A stretch of 64,000 bases of DNA from Kiritimatiellia bacterium (GTDB lineage Bacteria > Verrucomicrobiota > Kiritimatiellia > RFP12 > UBA1067). The DNA lies in the NCBI GenBank assembly GCA_017450695.1, contig JAFSTA010000076.1, positions 1-64,000 on the forward strand, given 5' to 3'. The notes under the pieces are model-generated. The model ran no database searches and was not told the origin of the DNA. It worked only from the letters and a program-made list of their open reading frames with translations. Position numbers and translations under genes: made by a program. Of this stretch, positions 1 through 64,000 are shown one piece after another. How positions within the stretch are numbered: the stretch's first letter is position 1; the number at the start of each line of letters is the position of its first letter.

Positions 1-215
1 GGGGAAGCGACACTTAGCCGTGAAGGGGCACTTAAAAAACTCTGCGTCCTCCGCGCCTCTGCGTGAGGAAAAAGAACAGCGGTACCTCTGTTCCTTTCAT
101 TGCGGACGCGACGGGGCGCGTCCCTCCCGAGGATGTGGGATTTGTCGAATGGTTCATTTCCCCCCTCGTGATTTCGCGCAGGGCATTCCAGGGCCTCCTT
201 TGAGATCACGGGGGA

Positions 216-340
216 GGGCGCTTCGCGCCAGCTGAGAAGCTGAAAAGCTGAGAGGCTGAGAAGCGAGACGGGTGATAAGTGGCGGCTGCGCCGCCTAAGT
301 GGCCCTGTGGACCTAAATGGGGCTGGCGCCCTTGGAGTAA
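216..340 (+). repeat. Triple-hairpin intergenic element, copy 1
   Basis: Starts with the GGGCGCTTCGCGCC palindrome and an AGCTGAGAAGCTGA-type linker, then three successive hairpins: GGCGGCTGCGCCGCC, a decayed GGCCCTGTGGACC and a decayed GGGGCTGGCGCCC, separated by TAAGT and TAAAT. The same order recurs at 7311, 31498, 50876 and, inverted, at 52804. Confidence 0.75.
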
Positions 341-344
341 GTGA

Positions 345-460
345 AAAGGTTAAATGGTTAAATCGCCTCCTTCGGAGGCTTTAAATCGGCGCGGGCGCCT
401 TTAAAAAGGTTAAATGGTTAAATCGCCGCTGACGCGGCTTTAAATCGGTGCTTGTTTCGG
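345..460 (+). repeat. Two tandem 60-bp units with GC-rich hairpins
   Basis: AAAGGTTAAATGGTTAAATCGCC occurs twice, starting near 345 and 405. Each copy is followed by a short hairpin (GCCTCCTTCGGAGGC and GCCGCTGACGCGGC) and then TTTAAATCGG. A diverged relative lies near 60326-60372. Function unknown. Confidence 0.65.
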
Positions 461-607
461 GGAAGCGACACGGCGAATGGGAGGGACGCGCCCCGTCGCG
501 TCCGCCGCCCGGTCAATTTCACCATTTCACCATTTAAAGCGAAGCGGTTTAATTTTTTAAAAGCGCAGCGATTTAAATTTCCCGCCCCGTCGCGACCGCA
601 AAGCTTA

Positions 608-659
608 CCCGGATTGTCCGGAATATCCGGATTATCCGGAATGTCCGGCATACCCGGCC
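608..659. repeat. 9-bp tandem repeat (TCCGGAWTR)
   Basis: Six consecutive 9-bp units of the form TCCGGAATA or TCCGGATTG, the first and last with a leading C. The array is 18 bp downstream of the stop of the TerB/J-domain gene on the minus strand. No function is evident. Confidence 0.7.
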
Positions 660-676
660 TAACCACCCCCCGTTCT

Positions 677-1603
677 TCAGAGATGGGTGAGTTCGTCGCG
701 GACGAATGCGAGGCGGGCTTGGCAGGATGGGCAGCGCGCGGAGAGTGGAGAGACATCAGGCAGGAGCCGGACGGCCTGTCCGCAGACGAGGCAGTCCGCG
801 ATCTGACCCGGTTCCGCCGGTACCAATTGTTGCGTCTGGGCGTTTAGTCGGAACGAGGGTTGACTGTCCGACACCCGCTTTTCGCCCAGCAGCTGGTAGG
901 CATGTTGGATTTTCGTGAACCGTTCCGTCGCCAGTTCGAGGATTTCGGGGGCGAGGCCGGTATGCCGGTCGGGGTGGTAACGCAGGCTCAGCGTTCGGTA
1001 TGCCTGACGAATCTCGTCTTGCGTCGCCGTGACGGAGACCCCTAGCAGAGAGGCCGCCTCCCGACGTTCCTTTTCCAAGTCAGTGAACGATCCGTTTTGC
1101 CTGACATACAACGTGAAGAGGCGGTTTGTCGTCCGTGCCGGAATCCGCAACTGGTCCGCAAGCCGGGAAAGGAATTGCATTTCCGCCTGATTCGGATTCC
1201 CGTCGGCGGCGGCGATGCGCAGGAACCACAGGAAGGAGCGTTCCGCTAACGCGGGGTCTTTCGCGACGGAATTCGCGAATTGTTCACCGCCCCGCGCAAC
1301 CCCATGCGCCTGACGCAGCAGTTCGGGCAACTCGTGAGGGGGGAGCGCGGTGTCCAGCCCGACGTTCAGTTCGGTCAGCACCGAGAGGATCGTTTTTTCC
1401 TCTGCGGGCGTGACCGCGCCATCGGCGAGGGAGAGTTCGACAAAAGCGGCGGCGGCAAGGACGACCAGTTTCTGTTGTTCCCGGCGCAAGGCGGCGAGTT
1501 TCTTCCGGTCGAAGTAATGCCCGACCGCCGCACCGGCGGCCGCGCCGAATCCCCCGAACATCATTCCGATGCTGCCACCGATCAGTTTGCCGTACCAATT
1601 CAT
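677..1603 (-). CDS. TerB/J-domain co-chaperone-like protein with zinc ribbon
   Basis: Predicted 308-residue DnaJ-class protein resembling DjlA. A glycine-rich hydrophobic segment (about residues 8-30) could anchor it in the membrane. A TerB-like acidic helical region follows (about 45-165), then a J-domain with the HPD tripeptide at 210-212, which is the site that stimulates DnaK ATPase. The C-terminus adds a zinc-ribbon-like pair of CxxC motifs (Cys271/274 and Cys291/294), not usual for DjlA. The start codon overlaps the tyrS stop by 4 bp, so it is translationally coupled as the last gene of nusA-infB-tyrS. Partner chaperone and substrate cannot be told from sequence. Confidence 0.85.
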   Translation of the reverse strand: MNWYGKLIGGSIGMMFGGFGAAAGAAVGHYFDRKKLAALRREQQKLVVLAAAAFVELSLADGAVTPAEEKTILSVLTELNVGLDTALPPHELPELLRQAHGVARGGEQFANSVAKDPALAERSFLWFLRIAAADGNPNQAEMQFLSRLADQLRIPARTTNRLFTLYVRQNGSFTDLEKERREAASLLGVSVTATQDEIRQAYRTLSLRYHPDRHTGLAPEILELATERFTKIQHAYQLLGEKRVSDSQPSFRLNAQTQQLVPAEPGQIADCLVCGQAVRLLPDVSPLSARCPSCQARLAFVRDELTHL

Positions 1604-2871
1604 GGGCAGAGCTTGAGCAGGAAGTAGTTTTTCTTTCCGCTTCTCAGAACGGCGACGCGTCCGCCGATGAAATCGTCTGCGGAGAAGGCGCGAGCCTTGT
1701 CCGTCACCTTGTTGTTGTTGATGCTCAATCCGCCCTGCTGCACCAGCCTGCGGGCCTCGCCCTTGCTGGCGACCATACCGGCGTCGGCGATGACATCGTA
1801 GGCCGGCCTGTTGATCACCGCGTCGGCGGGAAGGGCGGCGGATTTGACCGTGGAGAAAATCTTCTCCAGATCGTCCGCGGTCAATCCGTCCAACGAACCT
1901 CCGAACAACGCGGAGGTAGCCTGTTTGGCGATCCGCAGACCGGTTTCGCCGTGAACCATGCGCGTCATCTCTTCCGCCAGCGCCTGTTGCGCCTCGCGCT
2001 TCTCGGGCGCGTTGCGCAACGATTCCTCCAGGGCGGCGATCTCCTCGTCGGACTTGAAGGTGAAGATCTTGAGGTACCGGATCACATCCGCGTCCATCGA
2101 ACGCATGAAGAACTGGTAGAAGTCGTAGTAGGGGGTCTTCCGAGAATCGAGGAAGATCGCGTTACCCTCGCTCTTGCCGAATTTCTTGCCGGTGCTGTCG
2201 CAGACGAGCGGGAACGTCAGGCCGTACACCTCCGTGCCGCGGAGGCGGTGTACGAGATCCGTTCCCGCCGTGATGTTCCCCCACTGGTCGGCGCCGCCGA
2301 CCTCCAGCGTGCAGCCGTAGTTGTCGAAGAGGTGCAGGTAATCGTATCCCTGCAGAATCTGGTAGCTGAACTCGGTGAAGGTCATGCCGCCGTCCGTCGC
2401 CTCCAGACGCTTCTTCACGCTTTCCTTCGCCAGCATGGCGGGAACGCGGAAGTTCACGCAGATGTCACGCAGGAAGTTGATCGCGCTGACGTTCTTGTAC
2501 CAGTCGTAGTTGTTCACGAGGATCGCGGGATTGACCGGATCGTCGAAGTGGAGGAAGCGGGAGAGGTTCTCCTTGATCCCCTGGACATTGTACTCCACCT
2601 GCTCGACCGTCTGCATCGTGCGCTCGACGGATTTGCCGGAAGGATCGCCGATCAATCCGGTGGCCCCTCCCACGAGGGCGATTACCCGATGCCCCGCGCG
2701 TTGCAGACGCGCCAGCATCTGGATCGTCACGAAGTTACCCGCCTGCAGACTGTCGCTGGTGGGATCGAATCCCGCATAGACGGTCAACGGCTTTGCCAGC
2801 GCGTTCTCCAGTTCGGGATTCGTCACGGCCTCGAACAGATGCCGACTTTTCAGCGTCTCCAGAAATTTCAT
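1600..2871 (-). CDS. tyrS: Tyrosyl-tRNA synthetase
   Basis: Class I aminoacyl-tRNA synthetase charging tRNA-Tyr; 423 residues, normal for bacterial TyrS. Visible landmarks are the GGATGLIGDPSGKS block (68-81), the tyrosine-pocket stretch around VGGADQWGNITAG (191-203), a KMSKS-type loop KFGKS (230-234) and a C-terminal S4-like RNA-binding domain (about 355-420). The HIGH-type signature is unusual: where family members have HxGH after DPTxDSL, this protein has QAGN (43-46). It lies 33 bp after infB and overlaps the next gene by 4 bp, so it belongs to the nusA operon. Confidence 0.96.
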   Translation of the reverse strand: MKFLETLKSRHLFEAVTNPELENALAKPLTVYAGFDPTSDSLQAGNFVTIQMLARLQRAGHRVIALVGGATGLIGDPSGKSVERTMQTVEQVEYNVQGIKENLSRFLHFDDPVNPAILVNNYDWYKNVSAINFLRDICVNFRVPAMLAKESVKKRLEATDGGMTFTEFSYQILQGYDYLHLFDNYGCTLEVGGADQWGNITAGTDLVHRLRGTEVYGLTFPLVCDSTGKKFGKSEGNAIFLDSRKTPYYDFYQFFMRSMDADVIRYLKIFTFKSDEEIAALEESLRNAPEKREAQQALAEEMTRMVHGETGLRIAKQATSALFGGSLDGLTADDLEKIFSTVKSAALPADAVINRPAYDVIADAGMVASKGEARRLVQQGGLSINNNKVTDKARAFSADDFIGGRVAVLRSGKKNYFLLKLCP

Positions 2872-2904
2872 CGTTCCAACCTCCGTCTGTCATTCCGAAG
2901 CGGC

Positions 2905-5784
2905 CTACAGCGAACGAGGCAGCTCCTCCTTCTCGAAGCATTCGACCACATCGTCCTCCTGGAACGCCTCGAAGCCGTTGAAGTGAATTCCGCATTCCTG
3001 TGCGCCGGTGATCTCGGCGACTTCCTGCTGGAAGTGCTTGAGGGAGGAGAGCTTGCCTTCCCAGATCTTGTTCTTGTTGCGCAAGATGCGGAAAAACGCC
3101 TTCGTCTTGAGCATGCCGTCCTGCATCTGGCAGCCCGCGACGCGTCCCAGCTTGCCGATGTCGAAGACCGCCTTGATGACGGCGTGGCCCTTGACCACCT
3201 CCTTGTATTCAGGCGGCAGCAGATCCAGCATGCAGTTCTTGACATAGTCGATCAGCTCGTAGATGATGCGGAAGGTATTGATCCGCACGCCGTCATGCCG
3301 CGCCTTCTGCTGCACGCCGGACTCGCATCCGATGTTGAACCCGACGATGATCGCGTTGCCCGCCCCCGCATTGGCGACATCCGTTTCGCAGACGTTTCCG
3401 ATGCCGGTGTTGATGATGTTTAGGGAAACCTTGCTGCTGACGATCTCGTGGAGTGCCTCCACGATTGCCTCTTCCGATCCCTGCGTGTCTGCCTTGACAA
3501 CGACGGGGAGTTCGCGCTTGCCAGCCTTCGTGGCGTCGCTCGAAAGCCATTCCTCGAAAGAGGTGGAACCCGGCTTTGCGGCAGCGAGTTTCTCCTGCTT
3601 GAGTTTCTCGGCTGTCTTTTCCGCCAGGAAGCGAGCACGTTTCTCGTCGAGCATCACGCGGAAGTGGTCGCCCGCCACCGGTACGCCGGAGAGTCCCGTG
3701 ACCTTCACGGCCATCGAGGGACCTGCCGACTTCACACGGCGTCCGCAATCGTCGATGAGCGCGCGGACCTTGCCGAAATACTGGCCGCACAGAACGACGT
3801 CGCCGACCTTGAGCGTACCGCCCTCGACCAGCACGATCGCCGTCGGTCCCTGCCCCGGCTCCATCTTCGCCTCGACGATGCATCCGTCCGCGCGACGGTT
3901 CGGATTGGCGGTCAGCTCCATCATGTCAGCCTGAAGCAGGATCATTTCCAGCAACTGGTCGATTCCATCTCCGGTGCGGGCGGAGACATTGCAGCAAATC
4001 ACGTCGCCGCCCCAGTCTTCCGGCGTCAGCTTCTCGCCCTGCAGCATTTGACGTACGCGGTCCGGCTTGGCGGTCGGCAGGTCGCACTTGTTGATCGCGA
4101 CCATGATGGTCACGTTCGCCTTGCGGGCGGCGGCGATCGCCTCTTTCGTCTGCGGCATGATCCCGTCGTCCGCCGCGATGATAATCACCGCAATATCCGT
4201 CATGCTCGCGCCGCGGGAACGCATGGCGGAGAATGCCGCGTGTCCGGGCGTGTCGATGAACGTGATCTTGCGGCCCGACTCGGTCTCCACCGAATAGGCA
4301 CTGATCGCCTGCGTGATGCCGCCGGCCTCGCCAGCCGCCACGGAAGACTTGCGGATGCGGTCCATCAGGGACGTCTTTCCGTGGTCCACATGGCCGAGGA
4401 ATGTGACGACAGGCGGCCGCGGACGGAGGTCTTCCGGCTTGTCATCGGGAATGTCGTCGTCCGCATCCTCGCCCTTCAGCACGGGACGCCGTTCCGTCTG
4501 GCGTTTCTGCCGTTCGATCTCGACGGTAAATCCGTAGGACTCGGCGATGCTCTGCGCGATGTTCATTTCCACATGCTGGTTGATCGAAACGAGAACGTGG
4601 AGTTTCATCAAATCCGCAATCAGCCTGTTCGGGCGAACGCCGAGTTTCTCCGCCAAATCCTTCACGAGAATCGCGCCGTTCAACAGCAACGTGCGGGAAG
4701 CGTTCGGGGCGGCAGGTGTTGTCGTCGCACCCGTTCCCTGACCCGCGCGCGGAACAGTGCCCGCGCCCTGCTGGCGCGATGGGAAGGGCGCGCGACGATT
4801 GTCGCGGATGTCGCGACCGTCACGATTGTCTCGGCCGTCACGGGAATTGCGCGCGTCGCGATTACCGAAACGGTCGTTTGCGCCCGTACGCGCATTACCC
4901 TGCTGAAAACCACCGTTGCGGTTTTGGAAGCCGCCCTGCTGAAATCCTCCGTTGCGATTCTGGAAGCCACCCTGCTGCTGGGTGTCGTTCCGCGGTTGAG
5001 CCAGCCGGTATCCGTTGCCGCGCTGCGGGAATCCCGCGGCGGGCTGCTGACTGCGCTGTTCGCGGCTGCGGTCGCGTTCCCTCGTCCGGTCCCGGTCACG
5101 GTCCCGGTCACTCCGGGCATCGCCGCCGGTTTTCGTCTGGGAACGCGCGGGTTTCGCGTCGCGTTCCCGCGCCGCGTCGCGACGGTTGATCCGGTCCAGG
5201 AACGGTTGCGCCAGCGCCTCTTCCGGATCCAGTTCCTCTTCCTCCTTATGGGGCTTGGCAGGCTTGGCGGGTTTCGCCGGCTTGGCCTGTGCGGTTGCAG
5301 CTGCGGCGGCAGGTTTTGACGGTTCCGCTTTCTTCGGTTCCTTCTCCTGCACAGAAGCGGAAACCGGTTCTGCAGGTTTCTCGGCTTCCGGCTTCGCGGC
5401 TTCCGCCGGTGCAGCGGGCTTTTCGGATTCAACCGGTGGCGGGTTCTTCGCGGCTTCTTCCGCCGCCCGACGTTTGTCGTATTCCGCCGCCGCTTCCAGC
5501 GCCTTGGCGCGGTTTGCCTGCAATCCCTCCCGCATCGCGGCGGCGCTTTCGGTGGAATACCGAGTGGACACTTCGCGCTTCGACGCGAAGAGGGCATCGC
5601 GGTCCGTGATTCCTTTGCGGATCTGATCGACCGTACGTTTGGCAAGCGTCGCTTCGATTTTCTTGGCATCCTTGTCTTCGAGCGTGGTTAGCGTCGAGTA
5701 AATCTCGATGTGCAAAGCTTCCGCGCGCTTGATGATCTCCGTACAGGAGGTCTGCATTTTCTTGGCTAGTTCATATACTCTCAT
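2905..5784 (-). CDS. infB: Translation initiation factor IF-2
   Basis: GTPase that delivers initiator tRNA to the 30S subunit; 959 residues. An IF2-N helical domain sits at the N-terminus (1-50), then a long Ala/Pro/Lys/Glu-rich linker, then an Arg/Asn/Gly/Gln-rich tract (about 210-345) including two copies of a 12-residue [12 protein letters not shown] unit. A second IF2-N domain is followed by the G domain with GHVDHGKTS (about 465) and DTPGHAAF, and by the usual beta-barrel and C-terminal tRNA-binding domains. It follows nusA by 69 bp. The low-complexity tract is the oddity; the catalytic part looks normal. Confidence 0.97.
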
Positions 5785-5853
5785 CTTCTTATCTCTCTTT
5801 GTCTTTCCGGAATCTCGTTCCGCTTTGTTTCCACTCTACCCCACTTACCCGAT

Positions 5854-7164
5854 TTATTCGGCCTCGTTCCCGTCATACACCTCGTCCGCAGACGGTTCGC
5901 CTTCAGACTCGGCGAGCGGCAAATCTCCCACGCAGCTGGCGGCCGCATCGAAGATCTTCTGGACAACAGCCTCGTCCAGTCCTGTTGTCTGTGTCATATA
6001 CTGCACGTCGGACGCCATGATCCCGTCCGGCGTCAGGAAGCCGTTGTTCACCAAGACCGCCGCGATGTTCTCCTCGACCTGCAAGACCTCGGCAAGATTC
6101 TGGATGGCCGTCTCGCGCTGTTCCGCGAAGGTCTCCTCACCTGCCGCCTTCTGGATGCTCACGCGCCAGCCGGTCAACTTGGAGGTCAGGCGGACATTCT
6201 GTCCGCGCTTGCCGATCGCCAGCGAGAGCTGATCCGGCGCGACCGTCACGAGAATCGTCTTGGTCGCATTCTTGGAGATCTCGATGGTCGCCAGCTTCGC
6301 GGGCTGCAATGCCTGAATGACGAACTGCTTGATGTCCTGGTGCCAACGGACGATATCGATCTTCTCCCCGTTCAGTTCACGGATGATATTGCGGACGCGT
6401 ACGCCCCGCAGTCCCACGCAGGCACCGACCGGATCCACCTTGTCATCCAGCGTCTTTACCGCCAGCTTCGTGCGGAATCCCGGATCGCGCGCGATACCCA
6501 TGATTTCCACAATTCCGTCCGAGATCTCCGAAACCTCCAGGCGGAAGAGCGTCTTCACGAAGTCCGCGCTCGCGCGGGAAAGGACCACCGCGGGTCCGTT
6601 GCTGCCCTGCACCACGCGATGCACGATGGCGCGGATGTGGTCGCCGGAGGAAAACTCCTCGGTCGGAATCCGCTCCTTTGCGGGAAGCAGCGCGTCGAAC
6701 CGTCCCAGATCCACATAGATGTCGCGCCGGTCGATCTGCTTGACCGTACCGCTCACGATGTCGCCGATGCGGTCCTTGTATTCGTCATAGACGCTCTTGC
6801 GCTCCGCCTCGCGAATCTTCTGCAGGATCATCTGCCGGGCCGATGCCGCGCCGATGCGTCCGAGCTTGGAGGCGGGGATTTCGACTTCAAACGAATCCCC
6901 CTCCTTCGCCCCCTTCTTGTAACGTTGCGCCTGGCGGACGGAAATACTGCCGGGGCTGACGTCCGTGTCCGACACGGTCAAGGTGTCATAGGCCTTGACC
7001 TGAAAGGTGCGCCGATCCACGCAAACGCGAAGCTTGGGAGAGACGTCGAGGCTACGACGGGCGGACTGCTGCAGTGCAGACTCGATCGCCTGAATGATGA
7101 TCTCGCGGCTCACGCCACGGTCGCGCTCAAGAAAAGTCACCATCGCCATCAATTCATTATTCAT
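5854..7164 (-). CDS. nusA: Transcription elongation/termination factor NusA
   Basis: About 436 residues. An N-terminal RNAP-binding domain is followed by S1, then two KH domains (FVIQALQPAKLATIEI and LAIGKRGQNVRLTSKL are visible), and a C-terminal acidic/helical extension after about residue 345. I place the start at 7164 (MNNELMAMV) because it matches the family start and has a GGCGG about 8 nt upstream; an in-frame start 33 bp upstream is less likely. nusA heads the operon with infB, tyrS and the J-domain gene. The rimP gene that usually precedes nusA is not upstream here. Confidence 0.95.
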   Translation of the reverse strand: MNNELMAMVTFLERDRGVSREIIIQAIESALQQSARRSLDVSPKLRVCVDRRTFQVKAYDTLTVSDTDVSPGSISVRQAQRYKKGAKEGDSFEVEIPASKLGRIGAASARQMILQKIREAERKSVYDEYKDRIGDIVSGTVKQIDRRDIYVDLGRFDALLPAKERIPTEEFSSGDHIRAIVHRVVQGSNGPAVVLSRASADFVKTLFRLEVSEISDGIVEIMGIARDPGFRTKLAVKTLDDKVDPVGACVGLRGVRVRNIIRELNGEKIDIVRWHQDIKQFVIQALQPAKLATIEISKNATKTILVTVAPDQLSLAIGKRGQNVRLTSKLTGWRVSIQKAAGEETFAEQRETAIQNLAEVLQVEENIAAVLVNNGFLTPDGIMASDVQYMTQTTGLDEAVVQKIFDAAASCVGDLPLAESEGEPSADEVYDGNEAE

Positions 7165-7256
7165 TCCTACAACCGCCTTTCGTAACCAAAGTTTCAAACA
7201 ACAAAAAAGAGCGGGAGATACACCCCCGTTCCTTTCATTCCAAAAAAGATGCCCCT

Positions 7257-7285
7257 ATTTTACTCTATATTTCGCTCTCTGTCAA
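7257..7285 (-). promoter_or_regulatory. Promoter of nusA-infB-tyrS operon
   Basis: On the minus strand TTGACA (7285-7280) and TAAAAT (7262-7257) are separated by exactly 17 bp, a near-perfect housekeeping sigma promoter about 90 nt upstream of the NusA start. Confidence 0.8.
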
Positions 7286-7310
7286 TCCCGCTTTTTCGGC
7301 TTTTCGCTTG

Positions 7311-7466
7311 CGGGAAGCTGAGAGGCGGGAGGCAGAGAAGTGGGGCGGCTGGTGCCGCCTAAGTGGCCCTGCGTGCCTAAATGGGGCTGCGCCCCTAAGT
7401 TGGCTTGGCGGGGAAGTTGAGAGGCTGAGAAGTGGGGCGGCTGGTGCCGCCAGCTGAAAAGCTGGG
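7311..7466 (+). repeat. Triple-hairpin intergenic element, copy 2 plus partial copy
   Basis: Linker GAAGCTGAGAGGCGG, then hairpins GGCGGCTGGTGCCGCC, GGCCCTGCGTGCC and GGGGCTGCGCCCC separated by TAAGT/TAAAT, ending in TAAGTTGGCTTGG at about 7410. A second, truncated unit with only the linker and the first hairpin follows directly. Confidence 0.75.
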
Positions 7467-7650
7467 AAGAAGGCAGTCGGGAATAATCGATAGCTATCGA
7501 AGGCGATCGACCGCTATCGATTGCCGAACCACCTAACCACCGAACCATCTAACCACCGAGGCTCCCTTCAATTTCTGACTCGACAGACGAAGATGCGGGA
7601 ATTATACTGATGTTTTCGTTCATGAACAAAGAGTACAGGCGGTTTTCGGT

Positions 7651-8952
7651 ATGAATTTATGGAAGAACACCTATCCCATCATTGTTTCATGCGCGAAGGG
7701 GCTGGCCCCCTTGACGGCGCAGGAAATGAAGGATCTGGGGTATAAATTGATCGAGGAGACGGAGAACACAGTTGTCACGTTTGGCGGGATCCGTGACATT
7801 TTCAAGCTCAACCTCTGCCTGCGCACGGCACATCGCGTCCTTGCCCCGTTGCTTCGTATCGATTGCCTGAATCTGCGCGAATTGTACGATGCCGCCTTTT
7901 CGATTGACTGGGAGAACCTGTTGGATGCCGACGGGTATTTCACCGTAAACAGCGTGGTTCACAACGATACCGTGCGCGACACGCGGATGCCTTCGCTGGT
8001 GACCAAGGACGCGATCGCCGACCGGATGCGTATCCATTGTGGCGGGGCGCGACCGGATTCCGGTCCGGCGAATTTCGGTTCAGCCGTGTTCGTCTATTGG
8101 GAAGATCGCACGGCAATCTTCTATCTCGACACATCGGGGGAACCGCTTTCGAAACGCGGTTACCGCAAGTTGCCCGGTCCTGCCCCGTTGCAGGAGACGC
8201 TGGCGGCAGGTTGCGTGATCGCGTCGGGATGGAACCGCAACTCCCCCTTCCTCGCGCCGATGTGCGGAAGCGGGACGCCCGCGATCGAGGCCGCGCTGTA
8301 TGCGCTGAACCGTGCCCCCGGTTCCTTTAAGAGCCATTTCGCTTTCATGTCGCTGAAGGGATACACCATTACGCTGCCCGGCGAGAAAGCGGGACGCTTC
8401 AGCCGCCGTCGCTTCGGTGCTTCGCCCGAGGAGATCTGGAAGTCGATGGTTCACGAGGTGCGTGAGCAGGAACGAAAGACGCCGATGCCGCGCATCATCG
8501 CCACGGACATCGATCAGGAGGCGGTCGAGATCTCGCAGATCAACGCGATTGCCGCCGGCGTTTCGGAGTACATCGAGTTCCACACCTGCGATTTCGCGGA
8601 GACCCCCGTTCCGCAACCTCCCGGCACGATTTTCTTGAATCCCGCCTACGGTGCGCGACTGGGATCCGCCGACGAACTGGTGCCTCTCTACCAGCGGATT
8701 GGCGACTTCTTCAAGCAGCGTTGCACCGGTTACACCGGATGCGTCCTCACCGGGAACATGGAACTCTCGCACAAGGTCGGACTCCATTCCAAACAGCGGA
8801 TACCCTTCTTCAACGGGCGCATCGAGTGCCGCATGATGGTCTATGACCTCTATGCCGGATGCGAAAAGGAAAAGCCTGACGAGCCATCGCCCCGTCTGAA
8901 TCCCATTCGTGAGGAAAATCCGAACGACGCCTCCGAAAACTTCGCCTGTTAA
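7651..8952 (+). CDS. THUMP-type class I RNA methyltransferase (RlmL/YpsC-like)
   Basis: 433-residue predicted SAM-dependent RNA methyltransferase of the RlmL N-terminal/YpsC family, which methylates 23S rRNA guanine N2 in characterised members. The N-terminal third looks like the ferredoxin-like plus THUMP RNA-binding region; the C-terminal half is the Rossmann methyltransferase with an APMCGSGTPAIEAA motif I (about 205-220) and a FLNPAYGARLG motif IV. The usual motif IV is (N/D)PPY, so the second proline is replaced by Ala. The start at 7651 has a weak GGCGG upstream. Single-gene unit; the exact rRNA target is not determinable. Confidence 0.85.
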   Translation: MNLWKNTYPIIVSCAKGLAPLTAQEMKDLGYKLIEETENTVVTFGGIRDIFKLNLCLRTAHRVLAPLLRIDCLNLRELYDAAFSIDWENLLDADGYFTVNSVVHNDTVRDTRMPSLVTKDAIADRMRIHCGGARPDSGPANFGSAVFVYWEDRTAIFYLDTSGEPLSKRGYRKLPGPAPLQETLAAGCVIASGWNRNSPFLAPMCGSGTPAIEAALYALNRAPGSFKSHFAFMSLKGYTITLPGEKAGRFSRRRFGASPEEIWKSMVHEVREQERKTPMPRIIATDIDQEAVEISQINAIAAGVSEYIEFHTCDFAETPVPQPPGTIFLNPAYGARLGSADELVPLYQRIGDFFKQRCTGYTGCVLTGNMELSHKVGLHSKQRIPFFNGRIECRMMVYDLYAGCEKEKPDEPSPRLNPIREENPNDASENFAC

Positions 8953-9307
8953 GCCGGTTGGCCTGTCGCCCGTATGTCATACGGGAATGCACAGGGGGTG
9001 CCTCACGCAGAGAACGGGAGGGGCAACGTCTTCGTTGCCCGAATCGAGGGGACTCTTGCCTGTCCTCCGTAGTCTTGCGGAGAATGGATCGCGCGACCGC
9101 GATGTGGAACTCGCTTGCCTGCTGAACGCATGGAATCGGCTTGTCACGCGGAACTGGCTGAACACGCTTGCCTGATAGCTCGGAACTCAAAATGGTTACG
9201 AAGCAAATCGCCGCCGTCCCATTTTGATGGTGTGTTTTCCACCGAATTATGCTAGAATGACATTGCCTTTGATGGGGATAGGCAAAATCAGAATCGGGAG
9301 AATAGAA
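8953..9307. other. Intergenic region before secreted glycosidase-like gene
   Basis: No gene seen. It contains a GGGAGGGGCAACGTC/GTTGCCC repeat (about 9016-9043) shared with 51073-51100, two imperfect direct copies of a CTCGCTTGCCTG-type word near 9108-9175, and an inverted repeat TCAAAATGG (9187-9195) / CCATTTTGA (9219-9227). A TAGAAT -10-like hexamer with an upstream TGC lies at 9253-9258, about 50 nt before the chosen start. Confidence 0.55.
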
Positions 9308-12300
9308 ATGAGACGGTCGATCATTGGAATCTGTTTGGCACTGGGATGCGCGGCTGGGAGCGCTTTCGCTTTCCTGCCGTCTCAGGACACGAAGGAAGGC
9401 GTCACCTTGCGGATCGAGGGGTTTGACGAAACACAGAAGACGGCGCAATTGGAGGTGCGCGAAGTCCCGTGTGGTGAACCGTTGCCGTTTACCGTCTCCC
9501 TGCGCAATTCGAGGAAGGAACCGGTGAAGGGGATGGTCACCGTCTGGCTCAACGACGATTGGGAGGTCGTCGGCAAGAATACAGCCGAGCTTTCGGCGGA
9601 GGCGGAGGGAAACGCCACCGCTTCGTTCACCGCAAAGGCGAAGGATCGCGTCCTGCCCGCACTCTATCCCATTCACGCGAAACTAGAACTTACCGTCGGC
9701 GGCAAACCCGTCGAGTTCCACCCGATTGCGGTTTTCCGTGCTGTCAAACCGGCGAAAGCTGCCGCCCAGGATGAAGTCATCCCCTGCGAGGAAAGGACGT
9801 TGCGACTGGACGACCGTTCGCTCCCGCATCGGGTTTACGCGAAACAGGGAACGAACCAGTATGATATCGGGACCGGGTTCTGGGGTGTACACGAGAAGAC
9901 GGGGACGACCACCTCGCTCGCCAGCATGAATTGCAGGGGAGTCCAGCGCAACGGGATTTTTGTCCATCCGCCGTGGCGCACCGGATGGGGGGAGACCTGG
10001 TGTGACTATACGGTCCGCCTGAGCGGGAAGACGCCCGCCACGCTGATCTTTCACAACGCCCTCCCCGCCACCAGCGGAAGTAGTGACGGTGTGGATTTCC
10101 GCGTTTTCGCCGCGAAGCGCGGGGAGCAGCCGAAACAGTTGTTTCAGCGGTTCAGCGCCAGCAAGGAGTGGGAGAAGGCGAAGGTGGATTTGAGTGCCTT
10201 CAAGGGGGAGACGATCACGTTGCGGTTGTGGACGGGGCCAGGTCCCAAAAACGACACGAACTGCGACAGTTCCTTCTGGGGGGATCCGATGATTGTTCTC
10301 GGAACACCCATCACCGAACCGACGGAGGACGAGTGGTTCTATCGGGAAAACCAGGCTCGCCAGTACGCGCAGGACAAGTTGTATGTGTTGCGCACGGGAA
10401 TCTGGCTGGATTACCGGCAGTACATCTCGTTCCTCATTCGCTCGCAGGGAGAGGACTTCGGCGCGGGCGTCGAATTGGGAAAGCAGGGGCTGATCGACGG
10501 CGCGATCGCCTTTTCGGACGGGAAGGAGTCGCTCGCCTATCGTGGGTTCACGGTGTTTGTGGACGGACAGCGTGTCGGCGCGGGGGATGACGGTCTTCCG
10601 GTCGAGCGGGTTTCGTCTAGGCTGGATTCGGCTACGTGGGAAATCACGCACCATCTCCGCATGAAAGGCGGTGCGCTGATACCGTTGCGCGCGCGGCTGT
10701 GGGTGGAGGGGGCGTCCCTGCGGGTGGCGTGGGACATGCCGGATGTTCCCCGCGACAAGCGCGGGTCTCCCCGGTACACCAAGCTGGCGCTGGGGCCTGG
10801 CAGTTACACGGTTTGGTGCGCGTACGCCGGATTCGGTTGGGTTTTCGAGGATCCCGTCGAACTTTCGATTCCGTCGGGCGGACTTGGACTCACCGCGCGG
10901 CATGTCGCGTCGGACTACGACAACGGGCTTTCCCTGTTGCAGGCGGTCACGGTGTTTCCCGACAGGCTGGCTTATGAGCAGGGGACCAAGACCTTTGCGC
11001 TGGAAACGCACGGGGACAATATCTTCACCTTGCTCCCGACAGGGAAAGGGGCGTTTGCGGCCGCACGTAAATTTGTCTCCATCTCCGGATACGCGCCGGG
11101 CAAGGGCGTGGGGAGACTGCTCGGCAAGCAGTGTCTCGACCAATGGGCCGGAGGGTACGACCGTGCTGCGGAAGAGCTGGCACTGGCAGGACGCTATGGC
11201 GTTCGCGATGCCGTTTTTGTCAAGCACGACTGGCAACGCTGGGGGTACGACTACCGCCTTCCCGAGGTCTTCCCGCCGCGCGGGGACATGGATGCCTTCA
11301 AGCGGATGCGCGAGGCCGCTAGAAAGGCCGGCATCCTCTTTGTGCCGCACGACAACTACATCGATTTCTATCCCGACGCGGAGGGGTTCTCCTACGACAA
11401 GGTCGTTTTCAACGGGGACGGCACCCCGCAACTCGCTTGGTACAACCCCGGACCTCGTGCGCAGAGTTATCGCTGGCTCCCGCACGGCTTCACCCCGCCC
11501 CTGCGCGAAAACATGAAGAAGATGCACGATGCCTTCCAGCCGGACGGAATCTTCCTCGACGTCTTCAGTTCTCGCCCGCCGATGGATTATTACGATCGCG
11601 ATGGCGCCTACTACCCGAAGACGCGGACGGCGGAGGAATGGGGACGAGCCTTCGACACCTGCCGCGAGGTCTTGGGGGCTTCGGGACCGATGATCAGCGA
11701 GGGCGGAACGGACGCCTTGATCGGGCATCTGGATGCGGGCGAGGCGGATCACGTCGCGCCTTCGCGGATGGCGAACGGATACAAGAACGCCGAACGAATC
11801 CCCTGGCATGATATGGTGACGCACGGGCGGATGATCCTCTTCGCGGGTGGCCTGGGATCGCGTTACAGCGACGCCGAGCCTTGGGACACGAAGGGCGACA
11901 ACAATAAGCTCCACGGGTATGGGACGGACGACTACCTTTCCAACACGGTCATTGGCGGACGTAACCCGATGAGCGACGGTCCATTCTCCCGTCGCGCCGT
12001 AATGACATACTGGTTGCTGCATGACGTGTGCGCGGCCTTGAGCCGCGAAACCTTTGAATCGCACGAGTTCGTAAAAACGATCCAGTGCCAGCACGCCGTG
12101 TTTAGTCATGGCTGTGAAGTCTGGACAAACCGTGGTTCCAACGAATGGGCGGTGGCCGGATACACCTTGCCGCAATACGGCTTCTACGCCAAGACGCCGA
12201 GCGCGCGTGCGGGGGTGGTCTTGCTGCGCGGGCAACGCGCCGGTTTCGCGGAGAGCGACGGGGTGTATTTTGCGGACGCCCGACCGGAACATCGGGAACA

Positions 12301-13087
12301 GGGCGACGCGGAATCCCATGTCGCTGGCGCCAAGTATCTGGGTAACGGTGTCTTCGAAGTCACCTTCCATTGGAATTTCCTGCGCGGAAACCTGACGGAG
12401 TACGTCCCCTTCGTCCACATTGAGAATGCGAGCGCCCAAGCGTCTGAAAAGACAATTCTCTTTCAGCAGAGCCTCGCCGTCCCGCCCGAGAAACTGGTTT
12501 CGGGCGGCGAGTGTGATGCGGTCGCAAAGGTCGAAATCCCGCAGAATCTCCCGGCGGGAGACTACGAGATCCTCTACGGGATGTTCGCCGCGAAAACCGA
12601 TGGGAGGCGACTCAACATCCGGGGAAATGAAGTCGCCCGCCAGCAACGGATTCGCGGCGGGGTGATGCGCGTGACGAAAAAGGACGGGAAATTCGATTCG
12701 GGAACTTTCGTGCCGGCTGTCGAGGACGAGGCTGTAAAGGCGCGTCAAAAAGAGATCGTTGCCCTGCTGGGATTGAACACCCGGCACAAGATGGTCGATT
12801 TCGGGACGGTCGCGACGGACGGGGCTTTCCGCCTCATCTGCCCGAAAGGAGATGCGTTGGCCAAGACAAAGGAATGGCAGTTGATTCCGTTGCCGGACGG
12901 ACACTCCTTCCGTGTGGAATTGAATTTGGCGAAACTGGGAGTGCAGGGACGTCGCGTCACCGCTGTCAAACCGGAACCGCTACGGGCGACCGATCCGCAG
13001 CCCGCGAATCCCGAATGGAAACAGGATGGAGACAAACTATCTCTCACCTGCGGTCCAGTTTTCGCCTACCATCTCCTCTTCGAATGA
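9308..13087 (+). CDS. Large secreted glycoside hydrolase-like protein (DUF5696/GH101-type barrel)
   Basis: About 1259 residues. I start it at 9308 because a GGGAG lies 7 nt upstream and the resulting N-terminus is a classic signal peptide (MRRSIIGICLALGCAAGSAFA); the frame is open further upstream without one. After the signal comes a beta-rich domain, then a galactose-binding-like module (about 175-330), then a beta-sandwich and a probable TIM barrel (about 600-930). The barrel carries GIFLDVFSS and MISEGGTDAL, each with an acidic residue where retaining glycosidases place nucleophile and acid/base. I cannot assign a CAZy family with confidence; the barrel recalls DUF5696 and endo-alpha-N-acetylgalactosaminidase-like proteins. 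It converges with the GH51 gene, suggesting a glycan-degrading locus. Confidence 0.75.
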   Translation: MRRSIIGICLALGCAAGSAFAFLPSQDTKEGVTLRIEGFDETQKTAQLEVREVPCGEPLPFTVSLRNSRKEPVKGMVTVWLNDDWEVVGKNTAELSAEAEGNATASFTAKAKDRVLPALYPIHAKLELTVGGKPVEFHPIAVFRAVKPAKAAAQDEVIPCEERTLRLDDRSLPHRVYAKQGTNQYDIGTGFWGVHEKTGTTTSLASMNCRGVQRNGIFVHPPWRTGWGETWCDYTVRLSGKTPATLIFHNALPATSGSSDGVDFRVFAAKRGEQPKQLFQRFSASKEWEKAKVDLSAFKGETITLRLWTGPGPKNDTNCDSSFWGDPMIVLGTPITEPTEDEWFYRENQARQYAQDKLYVLRTGIWLDYRQYISFLIRSQGEDFGAGVELGKQGLIDGAIAFSDGKESLAYRGFTVFVDGQRVGAGDDGLPVERVSSRLDSATWEITHHLRMKGGALIPLRARLWVEGASLRVAWDMPDVPRDKRGSPRYTKLALGPGSYTVWCAYAGFGWVFEDPVELSIPSGGLGLTARHVASDYDNGLSLLQAVTVFPDRLAYEQGTKTFALETHGDNIFTLLPTGKGAFAAARKFVSISGYAPGKGVGRLLGKQCLDQWAGGYDRAAEELALAGRYGVRDAVFVKHDWQRWGYDYRLPEVFPPRGDMDAFKRMREAARKAGILFVPHDNYIDFYPDAEGFSYDKVVFNGDGTPQLAWYNPGPRAQSYRWLPHGFTPPLRENMKKMHDAFQPDGIFLDVFSSRPPMDYYDRDGAYYPKTRTAEEWGRAFDTCREVLGASGPMISEGGTDALIGHLDAGEADHVAPSRMANGYKNAERIPWHDMVTHGRMILFAGGLGSRYSDAEPWDTKGDNNKLHGYGTDDYLSNTVIGGRNPMSDGPFSRRAVMTYWLLHDVCAALSRETFESHEFVKTIQCQHAVFSHGCEVWTNRGSNEWAVAGYTLPQYGFYAKTPSARAGVVLLRGQRAGFAESDGVYFADARPEHREQGDAESHVAGAKYLGNGVFEVTFHWNFLRGNLTEYVPFVHIENASAQASEKTILFQQSLAVPPEKLVSGGECDAVAKVEIPQNLPAGDYEILYGMFAAKTDGRRLNIRGNEVARQQRIRGGVMRVTKKDGKFDSGTFVPAVEDEAVKARQKEIVALLGLNTRHKMVDFGTVATDGAFRLICPKGDALAKTKEWQLIPLPDGHSFRVELNLAKLGVQGRRVTAVKPEPLRATDPQPANPEWKQDGDKLSLTCGPVFAYHLLFE

Positions 13088-13154
13088 GGTACACATTCTG
13101 CCTGGGTTCAACCACGGTTTGGGTCACTTCCGAGAGTTCCGTGTTTCCGCAAGG

Positions 13155-14996
13155 TTATTTCCGTTGTAGGCGGGCGGACGCCTGACAACCGGGTGCGAGA
13201 ACAAGTTCATAGAAACCGCCGTTCACTCTTCCTGTGCCTTTCTCACGCGCATAGCGGCAGCCCGATTCAAATCCATTCGGAACCAGTGTCACCGACTCGA
13301 TTATGCGTTCACGTCCGTCGCACGGAATCCGAAAGGCAAGTGGCTCCGTCGTGGAGAAGTTGTAGAACGTCAGGTAACGCGAACCATCCTTTGCGTCGGT
13401 GGCGAATGCGTCTGTCGGCAGGTTGGGAATCGGGGAGGGGATGCTGCCGACATGACCCTTCCAAAGGCGCATCGCCTCACCCAGCGAGGTGAGATGGCTC
13501 TCGAATGGTGTGACGTGGATCGCCTGTTCGTTCACGGGCTGGAAGTAACAGACGCAACGGAGACCACAAGCCTCCCAGTTGCGCATCAGGGCGTTGAGCA
13601 TCTTTGCCGCGTAGAGTCCCTCCACGATCCCCTCTTCGTGATACCAGGTGTACCAGATGTTCCATTCGTCGTAAGAGATGCCAATCTCGCGCGGAAGCTT
13701 GGCACGGAATTGCAGGAGCGTTTCGAGCGACTTGTCCACACAGGCGGATGTCCGGGCGTAGAGTTGTGCCGTCCGTTCCGGGGTCGAGAAGTCGAAGATC
13801 CCCGTCATGTCGTACCGGTGGTAGGAAATGACGGGCGCGACATCGGCCAACGCTTTCGCGGCCTTCTCAATCCATTCGTCCTTCCCCCAGGGGTACGGCC
13901 CCGATGAGAAAATCGTCAGTGTCGGATCGGCTCGGAGCATCGCCTCGGCGTGGGGTCTCACCAGCTGCGCGTATCCCTCCGCTCCTTTCGGGCCTTCCAT
14001 GTGGGAGTACCCCATCTCGTTGCCGAGCGACCACAGCTGAACGCGACCGCGACACGCCTTGACCCAGTCGGCGGAGTCCTGGGGACTCTCCCACGCCGCG
14101 TTGATGGTGAAGAAGGGAATCGCGCCAATCTTCTCGCAGAGGGCAATCACATCCTCCATGCCGATGTCGTTCGAGTCGTAACCCAGCGAGTGCGGCTGTG
14201 TTTCAATCTCGGTGAAGCTTTGGATCGGAGCGCGCTCGTCCGGATCGGCAATCAACCCGTCGCGCCAGCGGTATTCTCCAGCGAAGTTTCCGCCCGGCCA
14301 GCGGATGACCGATGTTCCGATCTCGCGCAGGTGTTCCACTACGTCCGCCCGCATTCCCCGGAAGTTGTCCGCCGGCAACAGCGAGATCGCGCCCACCACG
14401 CCGTAGCGCCGCCCCTTCACGCCGATGGAGACGGTTGCCAACGTGTCTTTATCCAGGGTGAAGTCAAGCGCGATGCGCGTCCATTCCGCCGCCGGCTTTG
14501 GCTTGACGGAGAACTCCCGTTCCGCGAGCGGACGTCCGTCTTCCGTTGAGACACGCAGCACCATCGGCACCTCGTCGGAATTGAAGGCGCGCACGACGGC
14601 CTTGAAGGTATGCGTCACGCCGCTGCGTATGCCGATACCGCGCTGGCAGATGCCTGCCTCGCCGTCCGCAGTCAACCCGCCAATCACCTGACTGTGCCGT
14701 TCATTCTGTCGCGGCATTCCGCTCTTCGCAGCATGTCGCGTGAAGCAAATGTTCGAATGGTCGTAGAGTGCGTGCGAACCGTATGCGTCCCACATCAACG
14801 CCACGCCTTGGCGGTTGGGCTTACCTGCGAACTTCCGGTTGCGTATCAGCTGTGCCGAAAGTCCTCCCTGTACAGCGGATCGCGTGTGTTCCAGATTCTG
14901 CCCCAGGATAAATGACGGTATCGGTTCTACCGCCGTTGCGGCAAATGCCATTGCGAAAACTGCCACTCCCCAAATTCTTTCCAAGCTCTTTTTCAT
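13155..14996 (-). CDS. Secreted alpha-L-arabinofuranosidase, GH51-like
   Basis: 613 residues with a signal peptide (MKKSLERIWGVAVFAMAFA). The start at 14996 has AGAGG about 8 nt upstream; a longer in-frame start would bury the signal peptide. Family landmarks are VIRWPGGNFAGEYRW, the acid/base region WSLGNEMG (Asn-Glu) and the nucleophile region GISYDEWNIWY. GH51 enzymes remove terminal arabinofuranose from arabinoxylan, arabinan or arabinogalactan; the export signal points to outside or periplasmic action on plant-type polysaccharide. The C-terminus is the expected beta-sandwich. It is transcribed alone from its own promoter at 15085-15113. Confidence 0.9.
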   Translation of the reverse strand: MKKSLERIWGVAVFAMAFAATAVEPIPSFILGQNLEHTRSAVQGGLSAQLIRNRKFAGKPNRQGVALMWDAYGSHALYDHSNICFTRHAAKSGMPRQNERHSQVIGGLTADGEAGICQRGIGIRSGVTHTFKAVVRAFNSDEVPMVLRVSTEDGRPLAEREFSVKPKPAAEWTRIALDFTLDKDTLATVSIGVKGRRYGVVGAISLLPADNFRGMRADVVEHLREIGTSVIRWPGGNFAGEYRWRDGLIADPDERAPIQSFTEIETQPHSLGYDSNDIGMEDVIALCEKIGAIPFFTINAAWESPQDSADWVKACRGRVQLWSLGNEMGYSHMEGPKGAEGYAQLVRPHAEAMLRADPTLTIFSSGPYPWGKDEWIEKAAKALADVAPVISYHRYDMTGIFDFSTPERTAQLYARTSACVDKSLETLLQFRAKLPREIGISYDEWNIWYTWYHEEGIVEGLYAAKMLNALMRNWEACGLRCVCYFQPVNEQAIHVTPFESHLTSLGEAMRLWKGHVGSIPSPIPNLPTDAFATDAKDGSRYLTFYNFSTTEPLAFRIPCDGRERIIESVTLVPNGFESGCRYAREKGTGRVNGGFYELVLAPGCQASARLQRK

Positions 14997-15084
14997 GTCC
15001 ACATCCTCTTCTGCTGCTATCCCGTTCACGAGTTGAACAGCGCTTTCCGTATGCTGTACCCCTCTCCCAAACCCTGCTTTGGGC

Positions 15085-15113
15085 AGTATAGACAATCTTC
15101 TGCCAAATCGCAA
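15085..15113 (-). promoter_or_regulatory. Promoter of GH51 gene
   Basis: Minus-strand TTGCGA (15113-15108) and TATACT (15090-15085) with a 17-bp spacer, about 90 nt upstream of the GH51 start. Confidence 0.65.
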
Positions 15114-15294
15114 GAATGGGTTTTCGTAGCTGACCAATCAGTTGGTTGCTTAGCCCTCTGCCGCGCCACCCATGGGAATGTACGTGCGGGTACGTTTCTT
15201 AAACCACCGAATGTAGATTCCTCGTTTCGGTTTTCATGCAGAGCCGCGGAGATCGCAGAGTACGCAAGAAAGTGTCGAAAGCAGGGGCTTGCAA

Positions 15295-15394
15295 GGACAA
15301 CAACTGAAACAACGAGTCACAACTCGCTGGCGGTTGCGAGGCGTCCGAATACAAGTTGTTTCCAAGTTGTCTGTGTTGTTTTCCAATCCCCTGC
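15295..15394 (+). repeat. AAGTTGT intergenic element, copy 1
   Basis: Contains ACAACTCGCTGG, then AAGTTGTTTCCAAGTTGTCTG and CCAATCCCCTG. The same word order recurs at 51216-51354, and an inverted partial copy lies at 37237-37312. Confidence 0.7.
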
Positions 15395-15404
15395 CATGAT
15401 TAAC

Positions 15405-15461
15405 CACGGAGCTTATGATTTTCCGTGTGTTCCGTGGTTTTCAAAGTGTCCAACAGAGGAA
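15405..15461 (+). repeat. CCGTGTGTTCCGTGG element
   Basis: Starts AACCACGGAG, then CCGTGTGTTCCGTGGTTTTC, then TGTCCAACAGAGGAATT. The same composite recurs near 60658-60704; shorter copies are at 28113-28146, 28318-28345, 28374-28394 and 52737-52776. Confidence 0.7.
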
Positions 15462-15590
15462 TTCAGATTGCATGATCCATTCGAACATTGGTATCCCACT
15501 TTGCAAAATGTGGAACAACCTGATTCGGATACGTTCTGTCGTGCCTGCCCTTACTGGGAACCGTGCATCCAACCTTCTCAAAATTTTCGC

Positions 15591-15619
15591 TTGCAAGGTG
15601 TTTCTGTTTATAGTATCAT
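15591..15619 (+). promoter_or_regulatory. Promoter of trpB2
   Basis: TTGCAA (15591-15596) and TATCAT (15614-15619) with a 17-bp spacer; the predicted transcript begins about 15 nt before the gene, just upstream of its AAGGAG. Confidence 0.65.
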
Positions 15620-15640
15620 GCTTTTCACAAGGAGCATGAA

Positions 15641-17011
15641 ATGATGATGAACGACATTCCGTACAAGACCTATTTGACCGAAAATGAATTGCCGACCGCA
15701 TGGTACAACCTCCGCGCCGACATGAAGGTGAAGCCCGCCCCGCTGTTGAATCCCGCGACGCGACAGCGCGTTACTGCGGAGGAACTGGAGCATGTGTTCT
15801 GCCGTGAGCTGGTGAAGCAGGAGCTGGACGATACGACGCCATTCATCCCGATTCCCGAAGAGGTGCAGAAGTTTTACCGGATGTTCCGTCCCTCGCCGTT
15901 GATCCGCGCCTACTTTTTGGAAAAGGCGTTGGGTACGCCCGCTCGGATTTACTACAAGTTCGAGGGAAACAACACCTCCGGATCCCACAAGTTGAACAGC
16001 GCTGTCGCGCAGGCGTATTACGCGAAGGCGCAAGGGCTGAAGGGTGTCACGACGGAGACGGGCGCGGGCCAGTGGGGCACGGCGCTTTCGATGGCGTGCG
16101 CGTTTTTCGGGTTGGACTGTCAGGTTTACATGGTGAAGTGCTCCTATGAGCAGAAGCCGTTCCGCCGCGAGGTGATGCGGACATACGGCGCGGATGTGAC
16201 GCCGTCCCCCTCGATGAAGACGAAGGTCGGTCGCGCGATCAATGAGGCTCATCCGGGAACGACGGGTTCTCTTGGTTGTGCGATTTCGGAGGCTGTAGAG
16301 GCGGCTGTCTCGCAGGATGGGTATCGCTATGTGTTGGGTTCGGTTCTCGCGCAGGTGTTGCTGCACCAGTCCATCATCGGGTTGGAGGCGCATACCGCGT
16401 TTGATAAGTTGGGTGTGAAGCCAGACACGATCATCGGTTGCGCGGGCGGCGGCTCGAATCTCGGCGGACTGATCGCACCGTTCATGGGCGAGAAATTGCG
16501 TGGCGAGGCGGACTACCGGATCATCGCCGTGGAGCCGGCAAGTTGTCCGTCGTTCACGCGGGGGCGTTACGCATACGACTTCTGCGACACGGGCAAGGTC
16601 TGTCCGCTCCAGAAGATGTACACCCTCGGTCACGACTTTATCCCGTCGGCGAACCATGCGGGCGGACTCCGCTACCACGGCATGAGCGCGACACTTTCGG
16701 AACTCTACGCGCAGGGGCTGATGGAGGCGCGCGCGGTGGAGCAGACGAGCGTTTTCCGGGCCGCCGAACAGTTCGCCCGCGTGGAGGGGATCCTGCCTGC
16801 GCCGGAATCCAGCCATGCGATCCGTGTGGCGATCGACGAGGCTCTCCGTTGCAAGGAGGAAGGCAAGGAGGAGACGATCCTCTTCGGGTTGACCGGAACG
16901 GGATACTTCGACATGGTGGCCTACGAGAAGTTCAATGACGGGGAGATGAGCGATTACATCCCCACCGACGAAGAACTCGCCGCCAGCTTCGCCAAGTTGC
17001 CTGCATGTTAA
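15641..17011 (+). CDS. trpB: Tryptophan synthase beta chain, TrpB2 type
   Basis: 456-residue PLP enzyme of the TrpB2/TrpB-like group, which condenses indole with serine. Longer than TrpB1 because of the N-terminal extension typical of the group. Landmarks: the PLP lysine in GSHKLNSAVA (about residue 117), ETGAGQWGTALS, and the phosphate-binding GCAGGGSNLGG. AAGGAG precedes three consecutive ATG codons at 15641, 15644 and 15647; the first is taken. No trpA or other trp gene is adjacent, as is usual for TrpB2, so it may act as an indole-salvage enzyme or a serine deaminase rather than within a tryptophan operon. Confidence 0.93.
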   Translation: MMMNDIPYKTYLTENELPTAWYNLRADMKVKPAPLLNPATRQRVTAEELEHVFCRELVKQELDDTTPFIPIPEEVQKFYRMFRPSPLIRAYFLEKALGTPARIYYKFEGNNTSGSHKLNSAVAQAYYAKAQGLKGVTTETGAGQWGTALSMACAFFGLDCQVYMVKCSYEQKPFRREVMRTYGADVTPSPSMKTKVGRAINEAHPGTTGSLGCAISEAVEAAVSQDGYRYVLGSVLAQVLLHQSIIGLEAHTAFDKLGVKPDTIIGCAGGGSNLGGLIAPFMGEKLRGEADYRIIAVEPASCPSFTRGRYAYDFCDTGKVCPLQKMYTLGHDFIPSANHAGGLRYHGMSATLSELYAQGLMEARAVEQTSVFRAAEQFARVEGILPAPESSHAIRVAIDEALRCKEEGKEETILFGLTGTGYFDMVAYEKFNDGEMSDYIPTDEELAASFAKLPAC

Positions 17012-17038
17012 GCGGGACGCTTCGCGCCGTTATTGCAT

Positions 17039-17076
17039 TCGACAGCAGTCGATCGCAACCGATTGCTGTCGATTTT
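17039..17076. terminator. Candidate terminator between convergent genes
   Basis: TCGACAGCA (17039-17047) pairs with TGCTGTCGA (17064-17072), followed by TTTT. It lies between trpB2 (plus) and the beta-helix gene (minus), so it probably ends trpB2. The U-run is short. Confidence 0.5.
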
Positions 17077-17122
17077 CCCGCACGGAACCTCGAACTGAGA
17101 ACTGCCGCGCAGCGGCTCCCTA

Positions 17123-19864
17123 CTATCGCGAGGCTGCTTCAGGTCGGAGGGAGAATTCGTCGAGGTAGAAGGAAGCGTTTGTGTTGCTGTCCGCGCCGAA
17201 GCCGACCCATTCGACGGTCGGGACTTTCCCGTTCTGCGACGGTACCTTGAGCGAGAAGTTTTTCGCCTCGTCGTTCCCCTGTTTGATCGACACCTGATAC
17301 TCGCCGGCGTGTGGTCCGTCAATTTGGTACCGAACGGAGATGTCGGCCCATTCGTTGTAGGCGATCGGCATCAGCATGTTCCATGCGGTAGTCCCTGCTT
17401 CATTCACGGTTCTGGCGACCACCTTGCCGTTCTGGAAGCGGAGCGAAGGCGCGACTCGGTAGGAAGGACCGTCGTACTGGCGCCACTCGTTGAAGAGCGT
17501 GATGCCCGGTTCGATTCGGATGGAGTAGGAATTTTCCAGTACTCCGTTCGTGACCGCGCCGGTCAGGTAGAAATGCGGGTTGAAGGCGAAACGGAGACCT
17601 TCCGCATCCTTGATCTGGAGACACCTCGATCCTGCTCGTGCGAGTTTGTCGGTCACTTGGATGGCGTCTCCTTTCCGCTCCACATGGCAGGTAATTCCGT
17701 TGTGGGTTTTCCCCACGGGAATCTCCTCGAACCCGGTCTGCAACGGGATCGACTGGAACTTCGGGGGGATCGGCGCGAATTTCACGGGCGGTTGCGCCAT
17801 CCGCATCGCGAGCCGCTTCCATTCCTCGTCTCCGGTTACACCGGCCTTCGTGTAGTCGAACGGACGGAATCCGGCGCGGAGGGCAGGGGAGTCCGGCGTG
17901 ATCGTGAAATCGCCCGCTTCGGGATTTCGGAAAAGGGGATTGGCGATTTGCGAGTCCGCGTCCTGTCCCTCTTTCCGCCATTCCTCCCACGTGCGTCCCT
18001 GAAAGGCGTCGGGGGCGATTCCTTTCGGGTTCCAATAGATGTTGTGGTTGAAGACCATGTCGGAAATCTTCAGCTTCGCGTTGCTGCTGTTCCAGACCGC
18101 CGCCGTCTCGTTATCCCACCAGATGATGTTGTTCGTCACGATGATGGTCGTGTGGTCTTCGATACGTGACCGCTGGATCTGGCCGTACAGGCTGCAGGCA
18201 AAGATATTGTTGCGGAAGATATTTTCCTTCCCGTAGTGTTGGTGGACGCATCCGGTTTTGACATGGTGTACGAGGTTGTTCTCGAAAACGACACCTTGAC
18301 TTCCCTCGTCCGTGTAGAGTCCCCATCCGCCGCGACCGGAGTAATCGTAGGACCACACGTCGTGGATGTGGTTGTTCGTGACGGCGGAACCCCGCGCGTC
18401 GCCGAGCATATAGATCGCGCCCATGTCGTTGAGGACACCCTTCCCGATGTGGTGGATGTGGTTGAAGGCGAGAATGTTTCGCTTCGCGACCGTCGGCGCG
18501 TATCCCCAGGTCCAGCCGACCGAGACCCCCGAATAAAAGGTGTCGGAAATGTCGTTGTGCGTGGCGCGGATGTCTGCGGCGTGGCCGATCCACAATCCGA
18601 TGGATCCCGGCAACACCCATCCGCAGCTTTGCAGGATGTTGTTGAACACGGTGATGTTCCCCGTGATTCGTCCGGTAGCCTCCTCTTCTTTCGTCCACGC
18701 CGTGTCGCCCAGGTAGATGCAGCCGCCACCGATGTCGTGTACGTAACAACGGCTGATTTCGGAATCGCGGCAGTTCTTGCGCATCCAGATCGCGTGCGCT
18801 CCCGTGTGGGCGATTTCGCAGTCGAGGAAGCGGATTCCCCGTGCGTTCGCGACATCGATGGAGGCGGGTTCATGGACCGACGCCTGTGGGCTACTCTGTC
18901 CATTGGCGGGTAGGCGGTACGCCGCATAGAGGAACCGGATTCCGCGGAAGGAGATGTCTTGCGCGGGCGACTCTGGCGTTCCGATGATCCGCAGGAACTT
19001 CTCGTTGACGGGCGCGACTGCCTCCGCCGCCTCCATCTTCTCTCCCGTGCGCGGGATGTACGAGAGTTCCCCCGTCTTCCTGTCGGCGAACCATTCGCCG
19101 GGCTGGTCGAGGGCAGCCGCGAAGTTCTCCAGCGTGTACCGTTGCAAATAGGGACGCCAGTAAAAGTACGGCCAGCTGGCCGCGCCTGTCCCGACAACCA
19201 GGCCGGTCTTTGGATCGACCTGCTGCAACCGCGCGTGGCTGGTTTCCCACGAATGATAGACGCGCATAACCACATGGGAAAGCTCCTCCAGTGACATCCC
19301 TGCCAACGGCGCGATGTCCTTCGTGTCGGCGATGAACGCGCGGCGCGAGAGGTCGGCGTCGCTCTTGCCCGTGACCGGATCGGTACCGAACGGAACCGGT
19401 GCCTTCATGTAGTAGTAAAACTCGTTCGGCGACTTGGCGCGTTGCGCACGGTTGCCGCCGACGTACAGTTGCTCCGGCTGGATTCCAGGCGGGAGTTGCA
19501 GTTGCCACCTTCCGTTCGCCGCTTTCCAGGAACCGAGCCGCTTGCCGCCAGAGAGTGTGACGGAACCGGGACGCTCCGCGACCAAGGAAAGGTGTGAGTC
19601 CGTCGCGTTCAGTTCGATCGGCGAGGCGAGGAAATACTCGCCGGGGAGAAGCCGGATCACCGCCTCTTCGGCGGCGGCGCACGCGCCCGACTTTCTCGCT
19701 TCGCGAATCCGCTCGACCGCACGGGAAACCGAGGCGACGGGCGCCGCCTCCGTGCCGTTCGCCGCATCCGCTCCGTTCGGCGAGACGACAACCGTGAACC
19801 CGGACGCGCTCCCTGCCAGAACGGCGCCCAAAAGAAACTCCAACCCTGCGATACCCATCCTCAT
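17123..19864 (-). CDS. Secreted right-handed parallel beta-helix protein (possible GH141-type glycosidase)
   Basis: 913 residues. The start at 19864 has GGAGG 8 nt upstream and gives a signal peptide (MRMGIAGLEFLLGAVLAGSASG). The N-terminus has the PNGADAANGTEAAPVASVSRA motif common in parallel beta-helix carbohydrate-active enzymes, followed by a long series of NN-x-I/IxxNxI-type coils (about 330-600) such as VFNNILQSC, THNDISDTFY, FNHIHHIGKG and TNNHIHDVWS. The C-terminal 200 residues look like a separate concanavalin-like jelly roll. GH141 (fucosidase/xylanase) and some polysaccharide lyases share this layout, but no catalytic residues can be named. Neighbouring secreted glycosidases support a glycan-degrading role. 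Confidence 0.75.
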   Translation of the reverse strand: MRMGIAGLEFLLGAVLAGSASGFTVVVSPNGADAANGTEAAPVASVSRAVERIREARKSGACAAAEEAVIRLLPGEYFLASPIELNATDSHLSLVAERPGSVTLSGGKRLGSWKAANGRWQLQLPPGIQPEQLYVGGNRAQRAKSPNEFYYYMKAPVPFGTDPVTGKSDADLSRRAFIADTKDIAPLAGMSLEELSHVVMRVYHSWETSHARLQQVDPKTGLVVGTGAASWPYFYWRPYLQRYTLENFAAALDQPGEWFADRKTGELSYIPRTGEKMEAAEAVAPVNEKFLRIIGTPESPAQDISFRGIRFLYAAYRLPANGQSSPQASVHEPASIDVANARGIRFLDCEIAHTGAHAIWMRKNCRDSEISRCYVHDIGGGCIYLGDTAWTKEEEATGRITGNITVFNNILQSCGWVLPGSIGLWIGHAADIRATHNDISDTFYSGVSVGWTWGYAPTVAKRNILAFNHIHHIGKGVLNDMGAIYMLGDARGSAVTNNHIHDVWSYDYSGRGGWGLYTDEGSQGVVFENNLVHHVKTGCVHQHYGKENIFRNNIFACSLYGQIQRSRIEDHTTIIVTNNIIWWDNETAAVWNSSNAKLKISDMVFNHNIYWNPKGIAPDAFQGRTWEEWRKEGQDADSQIANPLFRNPEAGDFTITPDSPALRAGFRPFDYTKAGVTGDEEWKRLAMRMAQPPVKFAPIPPKFQSIPLQTGFEEIPVGKTHNGITCHVERKGDAIQVTDKLARAGSRCLQIKDAEGLRFAFNPHFYLTGAVTNGVLENSYSIRIEPGITLFNEWRQYDGPSYRVAPSLRFQNGKVVARTVNEAGTTAWNMLMPIAYNEWADISVRYQIDGPHAGEYQVSIKQGNDEAKNFSLKVPSQNGKVPTVEWVGFGADSNTNASFYLDEFSLRPEAASR

Positions 19865-19889
19865 TTGTATTCCTCCATGAAAGGCAAAC

Positions 19890-19918
19890 AAGATACCAAA
19901 GAATCAGGCGGGAGGCAA
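19890..19918 (-). promoter_or_regulatory. Promoter of beta-helix gene
   Basis: Minus-strand TTGCCT (19918-19913) and TATCTT (19895-19890), 17-bp spacer, with TGG just before the -10 (extended -10 form). It lies about 25 nt upstream of the start codon. Confidence 0.55.
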
Positions 19919-20070
19919 GAGAAGAAGGCAGGAGTGAAGAAGGCAGGAGGCGTGACGCGCGGGGGCGAAGCGGGAAAGCGGAAAAGCGGTGCGCCATGTA
20001 TGCCGCACAACCCAACGAAGCTACCCGTCGCCGCTATCTTCTGCCGCTTCCTCTCTGGCGCAAAGCGGCT

Positions 20071-20100
20071 TTGACTTTCGGGCGCCGCAGGGTGTATACT
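20071..20100 (+). promoter_or_regulatory. Promoter of queF-queC-queD
   Basis: TTGACT (20071-20076), 18-bp spacer, TATACT (20095-20100). The predicted start of transcription is about 20107, leaving a leader of only about 23 nt that contains AAAGGA. Confidence 0.7.
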
Positions 20101-20129
20101 ACCCCCCGCAAAAACGAAAGGAATTCATC

Positions 20130-20624
20130 ATGCCCCGCACGACAGACGAATTGGAACAGGTCACGCTTCTCGGAAACGGGAAGACGGATTATCTGTCGCA
20201 GTACTCGCCTTCCGTTCTGGAGACGTTTGCGAACCAGCATCCGGACATCGACTACTGGGTCACCTTCAACTGTCCGGAATTCACCTCGCTCTGCCCCAAA
20301 ACCGGACAGCCCGATTTCGCGAACATCACGATCCAGTATATCCCCGACAAGAAACTGGTGGAAAGCAAATCGCTCAAGCTCTACCTCTTCAGCTTCCGGA
20401 ACCACGGGGATTTCCACGAGGACTGCGTGAACCTGATTCTGAAAGACCTGCGTACACTGATGAAGCCGAAGTACATCGAGGTGTGGGGGCGTTTCCTGCC
20501 GCGCGGCGGCCTTTCGATCGACCCCTTCGTCTGCTGGGGGCGTCCGCGTACCAAGTTCGCGAAGTGGGCCGAGTACCGGGCGCTGAACCACAGCCTCACC
20601 CCGGAGAAAGTGACCAACCGATGA
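20130..20624 (+). CDS. queF: NADPH-dependent 7-cyano-7-deazaguanine reductase
   Basis: 164-residue type I QueF, reducing preQ0 to preQ1 in queuosine synthesis. The catalytic cysteine is in [14 protein letters not shown], and the QueF motif [13 protein letters not shown] follows. The start at 20130 is preceded by AAAGGA and gives the normal family length; the frame is open upstream. The stop overlaps the queC start by 4 bp (ATGA), so expression is coupled. Confidence 0.96.
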
Positions 20625-21304
20625 AAACCGACCGCGTACTTGTGATTCTCTCCGGCGGGCAGGACAGCACCACCTGTCTCGCGAAAGCCTGTCGGGACTA
20701 TGGAACGGAGAATGTCTCCGCCATCACCTTCTTTTACGGTCAGCGGCACAGTCTGGAGGTGGAAGTCGCCGAGCGGCTCGCGCGTCATTTCGGGATCGCC
20801 GACCACAAGGTCGTCTCGCTCGACTGGTACGCCTCCCTCACGACGAATGCGTTGCTGAACCATACGCAGCCCATCGGAAAGGACGCGGGCGCGAGCTGCC
20901 CCAACACGGTGGTGGACGGGCGCAATCTGCTCTTCCTCCTGATTGCCGCGATCCATGCGAAAAGCAAGGGCATCCATGACTTGATGATCGGTGTCAGCGA
21001 GACGGATTTCAGCGGCTACCCGGATTGCCGCGATGTCTTCGTCAAATCTTGCAACGTCACGCTGAATCTCGCGATGGACTATGAGTTCCGCATCCTGACG
21101 CCGCTGATGGACCTCTCTAAGGCGGAGACCTGGGAACTCGCCGACGAGCTGGGCGCGTTCGACCTGATCCGCGAACAGACGCTTACCTGTTACAACGGAA
21201 TCATCGGGAGCGGATGCGGGGAATGCCCCAGTTGCCGCCTGCGCGAAAAGGGACTGCGCGAATATCTGGCGAGAAGGACAAAGGGAGCGGGAGAGGCGAA
21301 ATGA
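20621..21304 (+). CDS. queC: 7-cyano-7-deazaguanine synthase
   Basis: 227 residues; ATP-dependent ligase making preQ0 from 7-carboxy-7-deazaguanine. The PP-loop [10 protein letters not shown] is at residues 11-20, and the zinc-binding cysteines cluster in the C-terminal CGECPSC stretch. It overlaps queF upstream and queD downstream, each by an ATGA overlap. The start at 21304-684+1 = 20621 is set by the queF overlap and matches the family. Confidence 0.96.
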
Positions 21305-21708
21305 TCACGGTTACGAAAGAATGCCACTTTGACGCGGCACACCTGCTGACCAACCACAAGGGCCAGTGCAAAAACCTGCATGGCCACACCTACCGCGTGA
21401 AGGTCCGGGTGTCGGGAGGAAACGAAGGCGAGGACATGGTGATCGATTTCAAGGATCTGAAACAGGTGATTCAGGAGACGATCCTCGACAAGTTCGACCA
21501 TTCCTTTATCTACGACACGAGCAGTGCGGCGGAGGTGGAAATCGCGACCGTGATCACCAAGCACGGCATGAAGAGCGTCGGCATCCCCTTCCGCTCGACC
21601 GCCGAAAACCTCGCCCGCTACTTCTTCCAGCAACTCGCGTCCCGCGTCCATGTCACCGCCGTCCAGGTTTACGAAACCCCCGACAACTGCGCCGAATACA
21701 GCGAATAA
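21301..21708 (+). CDS. queD: 6-carboxytetrahydropterin synthase
   Basis: 135-residue member of the 6-pyruvoyl-tetrahydropterin synthase fold, converting 7,8-dihydroneopterin triphosphate to 6-carboxytetrahydropterin. Zinc-binding histidines appear in FDAAHLL and NLHGHTY, and the catalytic Cys is in HKGQCKN. It is last in the queFCD operon. queE, needed between QueD and QueC, is not in this window and must lie elsewhere. Confidence 0.95.
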
Positions 21709-21729
21709 CGGGGCGTTTCTCGCCCGTTT
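21707..21729 (+). terminator. Weak hairpin after queD
   Basis: ACGGGGCG and CGCCCGT can pair around a TTTCT loop, followed by only TTTGG. A candidate end for the queFCD transcript. Confidence 0.3.
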
Positions 21730-21768
21730 GGTAGGTAAACGAGGGTAAGTTGAGGCTGTGGGGCGTAG

Positions 21769-21829
21769 TGAATAATCGATAGCGATCGAAGGCGATCGAT
21801 TGCCCAACCGCCTAACCACCTAACCGGGC
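21769..21829. repeat. CGATCG palindromes and CCACCTAACC words
   Basis: AATCGATAGCGATCG and GGCGATCGATTGC form nested palindromes like those at 7485-7527, followed by CCGCCTAACCACCTAACC, like the end of the 7.5-kb gap. The two gaps share the same order of words. Confidence 0.55.
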
Positions 21830-21835
21830 AACGGG

Positions 21836-23140
21836 CTAATCTGTGCCAAGGCACCACTTCCACACGGGCATCACGCGAATGCCATCATCGAAGGTCTCTT
21901 CGTCATCCCACGTGATGATGGTGCAGTCATCAATTCCCGTCGCGGCTCGTGCATCCCGAAGCGACGAAAGTTCGCGTGCGAAGGCCTCTTCGTTGACCAT
22001 GTTCCACGCCACCTGAAGCAATGAATCCTTCCCGGTTATCTGGTTGTGGACGCAGAAATCAACTTCGCGGTTCTTCTCTAACGGGAGGTAGTTGATTTTG
22101 TTCACGCCTCGACGGAGTGTCATGAACACGAGATTTTCGAGCTTCCATCCCTTCTCCTCATCCACCTTTGGCGTAACGGCGTTTATGAGTCCTGTATCGA
22201 CGATGTAGTACTTGTCGGGATTCACCCTCTTCACAGCGAGCGAATCCGACCTCACGGACACGGGATAGACGAGATAAGCGTCTTTGAAATAGGCGAGGTA
22301 GTCTGAAATATCTTCGCGGCGGCTCGGAAAGGCGAGGTTCTTGAGGACACCGGAGATCGCATGCGAGGATGTCCGCCGTGCATAATTGTGCAATAGATAG
22401 TCGAGCGTGGACATCAACGACTGAGTACTGGTTACCTTGTGCCGTTGTAGGATGTCCCGATATAACACCGCATGGACATACTCCTGAAGCGTAGAGATAC
22501 GTGCTGCGGAAGGCATATCCTGAACCGCAGGGAAGCCTCCGACATCGAAATACCTTGACATAGCGTTGCGGAGTATCCCGCATTCGGCTGCGGTAAAGCC
22601 GTCGGCAGGCACCCGTCCCATGATGTCATTGAACCGTATGAACTCACGGAACGACAGGGGGAACACCTCGATCGGTATCGCGCGCCCCCGCATGGCCGTC
22701 GCGATCTCTTCGGAAAGAAGCCGCGATGAAGACCCCGTCAGGCAAAGAACAACCTTCGGCGAATCCACAAGTCTCCTTGCGTATGCCTCCCATCCCTCGA
22801 CATTCTGAAGCTCATCCAGAAAGTACCAGCATTTCTCGCGCGCATATTCAGGAAAGAGTTCCGCGTGTACCTCGTTGATAAAGCGAAGCTCCTCCATCTT
22901 GATTTTCTTGATTCTGTCGTCTTCGAAATTCAGATGGACAATCCTGCCTTGCGCAACGCCAGACTTCATCAGTGCCGCCATGCGCTCATACGTCACATAC
23001 GTTTTGCCCGTCCGCCGCATGCCCTTGATGACCGTGGCGGCGGTGAGCTTTTCGTGATACTCCACGCCGCGAGAGATTATGTCCGACGGCAACCCGTCCT
23101 GGTAAAACTCCCGCAGAGCCTCTTTGATTGCATTTCGCAT
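21836..23140 (-). CDS. ATP-binding protein, AAA_14 plus DUF4143 type
   Basis: 434 residues. The N-terminal ATPase has Walker A GMRRTGKT and a Walker B of the form WYFLDELQNV, then LTGSSSRLLSEEIATAMRGR and FPLSFREF, which are diagnostic of this widespread prokaryotic family. The DUF4143 C-terminal half has a nuclease-like RxVDF element (EKNREVDFCV). Cellular role is unknown; such genes are often mobile and occur singly. The start at 23140 coincides with the predicted transcription start of a consensus promoter, so the message is probably leaderless, and no ribosome-binding site precedes it. Confidence 0.88.
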   Translation of the reverse strand: MRNAIKEALREFYQDGLPSDIISRGVEYHEKLTAATVIKGMRRTGKTYVTYERMAALMKSGVAQGRIVHLNFEDDRIKKIKMEELRFINEVHAELFPEYAREKCWYFLDELQNVEGWEAYARRLVDSPKVVLCLTGSSSRLLSEEIATAMRGRAIPIEVFPLSFREFIRFNDIMGRVPADGFTAAECGILRNAMSRYFDVGGFPAVQDMPSAARISTLQEYVHAVLYRDILQRHKVTSTQSLMSTLDYLLHNYARRTSSHAISGVLKNLAFPSRREDISDYLAYFKDAYLVYPVSVRSDSLAVKRVNPDKYYIVDTGLINAVTPKVDEEKGWKLENLVFMTLRRGVNKINYLPLEKNREVDFCVHNQITGKDSLLQVAWNMVNEEAFARELSSLRDARAATGIDDCTIITWDDEETFDDGIRVMPVWKWCLGTD

Positions 23141-23147
23141 GGAATTT

Positions 23148-23176
23148 ATTGTACAAAATCCGAACCAATATGTCAA
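23148..23176 (-). promoter_or_regulatory. Consensus promoter placing +1 at the ATPase start codon
   Basis: Minus-strand TTGACA (23176-23171) and TACAAT (23153-23148) with a 17-bp spacer. Transcription would start about 7 nt after the -10, at 23141-23140, which is the A of the ATG. Confidence 0.8.
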
Positions 23177-23416
23177 TGATTTGGTTTAAAATATGTTCCA
23201 ATTTAGGCATCTCGGGAATTCAACAACTTCTAGGCAAGATGCTTGGCGGCTAACGCTGCAGTTCTGAGTTTGGGGCGGGACATTCGGAGAAGCGGCATAC
23301 TTGGCCTAACACGCTTTCCCGGCTTACCCGGCGAACTTCGCCATTTCATTTTGGGATGGATATGGTAGAATAGACCTCAGTGTATGTGAGATGGTTCTTG
23401 CGTAGAGGGAGGTGTG

Positions 23417-24823
23417 ATGAACAGGCGGGATTTCATCCGTGATTTGACGTGTGTTTCCGTGTGCGGTGCGGCGATGGGGGACGCGCGAGTCGGTACGGCG
23501 GCAACTCACAACGATATGCGCACGTCTGCGTTCCTGCGAAAGCTCACAACAGGTGTGTGCGTGGTCGGAGGTGGTCCGGCGGGATTTGTCGCCGCAATCA
23601 CCGCGTCGCGTCTTGGGGCGAAAGTGACGCTCATCGAGTCGCTCGGGTTCCCCGGTGGCATGGCGACGGCAGGACTCGTCGGGCCGATTTCGAAGTTCAA
23701 CTTCAACAGCCGGCGGGTTGTCGGCGGAATCGCATGGGAGTTTGTGGAACGCCTTGCCGCGCGGGGCGGAGCGATTGCCGACCTTCCCAAGGGGAACGTA
23801 CCGTTCGAGGCTGAGGTCTATCGCCGCGTGGCGCGCGAGATGCTGGAGGACGCCGGGGTGACGTGCCTGTGGCAGTCATCGGTATGTGGCGCACCGGAGT
23901 TGGCTGCCGACGGTTCGATTCAGGCGGTCACGCTTTCGACGGCGGGTTTCCTCTCGCGTCTGGAAGCGCAGATGTTCATCGACTGTTCGGCATTGGGCGC
24001 ACTTGTGGGATACCACGGATTCGGCGGTTTCCGTTCGGAAAAGGGAACCGCCCAGCCGCTGTCGCTCTGCTTCCACCTCGGCGGGGTGGATACGGAAAAG
24101 GCGCGTGTCCTCGTACGCCATGACAACGAACGGTCGGCGAACCCCGTGCTGCGCGCGGCACTTGAGAAGGCAATGAAGTCGGGACGGATTCAATCATTTG
24201 GCGGGCCGTGGGCCGTATGGGGCAGTACGATACGGCGCGGTTTCGTGAGTGTGAACGCGACACGCGCGGCGGCAGATGTCACGGATCCGGTGGAAGTCGC
24301 GGCGGCGACCGCGCTCATGCGGCGCGAGATTCCAGTCATCGCCGAGGTGATACGCGAGGCGGATCCGGCGTTCCGCGAGTCGTATGTGTCGCAAACTGCC
24401 ACCGTATCAGGTTTCCGCGAGTGCCGCGAACTCCAGGCGCTCCACCGCATCACCGCAGAGGAGTTCACCTCCGGGGAATATCCGCCGGACACCATTGCGC
24501 TTGCGGCGCATCCGATGGACAGACATCTGGCGGGATCAAGCGCGCAGAACCTTTCGTTCCTGAAAAAGCCCGGTGCGATTCCGCTCTCGGCGTTGATTTC
24601 GGCAAAGTGTCCGAACCTTCTGGCTGCGGGAGGACTGGTCGCGGCGGAGCCGGCGGCGTTCGCCTCGATCCGCGTACAGGCGCAATGCATGGCGAGCGGA
24701 CAGGCGGCGGGTACGGCGGCGGCGATGTCCGTCAAGACGGGTACCGCCCCAAAAGCCCTCGTCGCTAGTACGGTCGTCGCCGCGCTCCGAGACGCCAATG
24801 CCTGTCTGCCGGGCGGCGACTAA
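23417..24823 (+). CDS. FAD-dependent oxidoreductase with Tat-like signal
   Basis: 468 residues. The N-terminus (MNRRDFIRDLTCVSVCGAA) has a twin-arginine RRDFI motif and a short hydrophobic stretch, suggesting folded export. GGGPAGFVAAITASRLGAKVTLIES is cut short here to its key elements: a GxGxxG dinucleotide motif near residue 50 and an acidic residue at the end of the second strand. Then LGFPGGMATAGLVG and RVQAQCMASGQAAGTAAAM near the C-terminus, typical of the FAD_oxidored family (PF12831-like) common in Verrucomicrobiota and Planctomycetes. Substrate unknown. The start at 23417 follows AGAGGGAGG; a GTG one codon upstream is the alternative. Single gene. Confidence 0.85.
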   Translation: MNRRDFIRDLTCVSVCGAAMGDARVGTAATHNDMRTSAFLRKLTTGVCVVGGGPAGFVAAITASRLGAKVTLIESLGFPGGMATAGLVGPISKFNFNSRRVVGGIAWEFVERLAARGGAIADLPKGNVPFEAEVYRRVAREMLEDAGVTCLWQSSVCGAPELAADGSIQAVTLSTAGFLSRLEAQMFIDCSALGALVGYHGFGGFRSEKGTAQPLSLCFHLGGVDTEKARVLVRHDNERSANPVLRAALEKAMKSGRIQSFGGPWAVWGSTIRRGFVSVNATRAAADVTDPVEVAAATALMRREIPVIAEVIREADPAFRESYVSQTATVSGFRECRELQALHRITAEEFTSGEYPPDTIALAAHPMDRHLAGSSAQNLSFLKKPGAIPLSALISAKCPNLLAAGGLVAAEPAAFASIRVQAQCMASGQAAGTAAAMSVKTGTAPKALVASTVVAALRDANACLPGGD

Positions 24824-25474
24824 CGCCACCAGCTGAAAGGCGGGGAAACGTGGCGTGGAAGCGATCCGCATGTCCATTCCCATTTGCTTAGACCGAAGTT
24901 CCAGAAGGCCATTTTTGTGTAACCAGTTATATTCCAATTGCTTATTAAGAAAACAGACAAACCGTTCCATTTGTTCCCATGTATTTTTAACCTGGAAACA
25001 TTTCGAAGAAATGTTCTGAAATTTTTCCAAACATATCTTTTTACAGTTAACTTTGGAAAGTTTTCGATACTTGGAAGCGCGTTATGAATGATTTTTTGTA
25101 GTCCTTTAGGGTGCGCCGTAGTTCGCGGACAGGTGCCCGAGGGAGAAGCTGGGGACTGTGACTGGTAAGCGCTTCTCGCAAGGCAGCCGCAGCTCGCGGG
25201 GTATAGGCGGTGAGGCAACGGGCGAGACGCCCGTTGTCCCAGTAAGCCGCCAAGATGGCGGCTCTCCATACGGGAGGGTCGCAATTTATTGCGACCGCTG
25301 GCGCAAGGGGTGCCGGGGGGGGCGAATGGCGGGCGCAACAAGTTGCGTCCCTCCCGCCGGGAATGTCAATGGTCTTTTCCGGGCGGCCATCGTCTGGATG
25401 CGCATGTGGTTATCCACACGTCGCTTCTCCCTCTTCAATCAACCACAATAACCTCTAGCCCAAGGACTACTGCT
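24824..25474. other. Intergenic region with an AT-rich island
   Basis: From about 24865 to 25090 base composition drops sharply relative to the flanks, with hairpin AACATTTC/GAAATGTT near 24987-25010. A minus-strand frame starting at a TTG (25030) reads about 65 residues of non-repetitive protein-like sequence before running antisense into the oxidoreductase gene, but I recognise nothing. From 25190 on there are palindromic words (ACGGGCGAGACGCCCGT, CGCAATTTATTGCG, CGCAACAAGTTGCG) and one DnaA-box-like TTATCCACA at 25410-25418. Confidence 0.5.
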
Positions 25475-26281
25475 ATGATTGGTGCTATTATCGGCGATAT
25501 CGCCGGATCCTCTTACGAATCCCACAACATCAGGAAGAAGGAGTTTCCGCTCTTCTCGTGGCGCAGTCGTCCAACGGACGACAGCGTGATGACGCTCGCC
25601 ATTGCACGGGCTTTGCTCGATGCGGCGGACAATCTCGTTGCGTTACCCGCAGCCGCCGTGACCCGGATGCGTGAGTTCGGGCGCCGCTATCCGCGCATCG
25701 GGTACGGTCCGACATTAGCCCGCTGGCTTTCCGTCTCGGATCCTCGCCCTTATAACAGCTGGGGGAACGGCGCCGCGATGCGCGTGAGCGCGTGCGGCTG
25801 GGCCGGACGCACCCTTGACGAGGCACTCGCGTTCTCTAATGCCGTGACGGGCGTCACCGACAACCACCCCGAAGGGATCAAGGGCGCACGGGCAACTACA
25901 GCTGCGATCTTCCTGCTCCGCACCGGAACGCCCGTCACCGATGTTCGGAAGCATGTCACCGAGACGTTCTATCCGCTCGATTTCTCCCTCGATGACATTC
26001 GCCCGACCTATACGTTTGATGTCTCATGCCTGGGATCCGTTCCGCAGGCGCTGCAGGCCTTTTTCGAGGCCGACAACTTTGAAGAGACGATCCGCAACGC
26101 CGTCTCCATCGGCGGAGACAGCGACACCATTGCCGCCATCGCGGGGGCCGTCGCTGAAGCCCGCTGGGGCGTCCCCGACGAGCTTCGCGCAGAAGCCTTT
26201 GCCCGCCTCGATCCCTTCCGGTGCGCCGTGATCGATGATTTCGAGGCGCGCTTCGGCAAGCCTATCCCCAACCAATCGTAG
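25475..26281 (+). CDS. ADP-ribosylglycohydrolase family protein
   Basis: 268 residues, DraG/ARH fold, predicted to hydrolyse ADP-ribose from proteins or other acceptors. Metal-binding motifs typical of the family are visible: MIGAIIGDIAGSSYE at the N-terminus, TDDSVMT (about 31-37) and GGDSDTIAAIAG near 210-221, which supply the Mg-coordinating Asp/Thr set. The start at 25475 follows a weak AAGG and begins with the family N-terminus; an upstream frame runs through repeat sequence. The 3' end of the gene adjoins the sigma-54 promoter of the rtcB operon, so any upstream activator sites for that promoter may lie inside this gene. Confidence 0.9.
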   Translation: MIGAIIGDIAGSSYESHNIRKKEFPLFSWRSRPTDDSVMTLAIARALLDAADNLVALPAAAVTRMREFGRRYPRIGYGPTLARWLSVSDPRPYNSWGNGAAMRVSACGWAGRTLDEALAFSNAVTGVTDNHPEGIKGARATTAAIFLLRTGTPVTDVRKHVTETFYPLDFSLDDIRPTYTFDVSCLGSVPQALQAFFEADNFEETIRNAVSIGGDSDTIAAIAGAVAEARWGVPDELRAEAFARLDPFRCAVIDDFEARFGKPIPNQS

Positions 26282-26310
26282 CGTTATTAAGCGAACAATT
26301 CCCATTGAAC

Positions 26311-26326
26311 TGGCAAGGTTCTTGCT
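26311..26326 (+). promoter_or_regulatory. Sigma-54 (-24/-12) promoter of small protein-rtcB operon
   Basis: TGGCAAGGTTCTTGCT: the GG (26312-26313) and GC (26324-26325) are separated by exactly 10 bp and embedded in TGGCA and TTGCT, matching the RpoN consensus TGGCAC-N5-TTGCW except for one base. Expected start near 26337, about 50 nt before the small-protein ATG. E. coli rtcBA is likewise sigma-54 dependent (activator RtcR). Confidence 0.8.
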
Positions 26327-26386
26327 CAATGAAACTGGATACGTAATTCTTCCGTCGAAACCAAGTATGGACAAGGAGTGAGAAGT

Positions 26387-26674
26387 ATGAATAACGAGAG
26401 GGGTGCGAAAGCCACCGAAATCATGCGAGACATTCGGAAGCGGCGTTTAGTCCCAAAAGTCAGAATTCAAAAGCCGAAAATGAACGCGGATTTGTTTGAG
26501 CAGGTCAAGGTGAAGATGGTGATGCGTATCTACGGCGTTTCCAGCGAACGGGCGAAGGAGATTATCGCGGGCCGTGTGGCCGAAAAGGCGGCACTTGAAG
26601 CCGAAAGCGGGGAGAAACACGAAAGGGGCATCAGGACTCTCTGTCGTCGTATCTTTGACGATGATGACGAGTAG
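26387..26674 (+). CDS. Small conserved unknown protein, MRIYGVS family, copy 1
   Basis: 95 residues, function unknown. AAGGAG lies 8 nt before the ATG. A basic N-terminus (residues 5-31, rich in Arg/Lys) precedes the core VKVKMVMRIYGVSSERAKEI (40-59), and an acidic tail ends in FDDDDE. The core aligns with the protein at 62010: over 31 residues about 20 are identical, including MVMRIYGVS. The core could form a helix-turn-helix like the YGVS-type turns of recombinase/regulator HTHs, but this is inference. First gene of the sigma-54 operon; 67 bp before rtcB. Confidence 0.8.
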   Translation: MNNERGAKATEIMRDIRKRRLVPKVRIQKPKMNADLFEQVKVKMVMRIYGVSSERAKEIIAGRVAEKAALEAESGEKHERGIRTLCRRIFDDDDE

Positions 26675-26741
26675 ATACCCGCGCGTGAAATCTTCAGCGA
26701 TGCCGGGTTATAAAACTCGATAGGGACTATAGGAGAAAATA

Positions 26742-28091
26742 ATGGAAGCGGACATCAAGATTTTTGCGGAGAATGTTGAGCAGGGCGCGTTGGACGACAT
26801 CCTCGCGCTTGCCGCGGTTCCCGTCAATGCGGGTAAGAAACTTCGGTTCATGCCCGATTGCCACAAGGGGGTGACCGTTCCGATCGGTACGTCAATCCCG
26901 ATAGACCTGTCGAATTCCCATGAGGCGATTGCGCCCGGAACGGTCGGCTGCGACATCGGATGCACGGTTTCGGCCGCGTTCTACGACAGACCGATGCCCC
27001 AGGAGCAGATTCCTCTTTTCGAGCATCGCATCCGAAAGGAGATACCTTTTGGCTTTGACATCAACGAGTCGTCCGACTACGACCGTAAGGAACTCTACCG
27101 CCTGATCAGCCGCAACATGGCACGGTTTGTTTCGGTGCATCCGGAAATGGCCGACTTCGCCACTGAAATCCGTTGCGATGGGGATATGATCGAGTGGATC
27201 AGGCGGTTTGGAATGACGGAAAAGATGTTCTTCAGTTCGCTTCCCTCGGTAGGCGGCGGAAACCACTTCGTCGAATATGATGAAAATGGGGAACTAGGCG
27301 AGTGGGCTGTTCTGGTCCATTGCGGAAGCCGCAACCTCGGGCAGAAGGTGTTCAGGTACTGGGAGGAGCGCGCACGGCACGACAAGGTGCCGAAGGATGT
27401 CCAGAAGGCGATTGCGGAGGATGTCAAGGGTACCATCTCGGACAGGCGCGAGATCAAGGCCGAGATTGCACGGCGCGTCCAGGAATGGAAGGACGGAAAC
27501 ATCGACGGGTACCTTTCCGGCGATGATCTTCGGCGTTACCTGATCGACGTCTTGATTACCCAGAGCTATGCCCGGTTCAACCATGAACTGATCCACCGCA
27601 AAATTTCAGGCATCTACAAGGGGCTTTGCGGCGGAACGGAAACCGACAATGTCGTTTCGGTACACAACTACATTGACTACGATCTGGAGGCGTTGGACGG
27701 AACTCCGCACATGATGATCCGTAAGGGAGCAATCCGATCCTACGCCGGGGAGAGGATGCTCATCCCCTTCAATATGAGGGACGGCGTGGCCGTCTGCGAG
27801 GGGAAGTCGAATGCGGACTGGAACTTCACCGCGCCGCACGGCGCCGGTCGTACGATGTCCCGCGCACAGGCATTCAAGACCTTGAGTGTCGATGCGTTCA
27901 AGGCCGAAATGGGCGATGCCGGGATTTACACCACCACGGCGAACAGGGACACGCTGGACGAAGCGCCGGAAGCCTACAAGAACAAGGACGACATTGTCCG
28001 TCTAATCGAACCGACGGCGCGGATTCTCTTCTTCCTGGTTCCTCGGATGAACATCAAGTCCGCCGAGGGAAAGCCGGTGTGGAACAAATGA
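26742..28091 (+). CDS. rtcB: RtcB-family RNA ligase
   Basis: 449 residues. RtcB joins RNA 2',3'-cyclic phosphate or 3'-phosphate ends to 5'-OH ends using GTP and Mn. All catalytic elements are present: VGCDIGC (Asp71, Cys74), GGGNHF (His175), HCGSRNLG (His193), SVHNYID (His308) and the guanylylated histidine in PHGAGRTMSR (His366). HSGSR-type residues are slightly altered (HCGSRN), pointing to a divergent RtcB subgroup. AGGAG lies 7 nt before the ATG. It is second in a sigma-54 operon behind a small unknown protein, paralleling the sigma-54 control of rtcBA in enterobacteria. No rtcA or archease gene is adjacent. Confidence 0.93.
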   Translation: MEADIKIFAENVEQGALDDILALAAVPVNAGKKLRFMPDCHKGVTVPIGTSIPIDLSNSHEAIAPGTVGCDIGCTVSAAFYDRPMPQEQIPLFEHRIRKEIPFGFDINESSDYDRKELYRLISRNMARFVSVHPEMADFATEIRCDGDMIEWIRRFGMTEKMFFSSLPSVGGGNHFVEYDENGELGEWAVLVHCGSRNLGQKVFRYWEERARHDKVPKDVQKAIAEDVKGTISDRREIKAEIARRVQEWKDGNIDGYLSGDDLRRYLIDVLITQSYARFNHELIHRKISGIYKGLCGGTETDNVVSVHNYIDYDLEALDGTPHMMIRKGAIRSYAGERMLIPFNMRDGVAVCEGKSNADWNFTAPHGAGRTMSRAQAFKTLSVDAFKAEMGDAGIYTTTANRDTLDEAPEAYKNKDDIVRLIEPTARILFFLVPRMNIKSAEGKPVWNK

Positions 28092-28758
28092 TCCGAGATT
28101 CCACGGTTGGGCGAAAACCACGGAATACACGGAAGACACGGAAAAGGATGGGGAGAGAATGCTTTTTTCGCATGCACAGCGTGGCTGGAAGTTGAGCTTT
28201 GAACTTACGGGCAAGAAACAAAGGAATGAGTTGAAATATGGGCGGCTATTTGAAAATCAGTGAATAGCCGTCCAAAAACCGGTTGCTTGTCTCCTTGAAT
28301 AATTTTTGAGGTAATTTCAAAACCACGGAATACACAGAACACACGGAATCGTCCGTTCCTGAAACACACGATTTTTCCGTGTATTCCGTGGTTGAACAAT
28401 CGATAGGCGGGAGGTTTTGCAATTGGCTCTTTTGTAAGAAGGGGAGGTGGGGGGTGGTTATTTCAAGGCGTATGGGACCAAACACAGGGATCAGGACTGC
28501 CCCGATTCGTACGGGAATTTCCTCTGCTTTGCGCCTGTCGCCTCCGTGGTTTCTGACACCGTGTAGGAGGGGCAACCTTTGGGGGACGTCTTGCGGTTCC
28601 GTATTTGGCGATCTGGCTGTTTTCTAGACTGACGCGGTGCTCAACGGCTTTTCAAATGGGGGAAAGCGGACATCCGCGAGATGCGCAGACGAGAAAACGG
28701 TAAGAACTCTTGAGAGGAACGGTTATCCTCTATGGGATTTCCCGGAATGGAGAATGAT
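28092..28758. other. Intergenic region after rtcB
   Basis: No gene seen. It contains three CCGTGTATTCCGTGG-type words (28113-28146, 28318-28345, 28374-28394), a long hairpin at 28240-28273, a GGGAGGT-rich segment, and an inverted repeat AGAGGA (28713-28718) / TCCTCT (28726-28731) just before the DUF932-like gene. I see no sigma-54 element here. Confidence 0.6.
28240..28273. other. Stable hairpin downstream of rtcB
   Basis: GGGCGGCTATT (28240-28250) pairs with AATAGCCGTCC (28263-28273); all 11 positions pair if one G-U is allowed. The loop is 12 nt. No U-tract follows on either strand, so it is not a standard terminator. Confidence 0.5.
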
Positions 28759-29844
28759 ATGATGAAAAACAATCAAAAAATAGACCTTGATTCACGGATT
28801 GGCAACCGTTTTGAACCGGTTTCCATCACACCCCGCCAGATAGTGGAGGTGTTGGAGTGCGACGAGACCAAGATTAAGGGGCTCTCAATCGGGCAGACGA
28901 CTTACAAGCTGAGCAACCGCTTCTACAAGACTCTGGCGGCAGAACTGGATGTCCCATACGGCGTGTTCGGTCTTTTCACACCGCTTGAGGTAATGACGCG
29001 AGCGGCCGAGAAGAAGCCGGATCTGCAGTTGCGTTTGACGGTGGATACGGCGCAAAGGGAGGCACTGGGCTTTACGCAGAACAAAGGCTTGCCCATGCCG
29101 GTGAAATATATTGAGAATGTCTTGCATGAAGACCGCCGCTTGCGGGAAGTGGAGTATGGTGGCGGCGTGCTGAGCGCCATGCTCGACCTCGATGAAGCGT
29201 GGGAGGTGTCGAACGACAGCGCCTACCATGTGCGGGTACGGTGTCGCGTCCCCGTGGACGGCGTGGGTATGCCGGACATGAGCCTTGCCACTTGGCGTCA
29301 GGTGTGTGCGAACGGTGCTGTTGCGGAGGCGCCGCTTTTCCGCACGAGGATGGAGATTAAGGATAACAGCGGCGAGCATTTCCGTCGTCTGCTGGCCTCC
29401 TTCAGCAATCCGTCAGGTGTGGAGATGCTGCAGGAACGGATGTGCGTGGCGGCCGGGACAAAAGCGTCGGTGGGCGAGGTGATGTTGCTGGAGGGGCTGA
29501 TCCGGCGGTCGGTCGCGAATGCGCGCAACCAGATGCTGCTTCGGGAACGGCTCAACGAAATCGCCGAAAACCCGTGTGTGCGCTACGGCGTCACAGACCT
29601 CGCGAATATCGGTCTGAAAAAGCGTCCGCTTCTGCCGGTTGGCTGCTGCGTGGCGGACCTTCTCAACTTCGCCTCGGAACTGGCAACCCACCATGCGGAG
29701 CTGTTGAAGCCCGATTCTACGCTTCACACCTTTGCGGGGACGGTGCTTGCAAAGGGGTTCGACCTGGAGGACCTCTATCCGAACGCGAGACAGACGAGCG
29801 CCTTCTATCTCAACGATGTGGATTTCTCACAGATGGTGGCGTAA
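28759..29844 (+). CDS. DUF932-like protein (phage/plasmid-type)
   Basis: About 361 residues. The VCANGAVAEAPLFRTRMEI stretch resembles the VCxNG block of DUF932 proteins, found in phages, plasmids and chromosomal islands, with unknown function. No catalytic motif is visible. Start: GGAG at 28749-28752 lies 6 nt before ATG 28759 and 9 nt before ATG 28762; two further upstream ATGs lack spacing. The helicase start follows its stop by one base, so the two genes form an operon. An AGAGGA/TCCTCT inverted repeat sits just upstream and could be an operator. Confidence 0.65.
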   Translation: MMKNNQKIDLDSRIGNRFEPVSITPRQIVEVLECDETKIKGLSIGQTTYKLSNRFYKTLAAELDVPYGVFGLFTPLEVMTRAAEKKPDLQLRLTVDTAQREALGFTQNKGLPMPVKYIENVLHEDRRLREVEYGGGVLSAMLDLDEAWEVSNDSAYHVRVRCRVPVDGVGMPDMSLATWRQVCANGAVAEAPLFRTRMEIKDNSGEHFRRLLASFSNPSGVEMLQERMCVAAGTKASVGEVMLLEGLIRRSVANARNQMLLRERLNEIAENPCVRYGVTDLANIGLKKRPLLPVGCCVADLLNFASELATHHAELLKPDSTLHTFAGTVLAKGFDLEDLYPNARQTSAFYLNDVDFSQMVA

Positions 29845-29845
29845 G

Positions 29846-31498
29846 ATGACAAAATACGAACGGCGGACTTACCAGGTGGAGGCAATCGAGGCGGGCGTGG
29901 CGGCGTTTACGGAACGGGACCACACGTCCGTTCTGCTCGAATCGCCGGTCGGTTCCGGTAAGACGTACATGGCGCTTGAGATGATTCAGCGACTGCAGGC
30001 GTACCTAGGGCGGCAGCTCAAGGTCGGATGGGTGGCGCCTCGCCACCACCTATTGCAGCAGATGATGGAGGCGAACCGCGATCTCTACCGCGACAACATC
30101 CGGCCCGTCTCGCTTTTCGAGAAGGTTCCGCCGCCGGTGGATCTTGTGGTTCTTGACGAGGCCCACCATGAGGCGACGCAGAGCTGCGTACTGCTCTACG
30201 AAAAGATGCGCGCGACATGGACGATCGGCCTCTCGGCGACGCCAATGCGGACGGACCGCATGAAACTCTCTTTCCAGGAGACGGTGCGCACATGTTCTAT
30301 TGCGCGGCTTATACGGGAGGGATATCTCAGCCCCTTCATCTCCTATCTCATTCCGAACTATACCGTGGAGGCGGTGGCGGACTTCTATCTGGCGGAACCC
30401 GCACGCTGGGGGAAGAGCATCGTGTTCTTTTCCACCATTGCCGAATGCGAGGCGTTCCGGGAACGTCTCGCGGCCGCTGGCGTGGGCTGTGAGGTGATCA
30501 CGAGCGAGAGCGACAAGGAACGCCAGATTGATGCCTTTTCCCGAAACATCGTGCCGGTTGTGGTGAACGTGGCGATGCTTTCGGAAGGCTTCGACCAACC
30601 GGACGTGACGAGCATTTTCGCACGCGACGCATCGCGCCTACCGACAATCCAGATGTGCGGGCGAGGCCTCCGCCGCGCCCCCGGAAAAATGGAGTGCAAT
30701 ATCGTGCAGAGCGCGGACACCAGTTACCTCTTCGAGCGCGTGGCACCTCCCAAGAACGCCTTCCGCTGGCAGAATGGGTGTTGGTTGGCGCTGACGGACG
30801 GCACGGAGGCGATTGAGCGGACGCTGAAGGAGACACTTCGCAGGATTGGTACCCACGAGAAGGAGGATCGCTCCGTACGGAGAAAGGAGTTCAAACGCGT
30901 CGCGTGGGTAGTGCCGCAGAAGTTCGCGCATCAGCTCGAAACCTTGACGCGGGCGGAACAAGCGGAAAAGGCGTATTACGCGATATGCGGGACAATCTAT
31001 GATACCTTGTCGCGTTTCCGCAAAGCCGCGCATGCCGCCTGTTGGGGAGAGAAACCGTGCCCCGATTGCGCGATCTACCTCAACAAGGGAAGGGGAGGAG
31101 GCCGGGAACGGGTTACAGCGATTCCCAACTTCCTGCGCGACGGCGACAGGGTGATTCCGGCACTGGGGGTCAACCTGCGGAACTGCTGTAACGACTTCGG
31201 GCAGACCAAGATCACGCATCGGGATCTTGCCATCGATCTTCTTCGGGGAATGGTGCGTCTCCGACTGGCGGCTGCTGGCGAACCGAATGCGAAAACACAG
31301 GCCATGAAGATGGCGGAACTTGGATACAGCGCGGACTCGAAGAAGTCCCGCCCCGGAACGCCGGTCGAGGCGGTCTTGCTGGCATCGGATGAGTTATTTA
31401 CGGGGGTGATGCCGTGGAGGTTGCAGTGGGCGCTTCTGGATTCTTTCGGCGCGACAGTCAAAGGGGACGCTCGTTACTACCTGAAGGGAAGGCAGTAG
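29846..31498 (+). CDS. Superfamily 2 DEAH-type helicase
   Basis: 550 residues. Motif I SPVGSGKT (33-40), motif II VLDEAHHE (DEAH at 104-107), motif III GLSATP, and motif VI QMCGRGLRRAPGK are all present, giving a UvrB/RecG-like DEAD/DEAH helicase core in the first 310 residues. The remaining C-terminal 240 residues are not recognised and contain a CWGEKPCPDC cysteine cluster that could bind zinc. It begins one base after the DUF932-like stop and probably acts with it on DNA or RNA. Link to the upstream rtcB operon is only by proximity. Confidence 0.85.
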   Translation: MTKYERRTYQVEAIEAGVAAFTERDHTSVLLESPVGSGKTYMALEMIQRLQAYLGRQLKVGWVAPRHHLLQQMMEANRDLYRDNIRPVSLFEKVPPPVDLVVLDEAHHEATQSCVLLYEKMRATWTIGLSATPMRTDRMKLSFQETVRTCSIARLIREGYLSPFISYLIPNYTVEAVADFYLAEPARWGKSIVFFSTIAECEAFRERLAAAGVGCEVITSESDKERQIDAFSRNIVPVVVNVAMLSEGFDQPDVTSIFARDASRLPTIQMCGRGLRRAPGKMECNIVQSADTSYLFERVAPPKNAFRWQNGCWLALTDGTEAIERTLKETLRRIGTHEKEDRSVRRKEFKRVAWVVPQKFAHQLETLTRAEQAEKAYYAICGTIYDTLSRFRKAAHAACWGEKPCPDCAIYLNKGRGGGRERVTAIPNFLRDGDRVIPALGVNLRNCCNDFGQTKITHRDLAIDLLRGMVRLRLAAAGEPNAKTQAMKMAELGYSADSKKSRPGTPVEAVLLASDELFTGVMPWRLQWALLDSFGATVKGDARYYLKGRQ

Positions 31499-31640
31499 GG
31501 GCGCTTTGCGCCAGCGAGGTGCTGAGAGGCAGATAAGTGGCGGCTGCGCCTCCTAAATGGGGCGCGCCCCTAAGTTGACTTGGACAGAAAGGGGCGCTAT
31601 GCGCCAGCTGAGAAGCTGAGAGGCGGAGAAGCTGAGAAGA
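31498..31640 (+). repeat. Triple-hairpin intergenic element, copy 3 (second hairpin lost) plus partial copy
   Basis: GGGCGCTTTGCGCCAGC, linker GCTGAGAGGCAG, hairpin GGCGGCTGCGCCTCC, then directly TAAATGGGGCGCGCCCC and TAAGTTGACTTGG to 31585. A partial unit (GGGGCGCTATGCGCCAGCTG and linker) follows from 31591. Confidence 0.7.
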
Positions 31641-31690
31641 AGCGACACGCGACAAACATATCTCACGCAGAATGGGAGGGTCGCGTTCCG

Positions 31691-31790
31691 TCGCGACCGC
31701 TAAAGCAGAACGCGTAGCTTGCGCGTTCCCTGCGACGCAAACGCACTCAATGAAGCGACAAGAGTGTCGCTTCCCCGAACAAGCACCGGT
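31691..31790 (+). repeat. 100-bp repeat B, copy 1
   Basis: Identical in length to the copy at 51107-51206 and differing at 5 of 100 positions. It carries CGCGTAGCTTGCGCG and GCGACAAGAGTGTCGC palindromes and ends GAACAAGCACCGG. Flanking sequence also shares GGGAGGG-type words. Confidence 0.85.
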
Positions 31791-31943
31791 CACACGTGTT
31801 TCGTGTCGCATCCGTCCAGCCTATCGCTTTTGTCCCGCCTCGCGCATCCACGAGGACATGCGAAGGGCGGCAACCTCGTAGCGCTCGGTTTCATTCTTCC
31901 TCGGTGCGCGAAACATTCGGACCGGGACGCGACGAAAAAGACC

Positions 31944-31983
31944 GGGAGCCGCATGGCAACACGGCTCCCGGTCAACGGTGTAT
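31944..31983 (-). terminator. Strong terminator for minus-strand transcripts
   Basis: GACCGGGAGCCG and CGGCTCCCGGTC form a 12-bp perfect stem (31949-31960 / 31971-31982) with a 10-nt loop. On the minus strand it is followed by TTTTTCG. It would end the feo transcript, about 350 nt after the last gene, or an RNA starting in between. Confidence 0.75.
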
Positions 31984-32128
31984 GTATGTAACTGCGAAGG
32001 AGTTTGATCTTTGAAGACCTAGCCTCTATTGCGGGCATCGGCATCTGAACCGGACACGGATATCCAGCTCTGATCTCCCACCTCATCCAAAACATGTTTC
32101 ATGTCCGAACGAAGGCGGTTCGTATTTT

Positions 32129-32186
32129 CCCAGAACCGGTATCGGTGGACTCGATGGTTCCGCCGGAATCTTATGCCGGTTCTGGG
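32129..32186. repeat. Perfect 11-bp inverted repeat, 36-nt spacer
   Basis: CCCAGAACCGG (32129-32139) and CCGGTTCTGGG (32176-32186). It lies between the Cys-rich gene and the minus-strand terminator, so it would be transcribed in the feo 3' region and could form an RNA stem. Confidence 0.6.
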
Positions 32187-32328
32187 TCGTCCCTATTCGG
32201 GACCTTGAATCCAAATTCCTCTGTTTTTCACCTGACGATGAGGGTGCATTTTCTGCGTACCCCGCGTCTCTTCGTGAGATGCATTCTGAAGCCTGATCGA
32301 CAAGAAGATCGCTTCCGCGAATTGCCTT

Positions 32329-32526
32329 TCAGCTTCCCCGCTTCTCAGCTGGCGCGAAGCGCCCTGCCTCCTTTGCCTCTGCATGGTTCCGCACCGAATG
32401 GTGGGAACAGCCGGTACAACCGGAGCATCCGCACCCGCACCCGGTTCCCCGCTTGAAGCAACGGCGGACCGCCAGCGCGAACGCGATTGCAAGCAACGCC
32501 AGAACGACAACCGTAGCGAAGTTCAT
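32329..32526 (-). CDS. FeoB-associated Cys-rich membrane protein
   Basis: 65 residues. One N-terminal transmembrane helix (MNFATVVVLALLAIAFALAV), then a basic turn and a Cys cluster CGCGCSGCTGC, the layout of the small protein family that follows feoB in many anaerobes. It is thought to help FeoB in ferrous iron uptake, possibly as a metal or redox sensor. It begins 18 nt after the feoB stop. The C-terminal 20 residues overlap the intergenic AGCTGAGAAGC-type repeat, so its tail may have grown from repeat DNA. Confidence 0.85.
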   Translation of the reverse strand: MNFATVVVLALLAIAFALAVRRCFKRGTGCGCGCSGCTGCSHHSVRNHAEAKEAGRFAPAEKRGS

Positions 32527-32544
32527 TCCTTGATACCTTTCCCT

Positions 32545-35247
32545 TTACGCCTTCAGCTTCGGTGTCGGGCGGAAGATGAAGTAGAGCATCGCCAGTAGCA
32601 CCAGCAGGGCGAAAATCGTCCCTACGCCGAACGAACCCAGTAGAATCAGCTTGCCGATCTGGTAGGTGACCAGCGCCAGACAGTAGCCGATCAGGAACTG
32701 CAAACCGACGGCGAACCAACCCCAGCGCGCCGTTCCCATTTCGCGGAAGGTGGTGGCGATCGCCACGAGGCAGGGCGGGTCGAAGAGGTTCATGATCATG
32801 AAAGAGAGACCGGCCAGTCCGGCGAGTCCTTCCGGACCGAAGCCTTCGAACAGGGCGTGGATTCCCTTGGCTGTGCCGCCCACCACGTCGGGCGAGAGCA
32901 TCGCCAGTGTGGCGACCGCCTCTTCCTTCGCGATTTCGGATGTCACGACGGCAACCGCCCCTTTCCATTCGCCGAAACCGAGCGGCGCGAAGAGCCAGGC
33001 GAAGGTGTTGCCGATGTCATGTAGCATGGACTGCTCCAGCTCCACGAAGTGGAACGACCAGTCGAGGTTCATCAGCAACCACAGAACGGTACAGGCCGCG
33101 AAGATGATTGTGCCGGCCTTGATCATGTATGCCTTTGTGCGTTCCCACGTGCGGATCAGCACGCCGCTCAGCGTCGGCATGTGATAGGCGGGCAGTTCCA
33201 TGACGAACGGAGCAGGGTCTCCGAGGAAGGGCTTCGTCTTTTTCAGCGCGATCCCGCCGAGGATGATCACCGCGACACCGAGGATGTACATGCTAGCGGC
33301 AACCCAGGCACTACCGTTGAAGAAAGCGGTCGTAAACATGGCGATGATCGCATACTTCGCGCCGCAGGGGATGTAGGTTCCGAGCGTGATCGTCATGCGG
33401 CGGTCACGCTGCGACTCGATTGTGCGCGTCGCCATCACCGCCGGTACGCCGCAGCCCATGCCGACGATCATCGGGATGAACGACTTGCCAGAGAGCCCGA
33501 ACTTGCGGAAGATGCGGTCCATGATGAACGCAATACGCGCCATGTACCCGCAGTCCTCCAGGAACGCGAGGAAAAGGAATACGATGATAATCTGCGGGAC
33601 AAATCCGAGCACCGTGCCGACGCCTCCGAGCAGCACTTCGTTCACCAGCCTCTTGACCGTCTCGTTCACGCCCACCTTCGCCATTGCGGAATCGAGCAGT
33701 TTGGGGACTCCGGGAATCCAGACGCCATAGTCGGCGGGATCCGGCTCCTGCACCTTGGTGGCTGCAAGATACGCCTCGTAATCGACCTCCTCCTCATGGT
33801 CGATCTCACCGGACTCGTCGTCTTCGAAGAAGATTTTCTCGCTCTTGACCGTCTTGGCCTTCGCCTCGTCCGTGATCACGAGCTTGAATTCGCCGACGTT
33901 CTCCTCGTTGACTTCGGGCGCCTCTTCCTCCTCCGCTTTCTCGACGGTGTCGGCAGGTTTGGCGGCGGTAGCTTCAGCAGTTTTCGCGGCTTCTTTGTCG
34001 GTCGCCTCCTCCTCTTCCTCGGCAGGTTCCCACTTGGCGGCGCCGGCGGCAACCGCCGCGTTGCCCCACGCGGCGATCCGCTTCTGCGCGTCCGCGAACT
34101 CGCCCGAAACGCCTTCCCATGTTTCTGGTTCGGGCACCTCTTCCAATTCGGGTTCCTCGCCCTCCTTGGCGTTCTGCCGTTTCTCGGCGTTGCGCGCCTC
34201 GACGGCAACCGCCTCTTTCGCGATCTCCGCGTTGCGGGCCTCGACTTCCGGACTGACTACATTGTCAACCGTGTACGCCAAATGCCACCCGTCGCCAAAC
34301 ACGCCGTCATTCGCCCAGTCCGTCAACCAGCCGCCCAGTGTCTGGACCGATACGTAGTACATGAACCAGATGACGGCGAAGAAGATGGGAAGTCCCAACA
34401 GACGGCTCGTCACCACCTTGTCGATCCTGTCCGAAAACGACAGATCGCTCGACTTACGTTTTTTCACCACCGCGCTTTCGACCACCTTCTTGATGTATTC
34501 GTAGCGCTGGCTGGTGATGATGCTCTCCGCGTCATCGTCCAATTCCTCTTCGCACGCCGCGATCTTCTTCTCAATCGCATCCAGGAACGCCTTGTCCAGC
34601 TTCAGTTGCTCGATCACCTTCTGGTCGCGCTCGAAAACTTTCACCGCAAACCAGCGGATTGACTTGTCATCCACCTTGCCCCTGAGCGCGGTCTCGATCT
34701 CCGCGATCGCGGCGGCGACACTCCCCGTGAATACGGCCGGAACGGAGCGGGGTTTCGCCTTCTGCGCAACCTCCATCGTCCGCTCGGCAACGGCGCGGCA
34801 GCCATCCTTCTTCAGTGCGCTCATTTCGAGTACCGTGCAGCCGAAAGCCTTGGCGAGTGCGCCGGTATCGACACGATCGCCGTTCTTCTCGATTAAGTCG
34901 GCCATGTTGACGGCGATCGTCATCGGGATTCCCAGTTCGACCAGTTGCGTGGAGAGATAGAGGTTCCGTTCGATGTTCGTGCCGTCGATGATGTTCAGGA
35001 TCGCGTCGGGTTTTTCCGTCACCAGGTAATTCCTGGATACGACCTCTTCCAGCGAATAGGGAGAGAGCGAATAGATACCGGGCAAGTCCTGGATGACCAC
35101 TTCCTTGTGGCCCTTCAGCTTGCCCTCCTTCTTTTCAACCGTGACACCGGGCCAGTTGCCGACGTACTGGTTGCTACCGGTCAACTCGTTGAACAACGTC
35201 GTCTTGCCGCAGTTCGGATTGCCGGCAAGCGCAATTTTGATGCTCAT
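32545..35247 (-). CDS. feoB: Ferrous iron transporter B with large acidic insertion
   Basis: 900 residues, longer than the usual 700-780. The N-terminal G domain has GNPNCGKTTLFN (9-20), DLPGIYSL and NxxD (NMAD), then a GDI-like helical domain to about 270 and TM1 (about 284-303). Residues about 330-505 form an insertion very rich in Glu/Ala with no membrane segments, in the loop after TM1. The gate domains and remaining helices follow (GFVPQIIIVFLFLAFLEDCGYMAR, shown here by its key GxxPQ and EDxGYxAR elements). GAGGAG lies 7 nt before the start. Imports Fe2+ across the inner membrane in a feoA-feoA-feoB-Cys-rich operon. Confidence 0.95.
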   Translation of the reverse strand: MSIKIALAGNPNCGKTTLFNELTGSNQYVGNWPGVTVEKKEGKLKGHKEVVIQDLPGIYSLSPYSLEEVVSRNYLVTEKPDAILNIIDGTNIERNLYLSTQLVELGIPMTIAVNMADLIEKNGDRVDTGALAKAFGCTVLEMSALKKDGCRAVAERTMEVAQKAKPRSVPAVFTGSVAAAIAEIETALRGKVDDKSIRWFAVKVFERDQKVIEQLKLDKAFLDAIEKKIAACEEELDDDAESIITSQRYEYIKKVVESAVVKKRKSSDLSFSDRIDKVVTSRLLGLPIFFAVIWFMYYVSVQTLGGWLTDWANDGVFGDGWHLAYTVDNVVSPEVEARNAEIAKEAVAVEARNAEKRQNAKEGEEPELEEVPEPETWEGVSGEFADAQKRIAAWGNAAVAAGAAKWEPAEEEEEATDKEAAKTAEATAAKPADTVEKAEEEEAPEVNEENVGEFKLVITDEAKAKTVKSEKIFFEDDESGEIDHEEEVDYEAYLAATKVQEPDPADYGVWIPGVPKLLDSAMAKVGVNETVKRLVNEVLLGGVGTVLGFVPQIIIVFLFLAFLEDCGYMARIAFIMDRIFRKFGLSGKSFIPMIVGMGCGVPAVMATRTIESQRDRRMTITLGTYIPCGAKYAIIAMFTTAFFNGSAWVAASMYILGVAVIILGGIALKKTKPFLGDPAPFVMELPAYHMPTLSGVLIRTWERTKAYMIKAGTIIFAACTVLWLLMNLDWSFHFVELEQSMLHDIGNTFAWLFAPLGFGEWKGAVAVVTSEIAKEEAVATLAMLSPDVVGGTAKGIHALFEGFGPEGLAGLAGLSFMIMNLFDPPCLVAIATTFREMGTARWGWFAVGLQFLIGYCLALVTYQIGKLILLGSFGVGTIFALLVLLAMLYFIFRPTPKLKA

Positions 35248-35267
35248 TTTATACTCCTCAAAACTAG

Positions 35268-35281
35268 TTAGTCATAACTAA
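35268..35281. promoter_or_regulatory. Possible metal-regulator operator before feoB
   Basis: TTAGTCATAACTAA: arms TTAGT and ACTAA around a 4-bp centre, 20 bp upstream of the feoB start. The arms recall DtxR/IdeR-type boxes (TTAG...CTAA), but the match is partial. Confidence 0.3.
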
Positions 35282-35306
35282 TTCACTGTTCAAAAAAAAA
35301 CTGGCG

Positions 35307-35528
35307 TCAGACCAGTTCGATCCACTGCGCATCCTCCTTGCGGATGGATAGCTCGTACCCGCGAACCGTCACTTCCAGCGGATCGCCCAGCGGGGCAACC
35401 TTGCGGAGAAGCACGTCCGCGCCCTTGATCACGCCCATGTCCATGATCCTTCGTTTGGTGGGCCCCTCGCCGTGAACCTTCTTCACGGTACCGGACTCGC
35501 CGATCATCAAATCCTTCAACGTTTTCAT
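35307..35528 (-). CDS. feoA: FeoA-domain protein (first before feoB)
   Basis: 73-residue SH3-like FeoA protein, cytosolic partner of FeoB. The family glycine pattern is visible (GPTKRRIMDMGVIKG, then PLGDPLEVTVRGYELSIRKE). The start at 35528 gives the usual length; the frame continues upstream through TGGTTAGG-type repeat sequence, so a longer product is unlikely. It follows another FeoA-like gene and precedes feoB by 59 bp. Confidence 0.92.
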   Translation of the reverse strand: MKTLKDLMIGESGTVKKVHGEGPTKRRIMDMGVIKGADVLLRKVAPLGDPLEVTVRGYELSIRKEDAQWIELV

Positions 35529-35533
35529 AGCAC

Positions 35534-35606
35534 TGTGGTTAAGTGGTTGTGTGGTTAAGTGTTTGTGTAGTTGGATGGTTAGGTGGTCAGGTGGTTGTGC
35601 GGTTAG
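35534..35606. repeat. TGGTTAAG/TGGTTAGG array
   Basis: Eight or so imperfect units of the form GTGGTTRWGTGGTTG between the two feoA genes. Related arrays occur at 43895-43976 and 61656-61711. Confidence 0.65.
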
Positions 35607-35649
35607 CCCGTCGCCCGAACGGCACGTTACCGGAAATCCACCAACCACG

Positions 35650-35859
35650 CTACACCATGATATGCTGAGCCATTTCCCGCGTGAGCGCGAGACGGGCTCC
35701 CTTCACGTTCAGGATCAGGTCACCGGCTTGCGCCGAGATGATCGAGACCGTCTCGCCCGACACCAGACCCAGTTCAGCGAGACGCTTGCGGGTATCATCC
35801 CGCCCGCCGATCCGCTTGATCATGAACATCTTTCCCTGATCCATCAAAGTCAGTGGCAT
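35650..35859 (-). CDS. feoA: FeoA-domain protein (second)
   Basis: 69 residues. FeoA/SH3-like pattern RKRLAELGLVSGETVSIISAQAGDLILNVKGARLALTRE is represented by the LGL-x-x-G-x-x-V and G-x-R-x-A-L-x-R landmarks. AAGGAG precedes ATG 35859 by 5 nt; a GTG two codons upstream would sit on the ribosome-binding site. Tandem FeoA proteins upstream of feoB are common in anaerobes and may form a complex with FeoB. Confidence 0.9.
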   Translation of the reverse strand: MPLTLMDQGKMFMIKRIGGRDDTRKRLAELGLVSGETVSIISAQAGDLILNVKGARLALTREMAQHIMV

Positions 35860-35953
35860 ACCCACTCCTTATTCTCCGAAACGGACGCAACCGCATCACC
35901 GAAAGGAAACCAGCCTTCACAGAACCATCATACGGTTGCGCCCAAACATCTCC

Positions 35954-36853
35954 TTAGAAGCCAGCGGTGATGGCGAGACCGCCGACGAAGTTGTAGGAAT
36001 CGTGCGTGTCCCCGGCCGCGTCATTGTAGTCGCGGGCGCCTTCGCGCAGCGTGCTGTCGAACCAATAGTCGTAGTACGCGACATACGCGGAGAGGCTGAG
36101 GTGCTCGCAGATCGCCCACTCGAACTCACCCTTGATGCAGGTGTCCATCACGCCGCCGTGGTCGCTGGCTAGGTCGTACCCGCGGGTGCGGTGCTTGTCG
36201 CCGAAGCCTTGGCCGATGGCGGGGCGGAAGGTCAGGACATTGTCCTCTCCGTCCTTCACCAGCGGGAAGGTGTGTCCGACCTCGAAGTTGAGGTAGGTGC
36301 CTTCGTCCGCCATGATGTCGCGCTCATAGGAGAGGCAGGGTTCGAGCCAGAGGTCCGGCAGCCCGACCGAGGCATTGATGTACTGCGTGTCGTCCATGCT
36401 ACCATGGTAGCGCTGGATATATTCGTAGATGTAGTTCACGTCCAGCTCGAGGGAGCCGAGCGTCTCGCCGATGTCGAACGCGTGCGCAACGCCGCCGATC
36501 GCATCCAGCGTCGTGTAACGCCAGGCACGGTTGCCGTAGCCGCCCCATTTGCCGTTCGACTTATTGATGTCAAAAATCTCCTCGATGCCGAAATACACCC
36601 AGTCTGCCAACGTCAACTTAGCCCCCGGGGTGAGGATCGGGTCTTTCCCGTCAATCACACCGTAGGTCATGTACTTGGAATCGAACGAGAGGCTAAACTC
36701 GGCGGAAACCCACGAGAACTCGTCGTCCGCCTCTTCCTTGAGTTCCGGCTTCGTTTCCGAAGTTTGCGCAGGCTTTTTCGCCTCCTGCGCAAATGCGCCA
36801 AATCCCATCAAGCCCGCGGCAACGACAGCCGACATCAGTGACAGTTTCATCAT
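35954..36853 (-). CDS. Outer-membrane beta-barrel protein
   Basis: 299 residues with a signal peptide (MMKLSLMSAVVAAGLMGFGAFAQ) followed by an acidic, Lys/Glu-rich linker (25-45). The rest alternates polar and aromatic residues in strand-length blocks and ends in a terminal Phe (ITAGF), as expected for a barrel. AAAGGG lies before two consecutive ATG codons. It lies 94 bp upstream of the feo genes on the same strand behind a near-consensus promoter, so it is probably the first gene of the iron operon. The linked position suggests, but does not prove, a role in metal passage across the outer membrane. Confidence 0.78.
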   Translation of the reverse strand: MMKLSLMSAVVAAGLMGFGAFAQEAKKPAQTSETKPELKEEADDEFSWVSAEFSLSFDSKYMTYGVIDGKDPILTPGAKLTLADWVYFGIEEIFDINKSNGKWGGYGNRAWRYTTLDAIGGVAHAFDIGETLGSLELDVNYIYEYIQRYHGSMDDTQYINASVGLPDLWLEPCLSYERDIMADEGTYLNFEVGHTFPLVKDGEDNVLTFRPAIGQGFGDKHRTRGYDLASDHGGVMDTCIKGEFEWAICEHLSLSAYVAYYDYWFDSTLREGARDYNDAAGDTHDSYNFVGGLAITAGF

Positions 36854-36963
36854 TTTTCCCTTTCAGCATTCAACACATCACGCGGAAACCGGTCTCGCAT
36901 CCCAATACGAAGCCTGCCCCGCACAGCGTCCCGACCGACACACGCGGTCAAAGAACGGGGCAC

Positions 36964-36992
36964 AGTATATACTTCCCTCGCATTCCCGTCAA
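36964..36992 (-). promoter_or_regulatory. Promoter of outer-membrane/feo operon
   Basis: Minus-strand TTGACG (36992-36987) and TATACT (36969-36964) with a 17-bp spacer, about 110 nt upstream of the start. Confidence 0.75.
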
Positions 36993-37236
36993 GCAAAAAA
37001 TTAGTTTAATCTACTTTTTTTCGATGTGTATATTTTTTAGCTTGTTGGGTGGGGTGCTTCGCGCCAGTTGAGAAGCTGAAGGGGAAGGCAGTAGGGAGGA
37101 GGCAATACGCGGATCATCTCACGCAGAGGCGCGGAGAAGGCGGAGGAAACCAGGTCGCCAAATCGGGGAAGCGACACGCTTGTCGCTTCACGCGGTATCG
37201 TTGTCTTTTGTCCCACGTAGCGGGAAGACGCGCTAA

Positions 37237-37312
37237 GAATTGGGAAACAACGGGGACAACATCGAGAACAACTTGAGTCTGGACGGCTCGCAACCGCGAG
37301 CCGGATGGGAAA
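37237..37312 (-). repeat. AAGTTGT element, inverted partial copy
   Basis: Reads on the minus strand as CAACCGCGAGCC.., CAAGTTGTTCTCGATGTTGT and CCGTTGTTTCCCAATTC, matching the AAGTTGT elements at 15295 and 51216 in order. Confidence 0.55.
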
Positions 37313-37730
37313 AGTCACGCGGTTGCGCGACGACCGCCAGCAAGTTGTCCATCCGTTGTTCCAGTTGTTGTGCTTGCAAGCCCCTCTGCGCAAACGGTCG
37401 CGGGTTGTTCGGGGAAGCGACACTCTTGTCGCTTCTCGTAGTAATGGAAAGAAGCGGCAGGAGTGCCGCTTCCCCGAAAGCCGACGGCGAGGGCGCCGTC
37501 GCTACGCAGCGGTCGCGACGGAGCGCGACCACTCACTGCGCACGACATGCGGCACCAGTCCCAGTTGTTCCATTCGTCCCAGTTGTCCCATCTCGCGCAG
37601 GCGGCGGACTGACCATCGAACCACCTGACGTATCGGCAAGCGGAAAGCGAAAAGCTATATTTTTTACTTGGCATCTTTCCTTTTTTGAAGCAAAATGGTA
37701 AGACTTCTTTTTGAGAAAAGGTGGTAACAG

Positions 37731-39500
37731 ATGATCGCAAACACAAATATGGATACTTTGACGTCGCTCTGCAAGCGGCGCGGGTTCATTTTTCACAGCT
37801 CTGAAATCTACGGCGGCATCAACGGATTCTGGGATTACGGACCGTTCGGCTGCGAGATGAAGAACAACATCAAGAAGGCGTGGTGGGATTCGATGGTCCG
37901 TACCCGCGAGGACGTCGTCGGCCTGGACGCGACCATCATCATGCACCCTTCCGTCTGGAAGGCGTCCGGTCACCTCTCCACGTTCTCCGACCCGATGTGT
38001 ACGTGCCGCTCCTGCAAGAAGCTGATGCGCGCCGACCAGGTGGGCGACATCCTGCTGGACGGCGACGCGGGGAAATCGCTGGCGGAACTGCTCCAGGGCG
38101 GCGTGGACGCCGCCAAGATCGCGGGTTGGTGCAAGGGTAAGGCGAAGGGGCAGGCACCCAACCTGATCGCCGTGCAGAATGCCGACGCGCTGACGCTCGC
38201 CTTCCATGCGCTCCAGGATCACCCGGAGAAGTTCGCGACCGTCCAGGCGGTCTATACCTTGCTCGCGAAGCCCGACGCGGGGGAGGGGACACCTTACCTC
38301 GCGTGCCCGTACTGCGGCGGCGAGCTGACCGAGCCGCGCCCGTTCAACCTGATGTTCAAGACCGTGGTCGGTCCCGTCGATAACGCGGAGAACGTCGCGT
38401 ATCTGCGTCCCGAGACGGCGCAGGCGATCTTCGCCGAGTTCCCGAACATCGTCGCCACGAGCCGCGTGAGCGTTCCCTTCGGCATCGCGCAGATCGGCAA
38501 GTCCTTCCGCAACGAGGTGACGCCGCGCAACTACACCTTCCGCTCCCGCGAGTTCGAGCAGATGGAGCTGGAGTTTTTCATCCGTCCCGACGAGGCTGTC
38601 GAGTTGATCTGCGGCCATGTGCGGACGATGAAGGACAATCCCGACCTCTCGACGCCGCAGACCGACTGGGGCTGGGAGATCTGGCACAAGTACTGGGTGG
38701 AGCAGCGCAAGGCGTGGATCCGTCGCGTCGGCCTGCCCGAGGCGGACTTCACCGAGTACTGGCAGAAGCCGGACGAACTGGCGCATTACGCCCGCGCCTG
38801 CGTGGATATCGAGTACCAGTTCCCCTTCGGCCTCCAGGAACTGGAGGGCATCGCGGCCCGTTCGGACTACGACCTTTCGCAGCACCAGCTGCACTCCGGC
38901 AAGAGCATGGAGGTGTTCGACGAGGAGCTGAAGGCCGCCGTCTCCAAGATGGACGATGCGGCGAAGGCGGCGTTCACGGAAAAGACCGTCGCCGACTGGG
39001 TCGCGCGCGGCAAGGACGAGGAGAAGGCGCGGAAGTTCCTCGACTCGCTCTTCCAGGGACGCTACATCCCGCATGTCATCGAGCCGTCGTCGGGGGTCGA
39101 TCGCATGATGCTCGCGTTGCTCTGCAACGCCTACGACGAGCAGAAGCTGACGGACTCGAAGGGGAAGGACGACTCGCGTATCGTCCTGCACTTCAGTCCG
39201 GTCGTCGCCCCCGTCAAGGTGGCGGTCTTCCCGCTCGTCAAGAACAAGCCCGAGGTTTACAACAAGGCCCGCGAGGTCTTCGAGTACCTGCGCAAGCGCG
39301 TGGCGGCGTTCTGGGACGAGGGCGGCGCGATCGGGCGTCGGTACCGTCGGCAGGACGAGATCGGGACTCCGTGGTGCATCACCGTGGATTTCCAGACGCT
39401 GGAGGACGGCACCTTCACCGTGCGCGACCGCGACTCGATGGGGCAGGAGCGTATGACGCTCCAGCAGTTCCGCGACAAGATGGAAGAGGCGCTCCTGTAG
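37731..39500 (+). CDS. glyS: Glycyl-tRNA synthetase (alpha2 type)
   Basis: 589 residues; class II synthetase of the single-chain homodimeric type rather than the alpha/beta GlyQ-GlyS type. Landmarks are the N-terminal SLCKRRGFIF and YGGINGFWDYGPFG, motif 2 IGKSFRNEVTPRN and motif 3 EPSSGVDRM, ending in an anticodon-binding domain (VAVFPLVKN). CxxC pairs (CTCRSCKK and CPYCGG) indicate a zinc-binding insertion. AGGTGG lies 9 nt before the ATG. Monocistronic by spacing. Confidence 0.96.
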   Translation: MIANTNMDTLTSLCKRRGFIFHSSEIYGGINGFWDYGPFGCEMKNNIKKAWWDSMVRTREDVVGLDATIIMHPSVWKASGHLSTFSDPMCTCRSCKKLMRADQVGDILLDGDAGKSLAELLQGGVDAAKIAGWCKGKAKGQAPNLIAVQNADALTLAFHALQDHPEKFATVQAVYTLLAKPDAGEGTPYLACPYCGGELTEPRPFNLMFKTVVGPVDNAENVAYLRPETAQAIFAEFPNIVATSRVSVPFGIAQIGKSFRNEVTPRNYTFRSREFEQMELEFFIRPDEAVELICGHVRTMKDNPDLSTPQTDWGWEIWHKYWVEQRKAWIRRVGLPEADFTEYWQKPDELAHYARACVDIEYQFPFGLQELEGIAARSDYDLSQHQLHSGKSMEVFDEELKAAVSKMDDAAKAAFTEKTVADWVARGKDEEKARKFLDSLFQGRYIPHVIEPSSGVDRMMLALLCNAYDEQKLTDSKGKDDSRIVLHFSPVVAPVKVAVFPLVKNKPEVYNKAREVFEYLRKRVAAFWDEGGAIGRRYRRQDEIGTPWCITVDFQTLEDGTFTVRDRDSMGQERMTLQQFRDKMEEALL

Positions 39501-39616
39501 GCGGGGCGCGATGCGCCAGCTGAGAAGCTGAAAGTGGCTGAATGCTACCCCGGCTACCACGTTAGCCCCGCTTGACTGGCTGCTGTTTTGAAAAACAACG
39601 AGAGGAGAATTGAACG

Positions 39617-40681
39617 ATGATTCGAACAACCCGTCCTCCCATTCGTGTGGGAATCGTTGGACTGGGCCGCGCGGGATTGCAGATGCACGGTCCGGAGCTG
39701 ATGCAGTATCCACAACTTTTCCAGGTCGTCGCGGTCTGCGACCAGTTCAAAGACCGCCGCGACATGGCGCAACAGCAGTTTCCTGGATCCCGGGGCTACC
39801 GGCGCCTGGAAGACCTGCTGAGCGACCAGGCTGTGGAACTGGTGGATATCTGTACCCCGTCCCTCGACCACATGGACATGACGATCGAGGCGCTCAAGGC
39901 GAAGAAATGGGTCAATGTGGAACGCCCCTTCTGTCTGGAGTACAACCAGGCGATGGTGTTGCGCGCCGCCGCGTTGAAGTCGGGCGGCAAGCTGCTCGTG
40001 CGGCACAACTACCGGTACGAGCCCGCGTTCGTGCAGACCCGCGAGATCATCGAGTCTGGACTGCTCGGCCCGGTGTATGACATCAAGATCCGGCGCGGAC
40101 ACTTCCATCGGCGCGACGACTGGCAGACGGTCAAGAGTTGCGGCGGCGGCGTCTGCATGGCGTGGGGGCCGGCGTTCATGGATCAGGCGCAGGTGCTGCT
40201 CAACTCGCCGCCCGTGAAAATCTTCTCGGACTTTAAGCGCGTCGCTTCCGTCGGGGACGCCGAGGACTATTTGCGCATCGTGATGCGCAACTTCACGGGC
40301 CTGACGATCGACCTCGAAATCTCCGCCGGGCGAATCGGGGTGGATCCCCTCTTCTGCGTCACGGGCGAGAAGGGCGAATTCCGTCTCTACCCGGATGCGC
40401 CGGAGGGAACCCTGCGTATCATCGACCCGAAGCAGAAGCTGCCGCGTCGCCGTTCCAGCGTGCGGACGCCGCCGCTGGGCAGCTTCGGCACGGCGGAGAC
40501 GATCAACTGGCTCGACAAGCAGATTCCCGTCGCCCCGAAAGGTCGCGCGGGCATGGCGGTCATCTGGGAAGATGTCTATCGGCAGATTCGCGAGAACATC
40601 GCCTATCCCATCACCCTCGACCAGACCATCGAGACCATGCGCCTCTTAACGCTCATCAAGAAGGACAGCAATTATGCCTGA
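39617..40681 (+). CDS. Gfo/Idh/MocA-family oxidoreductase
   Basis: 354 residues. An N-terminal Rossmann fold (VGIVGLGRAG at about 11-20) binds NAD(P), and the NVERPFCLEY region replaces the common EKP signature of the family with ERP. Substrate unknown; family members oxidise sugars, cyclitols or amino sugars. GAGGAG precedes the ATG. The gene overlaps the Lrp-type regulator by 8 bp, which itself overlaps an aminotransferase, so the three are co-translated; a role in an amino-sugar or amino-acid pathway is a reasonable inference. Confidence 0.88.
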   Translation: MIRTTRPPIRVGIVGLGRAGLQMHGPELMQYPQLFQVVAVCDQFKDRRDMAQQQFPGSRGYRRLEDLLSDQAVELVDICTPSLDHMDMTIEALKAKKWVNVERPFCLEYNQAMVLRAAALKSGGKLLVRHNYRYEPAFVQTREIIESGLLGPVYDIKIRRGHFHRRDDWQTVKSCGGGVCMAWGPAFMDQAQVLLNSPPVKIFSDFKRVASVGDAEDYLRIVMRNFTGLTIDLEISAGRIGVDPLFCVTGEKGEFRLYPDAPEGTLRIIDPKQKLPRRRSSVRTPPLGSFGTAETINWLDKQIPVAPKGRAGMAVIWEDVYRQIRENIAYPITLDQTIETMRLLTLIKKDSNYA

Positions 40682-41168
40682 GTTCACGAAAGACCCGCTG
40701 CTGCAGCTCTTGCGGCAGAACGCGCGGGAATCGGATGAGGTGCTGGCAAAACAGCTCGGACTGACTGCGGAAGAGGTGCGCCAACGGATCTCCGAATACC
40801 AGCGCGAAGGCGTGATCCGCGGGTTCCAGGCGGTCGTGAATACGGATCGCGTGGAGGACGACATCGTGCGGGCGGTCATCGAACTGCGCGTGCGCCCGGA
40901 ACGCGAGGGCGGGTTCGACCGCATCGCGCAGCGCATCTGCAAGTTTTCCCACGTCGAGTCGATGTACCTCATGTCCGGTCGCTACGATCTCCTCTTGTTC
41001 GTCAAGGGCAAGACGCTTCAGGATGTCGCGAACTTCGTCTCCGCGCGCCTGGCGACGCTGGACGGCGTGCTGGAGACCGCGACGCACTTCATGCTCAAGA
41101 CCTATAAAGACAACGGCGTGCTGATGGAGGGTGATTCGCATGACGACCGACTCCAAGTCTCCCCGTAG
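40674..41168 (+). CDS. Lrp/AsnC-family transcriptional regulator
   Basis: 164 residues. N-terminal winged helix (LAKQLGLTAEEVRQRISEYQ, 20-residue HTH, about 23-42), linker, then the RAM ligand-binding domain with the GRYDLLLFVKG block. It overlaps the oxidoreductase by 8 bp and the aminotransferase by 29 bp. Bacillus alaR-alaT has the same regulator-aminotransferase pairing, so it may control the aminotransferase in response to an amino acid. Confidence 0.9.
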   Translation: MPEFTKDPLLQLLRQNARESDEVLAKQLGLTAEEVRQRISEYQREGVIRGFQAVVNTDRVEDDIVRAVIELRVRPEREGGFDRIAQRICKFSHVESMYLMSGRYDLLLFVKGKTLQDVANFVSARLATLDGVLETATHFMLKTYKDNGVLMEGDSHDDRLQVSP

Positions 41169-42318
41169 GTTCATCTCGCGTGTCGTGCAGGACCTGCCGA
41201 AGTCTGGCATCCGCAAGTTCTTCGACATCGTCGCGGGGCGCAAGGATGTCATCTCCCTCGGAATCGGCGAACCCGATTTCGCCACGCCCTGGCACATTTG
41301 CGAGGCTGCGCTCGATTCGATGGAATCCGGCGCGACGCACTACACCGCGAACCTGGGAACGCCCAAGTTGCGCGAAGCGCTCGCCGACTACATGGCCCGC
41401 TCTTTCCACGCGTCTTACAATCCCAAGACGGATATCCTCGTCTCCGTCGGTGTCAGCGAGGCGATGGACATCGCACTCCGCGCGATCCTGGAACCGGGCG
41501 ACGAGGTACTCTACCACGAGCCTTGTTTCGTCGCCTACGCACCGATCATCAAAATGGCGGGAGGCGTTCCCGTCGCGGTCCCGACCTGCCGCGCCAACGA
41601 ATTTCGCCTGACGGTCGAGGAACTGGAGAAGCGCGTCACGCCGAAAACCAAGGCGCTTCTGGTCAACTATCCGAACAACCCGACCGGTGCGACGCTGGAC
41701 GCGAAGGACGCGGAGGAAATCGCGGACTTCTCGATCCGCCACGATCTCGTGCTGATCTCCGACGAGGTGTATTCGGAATTGACCTACGAGGGAGACCGTA
41801 CCTCCTTTGCCTCCATCCCGCGTATCCACGACCGCTTGATTTTCCTCAACGGATTCTCCAAGGCGTGGGCGATGACGGGATTCCGGCTGGGATATGTCTG
41901 CGCCCCCGCCGAGATGATGGACTGCATCATGAAGGTGCATCAGTACGCGATCATGTCTGCGCCGACGCCCTCGCAAGCGGCGGGTTACGAGGCGCTGGTG
42001 AACGGTGACGAGGATATCTGCGCCATGCGCGAGGAATATCGCCGCCGCCGGAATTTCATCGTGGCGTCGCTTCAGGAGATGGGGCTGGACTGTTTCCCTC
42101 CGAAAGGCGCGTTCTATGTTTTCCCGTCGATCCAGAAGACAGGGCTGACCTCGAACGACTTCGCCGTCCGGCTGTTGGAAGAGCAGAATGTTGCCTGTGT
42201 TCCCGGTACCGCCTTCGGCGTGTGCGGGGAGGGATTCCTCCGTTGCTCCTACGCCACGGGAATGGAACAGCTGAAAGAGGCGATGGAACGCATCGGACGA
42301 TTCCTGAAAACGATCTGA
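41140..42318 (+). CDS. PLP-dependent aminotransferase, class I/II
   Basis: 392 residues, fold-type I. Family features: LGIGEPDFATP near the N-terminus, NYPNNPTGATL (Asn binding PLP), SDEVYSEL (Asp to PLP nitrogen), NGFSKAWAMTGFRLGY with the Schiff-base Lys in FSKAW, and FRxxY-like C-terminal Arg (FLRCSYAT). Closest in appearance to alanine/aspartate aminotransferases of the AlaT/PatA type. Start chosen at ATG 41140, 9 nt after GGAGG; a GTG at 41131 abuts the ribosome-binding site. Overlaps the Lrp-type gene by 29 bp. Confidence 0.93.
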   Translation: MTTDSKSPRRFISRVVQDLPKSGIRKFFDIVAGRKDVISLGIGEPDFATPWHICEAALDSMESGATHYTANLGTPKLREALADYMARSFHASYNPKTDILVSVGVSEAMDIALRAILEPGDEVLYHEPCFVAYAPIIKMAGGVPVAVPTCRANEFRLTVEELEKRVTPKTKALLVNYPNNPTGATLDAKDAEEIADFSIRHDLVLISDEVYSELTYEGDRTSFASIPRIHDRLIFLNGFSKAWAMTGFRLGYVCAPAEMMDCIMKVHQYAIMSAPTPSQAAGYEALVNGDEDICAMREEYRRRRNFIVASLQEMGLDCFPPKGAFYVFPSIQKTGLTSNDFAVRLLEEQNVACVPGTAFGVCGEGFLRCSYATGMEQLKEAMERIGRFLKTI

Positions 42319-42348
42319 GCCAGTCGTAGTCCCGCGTGAACCCATGCC

Positions 42349-42828
42349 ATGTTCTCGATTCCGACACAACTTACGCTCCTGGGTACACCCTACCGCACGG
42401 AATGGATTCCCTCGCGGAAGGCGAAGGCGATTGCGTTGGAGGATGATCACGTGAATGTCCTCTTCCCCGCTTCGGGTACGCCGGAAGAATGGGAAGAGCT
42501 TCTCCGCGAGTTTTACAGGAATCGTCTGCTGATGACGGTTGAGCCGTTGCTACGCACATGGGCGGAGCGGATGCGGGTCACCTACCGGGGATTCTCCGTC
42601 AAGCGGATGCATACGCGCTGGGGAACCTGCAACATCACGCGGCACTTCATCTGGTTCAGCCTGATGCTCGCGGAACACCCCGTCCGACTGGTCGAGTTGA
42701 TCGTGGTTCACGAACTCTGCCACTTGCTCGAAACCAATCACAACGCCCGTTTCAAGTACCTGATGTCCCTCTACCTCCCCGATTGGAAAGAGCGCGACAG
42801 GGAACTCAACCATCCCGCCGAGGGATAG
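42349..42828 (+). CDS. YgjP-like zinc metallopeptidase
   Basis: 159 residues. The VVHELCHLLETNH segment supplies HExxH plus the downstream His, and RWGTCN resembles the WGSC motif of YgjP/SprT-like (DUF45) proteins; PDWKER near the C-terminus is also typical. Probable cytosolic zinc-dependent protease-like protein of unknown substrate. It begins 30 bp after the aminotransferase and may be in the same transcript; no strong ribosome-binding site. Confidence 0.88.
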   Translation: MFSIPTQLTLLGTPYRTEWIPSRKAKAIALEDDHVNVLFPASGTPEEWEELLREFYRNRLLMTVEPLLRTWAERMRVTYRGFSVKRMHTRWGTCNITRHFIWFSLMLAEHPVRLVELIVVHELCHLLETNHNARFKYLMSLYLPDWKERDRELNHPAEG

Positions 42829-42897
42829 AAGGGATGGAAGAGAGGAAAGGGATACCAAACGACCGTTCCGAAAATCCTTGTCCCTATCAGCCAGCCG

Positions 42898-43167
42898 TTA
42901 CTCCGTAAAGTTGGGCATGGGCGGTGGCGGCAGGTTGAAGGCCCCTGCGATGAGTTGGCCCAATTTGTCATCCCGGGCAAGCGCATCCTCCGGGATTTCG
43001 GCGGATGTGACCTCTCCCGGCGCGACAGCGGCATTGGTAATGGTGAGATCCGGTTTCGCAAGGCGAGCCTGTTCGGAATCTGGAATACCCTGTGTCGATT
43101 CAAGCACGGCGCGATCCACCATACCGATATTACCGGTTGTATTGCTATTGATGTTTGTCAAGTTCAT
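42898..43167 (-). CDS. Small proline-tailed protein next to ECF sigma factor
   Basis: 89 residues, no recognised domain. Asn/Thr-rich N-terminus (MNLTNINSNTTGNIGM), a mid-section with LTITNAAVAPGEVTSAEIP, and a C-terminus with DDKLGQLIAGAFNLPPPPMPNF. No signal peptide or membrane segment, so it is not a typical membrane anti-sigma factor. GGAG lies 8 nt before the ATG. It starts 32 bp after the ECF sigma gene on the same strand and is probably co-transcribed; it may be a cytosolic regulator or a target. Confidence 0.7.
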   Translation of the reverse strand: MNLTNINSNTTGNIGMVDRAVLESTQGIPDSEQARLAKPDLTITNAAVAPGEVTSAEIPEDALARDDKLGQLIAGAFNLPPPPMPNFTE

Positions 43168-43199
43168 ATCACTTCTCCGCATCCTCTACACGTCTGTGG

Positions 43200-43697
43200 C
43201 TAAAAGGTTACAAGGTCTCCGAGAAGAATTTTCAATTTTTCTTTCGCCCTGTGGATACGCACCTTCACGAGATTTTCCGAAACTCCGGTTTCGTGCGCGA
43301 TTTCGCGGATAGAAAGTTCGCCGATCTGGAACAGGGTGTACGCCTCGCGTAGCATCGGCGGCAACTCCGCAAACGCGGCGGCCAACCGCTTGCGGAGATA
43401 TTCGGTGTCGGAGGGAGGCGCCGCCGGATCCACCGTTCCCGCATCTTCTTCGCGGATTTCCTCGACGAAGGCCAGGCGGCTGTCGTCGCGGATCGCGTTT
43501 TTGCGGAGGTTGCGGGCGATGGTGAAGGCGAGCCCCGATACGGCGGCGTCATTGTCGCGGAGATCGTCGCGCATTTTCCAGAGCTTGAGGAAGACTTCCT
43601 GGACCAGGTCGCACGCATCATGGTACGCGCTGCCTGTGGCGACAAGCCAGTTTGTCAGCTTCGGGGCCAACACGGGATAGAGTTCTTGAATCGTCAT
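43200..43697 (-). CDS. ECF-type RNA polymerase sigma factor
   Basis: 165 residues with region 2 (about 20-80, HDACDLVQEVFLKLW for promoter melting) and region 4 (about 110-160, LPPMLREAYTLFQIGELSIREIA and GVSENLVKVRIHRAKEKL, quoted by key parts). The start at 43697 has GGCGGAATC upstream and gives the normal ECF length. It heads a two-gene operon with a small proline-tailed protein. Target promoters unknown. Confidence 0.92.
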   Translation of the reverse strand: MTIQELYPVLAPKLTNWLVATGSAYHDACDLVQEVFLKLWKMRDDLRDNDAAVSGLAFTIARNLRKNAIRDDSRLAFVEEIREEDAGTVDPAAPPSDTEYLRKRLAAAFAELPPMLREAYTLFQIGELSIREIAHETGVSENLVKVRIHRAKEKLKILLGDLVTF

Positions 43698-43894
43698 GAT
43701 TCCGCCGAATAAGCCATTTGTCCCTGCCCAGACCGAAGGAACACCGATTTCCCCCCAACCCCGAACAGAATGAACGGATTGTAGCATAATCCACCTTGAC
43801 CATCAAGCGTTTGTTGGCTGGTGGCTTTTAGCTGGTAGGCGGTAGGCTAGAGGTTCTAGAACTTCTAGCCATTCTAGACGGTGCCCGGCGGGCT

Positions 43895-46604
<2,710 letters not shown>

Positions 46605-46623
46605 CGAACGGGGAAGGGGAGTG

Positions 46624-47598
46624 ATGGAAGAAGCACGCAGCGAGACGCCAGCCATGCGGAAATGCGCGGTCGTGGGGATTGTCGGACGGACGAATTCCGG
46701 AAAGTCCTCCTTGATCAACCAGATGGTCGGGGAAAAGGTCAGCATCGTCAGTCCCGTCCAGCAGACTACGCGCAACACCATTCGCGCGATCCTGACCGAG
46801 GATCGCGGCCAGCTCGTCTTCCGTGACACGCCGGGACTCCACAAGGCGGAGAGTACGCTGGGTACGCTGATGAACCGCATGGCGCGCGCGGCGTCGGCGG
46901 GTACGGATGTGTTGTGCGTCGTCTTCGACGCTTCGAAGATGCCGCAGTTGGAGGATGACGGATGGATGCGCCGCGTGGTGCATGAGGAATCGGCGGTCGT
47001 GTTCGTGCTGAACAAGGCGGACCGTTTCCGTACCTCCGGTGACGGGAAGGCGGACGCGAAGTCGCCCGAGACCGTCCAGAAGTTTCACGAGCTGTGGCGG
47101 CAGATTCAGGAAGAGAAGAAGTCCGACAAGGCGGTGACTTGGATCGAGACCTGCGCGCTCACGCCGAAGGGGGTTCAGCCGTTGCTGGACAAGCTCTTCG
47201 AATTGGCGCTGCCTTCGGAGGAGTTGCTTTTCCCGGAGGACATCGTGACCGACTATCCGCGCAAGCTGGCGATCTCCGACGTGATCCGCGAGAAGTTCCT
47301 GCAGCGTCTGCACGACGAGGTTCCGCACGAGCTGGGGATCAAGATCGACCAGATTGAAGAGTCGCCCAAGAAGTGGGATGTGAACGTGACGATTTACGTC
47401 AACCGGCCGTCGCAGAAGTTCATCGTGATCGGCACCAAGGCGCGGACGCTGAAGTTCGTGAGGGAGCGTGCGGAACCGGAGTTGTCCGATATGTTTGGCG
47501 TACAGGTCCGTCTCTACCTGTGGGTCAAGATCGAGCGCGACTGGATGAAGAATTTCTGGCTGCTCCGTGAAATGGGGTATGCCGGATCCCTGCAGTAA
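46624..47598 (+). CDS. era: GTPase Era
   Basis: 324 residues. G1 is GRTNSGKSS (family GRPNVGKS), then DTPGLHKAE (G3) and NKAD (G4), followed by a KH RNA-binding domain (DVNVTIYVNRPSQKFIVIG). Era binds 16S rRNA and helps 30S maturation. GGGAAG lies 7 nt before ATG 46624; a GTG one codon earlier would overlap it. Probably co-transcribed with gyrB, an uncommon pairing. Confidence 0.92.
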   Translation: MEEARSETPAMRKCAVVGIVGRTNSGKSSLINQMVGEKVSIVSPVQQTTRNTIRAILTEDRGQLVFRDTPGLHKAESTLGTLMNRMARAASAGTDVLCVVFDASKMPQLEDDGWMRRVVHEESAVVFVLNKADRFRTSGDGKADAKSPETVQKFHELWRQIQEEKKSDKAVTWIETCALTPKGVQPLLDKLFELALPSEELLFPEDIVTDYPRKLAISDVIREKFLQRLHDEVPHELGIKIDQIEESPKKWDVNVTIYVNRPSQKFIVIGTKARTLKFVRERAEPELSDMFGVQVRLYLWVKIERDWMKNFWLLREMGYAGSLQ

Positions 47599-47680
47599 GG
47601 GTGTTTCTCAGGCTTGCCAAGGTGGGCAAGTTGTGAGACAATGCCCCTGTTTCGTGTTTGAAACGCAACAAGGAGGAAGT

Positions 47681-48697
47681 ATGGCGAAGAAGATCGCAAT
47701 CGTCGGATTCGGGTTTATGGGGCGTACCCATTACGCGGGCTGGAAAGAAATCAAGGGCGCGAAGATCGTGGCCCTCTGCGACAAGGATCTGTCGCAGTTC
47801 AAGACCGTTGTCACGGGCGACGGCGACAAGAAAGTGGACACCTCGCTGGACTACGGGGATGCCAAGCTTTACGATGACATGGGCAAGATGCTGGAGGCGG
47901 AGAAACCAGACATCGTGGACATCACGCTGCCGACATGGCTGCACCTGCCGCTCGTGGAGCAGGCGTTTCAGTCCGGCGCGAACGTCATCTGCGAGAAGCC
48001 GATGTCTCTCGATGTCGCGAGCTGCCAGAAGATGATCCGCGCATGGAAGGCCTCCGGCAAGCACTTCATGATCGCCCAGTGCCTCCGCTTCTGGCCCGAG
48101 TACGTCTATCTGAAGAACCTGATCGACTCCGGGAAATATGGCAAGGTCGTCGCCGCTTCCTTCCGTCGGTTCAATATCTCCCCGGGGTGGGGAAAGAACG
48201 GCAGCTGGTTCCTGAACGAGGAGAAGAGCGGCGGCGTCGCGCTGGATCTCCACATCCATGACACCGACATGGTCCAGTTCCTCTTCGGAACGCCGAAGGC
48301 CGTCACCAGTCGCGCCACCTACACGGACGACGGTGCCATGCGCTACATTTCCACGATTTACGATGTCGGCGGGCCGACGGTCATTGCGGAGGGGAGTTGG
48401 GGACAGCCTCCGTCGTTCGGGTTTGAGGCGACCTTCATGGTCTCGTTCGAAAAGGCGACCGTGGTGCTGGACGCCAAGCGTTCCGCTCCGCTGATGGTCT
48501 ATCCGATGAAGGGTGAACCCTTCCAGCCGAAACTCTCCGCCAAATCGGGATACCAGCTGGAGCTGGAGTGGTTCTTCAAGCTCGTCAGCGGCAAGAAGGT
48601 GCCGGTGGTCACCACGCCCGAGGCGTGCGCCGATTCCGTCCGGATCGTGGCGGCGGAAAAGAAGTCCGCGAAAACCCAGAAAACCGTGAAACTGTAA
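47681..48697 (+). CDS. Gfo/Idh/MocA-family oxidoreductase
   Basis: 338 residues. Rossmann motif VGFGFMG at the N-terminus and the family signature ICEKPMSLDV (about 103-112). AGGAGG precedes the ATG. It begins the operon oxidoreductase - TIM-barrel isomerase - oxidoreductase that runs to the terminator at 50784, the usual build of an inositol or unusual-sugar catabolic set. Substrate not predictable. Confidence 0.9.
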   Translation: MAKKIAIVGFGFMGRTHYAGWKEIKGAKIVALCDKDLSQFKTVVTGDGDKKVDTSLDYGDAKLYDDMGKMLEAEKPDIVDITLPTWLHLPLVEQAFQSGANVICEKPMSLDVASCQKMIRAWKASGKHFMIAQCLRFWPEYVYLKNLIDSGKYGKVVAASFRRFNISPGWGKNGSWFLNEEKSGGVALDLHIHDTDMVQFLFGTPKAVTSRATYTDDGAMRYISTIYDVGGPTVIAEGSWGQPPSFGFEATFMVSFEKATVVLDAKRSAPLMVYPMKGEPFQPKLSAKSGYQLELEWFFKLVSGKKVPVVTTPEACADSVRIVAAEKKSAKTQKTVKL

Positions 48698-48709
48698 AGG
48701 AGCGAAAGT

Positions 48710-49555
48710 ATGAAAACCTGTGGAGAATGGCCGATCGCGTTGTGCAGTTGGTCCCTGACCCGTAAAGTCGGCGACAAGATGGTGCCGCTGAGCGTGGATG
48801 AAATCGGATCCGTGATGAACGCGCTGGGGTTGGAATACATCAACCTCGCGATTGGACCCGCGTTGGATCCCGTCACCGGCCCCGCCTACCTGGAGGCTGT
48901 CCGCCGCCAGAACTGGAAGATCTCGGCGGGCATGATGGCCTTCGATTACGAAGACTACACGACGCTCGACACCATCAAGGCGACGGGCGGTATCGCCCCC
49001 GATGACAAGTGGCCCGCGAGCGGAGAGGCCTTCGCGAAGGCCGCCAAAATCGCCGCTGAACTGGGCACGAAGTACATCGCCATGCACGTCGGGTTCCTGA
49101 ACGAATCCGATTCCGCTTACGCGAAAAAGTTCTTCGACCGCGTCCGTTACCTCGGTGACGCCGCGAAGGACGCGGGACTCACCCTGCTCATGGAGACGGG
49201 ACAGGAAACGGCTGACGACCTCCTGCACTTCGTCGAAACGCTCAACCACGAGAACGTCCGGCTGAACCTCGACCCCGCGAATCTCATCCTGTACAACAAG
49301 GACGAGCCGATCCCGTCGGTCAAGAAGCTCGCCCCGTACATCCGCCACGTCCACATCAAGGACGCGATCCGCACGAAGGTGCCGGGCACGTGGGGACAGG
49401 AAGTGACGTGGGGTGACGGAGAGGTCAACTCCTTCGCCTTCCTGAACGCGCTGCGTTCCGTCGGGTATCAGGGATGCCTCGCGATCGAACGCGAAGCCGG
49501 CGAGCAGCGTGTCACGGACATCGCGACCGCCGTGCGCCGTCTTCAGGCGTGGTAA
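48710..49555 (+). CDS. Sugar phosphate isomerase/epimerase-like TIM barrel
   Basis: 281 residues, AP_endonuc_2/xylose isomerase-like fold. Metal-binding acidic and His residues appear in MHVGFLNE, METGQE, LNLDPANL, HVHIKDA and IEREAG, the characteristic spacing for this family. AAGGAG lies 7 nt before the ATG, 12 bp after the upstream oxidoreductase. Probably isomerises a keto-intermediate produced by its oxidoreductase neighbours. Confidence 0.9.
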   Translation: MKTCGEWPIALCSWSLTRKVGDKMVPLSVDEIGSVMNALGLEYINLAIGPALDPVTGPAYLEAVRRQNWKISAGMMAFDYEDYTTLDTIKATGGIAPDDKWPASGEAFAKAAKIAAELGTKYIAMHVGFLNESDSAYAKKFFDRVRYLGDAAKDAGLTLLMETGQETADDLLHFVETLNHENVRLNLDPANLILYNKDEPIPSVKKLAPYIRHVHIKDAIRTKVPGTWGQEVTWGDGEVNSFAFLNALRSVGYQGCLAIEREAGEQRVTDIATAVRRLQAW

Positions 49556-49647
49556 CGCGCGGTCTGCGCGACGAAAGTTCTTCTGCATGAGGTCGCTCAC
49601 GCACTCGTGTGTGAGTGACCGTTTAACCCACGAGAAAGGAAAATGAC

Positions 49648-50730
49648 ATGAGTATCAAAATGGGAATCATCGGTGCCGGCGGCATGGCGAACTATCACAT
49701 TCCGGGCGTTCGCATGGGCGGTGCCGAAGTGGTGGCGGTTGCCGACGTGTACAAGCCGGCGGCGCAGGCGATGGCCGACAAGTACGGGATCGCCAAGGTG
49801 TACGGGGACATCGCCGAGATGCTGGCGACCGAAAAGCTGGACGCCGTTTCCGTCATCACCCCGAACAAGTTCCACAAGCCGTTGGTGTTGCAGGCGCTCA
49901 AGGCCGGGCTGCACGTCTTCTGCGAGAAACCGCCCGCGCTGAACGCGAAGGAAATCACCGAGATGGCGAAAGCCGCCGCCGCCGCGAAGAAGGTGTTGAT
50001 GTTCGACTTCAACAACCGCGCGCGCCCGGAGGCATACGCGCTCAAGGCGTACATCGACCAGGGGGCGGTCGGTCGGATCAACTCGGCGCAGGCCCTGTGG
50101 ATTCGCCGCACGGGAATCCCCGGATTCGGCGGTTGGTTCACGACCAAATCGCTCTCCGGCGGCGGTCCCGTCATCGACCTCCTCCACATGATCGACCTCT
50201 CGCTTTACTTCATGGACTACCCGGATCCCGACTGGGTGTTGGGGCAGACCTTCGATGATTTCATCTCCGACAAGCAGTTCAAAGGGCCGTGGGGAATCCC
50301 GGACAAGGCAAACGGTACGACGGATGTCGAGGCCGCCGCGCACGGGTTCGTCCGTTTCAAGAGCGGGCAGGTCCTCTTCTTCCGGAACTCCTGGGCGGAG
50401 ATGAACAAGCGCGAGGAAGTCAGCGTCACCTTCCAGGGCCAGAAGGCGGGCGGCTGCATCAAGCGTCTCTTCGGACGCGACGGGTTGGATGACACGAGCA
50501 TCGACTCCTGCGAACTTTACGTCCAGGAGAACGGAAACTCCGTGAACCGCGACATCGTCACCGCCGCCGACCCGACCATGGGACGGTTGCGCGCGGCGCA
50601 GAACTTCGCGTTGACCGTGCAGGGCAAGGAGAAGCCGTTGAACACGCCGGAACAGGCGATTAAGCTGATGAAGATCATCGACGCCATCTACAAGTCGGCA
50701 TCTTCCGGCAAGCCCGTTCAGGTGAAGTAG
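49648..50730 (+). CDS. Gfo/Idh/MocA-family oxidoreductase
   Basis: 360 residues. GIIGAGGMA Rossmann motif and FCEKPPALNAKE signature (about 90-101). GAAAGGAAAA precedes the ATG. Last gene before the strong terminator at 50784-50823. It shares only general family features with the oxidoreductase at 47681, so the two probably act on different steps of the same pathway. Confidence 0.9.
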   Translation: MSIKMGIIGAGGMANYHIPGVRMGGAEVVAVADVYKPAAQAMADKYGIAKVYGDIAEMLATEKLDAVSVITPNKFHKPLVLQALKAGLHVFCEKPPALNAKEITEMAKAAAAAKKVLMFDFNNRARPEAYALKAYIDQGAVGRINSAQALWIRRTGIPGFGGWFTTKSLSGGGPVIDLLHMIDLSLYFMDYPDPDWVLGQTFDDFISDKQFKGPWGIPDKANGTTDVEAAAHGFVRFKSGQVLFFRNSWAEMNKREEVSVTFQGQKAGGCIKRLFGRDGLDDTSIDSCELYVQENGNSVNRDIVTAADPTMGRLRAAQNFALTVQGKEKPLNTPEQAIKLMKIIDAIYKSASSGKPVQVK

Positions 50731-50783
50731 GTTCGATTCTTCGTCCATCCTGATGGACGGGAAGAGATCCTTGCAAAACCCAA

Positions 50784-50823
50784 AAACCCACGGAAATCCC
50801 TGATTTCCGTGGGTTTCGTTTTT
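50784..50823 (+). terminator. Rho-independent terminator of the oxidoreductase operon
   Basis: AAACCCACGGAAATC (50784-50798) and its exact complement (50802-50816) form a 15-bp stem with a 3-nt loop, followed by CGTTTTTC. Confidence 0.92.
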
Positions 50824-50875
50824 CAGGACGGTTGAACCAAGATTCCTCGTTTCGGTTCTCACGCAGAACCGCCGA

Positions 50876-50981
50876 GGGCGCTTCGCGCCAGCTGAGAAGC
50901 AGAGAGACAGGTAAGTGGCGGCTGCGCCGCCTAAATGGCCCTACGGGCCTACATGGGGCTACGCCTCTAAGTTGACTTGGT
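50876..50981 (+). repeat. Triple-hairpin intergenic element, copy 4
   Basis: GGGCGCTTCGCGCCAGC, AGCTGAGAAGCAGAGAG linker, then GGCGGCTGCGCCGCC, GGCCCTACGGGCC and GGGGCTACGCCTC separated by TAAAT and TACAT, ending TAAGTTGACTTGG. Confidence 0.8.
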
Positions 50982-51106
50982 CTGGAATGGAGGACGTGCG
51001 ACAAGCGACGGGCGACACGCGTGTCGGAAAGGCGGAATGTCGTTGCGCTTGTCGCACGTCTCACGCAGAGCGGGAGGGGCAACGTCCTCGTTGCCCGAAT
51101 TGGGAG

Positions 51107-51206
51107 TCGCGACCGCTAAAGCAGAACGCGCAGCTTGCGCGTTCCCTGCGAAGCAAACGCACCCAATGAAGCGATAAGAGTGTCGCTTCCCCGAACAAGC
51201 ACCGGC
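51107..51206 (+). repeat. 100-bp repeat B, copy 2
   Basis: 95 of 100 positions identical to 31691-31790, ungapped. Carries CGCGCAGCTTGCGCG and AGCGATAAGAGTGTCGCT palindromic parts. Confidence 0.85.
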
Positions 51207-51215
51207 TGCTTGCGA

Positions 51216-51354
51216 TGGACAACAACTTGGACAACGAATCACAACTCGCTGGAGGTCATCGCGCGACCGCACGACGGTTTTCATCCGGCTCGCGGTTGCG
51301 AGCCGTGCGAATTCAAGTTGTTCCCAAGTTGTCTGTGTTGTTTCCCAATCCCCT
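51216..51354 (+). repeat. AAGTTGT intergenic element, copy 2
   Basis: ACAACTCGCTGG, a CGGCTCGCGGTTGCGAGCCG hairpin, then AAGTTGTTCCCAAGTTGTCTG and CCAATCCCCTG. About 40 bp longer than the copy at 15295 owing to the added hairpin. Confidence 0.7.
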
Positions 51355-51592
51355 GTGCGTGGAAAAGACCTTGTACCTTTGCGTTCTTTTGTGTTCAAGC
51401 CAAATCCCGACAGAGGAATTTCGGGTTACGCATTACGGTCGCGACGGAGCGCGCCCCTCCCGCCGTGTGAGACAACAGACACGCGACGGGGAGGATACGC
51501 GACACGTGCCTTTCAGATTCCCCGCCTCTCAGCTGGCGCATCGCGCCTCTGTGCATTTCCGTGTTTCCTCGGACATACCCAAAATTTTCGTC

Positions 51593-51622
51593 TTGTCTTT
51601 TCCAATGGCATCGGAGTACAAT
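51593..51622 (+). promoter_or_regulatory. Promoter of cdsA
   Basis: TTGTCT (51593-51598), 18-bp spacer, TACAAT (51617-51622); about 40 nt before the ATG. Confidence 0.6.
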
Positions 51623-51669
51623 TTCCTCATTCGATGCGTTCGGTATCGAAGTTCAATGGTTAAGCTGGT

Positions 51670-52560
51670 ATGCAAAAACGTGTTTTTATAGGTATCGCAA
51701 TTGGCGCGGCGTGGTTACTGGTCCTATTTTTCGCGCCCGGATGGGTTTTGTTTTCTGTATTGGCATGCGTAACCGCCTTGTGCCAATACGAGTTCTACAA
51801 CATGATGACCAACGGAAGACTCGGTATCCCGTGCAGTCCCGCCTGGGGGATCGGGCTGGGTATCGTGTGGGAGTTGTTCGGATTCCTTTGCCTCCCGCAG
51901 GGCAACCGGTATGCGGACTGTGGGCTTTTTCTGCTGGCATTCCTCATCCTACTATTCTTGCTCCGCGTCCTCTTCATGCGGAATCAGCGAGATCCGGTCC
52001 AATACGCCGCGACCACCCTGCTAGGGTTCTTCTACCTGCCGTTTCTTCTTGTGTACTTCATTCGGATCGCGCAGTGGGGATGCGGCGCACCCGGCGAGAT
52101 TTCGCCGGATCGAACCGGCGTTTACCTGATCCTCTTCCTCGCGTGGATCGTGAAGTTCAATGATGTGGGAGGGCTGGCGATCGGAGTCCCGTTCGGTAAG
52201 CACAAGTGCATTCCCACCGTATCCCCCAACAAATCCTGGGAAGGCTTCTTCGGAGGGGTAGCGGTATCGATCGGATTCAGTCTTGGATTCCTCGCTCTCG
52301 CGAAAAACTGGAACGCAGTCCCTGAAGGAATACGCTTGCTCGCGCAAACGGTCTCGTATTGGCAAATCACGCTGATCGGAGCCGCGCTCGCGGTTGTGGG
52401 GCTTCTCGGTGATCTCGTCGAATCCCGGTTCAAGCGCGCGGCGGGAGTCAAAGATTCTGCCTGCCTGTTCTCCAGCCTCGGCGGTTTCCTGGACATGTTC
52501 GACAGTCTGGTATTCGCCCCCGTCCTTTTCTACTGCATTCTGCTCTGGCTCTGCCGTTAG
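51670..52560 (+). CDS. cdsA: Phosphatidate cytidylyltransferase
   Basis: 296 residues with several hydrophobic helices, including MQKRVFIGIAIGAAWLLVLF at the N-terminus. It makes CDP-diacylglycerol from phosphatidate and CTP. Conserved parts: SPNKSWEGFFGG and ESRFKRAAGVKDSA. The C-terminal signature is altered: where most CdsA have KD-x-G-x-x-x-PGHGG-x-x-D-R-x-D, this one has SSLGGFLDMFDSL, so the His and Arg are Leu and Met while both Asp positions remain. The usual uppS neighbour is absent; weak ribosome-binding site. Confidence 0.88.
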   Translation: MQKRVFIGIAIGAAWLLVLFFAPGWVLFSVLACVTALCQYEFYNMMTNGRLGIPCSPAWGIGLGIVWELFGFLCLPQGNRYADCGLFLLAFLILLFLLRVLFMRNQRDPVQYAATTLLGFFYLPFLLVYFIRIAQWGCGAPGEISPDRTGVYLILFLAWIVKFNDVGGLAIGVPFGKHKCIPTVSPNKSWEGFFGGVAVSIGFSLGFLALAKNWNAVPEGIRLLAQTVSYWQITLIGAALAVVGLLGDLVESRFKRAAGVKDSACLFSSLGGFLDMFDSLVFAPVLFYCILLWLCR

Positions 52561-52884
52561 GGCGGCTCTGCCGATGGTTTTTGCCTATCAGCTGGAAGGT
52601 TACGCGTGTCAAGCCGGGTAAGCAATTCGGACGCGATCCATCCTGCGCAAGGCTACGGAGGACAAACGAAGCGCGTCCCGGAACTGGCAACGTCAGCCGA
52701 CTTTTCGTGACTTTTCGTGTCCCGCGCGAAGTGCCCTCAGCGGCAGATTCCGTGTGTTCCGTGTATTCCGTGGTTCAAATCATTCAACGCTGGAATCTCG
52801 GCCAGGTCAACTTAGTGGCGCCAGCCCCATTTAGGCCGCAAGGCCACTTAGGCGGCGAAGCCGCCACTTATCTATCCGCCCCCG
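52561..52884. other. Gap between cdsA and GH16
   Basis: Convergent gap of 324 bp, no gene seen. CCGTGTGTTCCGTGTATTCC (52743-52762) belongs to the CCGTG family, and the rest is the inverted triple-hairpin element. No clear terminator. Confidence 0.6.
52804..52876 (-). repeat. Triple-hairpin intergenic element, copy 5 (inverted)
   Basis: On the minus strand: GATAAGTGGCGGCTTCGCCG (first hairpin), TAAGTGGCCTTGCGGCC, TAAATGGGGCTGGCGCC, TAAGTTGACCTGG. The only copy in this orientation. It stops at the GH16 stop codon. Confidence 0.8.
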
Positions 52885-53673
52885 TTACTCGTACACGCGG
52901 ATCCAGTCGATGTACATCTTGACGGGAAGCGTGGAAATGTCCACCTCGCCGACCCATTTCCCGCTGAGTTGCATATCGAGCAGGAAATAGAACGGTTTGC
53001 CGAACGGCCACTGGTCCGGATCGCCACAATCCGTTTTGGGATACCGGAAGGTTTCAACCCCGTTCACACTCCAGATCAAGGCATTTTCCGTTACCTCCAT
53101 CCCGTAGATGTTCCACTCCCCGTTTCGGATTGGAGCCTTCCCGCCGTGCGGAGGATCCTTCTCGTGCTTTTTCACATAAGTCCAGCCCGAATGGACGGTC
53201 TGGTACACGAACGGATCGCCGTTCAGTCGCTCCACGATATCGATCTCGCCAGCCCACGGCCAGTTACGCCCCTTCTCGTCCGGGTTGTCAGCCAGCATCC
53301 ACAACGCCGGCCACGCCCCCTTCTGGTGATCCTCGAACTTGACGCGGATTTCCACCTTGCCGATCCCCATCAGCCCCTTGTGCTGGCTTTGCACACCGCC
53401 CGTCAGGAAGGGACGGGAATCCGCCTGCGTGTCCTTGTTGACGACACCCCACAAGACGAGTGCGCCGTCCTTCACCTCCACGAGGTCGGCGCGTGTGGAC
53501 ATGTGCCGGTTCCAATCGCTTTTCCCCTGTTTGCAACGATTCCAGCGGTTGGTGTCCAGCACCGTCCCGTTGAACTCATCGCTCCAGACCAGCTTCCGGG
53601 CATCCGCAGCACTCAAAGAACAGACACACGACACCGCAAGCGCAGCCGCCAGCAAACAAACATTCCGACTCAT
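52885..53673 (-). CDS. Secreted GH16 beta-glucanase-like enzyme
   Basis: 262 residues with a signal peptide (MSRNVCLLAAALAVSCVCSLSA). The WAGEIDIVERLNG segment holds the GH16 catalytic ExDxxE triad; WSDEFNGTVLDTNRW and the closing MYIDWIRVYE are also typical of laminarinase-like GH16. Predicted to cut beta-1,3- or mixed-linked glucans, outside the cytoplasm. GGAGAGAAGG lies just before the ATG, and a good promoter lies at 53724-53753. Confidence 0.93.
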   Translation of the reverse strand: MSRNVCLLAAALAVSCVCSLSAADARKLVWSDEFNGTVLDTNRWNRCKQGKSDWNRHMSTRADLVEVKDGALVLWGVVNKDTQADSRPFLTGGVQSQHKGLMGIGKVEIRVKFEDHQKGAWPALWMLADNPDEKGRNWPWAGEIDIVERLNGDPFVYQTVHSGWTYVKKHEKDPPHGGKAPIRNGEWNIYGMEVTENALIWSVNGVETFRYPKTDCGDPDQWPFGKPFYFLLDMQLSGKWVGEVDISTLPVKMYIDWIRVYE

Positions 53674-53723
53674 CCTTCTCTCCTTTTTTCAGCCTACGGG
53701 AACCACTTCCCGCAACGCCGAAA

Positions 53724-53753
53724 ACTATAGCACACGATGAATACACGGGTCAA
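53724..53753 (-). promoter_or_regulatory. Promoter of GH16 gene
   Basis: Minus-strand TTGACC (53753-53748), 18-bp spacer, TATAGT (53729-53724) preceded by TGC. About 50 nt upstream of the start. Confidence 0.65.
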
Positions 53754-53768
53754 GATTAACGAACTGGA

Positions 53769-53825
53769 CGTATCTTCCCAAACGAAATGCGACTACCCCC
53801 GTCGCATCTAGTTTGGGAAGATACG
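53769..53825. promoter_or_regulatory. Long nested perfect palindrome between divergent promoters
   Basis: Outer arms CGTATCTTCCCAAAC (53769-53783) and its exact complement (53811-53825); inner arms ATGCGAC (53787-53793) and GTCGCAT (53801-53807); the two stems are separated by 3-nt internal loops, with a 7-nt apical loop. No T-run on either side. It sits 16 bp from the GH16 -35 and 27 bp from the tig -35. Confidence 0.85.
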
Positions 53826-53851
53826 CCTACAAAAAAGTCAAATTTTATGCG

Positions 53852-53880
53852 TGAACAGTGGTTGGTAAATATGCTATACT
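53852..53880 (+). promoter_or_regulatory. Promoter of tig-clpP-clpX
   Basis: TGAACA (53852-53857), 17-bp spacer, TATACT (53875-53880) preceded by TGC (extended -10); 84 nt upstream of the tig ATG. Confidence 0.65.
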
Positions 53881-53963
53881 GACTCTTTCTATTTCCGAAA
53901 CCGTGGCGGCAGACGTGGGAACGGCGCCGTATGCGGATTGTGACCGAAGAAAGGATTTAGTGG

Positions 53964-55259
53964 ATGAAGGCTGAAGTAGAGAATGTCGGACCCTGCAAAG
54001 TCAAGGTTGTCATCAAGGCGGAGGCGGATGAGACCCGTCCCGAGTACGAGAAGGTGATGAAGTTTTTCATGGCGCACGGGCGCGTCGCCGGTTTCCGTCC
54101 GGGGAAAGTGCCTCGTTCGATTATCCAGAAGACGTTCAGCGCGGACATCAAGAAAGAGGTTGAGGCCCGTCTCTTCCATTTGTTCTACCGCAAGACGATT
54201 GAAGAGAAGAAGATCCGCGAGGTGGCTCTGACGAACGTGGAAAACCTGATTTTCTCGCCGGAGACAGGTGTGATGTTCACCGTGACGATGGACGTCGAGC
54301 CGGAATTCGATCTGCCCAAGTACAAGAAGATTTCCGTGCCGTTGGATGTCAAGAAGGTGACGGATGACGATGTGGAGCAGCGCCTGAACACGCAACGCCG
54401 CGCGTTCGCGAAGTTTAGCGATGCGACGGATGCGGGTTACGAGGTGGCGGCGGATGACCTCGTGGAGATCGATTTCGAAGGGTTTGTAGATGGAAAGCCG
54501 ATTGCCGAAGTCGAGCCGGGGGCGAAGTCGCTCGGTTCCGCCAAGAACTTCTGGCTCCAGATTGACCCCGACCGTTTCATTCCCGAAATCGTGGACGGTT
54601 TGAAGGGGATGAAGGTGGGCGAGTCGAAGGAGATCAAGTTCAAGTTTGACAAGGACATCCACTTCGAGTCCCTGAGCGGCAAGAAGGCGGTTTTCAATGT
54701 GACGGTCAACAAGATCCGTCAGTGCGAGCTGCCGACGGACGAGGAATTGCTGAAGCAGCTCAAGGCCGAGGACATGGCCTCGTTGCGTGAGAAGACGCGC
54801 AAGGCGATGGAGAGCGCGGCGGAGATGGATGCGAAGCGCCTGCGCGAAGAGAAGGTGCGCGAGGAGTTGCTGAAGAAAGCCGATTTCGATCTGCCGGACA
54901 CGGCGGTTGACAGCGAGATCAGCCGGGTGCTGGATCAGATGATGAGCACGGCGCAGTACCGCGGTATCACCAAGGACCAGTTGGAAAAGGACCGTGCGCA
55001 GATTCTGGAGATCGCCACCAACACGGCCAAGCGCAACCTCCACCTCCGCTATGTCCTGGAAGGGATCGCGCGGGAAGAGAAGATCGAAGTCACGGATGCC
55101 GAGTACAACGAAAAGATGAAGGAGCTGGCCGGACAGTTCCAGGTTACTCCCGAACAGCTGAAGGAGCAGATTGAGAAGGCCGGCAACACCCGCCTCCTGC
55201 GCACCCAGGTGCTGACTGAGAAGACCATGCAGTTCATCATTGACCAAATGAAGGCGTAA
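53964..55259 (+). CDS. tig: Trigger factor
   Basis: 431-residue ribosome-associated chaperone and prolyl isomerase. The ribosome-binding signature appears as [16 protein letters not shown] (about 33-48; family GFRxGKxP), then the FKBP-type domain (about 160-245) and a long helical C-terminal domain. AAGGA lies 9 nt before the ATG. First gene of the classical tig-clpP-clpX operon; the clpP start is 2 bp after its stop. Confidence 0.95.
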
Positions 55260-55261
55260 CT

Positions 55262-55855
55262 ATGCTTGTACCGATCGTAGTTGAACAGACGAGCAGGGGG
55301 GAGCGGTCGTATGACATCTACTCCCGCCTGTTGCAGGACAGGATTGTCTTTATCGGTTCGGAAATCAACGATTCCGTCTCGAATCTGATTATCGCTCAGC
55401 TCCTCTTCCTCCAGGCGCAGGACGCGACGAAGGAAATTTCGGTGTATATCAACTCACCGGGGGGCTCGGTCACGGCGGGACTCGCCATTTACGACACGAT
55501 GCAGTTCGTGACGTGTGACGTCGCCACTTATTGCGTGGGGCAGGCGGCGAGTATGGGCGCGGTGTTGCTCTCGGCGGGACGCAAGGGGAAGCGCTACGCG
55601 CTGCCGAATGCCCGCATCATGATTCACCAGCCGTGGGGCGGTGCGGAGGGGAAGGCCTCCGACATCAGTATCGCCGCGCAGGAGATTCTTCGCCTGAAAG
55701 ATCGCCTGAACGAGATTCTGGCCTATCATTGCGGGAAGGACGCCAAAACGCTGGCGCAGGATTCCGATCGTGACCACTTCATGTCGGCCGAGGAGGCGAA
55801 GGCATACGGGTTGATCGACGCCGTGCTGACGCGTCCCGGCGAGGAGAAGAAGTAA
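55262..55855 (+). CDS. clpP: ATP-dependent Clp protease proteolytic subunit
   Basis: 197 residues. Catalytic Ser in [11 protein letters not shown], His in MIHQPWGG, and the later Asp (DSDRDHFMS region); INSPGGSV is the oxyanion/strand block. Forms the 14-mer chamber used with ClpX. It starts 2 bp after tig and ends 3 bp before clpX, so the three are coupled. Confidence 0.97.
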
Positions 55856-55858
55856 CCG

Positions 55859-57157
55859 ATGCCGCGTCGTACCACCCTGCCGCCGCGTGGTGGCAAACTG
55901 GCCTGTAGTTTCTGCGGGCGTACGGAGGACGATCGCGCCCTGATCATCCCCGGTCCGAACGGATGCGGAATCTGCTGCGATTGCGTCGAGTTCTGCACCC
56001 AGATCATCAAGGAGGCGATGCAACCCGATTCCAAAGGGAATGAGCCGTCTTCCTTACCGGCGTTGAAGGTCCCGGTCCCTTCGGAAATCAAGGCGTTTCT
56101 GGATCTCCATGTGATCGGTCACGAAGAGACGAAAAAGGTCCTCTCCGTGGCGGTCCACAACCATTACACGCGCTTGAACCAAGAGATTGTCCAGAAGAAA
56201 TCTCCCGGCAAGAACGATCCGTACGCGGATGTCGAGATCGAGAAGAGCAATGTCCTTCTGATCGGTCCGACGGGATGCGGCAAGACGCTCTTCGCCAAGA
56301 CGCTCGCCAAGTTGCTGAACGTGCCGTTTGCCATTGCCGACGCGACAACCTTGACGGAAGCCGGTTACGTGGGTGAGGATGTCGAGAACATTCTTCTCTA
56401 TCTGATCCAGGCGGCGAACGGGAATGTCCAGGCGGCGGAACGCGGGATTGTCTATATCGACGAGATCGACAAGATCGGGCGCAAGACCGACAACGTTTCC
56501 ATCACGCGCGACGTGTCGGGCGAGGGCGTGCAGCAGGCGTTGCTGAAGATTCTGGAGGGGACTGTCGCGCATGTGCCGCCGCAGGGCGGGCGCAAGCATC
56601 CCCAGCAGGAGTACATCAAAATCGACACCCACAACATCCTCTTCATTTGTGGCGGAGCGTTCGTCGGCCTCGACTCCGTGGTCAAGCGGCGCGAGGGACA
56701 GCGTACGATCGGGTATGCGGGCGGTGGAGCTGCCGCCGCCTCTTCTGGAACGGAAACTGGGGATGAACTGGACAAACGGCTCGATGTGCAGCCGGAGGAT
56801 CTGGTCAAGTTCGGGCTGATTCCCGAATTCGTCGGCCGTCTGCCGATTGTCGTGAGCATGAATGAGGTTTCCGAGAAGGATTTGGTCCGGATTTTGACGG
56901 AACCGAAGAACTGTCTCGTGCGCCAGTTCCAGAAACTCTTCGCGATGCAGGGGATGGATCTTTCGTTTACGGAAGATGCGCTGCGCGAGATCGCGCGCGC
57001 CGCCGTCGCCCGCAAGACCGGGGCGAGGGGACTGCGTGCCGTCATGGAGTCGCTGATGATGGACATCATGTACGAAGCCCCCAGCAACCCGGATCTGAAG
57101 AAGGTTCAGGTTTCGGCGGAGGACGTGCGGAGGATTCTCAAGCTGGCGGCGGCGTGA
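55859..57157 (+). CDS. clpX: ClpX ATPase, protease specificity subunit
   Basis: 432 residues. The N-terminal zinc-binding domain shows CSFCG and [11 protein letters not shown]; Walker A GPTGCGKT and Walker [11 protein letters not shown] follow, with [18 protein letters not shown] and GxLP-type substrate loops, and the C-terminal AAA small domain. Unfolds substrates for ClpP. Follows clpP by 3 bp. Confidence 0.97.
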
Positions 57158-57300
57158 GTGTCCGCACCTTCCTGTGGAGTTGTTTTCAAATCGCAGGGGC
57201 GCGGAGGGATGGATAGACACGCTTGTTGCGACCGTGTGCGCAAGGATGGGTGTGGAACGAGAAGCTGACAGCCAAGTGAAAGACAAGGACGTGTGAACTC

Positions 57301-58044
57301 ATGGAAAGCGAAAAACAGTTTGTCTGCATGAAGTGGGGGAAGTTTTACACGGCGGATTACGTGAACCGCCTCTACAATTCCGTCAAACGCCATACGACGC
57401 CTCCGTTCACATTCTATTGCCTGACGAACGAGTCGGAGGGGATCAACCCCGAAGTCAAGATTCTGCCGTGCCCGACCGTGCCGATTCCGCACCCGATGTG
57501 CGTGCGCGGCTGGCGCAAGGTCTCCCTCTGGGGCAAGCCGGAGATTACCGGACTGAACGGACAGATCCTCTTTTTGGATTTGGACTTGATCATCACCGGG
57601 TCGCTCGACGAGTTCTTCACCTATCAGGGCAAGTCCGACTATCTTGTGATGTACAACTACACGACGCCCGGACGGAACATCGGGAACACCTCGGTGTTTC
57701 GCCTGACCGTCGGCGCCCATCCCGAGGTTTACGAGAAACTGCTGGCGGAACCGCTGGAAATGCAGAAGGCCTATCGGAATTCGCAGACGTTCGTTTCCCG
57801 CACGGCTCCCTCGATGGACTTCTGGCCGGATCCGTGGATTCGCCACTACAAGACGCACTGCCTGCGTCCGTGGCCACTCTACCTCTTCCTCCAGCCGCGG
57901 ATATTCCCGGATGCGAAAATCATCGCCTGTACGGGGCATCCGCGCCCGGACGAGTTGGTCGAGGGCAAGTGGAAGTCCCCCTGGTACAAGAAATTCTACA
58001 AGCATACGCCCCCCGTCAAGTTCGTACAGGAGAACTGGAGGTAG
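57301..58044 (+). CDS. Glycosyltransferase-like protein
   Basis: 247 residues. Resembles nucleotide-diphospho-sugar transferases: a CLTNESEG beta strand near residue 40, and a DxD-type motif ILFLDLDLIITG (about 83-94) that would bind metal and sugar nucleotide. First of three adjacent glycosyltransferase genes. Its TAG stop lies within the ribosome-binding site of the next gene (GGAGGTAG), so the two are tightly coupled. Acceptor unknown. Confidence 0.8.
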   Translation: MESEKQFVCMKWGKFYTADYVNRLYNSVKRHTTPPFTFYCLTNESEGINPEVKILPCPTVPIPHPMCVRGWRKVSLWGKPEITGLNGQILFLDLDLIITGSLDEFFTYQGKSDYLVMYNYTTPGRNIGNTSVFRLTVGAHPEVYEKLLAEPLEMQKAYRNSQTFVSRTAPSMDFWPDPWIRHYKTHCLRPWPLYLFLQPRIFPDAKIIACTGHPRPDELVEGKWKSPWYKKFYKHTPPVKFVQENWR

Positions 58045-58048
58045 TCCC

Positions 58049-59074
58049 GTGCGGATTCTGCTCGTGGACAATATGCAGATCCGCCGTTACGGGAATGTGC
58101 GGATTCTGACGGATCAGATTCTGGCGGCGGGCGCGGTCCGCAACGGGTGGCGCTTTCTGGAATTTAGCGACCGGGATATCGGACGCTACCTTTCCCCGTT
58201 CGGGATCCGCCCCATCGGGGAACGCGCCGTGAACCGGAAGCTGGTTCGCACGGCGCGTGAGTTCCGTCCCGACGTGATCTTCTTCGGCCATTGCGACTTT
58301 ATCCGGAATCGTGCGCTGGAGGAGATCCGCTCGGCCCTCCCCTCCGTGCGCATGGCGCATTTCAACTACGATGCCATCTGGCAGGACTGGACGCTCCACC
58401 AGATTCGCGAGCGGATGCCGACCACAGACGCGATTTTTACCTCCACCGCCGGGGAACGGCTGAAGGATTTCCTGACGGGACGGAATGTCGCCGCCTACCT
58501 GCCGACGCCCTGCGATCCGGCATTCGAGACGGAGGACAATTCCGCGAAGGAGGAATTTACCTACGACCTGCTTTTCTGCGGACGCGAATCCCCCGGTTCG
58601 CTCCGCGACCGCCAGATGCGCGAACTGTATGACTCGCTGCGCGGCAAACTCCGGTTCGGGCTTTTCGGAATGTTCGGCAATCCGCCGGTTTTCGGGGCGG
58701 CCTACGAAGAGGCGTTGGCGCAGTCGAAGATGTCGCTCAACCTGAGCCGCGAGGACGGCTGGCCGCTCTACTCTTCCGACCGGATCGCGCACCTGATGGC
58801 CAACGGGCTGCTCACCTTCCAGAGCGCGGGCGGTGGGTTCCAGCGGTTTTTCACGGACAGGGAAATGATCTTCTTCGACGGCGTGAAGGACTTATGCGAG
58901 AAGGTGCTGTATTATCAGGCGCATGACGAGGAACGTCGCGCGGTTGCCGCCGCCGGGCGTGCCGCCTATCACCGGATGTTCAACAGCGGTCGCGTGTTGA
59001 AGTATCTGGTTGAAACCCTGCTGGCCATTCCCTATTCCGAGTCCTACGAGTGGGCAGATGAGGTGTATCGATGA
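58049..59074 (+). CDS. Glycosyltransferase, CgeB/YkvP-like
   Basis: 341 residues. I use the GTG at 58049 as start: GGAGG lies 7 nt upstream and the frame upstream overlaps the previous gene. GT-B-like pattern with two Rossmann halves; the C-terminal half has MSLNLSREDGWPLYSSDRI, LMANGLLTFQSAGG and FFDGVKDLCEKV, as in PF13524 (Glyco_trans_1_2) proteins. Likely involved in a surface polysaccharide with its neighbours. Confidence 0.82.
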   Translation: MRILLVDNMQIRRYGNVRILTDQILAAGAVRNGWRFLEFSDRDIGRYLSPFGIRPIGERAVNRKLVRTAREFRPDVIFFGHCDFIRNRALEEIRSALPSVRMAHFNYDAIWQDWTLHQIRERMPTTDAIFTSTAGERLKDFLTGRNVAAYLPTPCDPAFETEDNSAKEEFTYDLLFCGRESPGSLRDRQMRELYDSLRGKLRFGLFGMFGNPPVFGAAYEEALAQSKMSLNLSREDGWPLYSSDRIAHLMANGLLTFQSAGGGFQRFFTDREMIFFDGVKDLCEKVLYYQAHDEERRAVAAAGRAAYHRMFNSGRVLKYLVETLLAIPYSESYEWADEVYR

Positions 59075-59120
59075 AAGTTCGTATCCCGTGTCGGTCCGGT
59101 AGTATTGGGGGGTAAGTTTC

Positions 59121-60299
59121 GTGAACCGCCAACTCAGAACTCAGAACTCAGAACTCGGAACTTCCAGGCGAGAACCGGTCATCCTTCAAGTCCTCCCCGC
59201 TCTGGAAATGGGGGGCGTGGAACGGGGAACGGTGGAAGTCGCAACCGCCCTGCAGGCCGCCGGAATCCGCAACTATGTCGCCTCCGCCGGAGGACGGCTC
59301 GTCTCCGAACTGGGAAAAAACGGCGTCCGCCATATCCAGCTGCCGCTTGCCACGAAGTCCCCGTTCGGAATCTGGCGCAATTCGTTGCGACTCGCGTCTC
59401 TCGCCCGAGAACTGGGCGTCACCCTGTTTCACGTCCGTTCCCGCGCCCCCGCCTGGTCGGTCTTTTTTGTCAGCCGGAAAACGGGGATTCCTTTTCTTGC
59501 CACCTACCACGGCGTCTATGGGATTACCCCGCCCTGGCTCAAAAAACGTTACAACGCCGTCATGTTAAAAGGCGTGAAGGTGATTGCCGTCTCGGACTTC
59601 GTGCGGAATCACATCGAAACCGAGTATGGCGTGGAGAGTTCTCGGATCGTTCGCATCCACCGGGGGGCGGATACGGACTACTTTAATCCCGATAAAATCC
59701 CGAGTGCGCGCATTGCTGAAATCAAGGCGGGGTACGGAATCGCTCCCGAAACGCCGGTCGTCACGCTGGTGGGGCGACTGACGGGATGGAAGGGGCAGAA
59801 ACTGCTGCTCGATGCCTTCACGCGCATGGCGCACCGAAATTTCGCCTGCCTCCTTGTCGGATCGGATCAGGGGCGTACCGAGTACACGCGGGAACTGGAG
59901 GATCGGATCGCCCACTTGCCGACCGGCATCGCCGTCCAGATTATCCAGTCCTCGCCAGACATGGCTGAGACCTACGCGATGAGCGACATCGTGGTCAACG
60001 CCTCCACCAGTCCCGAGGCCTTCGGCCGGGTTATCCCGGAAGCACAGGCGATGCGGAGACTGACGCTCGGAGCCGCGCACGGCGGCGCGTGCGAAACGAT
60101 CGATGACGGAAAGACCGGCTTTCTCTTTACCCCCGGCGACGCCGACGCGCTGGCGCGGCAGCTCGACTTGATGCTCGACCTGCTGCCTGAAGAACGTGTC
60201 CGGATCGGGGAAGCCGCCCGCGCCTCCGTCGTCGCGAACTTCTCCACCCGCCAACTCTGCGAAAAGACCATCGCCCTCTACCGCCAGCTTCACGGCTAG
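59121..60299 (+). CDS. Glycosyltransferase family 4-like
   Basis: 392 residues. N-terminal GT4 domain (ALEMGGVERGTVEVATAL, HVRSRAPAWS) and C-terminal glycosyl-transferase group 1 domain with VGRLTGWKGQKLLLDAF and the EAFGRVIPEAQAM motif (family E-x7-E). Start is the GTG at 59121, 8 nt after a G-run; no better in-frame start exists before the conserved region. The first 16 residues are encoded by an AACTCAG tandem repeat. Last gene of the cluster. Confidence 0.88.
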   Translation: MNRQLRTQNSELGTSRREPVILQVLPALEMGGVERGTVEVATALQAAGIRNYVASAGGRLVSELGKNGVRHIQLPLATKSPFGIWRNSLRLASLARELGVTLFHVRSRAPAWSVFFVSRKTGIPFLATYHGVYGITPPWLKKRYNAVMLKGVKVIAVSDFVRNHIETEYGVESSRIVRIHRGADTDYFNPDKIPSARIAEIKAGYGIAPETPVVTLVGRLTGWKGQKLLLDAFTRMAHRNFACLLVGSDQGRTEYTRELEDRIAHLPTGIAVQIIQSSPDMAETYAMSDIVVNASTSPEAFGRVIPEAQAMRRLTLGAAHGGACETIDDGKTGFLFTPGDADALARQLDLMLDLLPEERVRIGEAARASVVANFSTRQLCEKTIALYRQLHG

Positions 60300-61009
60300 C
60301 CTATGAGTTCAAGGTTGGGCGGTTGGGTTAAATGATTCAATCGTCGCTGCCGCGACTTGAAATCGGCCGACCGGGTGAGTAAGGACGCGGGCCTCGTCTA
60401 TAACTTCAACCCCCGGCGTGTAGTATAGCAAGTTATCTGAATAGAATCACTCAGGCAACGCGCGAGCGAAGGGGCTAAAAGCTAACAGCTACAAGCTAAC
60501 ACCTTACCTATAAGTTCAAGGTTGGGGGGGTAGCCCGTCGCGTACCGTCTAGAATGACTAGAAGTTCTAGAGTCTCTAGAACCTCTGGCCTACCGACACC
60601 AGCCTAGTGGGGAATACAGGAACAACGGCCACATCCTCCTTTATCCATTCCGTGAGATCCGTGTATTCCGTGGCTTTCAAACTGTCCAACAGAGGAATTT
60701 CCATGAGAATCGCATCGAAATTAGCCCGATTTTCGCCGATTGTGAAAATTGGTTAAATCAATATCGTGATTTTTGTAAGAGTGTGATACGATATAAATAT
60801 TCAAGGGGTCTAATTGACGAGAAATGAGAAAAAACTTTTGCAGGAATGGTCGGATAGGGGTGAGTGGCTTGAATCGGTCAGCCCAATTGGAAAGGGGGTG
60901 CTTAGATAAGCAAGAAACTTTTTGATTCATTTCTTGTAAGACCGGCGCGGTGTCGTCGTTTTTCCCCTGTGTTCGTTCACGCTCACCAACTCTCAAAGAA
61001 AGGAATTCA
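60300..61009. other. Gap before ECF-like sigma factor
   Basis: No gene seen. Repeats: TTAAATGATTCAATCG/GAAATCGG word (60326-60372), TTCTAGAGTCTCTAGAA (60565-60582) with flanking CTAGAA words, and the CCGTG element plus CCAACAGAGGAATT (60658-60704). From 60718 to about 60860 the sequence turns AT-rich, with an inverted repeat ATATCGT (60761-60767) / ACGATAT (60788-60794) overlapping a TATAAA. Confidence 0.6.
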
Positions 61010-61627
61010 ATGAAACTAGACAAAGAGACAATCGTTTCCTACCCAAATCAGTCCGTCTGGTCTGATTACTACAACAGGTTCCGCGGCCCGCTTTTGAATA
61101 TGCTCCGGCGCAACAGCCAGTCCTCCGCTGACTGTGAGGATGCCGTGGAAGAGGCTTTCCATAAACTGATGCATAAGAAAGATTATGACTCCTATGGCGA
61201 CAAGAAGCCGGAGACGGAATCGAGCTGGTTTTGGGCGCTTTACTGGCAGTCGCGCGCCTACCTTTCACACCTCAAGAGTCGATGCGAAACACACGCGAAG
61301 TATGTCGAGCGTACCGCGAAAGAATTGGAAGAAGACTTTGCCGGCAGGTATCTGGGCGAAGCAATCGATTCCGACATTCGCACCCGCTCGCTCATGCGTG
61401 CCCTTGAAACACTGAAGGCGAAGCAAGGTGTTTCGCCCCGGGACCTGGAGATTTATGTGAACCGTAAGATACATGAATTGCCGTCGAAGGTGGTTGCTGA
61501 GAAATACGGGATTACGGCGAATAATGTGGACCAGGTTACTTGGCGTGTCGGATGTATTGTCCGCAAGCACGGACCGAGGCACTTCAAGGCCGCGCTTCGT
61601 CGCGAAAGATACGGACATGTCGCGTAA
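61010..61627 (+). CDS. ECF-like sigma factor
   Basis: 205 residues. Region 2-like block at 20-80 (SADCEDAVEEAFHKLMHKK, the DxxQDxF-type position) and a region 4-like HTH at about 150-185 (LPSKVVAEKYGITANNVDQV). The inter-region linker is longer than usual and the spacing is atypical, so it may be a divergent ECF or a regulator. AAAGGA precedes the ATG. A palindrome ATATCGT-N20-ACGATAT lies 220 bp upstream. Downstream is a sigma-54 promoter, so its relation to the next genes is regulatory at most. Confidence 0.7.
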   Translation: MKLDKETIVSYPNQSVWSDYYNRFRGPLLNMLRRNSQSSADCEDAVEEAFHKLMHKKDYDSYGDKKPETESSWFWALYWQSRAYLSHLKSRCETHAKYVERTAKELEEDFAGRYLGEAIDSDIRTRSLMRALETLKAKQGVSPRDLEIYVNRKIHELPSKVVAEKYGITANNVDQVTWRVGCIVRKHGPRHFKAALRRERYGHVA

Positions 61628-61655
61628 GTTCGGAGACGAGTGGGGAATGCCATAG

Positions 61656-61711
61656 TTAGGTTGGGTGGTTAGGTGGTTGGGTGGTTAGGTGGTTGGGTGG
61701 TTTGGTGGTTG
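61656..61711. repeat. TGGTTAGGTGGTTGGG array
   Basis: Six or seven 8-bp units of GGTGGTTAGGTGGTTGGG type in tandem; minus-strand equivalent of the array at 43895-43976. Confidence 0.75.
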
Positions 61712-61871
61712 AAGGGTAGGGACTTATCCTTATTTCCATTTCAGCGCGTGGCGCGAACCTGCCTGCTTATAGACAACGATATAGTATTTTCTAGAATCAT
61801 CCAGCGCGTAAGATATGGCTTGCCCAAATGTGTGTTCAGATACTGATCAAATATTGAATCGCTGCAATATT

Positions 61872-61885
61872 TTTGAACATTCAAA
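61872..61885. promoter_or_regulatory. Possible activator site upstream of sigma-54 promoter
   Basis: TTTGAACATTCAAA, a perfect 6+6 palindrome with a 2-bp centre, about 60 bp upstream of the -24 element. Position fits an enhancer-binding protein site, but only by context. Confidence 0.35.
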
Positions 61886-61943
61886 TTCGGTCTCATGTGA
61901 AAAAATGCAACAAATATTCGTCATGATGTAAGAAATTGGTACA

Positions 61944-61959
61944 TGGTACAGTTCTTGCA
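61944..61959 (+). promoter_or_regulatory. Sigma-54 (-24/-12) promoter of small protein-AAA operon
   Basis: TGGTACAGTTCTTGCA: GG (61945-61946) and GC (61957-61958) exactly 10 bp apart, matching TGGYRYR-N4-TTGCA. It shares GTTCTTGC with the rtcB promoter at 26311. Expected start near 61970, about 40 nt before the ATG. Confidence 0.8.
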
Positions 61960-62009
61960 TTATGTGAGAGGAAAAACGAATGACTCTTACAAAATGAAAG
62001 GAAGGAAAA

Positions 62010-62315
62010 ATGGTAAAAGAGGAAGATTCGAGGATTGCGGAAGATTTCTTTACAGGAATCGAAAAACACGCAGAGCGGGGTCTGCAAAGGTCTCGTACAC
62101 GCGGGAAGAAAAAGCCGGAAGAACTTTTCTCCAACGTGAAGGTGGAAATGGTCATGCGCATCTACGGGGTCTCGCGTACCAAGGCGCTCGAAATCATCAC
62201 CACGCGCGAGAGTGAAATAAAGACCGCGGAAGGCGAGGGGGCTGACCGCTCGACGGAGGAAGACTGTGATGTAGCGTTCATTTCCGCCAAGGAATTCTTC
62301 GCAGGGAAAAATTGA
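62010..62315 (+). CDS. Small conserved unknown protein, MRIYGVS family, copy 2
   Basis: 101 residues, unknown function. AAGGA precedes the ATG. An acidic N-terminus (EEDSRIAEDFF) and a basic segment (24-36) lead to the core VKVEMVMRIYGVSRTKALEI (43-62), then an acidic C-terminus. About 20 of 31 core positions are identical to the protein at 26387, and the genomic layout is the same: a sigma-54 promoter, the small gene, then an effector. Next gene starts 31 bp downstream. Confidence 0.8.
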   Translation: MVKEEDSRIAEDFFTGIEKHAERGLQRSRTRGKKKPEELFSNVKVEMVMRIYGVSRTKALEIITTRESEIKTAEGEGADRSTEEDCDVAFISAKEFFAGKN

Positions 62316-62346
62316 AGGCAACAGTAAAAGGAAAGGAAAAGACAAC

Positions 62347-64000
62347 ATGGCTAAATTCAAGCAGATTCCACAGAACTATCTGTTTCGCGCACTCCTCAAG
62401 TACTGGGGAAACATGGTGCGCAACTTTAACGAGGATTGCCGCGATGACGATTTCTTCGATGTCGTGCGCAACTGCTTCGACCACGACCGTGCGGTAGAAC
62501 TCATCGAGGTCGCCTACACGGAGCAGGAAATCGAGGAAATGCGCCGGGCGAAATCGCGTTGCAACCGGCTCGACCTCTCGGATTCGATGGACGATGTGTT
62601 TACCGTCCTTTGGAATCACGACGGTTCGCGTAAAAAATGCCGCGCCGTGCTGGACGCTATCCGGAAGTATATGCTTGCGGATTCGGACAAGCAGGGCGAC
62701 GGGGATATCGTGGTGCAGCGCTTTTCAGTCCTGAAGCGCATCATGAAGCTGGACGAGCTGGAGGCCGATATCCTCATGTTCGCATACGTGCGTGACCAGA
62801 CTTGTTTCTCTTGGCCGCTCAGGGTAGAGAACCGCTTGAAACCGCTCTACTACGCGATGGCTCTGGACCGTTCCTACGCTGAGGTCGCAAAAGCGATGTC
62901 GGCGCAGGGGAAACTGATGAAGCTCGAACTGCTCGATGACGACTATGACTTCAATGTGCGGGTGTTCGGCGGATTCATGGACGGTATATCGGACGAAGCG
63001 TTCGAACGGCACTTCTACGCGAAGGGAGACACGGAGGATGTCTTGCCGTGGGAATTCTACGGAGACCTCGCGGCGAAGGATGGCGAGGTCTTGAAGCGGA
63101 TGATTACCGCGAGCGGAGGCAAGTGCAACATTCTTCTCTACGGTGTACCCGGAACGGGGAAGACCTCGTTCGCTCGTTCCCTGGCAAAGCAACTGGGCCG
63201 CACCATCTATGAAATCAAGCAGGGGGATGAGGACGGCAAGAACATGAAGTCCGAGGCTCGCTTGGTCGGCATCCAGGTCTGCAACGGGCAGGAAGACCCG
63301 GAGGAAAGCCTGATGATGATTGATGAGGCGGACGCGCTTCTTCGCGGTTCGTCCTCTGGGTTCAGCCTCTTCGGTTTCGACTTCGGCGGTGGCAAAACGA
63401 CGGAGAAAGGCGTGATGAACTCCATTCTCGATGAGATGCGGATACCCGCCATCTGGATTTCCAACACGCCGGCTATGATGATGGACGAGTCTGTCCGCCG
63501 CCGCTTCGATTACTCCATCTGCTTTGAGCGCCTCAACGGCGCGCAGCGCGTCGCCATCTGGCGCAACCAGGTGGCGAAACACGGACTGGAGGCGTTGATT
63601 CCCGACGCGAAGACTGAGGAGTACGCGGCGAAATACGAGACGAGCGCGGGCGGCATCTCCACCGTCCTCACGAACGTGAAGCGCATGGCGCCGGAACCGG
63701 AGAAGGTGGACGAGCTGGTCGCAACCCTCATGAAGCCCCACTGCCAGCTCATGGGGGTGAAGAACGTCAACGGATTCCTTCCCGCGAAGGACTACTCGCT
63801 CGACGGCCTCAACATCAAGGGGAAGGTTAAGCTCGACCGTCTGGTGGCGGCTGCGCGGAACTACCTGGACGCGGAGTTCGGTTCTGCGGACGCGGACAAG
63901 CCCCGCATGAACATCCTCCTCTTCGGGCCTCCCGGAACGGGCAAGACCGAGTTCGTGAAGTACCTCGGCAAGACGCTGGACCGCAAGGTCGTGGTCATGA
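62347..64000 (+). CDS. Tandem AAA+ ATPase, partial (continues past window)
   Basis: 551 residues visible, open at the right edge. Residues 1-255 form a helical N-terminal region with no recognised domain. The first AAA+ module has Walker A GVPGTGKTS (266-274), Walker B SLMMIDEAD (321-329) and an arginine-rich sensor/finger stretch (DESVRRRFDYS). A second Walker A GPPGTGKTE (527-535) begins another module that runs off the window. Double AAA+ proteins usually remodel protein or nucleoprotein complexes. The ATG at 62347 follows the small gene by 31 bp with AAAGGAAAGG upstream, in the same sigma-54 operon. Confidence 0.88.
   Translation, partial: MAKFKQIPQNYLFRALLKYWGNMVRNFNEDCRDDDFFDVVRNCFDHDRAVELIEVAYTEQEIEEMRRAKSRCNRLDLSDSMDDVFTVLWNHDGSRKKCRAVLDAIRKYMLADSDKQGDGDIVVQRFSVLKRIMKLDELEADILMFAYVRDQTCFSWPLRVENRLKPLYYAMALDRSYAEVAKAMSAQGKLMKLELLDDDYDFNVRVFGGFMDGISDEAFERHFYAKGDTEDVLPWEFYGDLAAKDGEVLKRMITASGGKCNILLYGVPGTGKTSFARSLAKQLGRTIYEIKQGDEDGKNMKSEARLVGIQVCNGQEDPEESLMMIDEADALLRGSSSGFSLFGFDFGGGKTTEKGVMNSILDEMRIPAIWISNTPAMMMDESVRRRFDYSICFERLNGAQRVAIWRNQVAKHGLEALIPDAKTEEYAAKYETSAGGISTVLTNVKRMAPEPEKVDELVATLMKPHCQLMGVKNVNGFLPAKDYSLDGLNIKGKVKLDRLVAAARNYLDAEFGSADADKPRMNILLFGPPGTGKTEFVKYLGKTLDRKVVVM

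Follow-up and report, generated by a model that had tools for sequence, protein, structure and literature searches.

In the 64-kb stretch of DNA analysed here (the window, which is part of contig C249 in the 5.0-Mb, 97.7% complete genome of a rumen bacterium), a sigma-54 element precedes a gene for a small protein of an undescribed family, SMALL-B, and a gene for an accessory RtcB-family RNA ligase. We believe, with a probability of roughly 60%, that this element is a real promoter transcribing both genes as a branch of an RtcR regulon that has been enlarged in this Kiritimatiellae lineage. The element, TGGCAAGGTTCTTGCT, was located by motif search at 26311-26326 on the forward strand, with GG at 26312-26313 and GC at 26324-26325. 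A preliminary description of this DNA had placed these bases exactly 10 bp apart, ahead of a small gene followed by rtcB, and this is confirmed here, with the stop of rtcB at 28091. TGGCAAGGTTCTTGCT is near-consensus, with 15 of 16 score points (the sixth position is A, not C), and it is the single exact match to TGGCAN6TTGCW in the window. When one mismatch was allowed, 6 matches were found versus 5.3 expected, which makes the motif weak evidence on its own; a single exact site is not improbable by itself either, and the case for TGGCAAGGTTCTTGCT therefore rests on its context. Genome-wide counts of the motif were by themselves judged uninformative. As to that context, the ATG of the small gene at 26387 is 76 nt from the first and 60 nt from the last base of the element, an element as good was present in 0.25% of control 150-bp stretches of the window, and position and spacing agree with the rule observed for promoters of the SMALL family. 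We classify it as a predicted -24/-12 sigma-54 promoter ahead of the operon. The neighbour of the operon is an ADP-ribosylglycohydrolase gene (25289-26281), which ends 30 bp upstream of TGGCAAGGTTCTTGCT, and no divergent rtcR adjoins it.

SMALL-B (95 aa; 26387-26674, forward strand; ribosome-binding site AAGGAG at 26373-26378) displays the core VKVKMVMRIYGVSxExAKEIIAGR and was assigned by sequence comparison to the SMALL family, whose core reads VKVKMVMRIYGVSRxxALEIIAxR. Searches of Pfam, NCBIfam, PHROGs, PADLOC and viral contigs with SMALL gave no match above threshold, and its predicted structure, with two confident helices (31-49 and 53-90) and a remainder of low confidence, had no fold match in the PDB at E<=0.001. 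Hence, the small protein described before as unknown indeed matches no known family, but it has relatives that usually head AAA+/ClpP operons. SMALL-related proteins are present in three copies in the genome of the window and in 11 of 60 close relatives, and a phylum-wide sample of 388 genomes contained 7 that encode them. They also occur at 25 named loci, mostly from gut or rumen assemblies of Kiritimatiellae, Verrucomicrobia or Lentisphaerae, and within these searches the family appears confined to Kiritimatiellae-type bacteria of the gut and rumen. With start codons picked by ribosome-binding site and a threshold score of at least 14 of 16, a sigma-54 element ending 31-66 nt before the start was found in 17 of 29 SMALL genes; for these 17, equally good elements were present in 0-0.3% of control stretches of the same loci. 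Moreover, RtcR was present in 10 of the 11 SMALL-bearing genomes versus 9 of 49 others (p=1e-5), and in G050, the lone SMALL-bearing genome without RtcR, the SMALL gene (L070) is not preceded by an element of this kind.

Most SMALL genes are the first of an operon that encodes a Cdc48-like double-AAA+ ATPase, and a ClpP gene lies close by or between the two. A divergent rtcR-like gene is often found beside these operons, and several of them have as neighbours the genes for an RtcR-related activator, RtcR2, for an ECF-like sigma factor, for a helicase and for a conserved protein that fits no known family. RUG14632 has two SMALL-B genes and UBA1200 has one; together with the window copy at 26387, they form a subgroup of four, characterized by an AxxIMxDIRxRR-like stretch at the N-terminus, where the AAA+-linked copies have an SAEEFF-type motif instead. 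The window copy is shortened by a TAG after DDDDE; its in-frame continuation (26673-26716) is IPAREIFSDAGL, and a RUG14632 copy reads DDEWIPASEIFCDA. Since the RUG14632 homolog (L055) has TGG in place of the stop, the end motif would either have been lost recently or be read through. In addition, a SMALL-like gene ahead of an AAA+ gene in G003 (L133:1385-1615) has lost the MVMRIYG core and kept the end motifs.

The preliminary description invoked rpoN and an RtcR-like enhancer-binding protein, and both are encoded in this genome: there is one sigma-54 gene (rpoN), and two activators, on contigs C177 and C78, carry the RtcR N-terminal (divergent CARF) domain plus a sigma-54 activation domain. 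The C177 activator is canonical RtcR by NCBIfam equivalog (699.7 bits; cut-off, 650). The C78 activator, RtcR2, is RtcR-related, falls below the same cut-off of 650 and differs in its C-terminal HTH region. Three RtcB proteins and one RtcA are encoded. The genes for RtcA and a canonical RtcB make up an operon on C236, where a sigma-54 element, TGGCATGGCACTTGCT, lies beside the rtcA start and an RtcR-type operator is present as well; in relatives, the order is like that of E. coli, with rtcR divergent from sigma-54-rtcA-rtcB. Because of this canonical operon, the RtcB of the window is an extra copy and its operon an added branch. Thus, the previous remark that rtcA is missing holds for the SMALL-B-rtcB operon but not for the genome, and the proposal of a lineage-specific RtcR/sigma-54 response is largely supported, by the recurrence of sigma-54 elements before SMALL genes and by a candidate operator within the operon, although as an addition to the RNA-repair system and not as its replacement. 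No Ro60 (TROVE) was found in the window's own genome.

The operator was recognized as an inverted repeat, CTAT-N8-ATAG, that is common to rtcA and SMALL/AAA+ promoters, where it lies upstream of the sigma-54 elements. The repeat followed by a sigma-54 element occurred at 14 sites (including a few overlapping or repeated ones). Every one of them was in an RtcR-positive genome, and the 19 RtcR-negative genomes had none (p=7e-5 by site; by genome, 8 of 19 versus 0 of 19). A longer form, ATAG-N3-CTAT-N8-ATAG, had 14 exact sites in the 19 RtcR-positive genomes and 1 in the 19 RtcR-negative genomes, and the reversed-pattern control presented no such bias. The targets comprise rtcA, rtcB, SMALL-AAA+ operons, AAA+ paralogs, three tRNA-Leu genes and a Ro60-like gene. 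In Salmonella, RtcR is established as the regulator of Rsr, Y RNA and rtcBA (PMC7790460, PMC9879122), and the presence of the repeat before rtcAB and before a Ro60-like gene with a Y-RNA-like RNA supports its assignment to RtcR. We consider the CTAT/ATAG repeat a candidate RtcR operator, and we infer from its distribution that RtcR binds it. A scan of 7.5 kb of E. coli DNA placed the best operator-like site 118 bp ahead of the sigma-54 element of rtcB. Its score is low, 8.1 versus 16.5-27.5 for the sites from which the matrix was made; E. coli RtcR has a similar C-terminal HTH region. The candidate operator is a direct, testable handle on the genes under the RNA-damage sensor, and it may help to define the E. 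coli enhancer.

Two sets of these sites deserve description on their own. At L126 and L128 (genomes G028 and G036), tRNA-Leu genes, of which G028 has three, have the operator and a sigma-54 element about 265 nt upstream and are possibly induced by RNA damage. At L139 and L144 (genomes G009 and G028), operator and sigma-54 element precede a structured RNA resembling Y RNA and a Ro60/Rsr homolog in divergent orientation. This RNA is long and structured, with a tRNA-like T-arm, and the protein was missed by Pfam TROVE but matched Rsr/Ro60 structures by sequence (E=4.5e-6).

Within the window, motif search identified one four-half-site candidate operator, TTAT-N8-ATAG-N3-CTAT-N8-ATAA at 26708-26742, directly before rtcB (0.00 expected in shuffled windows), and the only two window sites with at most one mismatch to the 12-base operator form both overlap at this position. 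It overlaps the ribosome-binding site and the first base of the start codon of rtcB and is about 400 bp downstream of the 26311 promoter, which is unusual, since the operator was upstream in the other promoters examined. No operator was found in the 300 bp upstream of 26311, nor any other strong sigma-54 element near 26708-26742. Enhancer-binding proteins can activate from downstream, and at this distance RtcR would have to loop back. A similar but weaker tandem site follows one SMALL-B gene of RUG14632.

This odd position lends some weight to a reading in which sigma-54 does act at the promoter but the activator is RtcR2 or another bEBP, the palindrome at 26708 not being the enhancer of this promoter. 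RtcR2, with its different C-terminal HTH region, is encoded beside SMALL-AAA+ operons in several genomes, and in several such operons (L025, L061, L062, L064, L072 and L078) the sigma-54 element is preceded, at a distance of 68-93 bp, by a second inverted repeat, TTTGAC-N(6-8)-GTCAGA; this repeat is possibly the RtcR2 site, although G029 carries the repeat without RtcR2. However, upstream of 26311 we found neither this repeat nor CTAT/ATAG, and genomes with canonical RtcR only (G002 and G029) also have sigma-54 SMALL operons with the CTAT/ATAG operator. On balance, service by RtcR2 or another bEBP is unlikely, though it has a real chance of being correct, and we favor control of the SMALL-B-rtcB promoter by RtcR.

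The second gene of the operon (26742-28091, forward strand) encodes a 449-aa protein that matches PF01139 (E=4.9e-53) and in alignment keeps the catalytic Cys/His motifs DIGC, GGGNHF, HCGSRN, HNY and HGAGR, so that it can be classified as an RtcB-family ligase, with ligation of 3'-P/2',3'-cyclic-P to 5'-OH RNA ends as its predicted activity. It was found in 2 of 95 related genomes, its only ortholog being that of UBA1200 (88% identity), and it scores higher against phrog_1075, a phage RtcB family, than against Pfam RtcB (311.7 versus 181.3 bits). A recent phage origin was considered and rejected, as the nearest RtcB in the phage collection was 37% identical and that of a viral contig 34%. The strong sigma-54 element is present in one of the four SMALL-B genes, the window copy, and none adjoins the SMALL-B gene of UBA1200. 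The absence at the only rtcB ortholog found partly bears out a refuting condition of the preliminary description, namely lack of conservation in orthologous loci. In UBA1200 and RUG14632, SMALL-B genes sit in long co-directional arrays. On one RUG14632 contig (L055 and L078), such an array, in which a RecC-like gene and genes for two GmrSD-like proteins also occur, lies upstream of a SMALL-ClpP-AAA+-helicase module and looks like a defence or repair island.

It could then be argued that the sigma-54 match is fortuitous and that SMALL-B-rtcB is a horizontally moved cassette with another promoter, in which rtcB is an accessory, phage-type ligase. The single element among the SMALL-B genes and its absence in UBA1200, the rarity and phrog_1075 affinity of this RtcB, and the GmrSD-like and recombination genes in the arrays of RUG14632 and UBA1200 are in line with such a cassette. 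Against it stand the element's obedience to the family rule for position and spacing, the four-half-site candidate operator inside the operon and the low identity to the nearest phage RtcB, and we regard a fortuitous match as doubtful. Finally, that the operon replaces rtcBA as the RNA-repair system of the organism, with SMALL standing in for RtcA, would fit a sigma-54 element before an operon devoid of rtcA but is highly improbable, because the same genome has a canonical rtcA-rtcB operon with its own element and operator and because SMALL, for which known families gave no match, is usually found together with an AAA+ ATPase.

A second SMALL operon is located at the end of the window, all its genes on the forward strand. 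It comprises a sigma-54 element, TGGTACAGTTCTTGCA (61944-61959, forward strand; identified by motif search and control stretches), a second paralog, SMALL-A (62010-62315), with EDFF/KEFF-type motifs at both ends, and a gene for a Cdc48-like double-AAA+ ATPase (62347-64000, extending beyond the window; L026:4348-6522) of 724 aa that ends with a C-terminal IGF. An ECF-like sigma factor gene (60950-61627, forward strand) lies beside it, two weak RtcR-operator-like sites are found upstream of the promoter (61764-61799), and clpP follows the AAA+ gene, near 65.6 kb on the contig. The 18 full-length AAA+ proteins compared, each pair at least 48% identical, all carry a variable linker and then IGF or VGF, which falls among the last 11 residues. 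Four further ones, of which three are paralogs linked to RtcR and one is a distant homolog from the record of a faecal phage, ended in VGFSAA, MGF, IGF and IGFIH, so that an IGF-like tripeptide was at the C-terminal end of all 22 proteins examined. Tripeptides of the IGF type are the ClpP-docking motif of Clp ATPases, and on this basis a C-terminal docking tail is predicted for this Cdc48-type ATPase; we consider it likely that the IGF/VGF/MGF tripeptide acts in this way. Such tripeptide loops are described in PMC8745299. The best match of the AAA+ protein in defence libraries was PADLOC IetA (146 bits), and its best solved relatives were AFG2 and Cdc48. Membership in the Clp/Hsp100 family was rejected on these matches to IetA, CDC48 and AFG2.

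These data can be accommodated in the following model. Upon cleavage of RNA, probably tRNA, RtcR would, as in Salmonella, sense the fragments, binding them through its CARF domain, attach to CTAT/ATAG operators and open the sigma-54 polymerase. This would switch on rtcAB, the SMALL, AAA+ and ClpP operons and, in some genomes, Ro60 with its Y-RNA-like RNA and tRNA genes. The extra RtcB, presumably co-transcribed with SMALL-B, would re-ligate broken RNA. SMALL proteins such as SMALL-A are probably adaptors of the AAA+/ClpP machine, and SMALL-B may be a diverged, shortened leader whose role in the rtcB operon is mainly to carry the promoter. In its broadest form, for which we would offer somewhat less than even odds, the RtcR regulon of gut Kiritimatiellae couples RNA repair to targeted proteolysis: RtcR and sigma-54 would induce a Cdc48-type unfoldase that docks on a ClpP of its own through its C-terminal IGF with SMALL proteins as adaptors, SMALL-B-rtcB being a cross-over branch. 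RtcR is known to control RNA repair and is predicted to control some defence loci as well. Should the operator and promoters work as suggested by the sequences, RNA damage in this lineage would also induce a machine for protein unfolding and degradation, and docking of a Cdc48-type ATPase on ClpP by a C-terminal IGF would be new to the literature searched. In that literature, of incomplete coverage, we found no description of the SMALL family, of AAA+/ClpP as a target, of the C-terminal IGF tail or of the operator motif.

The E. coli rtcBA and Salmonella rsr-yrlBA-rtcBA operons are RtcR-sigma-54 RNA-repair operons (PMC9650030, PMC7790460) that share with the window an RtcB-family ligase, a sigma-54 element and a CARF-domain RtcR in the genome; in relatives, moreover, the candidate operator precedes rtcAB and a Ro60-like gene with a Y-RNA-like RNA. 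In contrast to them, the window operon lacks rtcA and an adjoining rtcR, is led by a lineage-specific small gene, has its candidate operator downstream of the promoter and coexists with a separate canonical rtcAB. RtcR-like CARF activators outside Rtc have been reported next to restriction-modification genes (PMC4012209) and in CoCoNuT superoperons (PMC11090510), and an RtcR-type regulator with other targets is consequently not new in kind. Similarly, RtcR-like regulators here adjoin genes other than rtcAB, but these neighbours are SMALL, ClpP and the Cdc48-like AAA+ protein with its IGF tail, and canonical RtcR operators are common to rtcAB and SMALL/AAA+ operons. The AAA+ protein resembles ClpXP and ClpAP in being a ring partner of a barrel protease with an IGF-type tripeptide, although it is a double AAA of the Cdc48/AFG2 type with IGF at the extreme C-terminus, a place where proteasomal Cdc48/PAN ATPases bear HbYX tails. 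It also recalls the anti-phage system IetAS, where an AAA ATPase goes together with a serine protease. The IetAS protease is subtilisin-like, whereas here the protease is ClpP and there are two AAA domains; a defence role is not implied.

Downstream of rtcB, a 640-bp gap with inverted repeats separates this gene from two forward-strand genes that may belong to the same transcript. The first (28756-29844) encodes a conserved protein that fits no known family and shares 78-83% identity with its homologs elsewhere, and the second (29843-31498, in an open frame beginning at 29732) encodes its partner, a DEAD/ResIII-type helicase; in relatives, the first gene adjoins RtcR2. A DUF932-type identity for the 28756 protein was discarded for want of Pfam support, its predicted structure was too poor to use (pLDDT 46), and no sequence relative was found in the PDB. 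The repeats after rtcB, inverted as well as direct and of the type CCACGGAATACAC, extend over 28100-28395.
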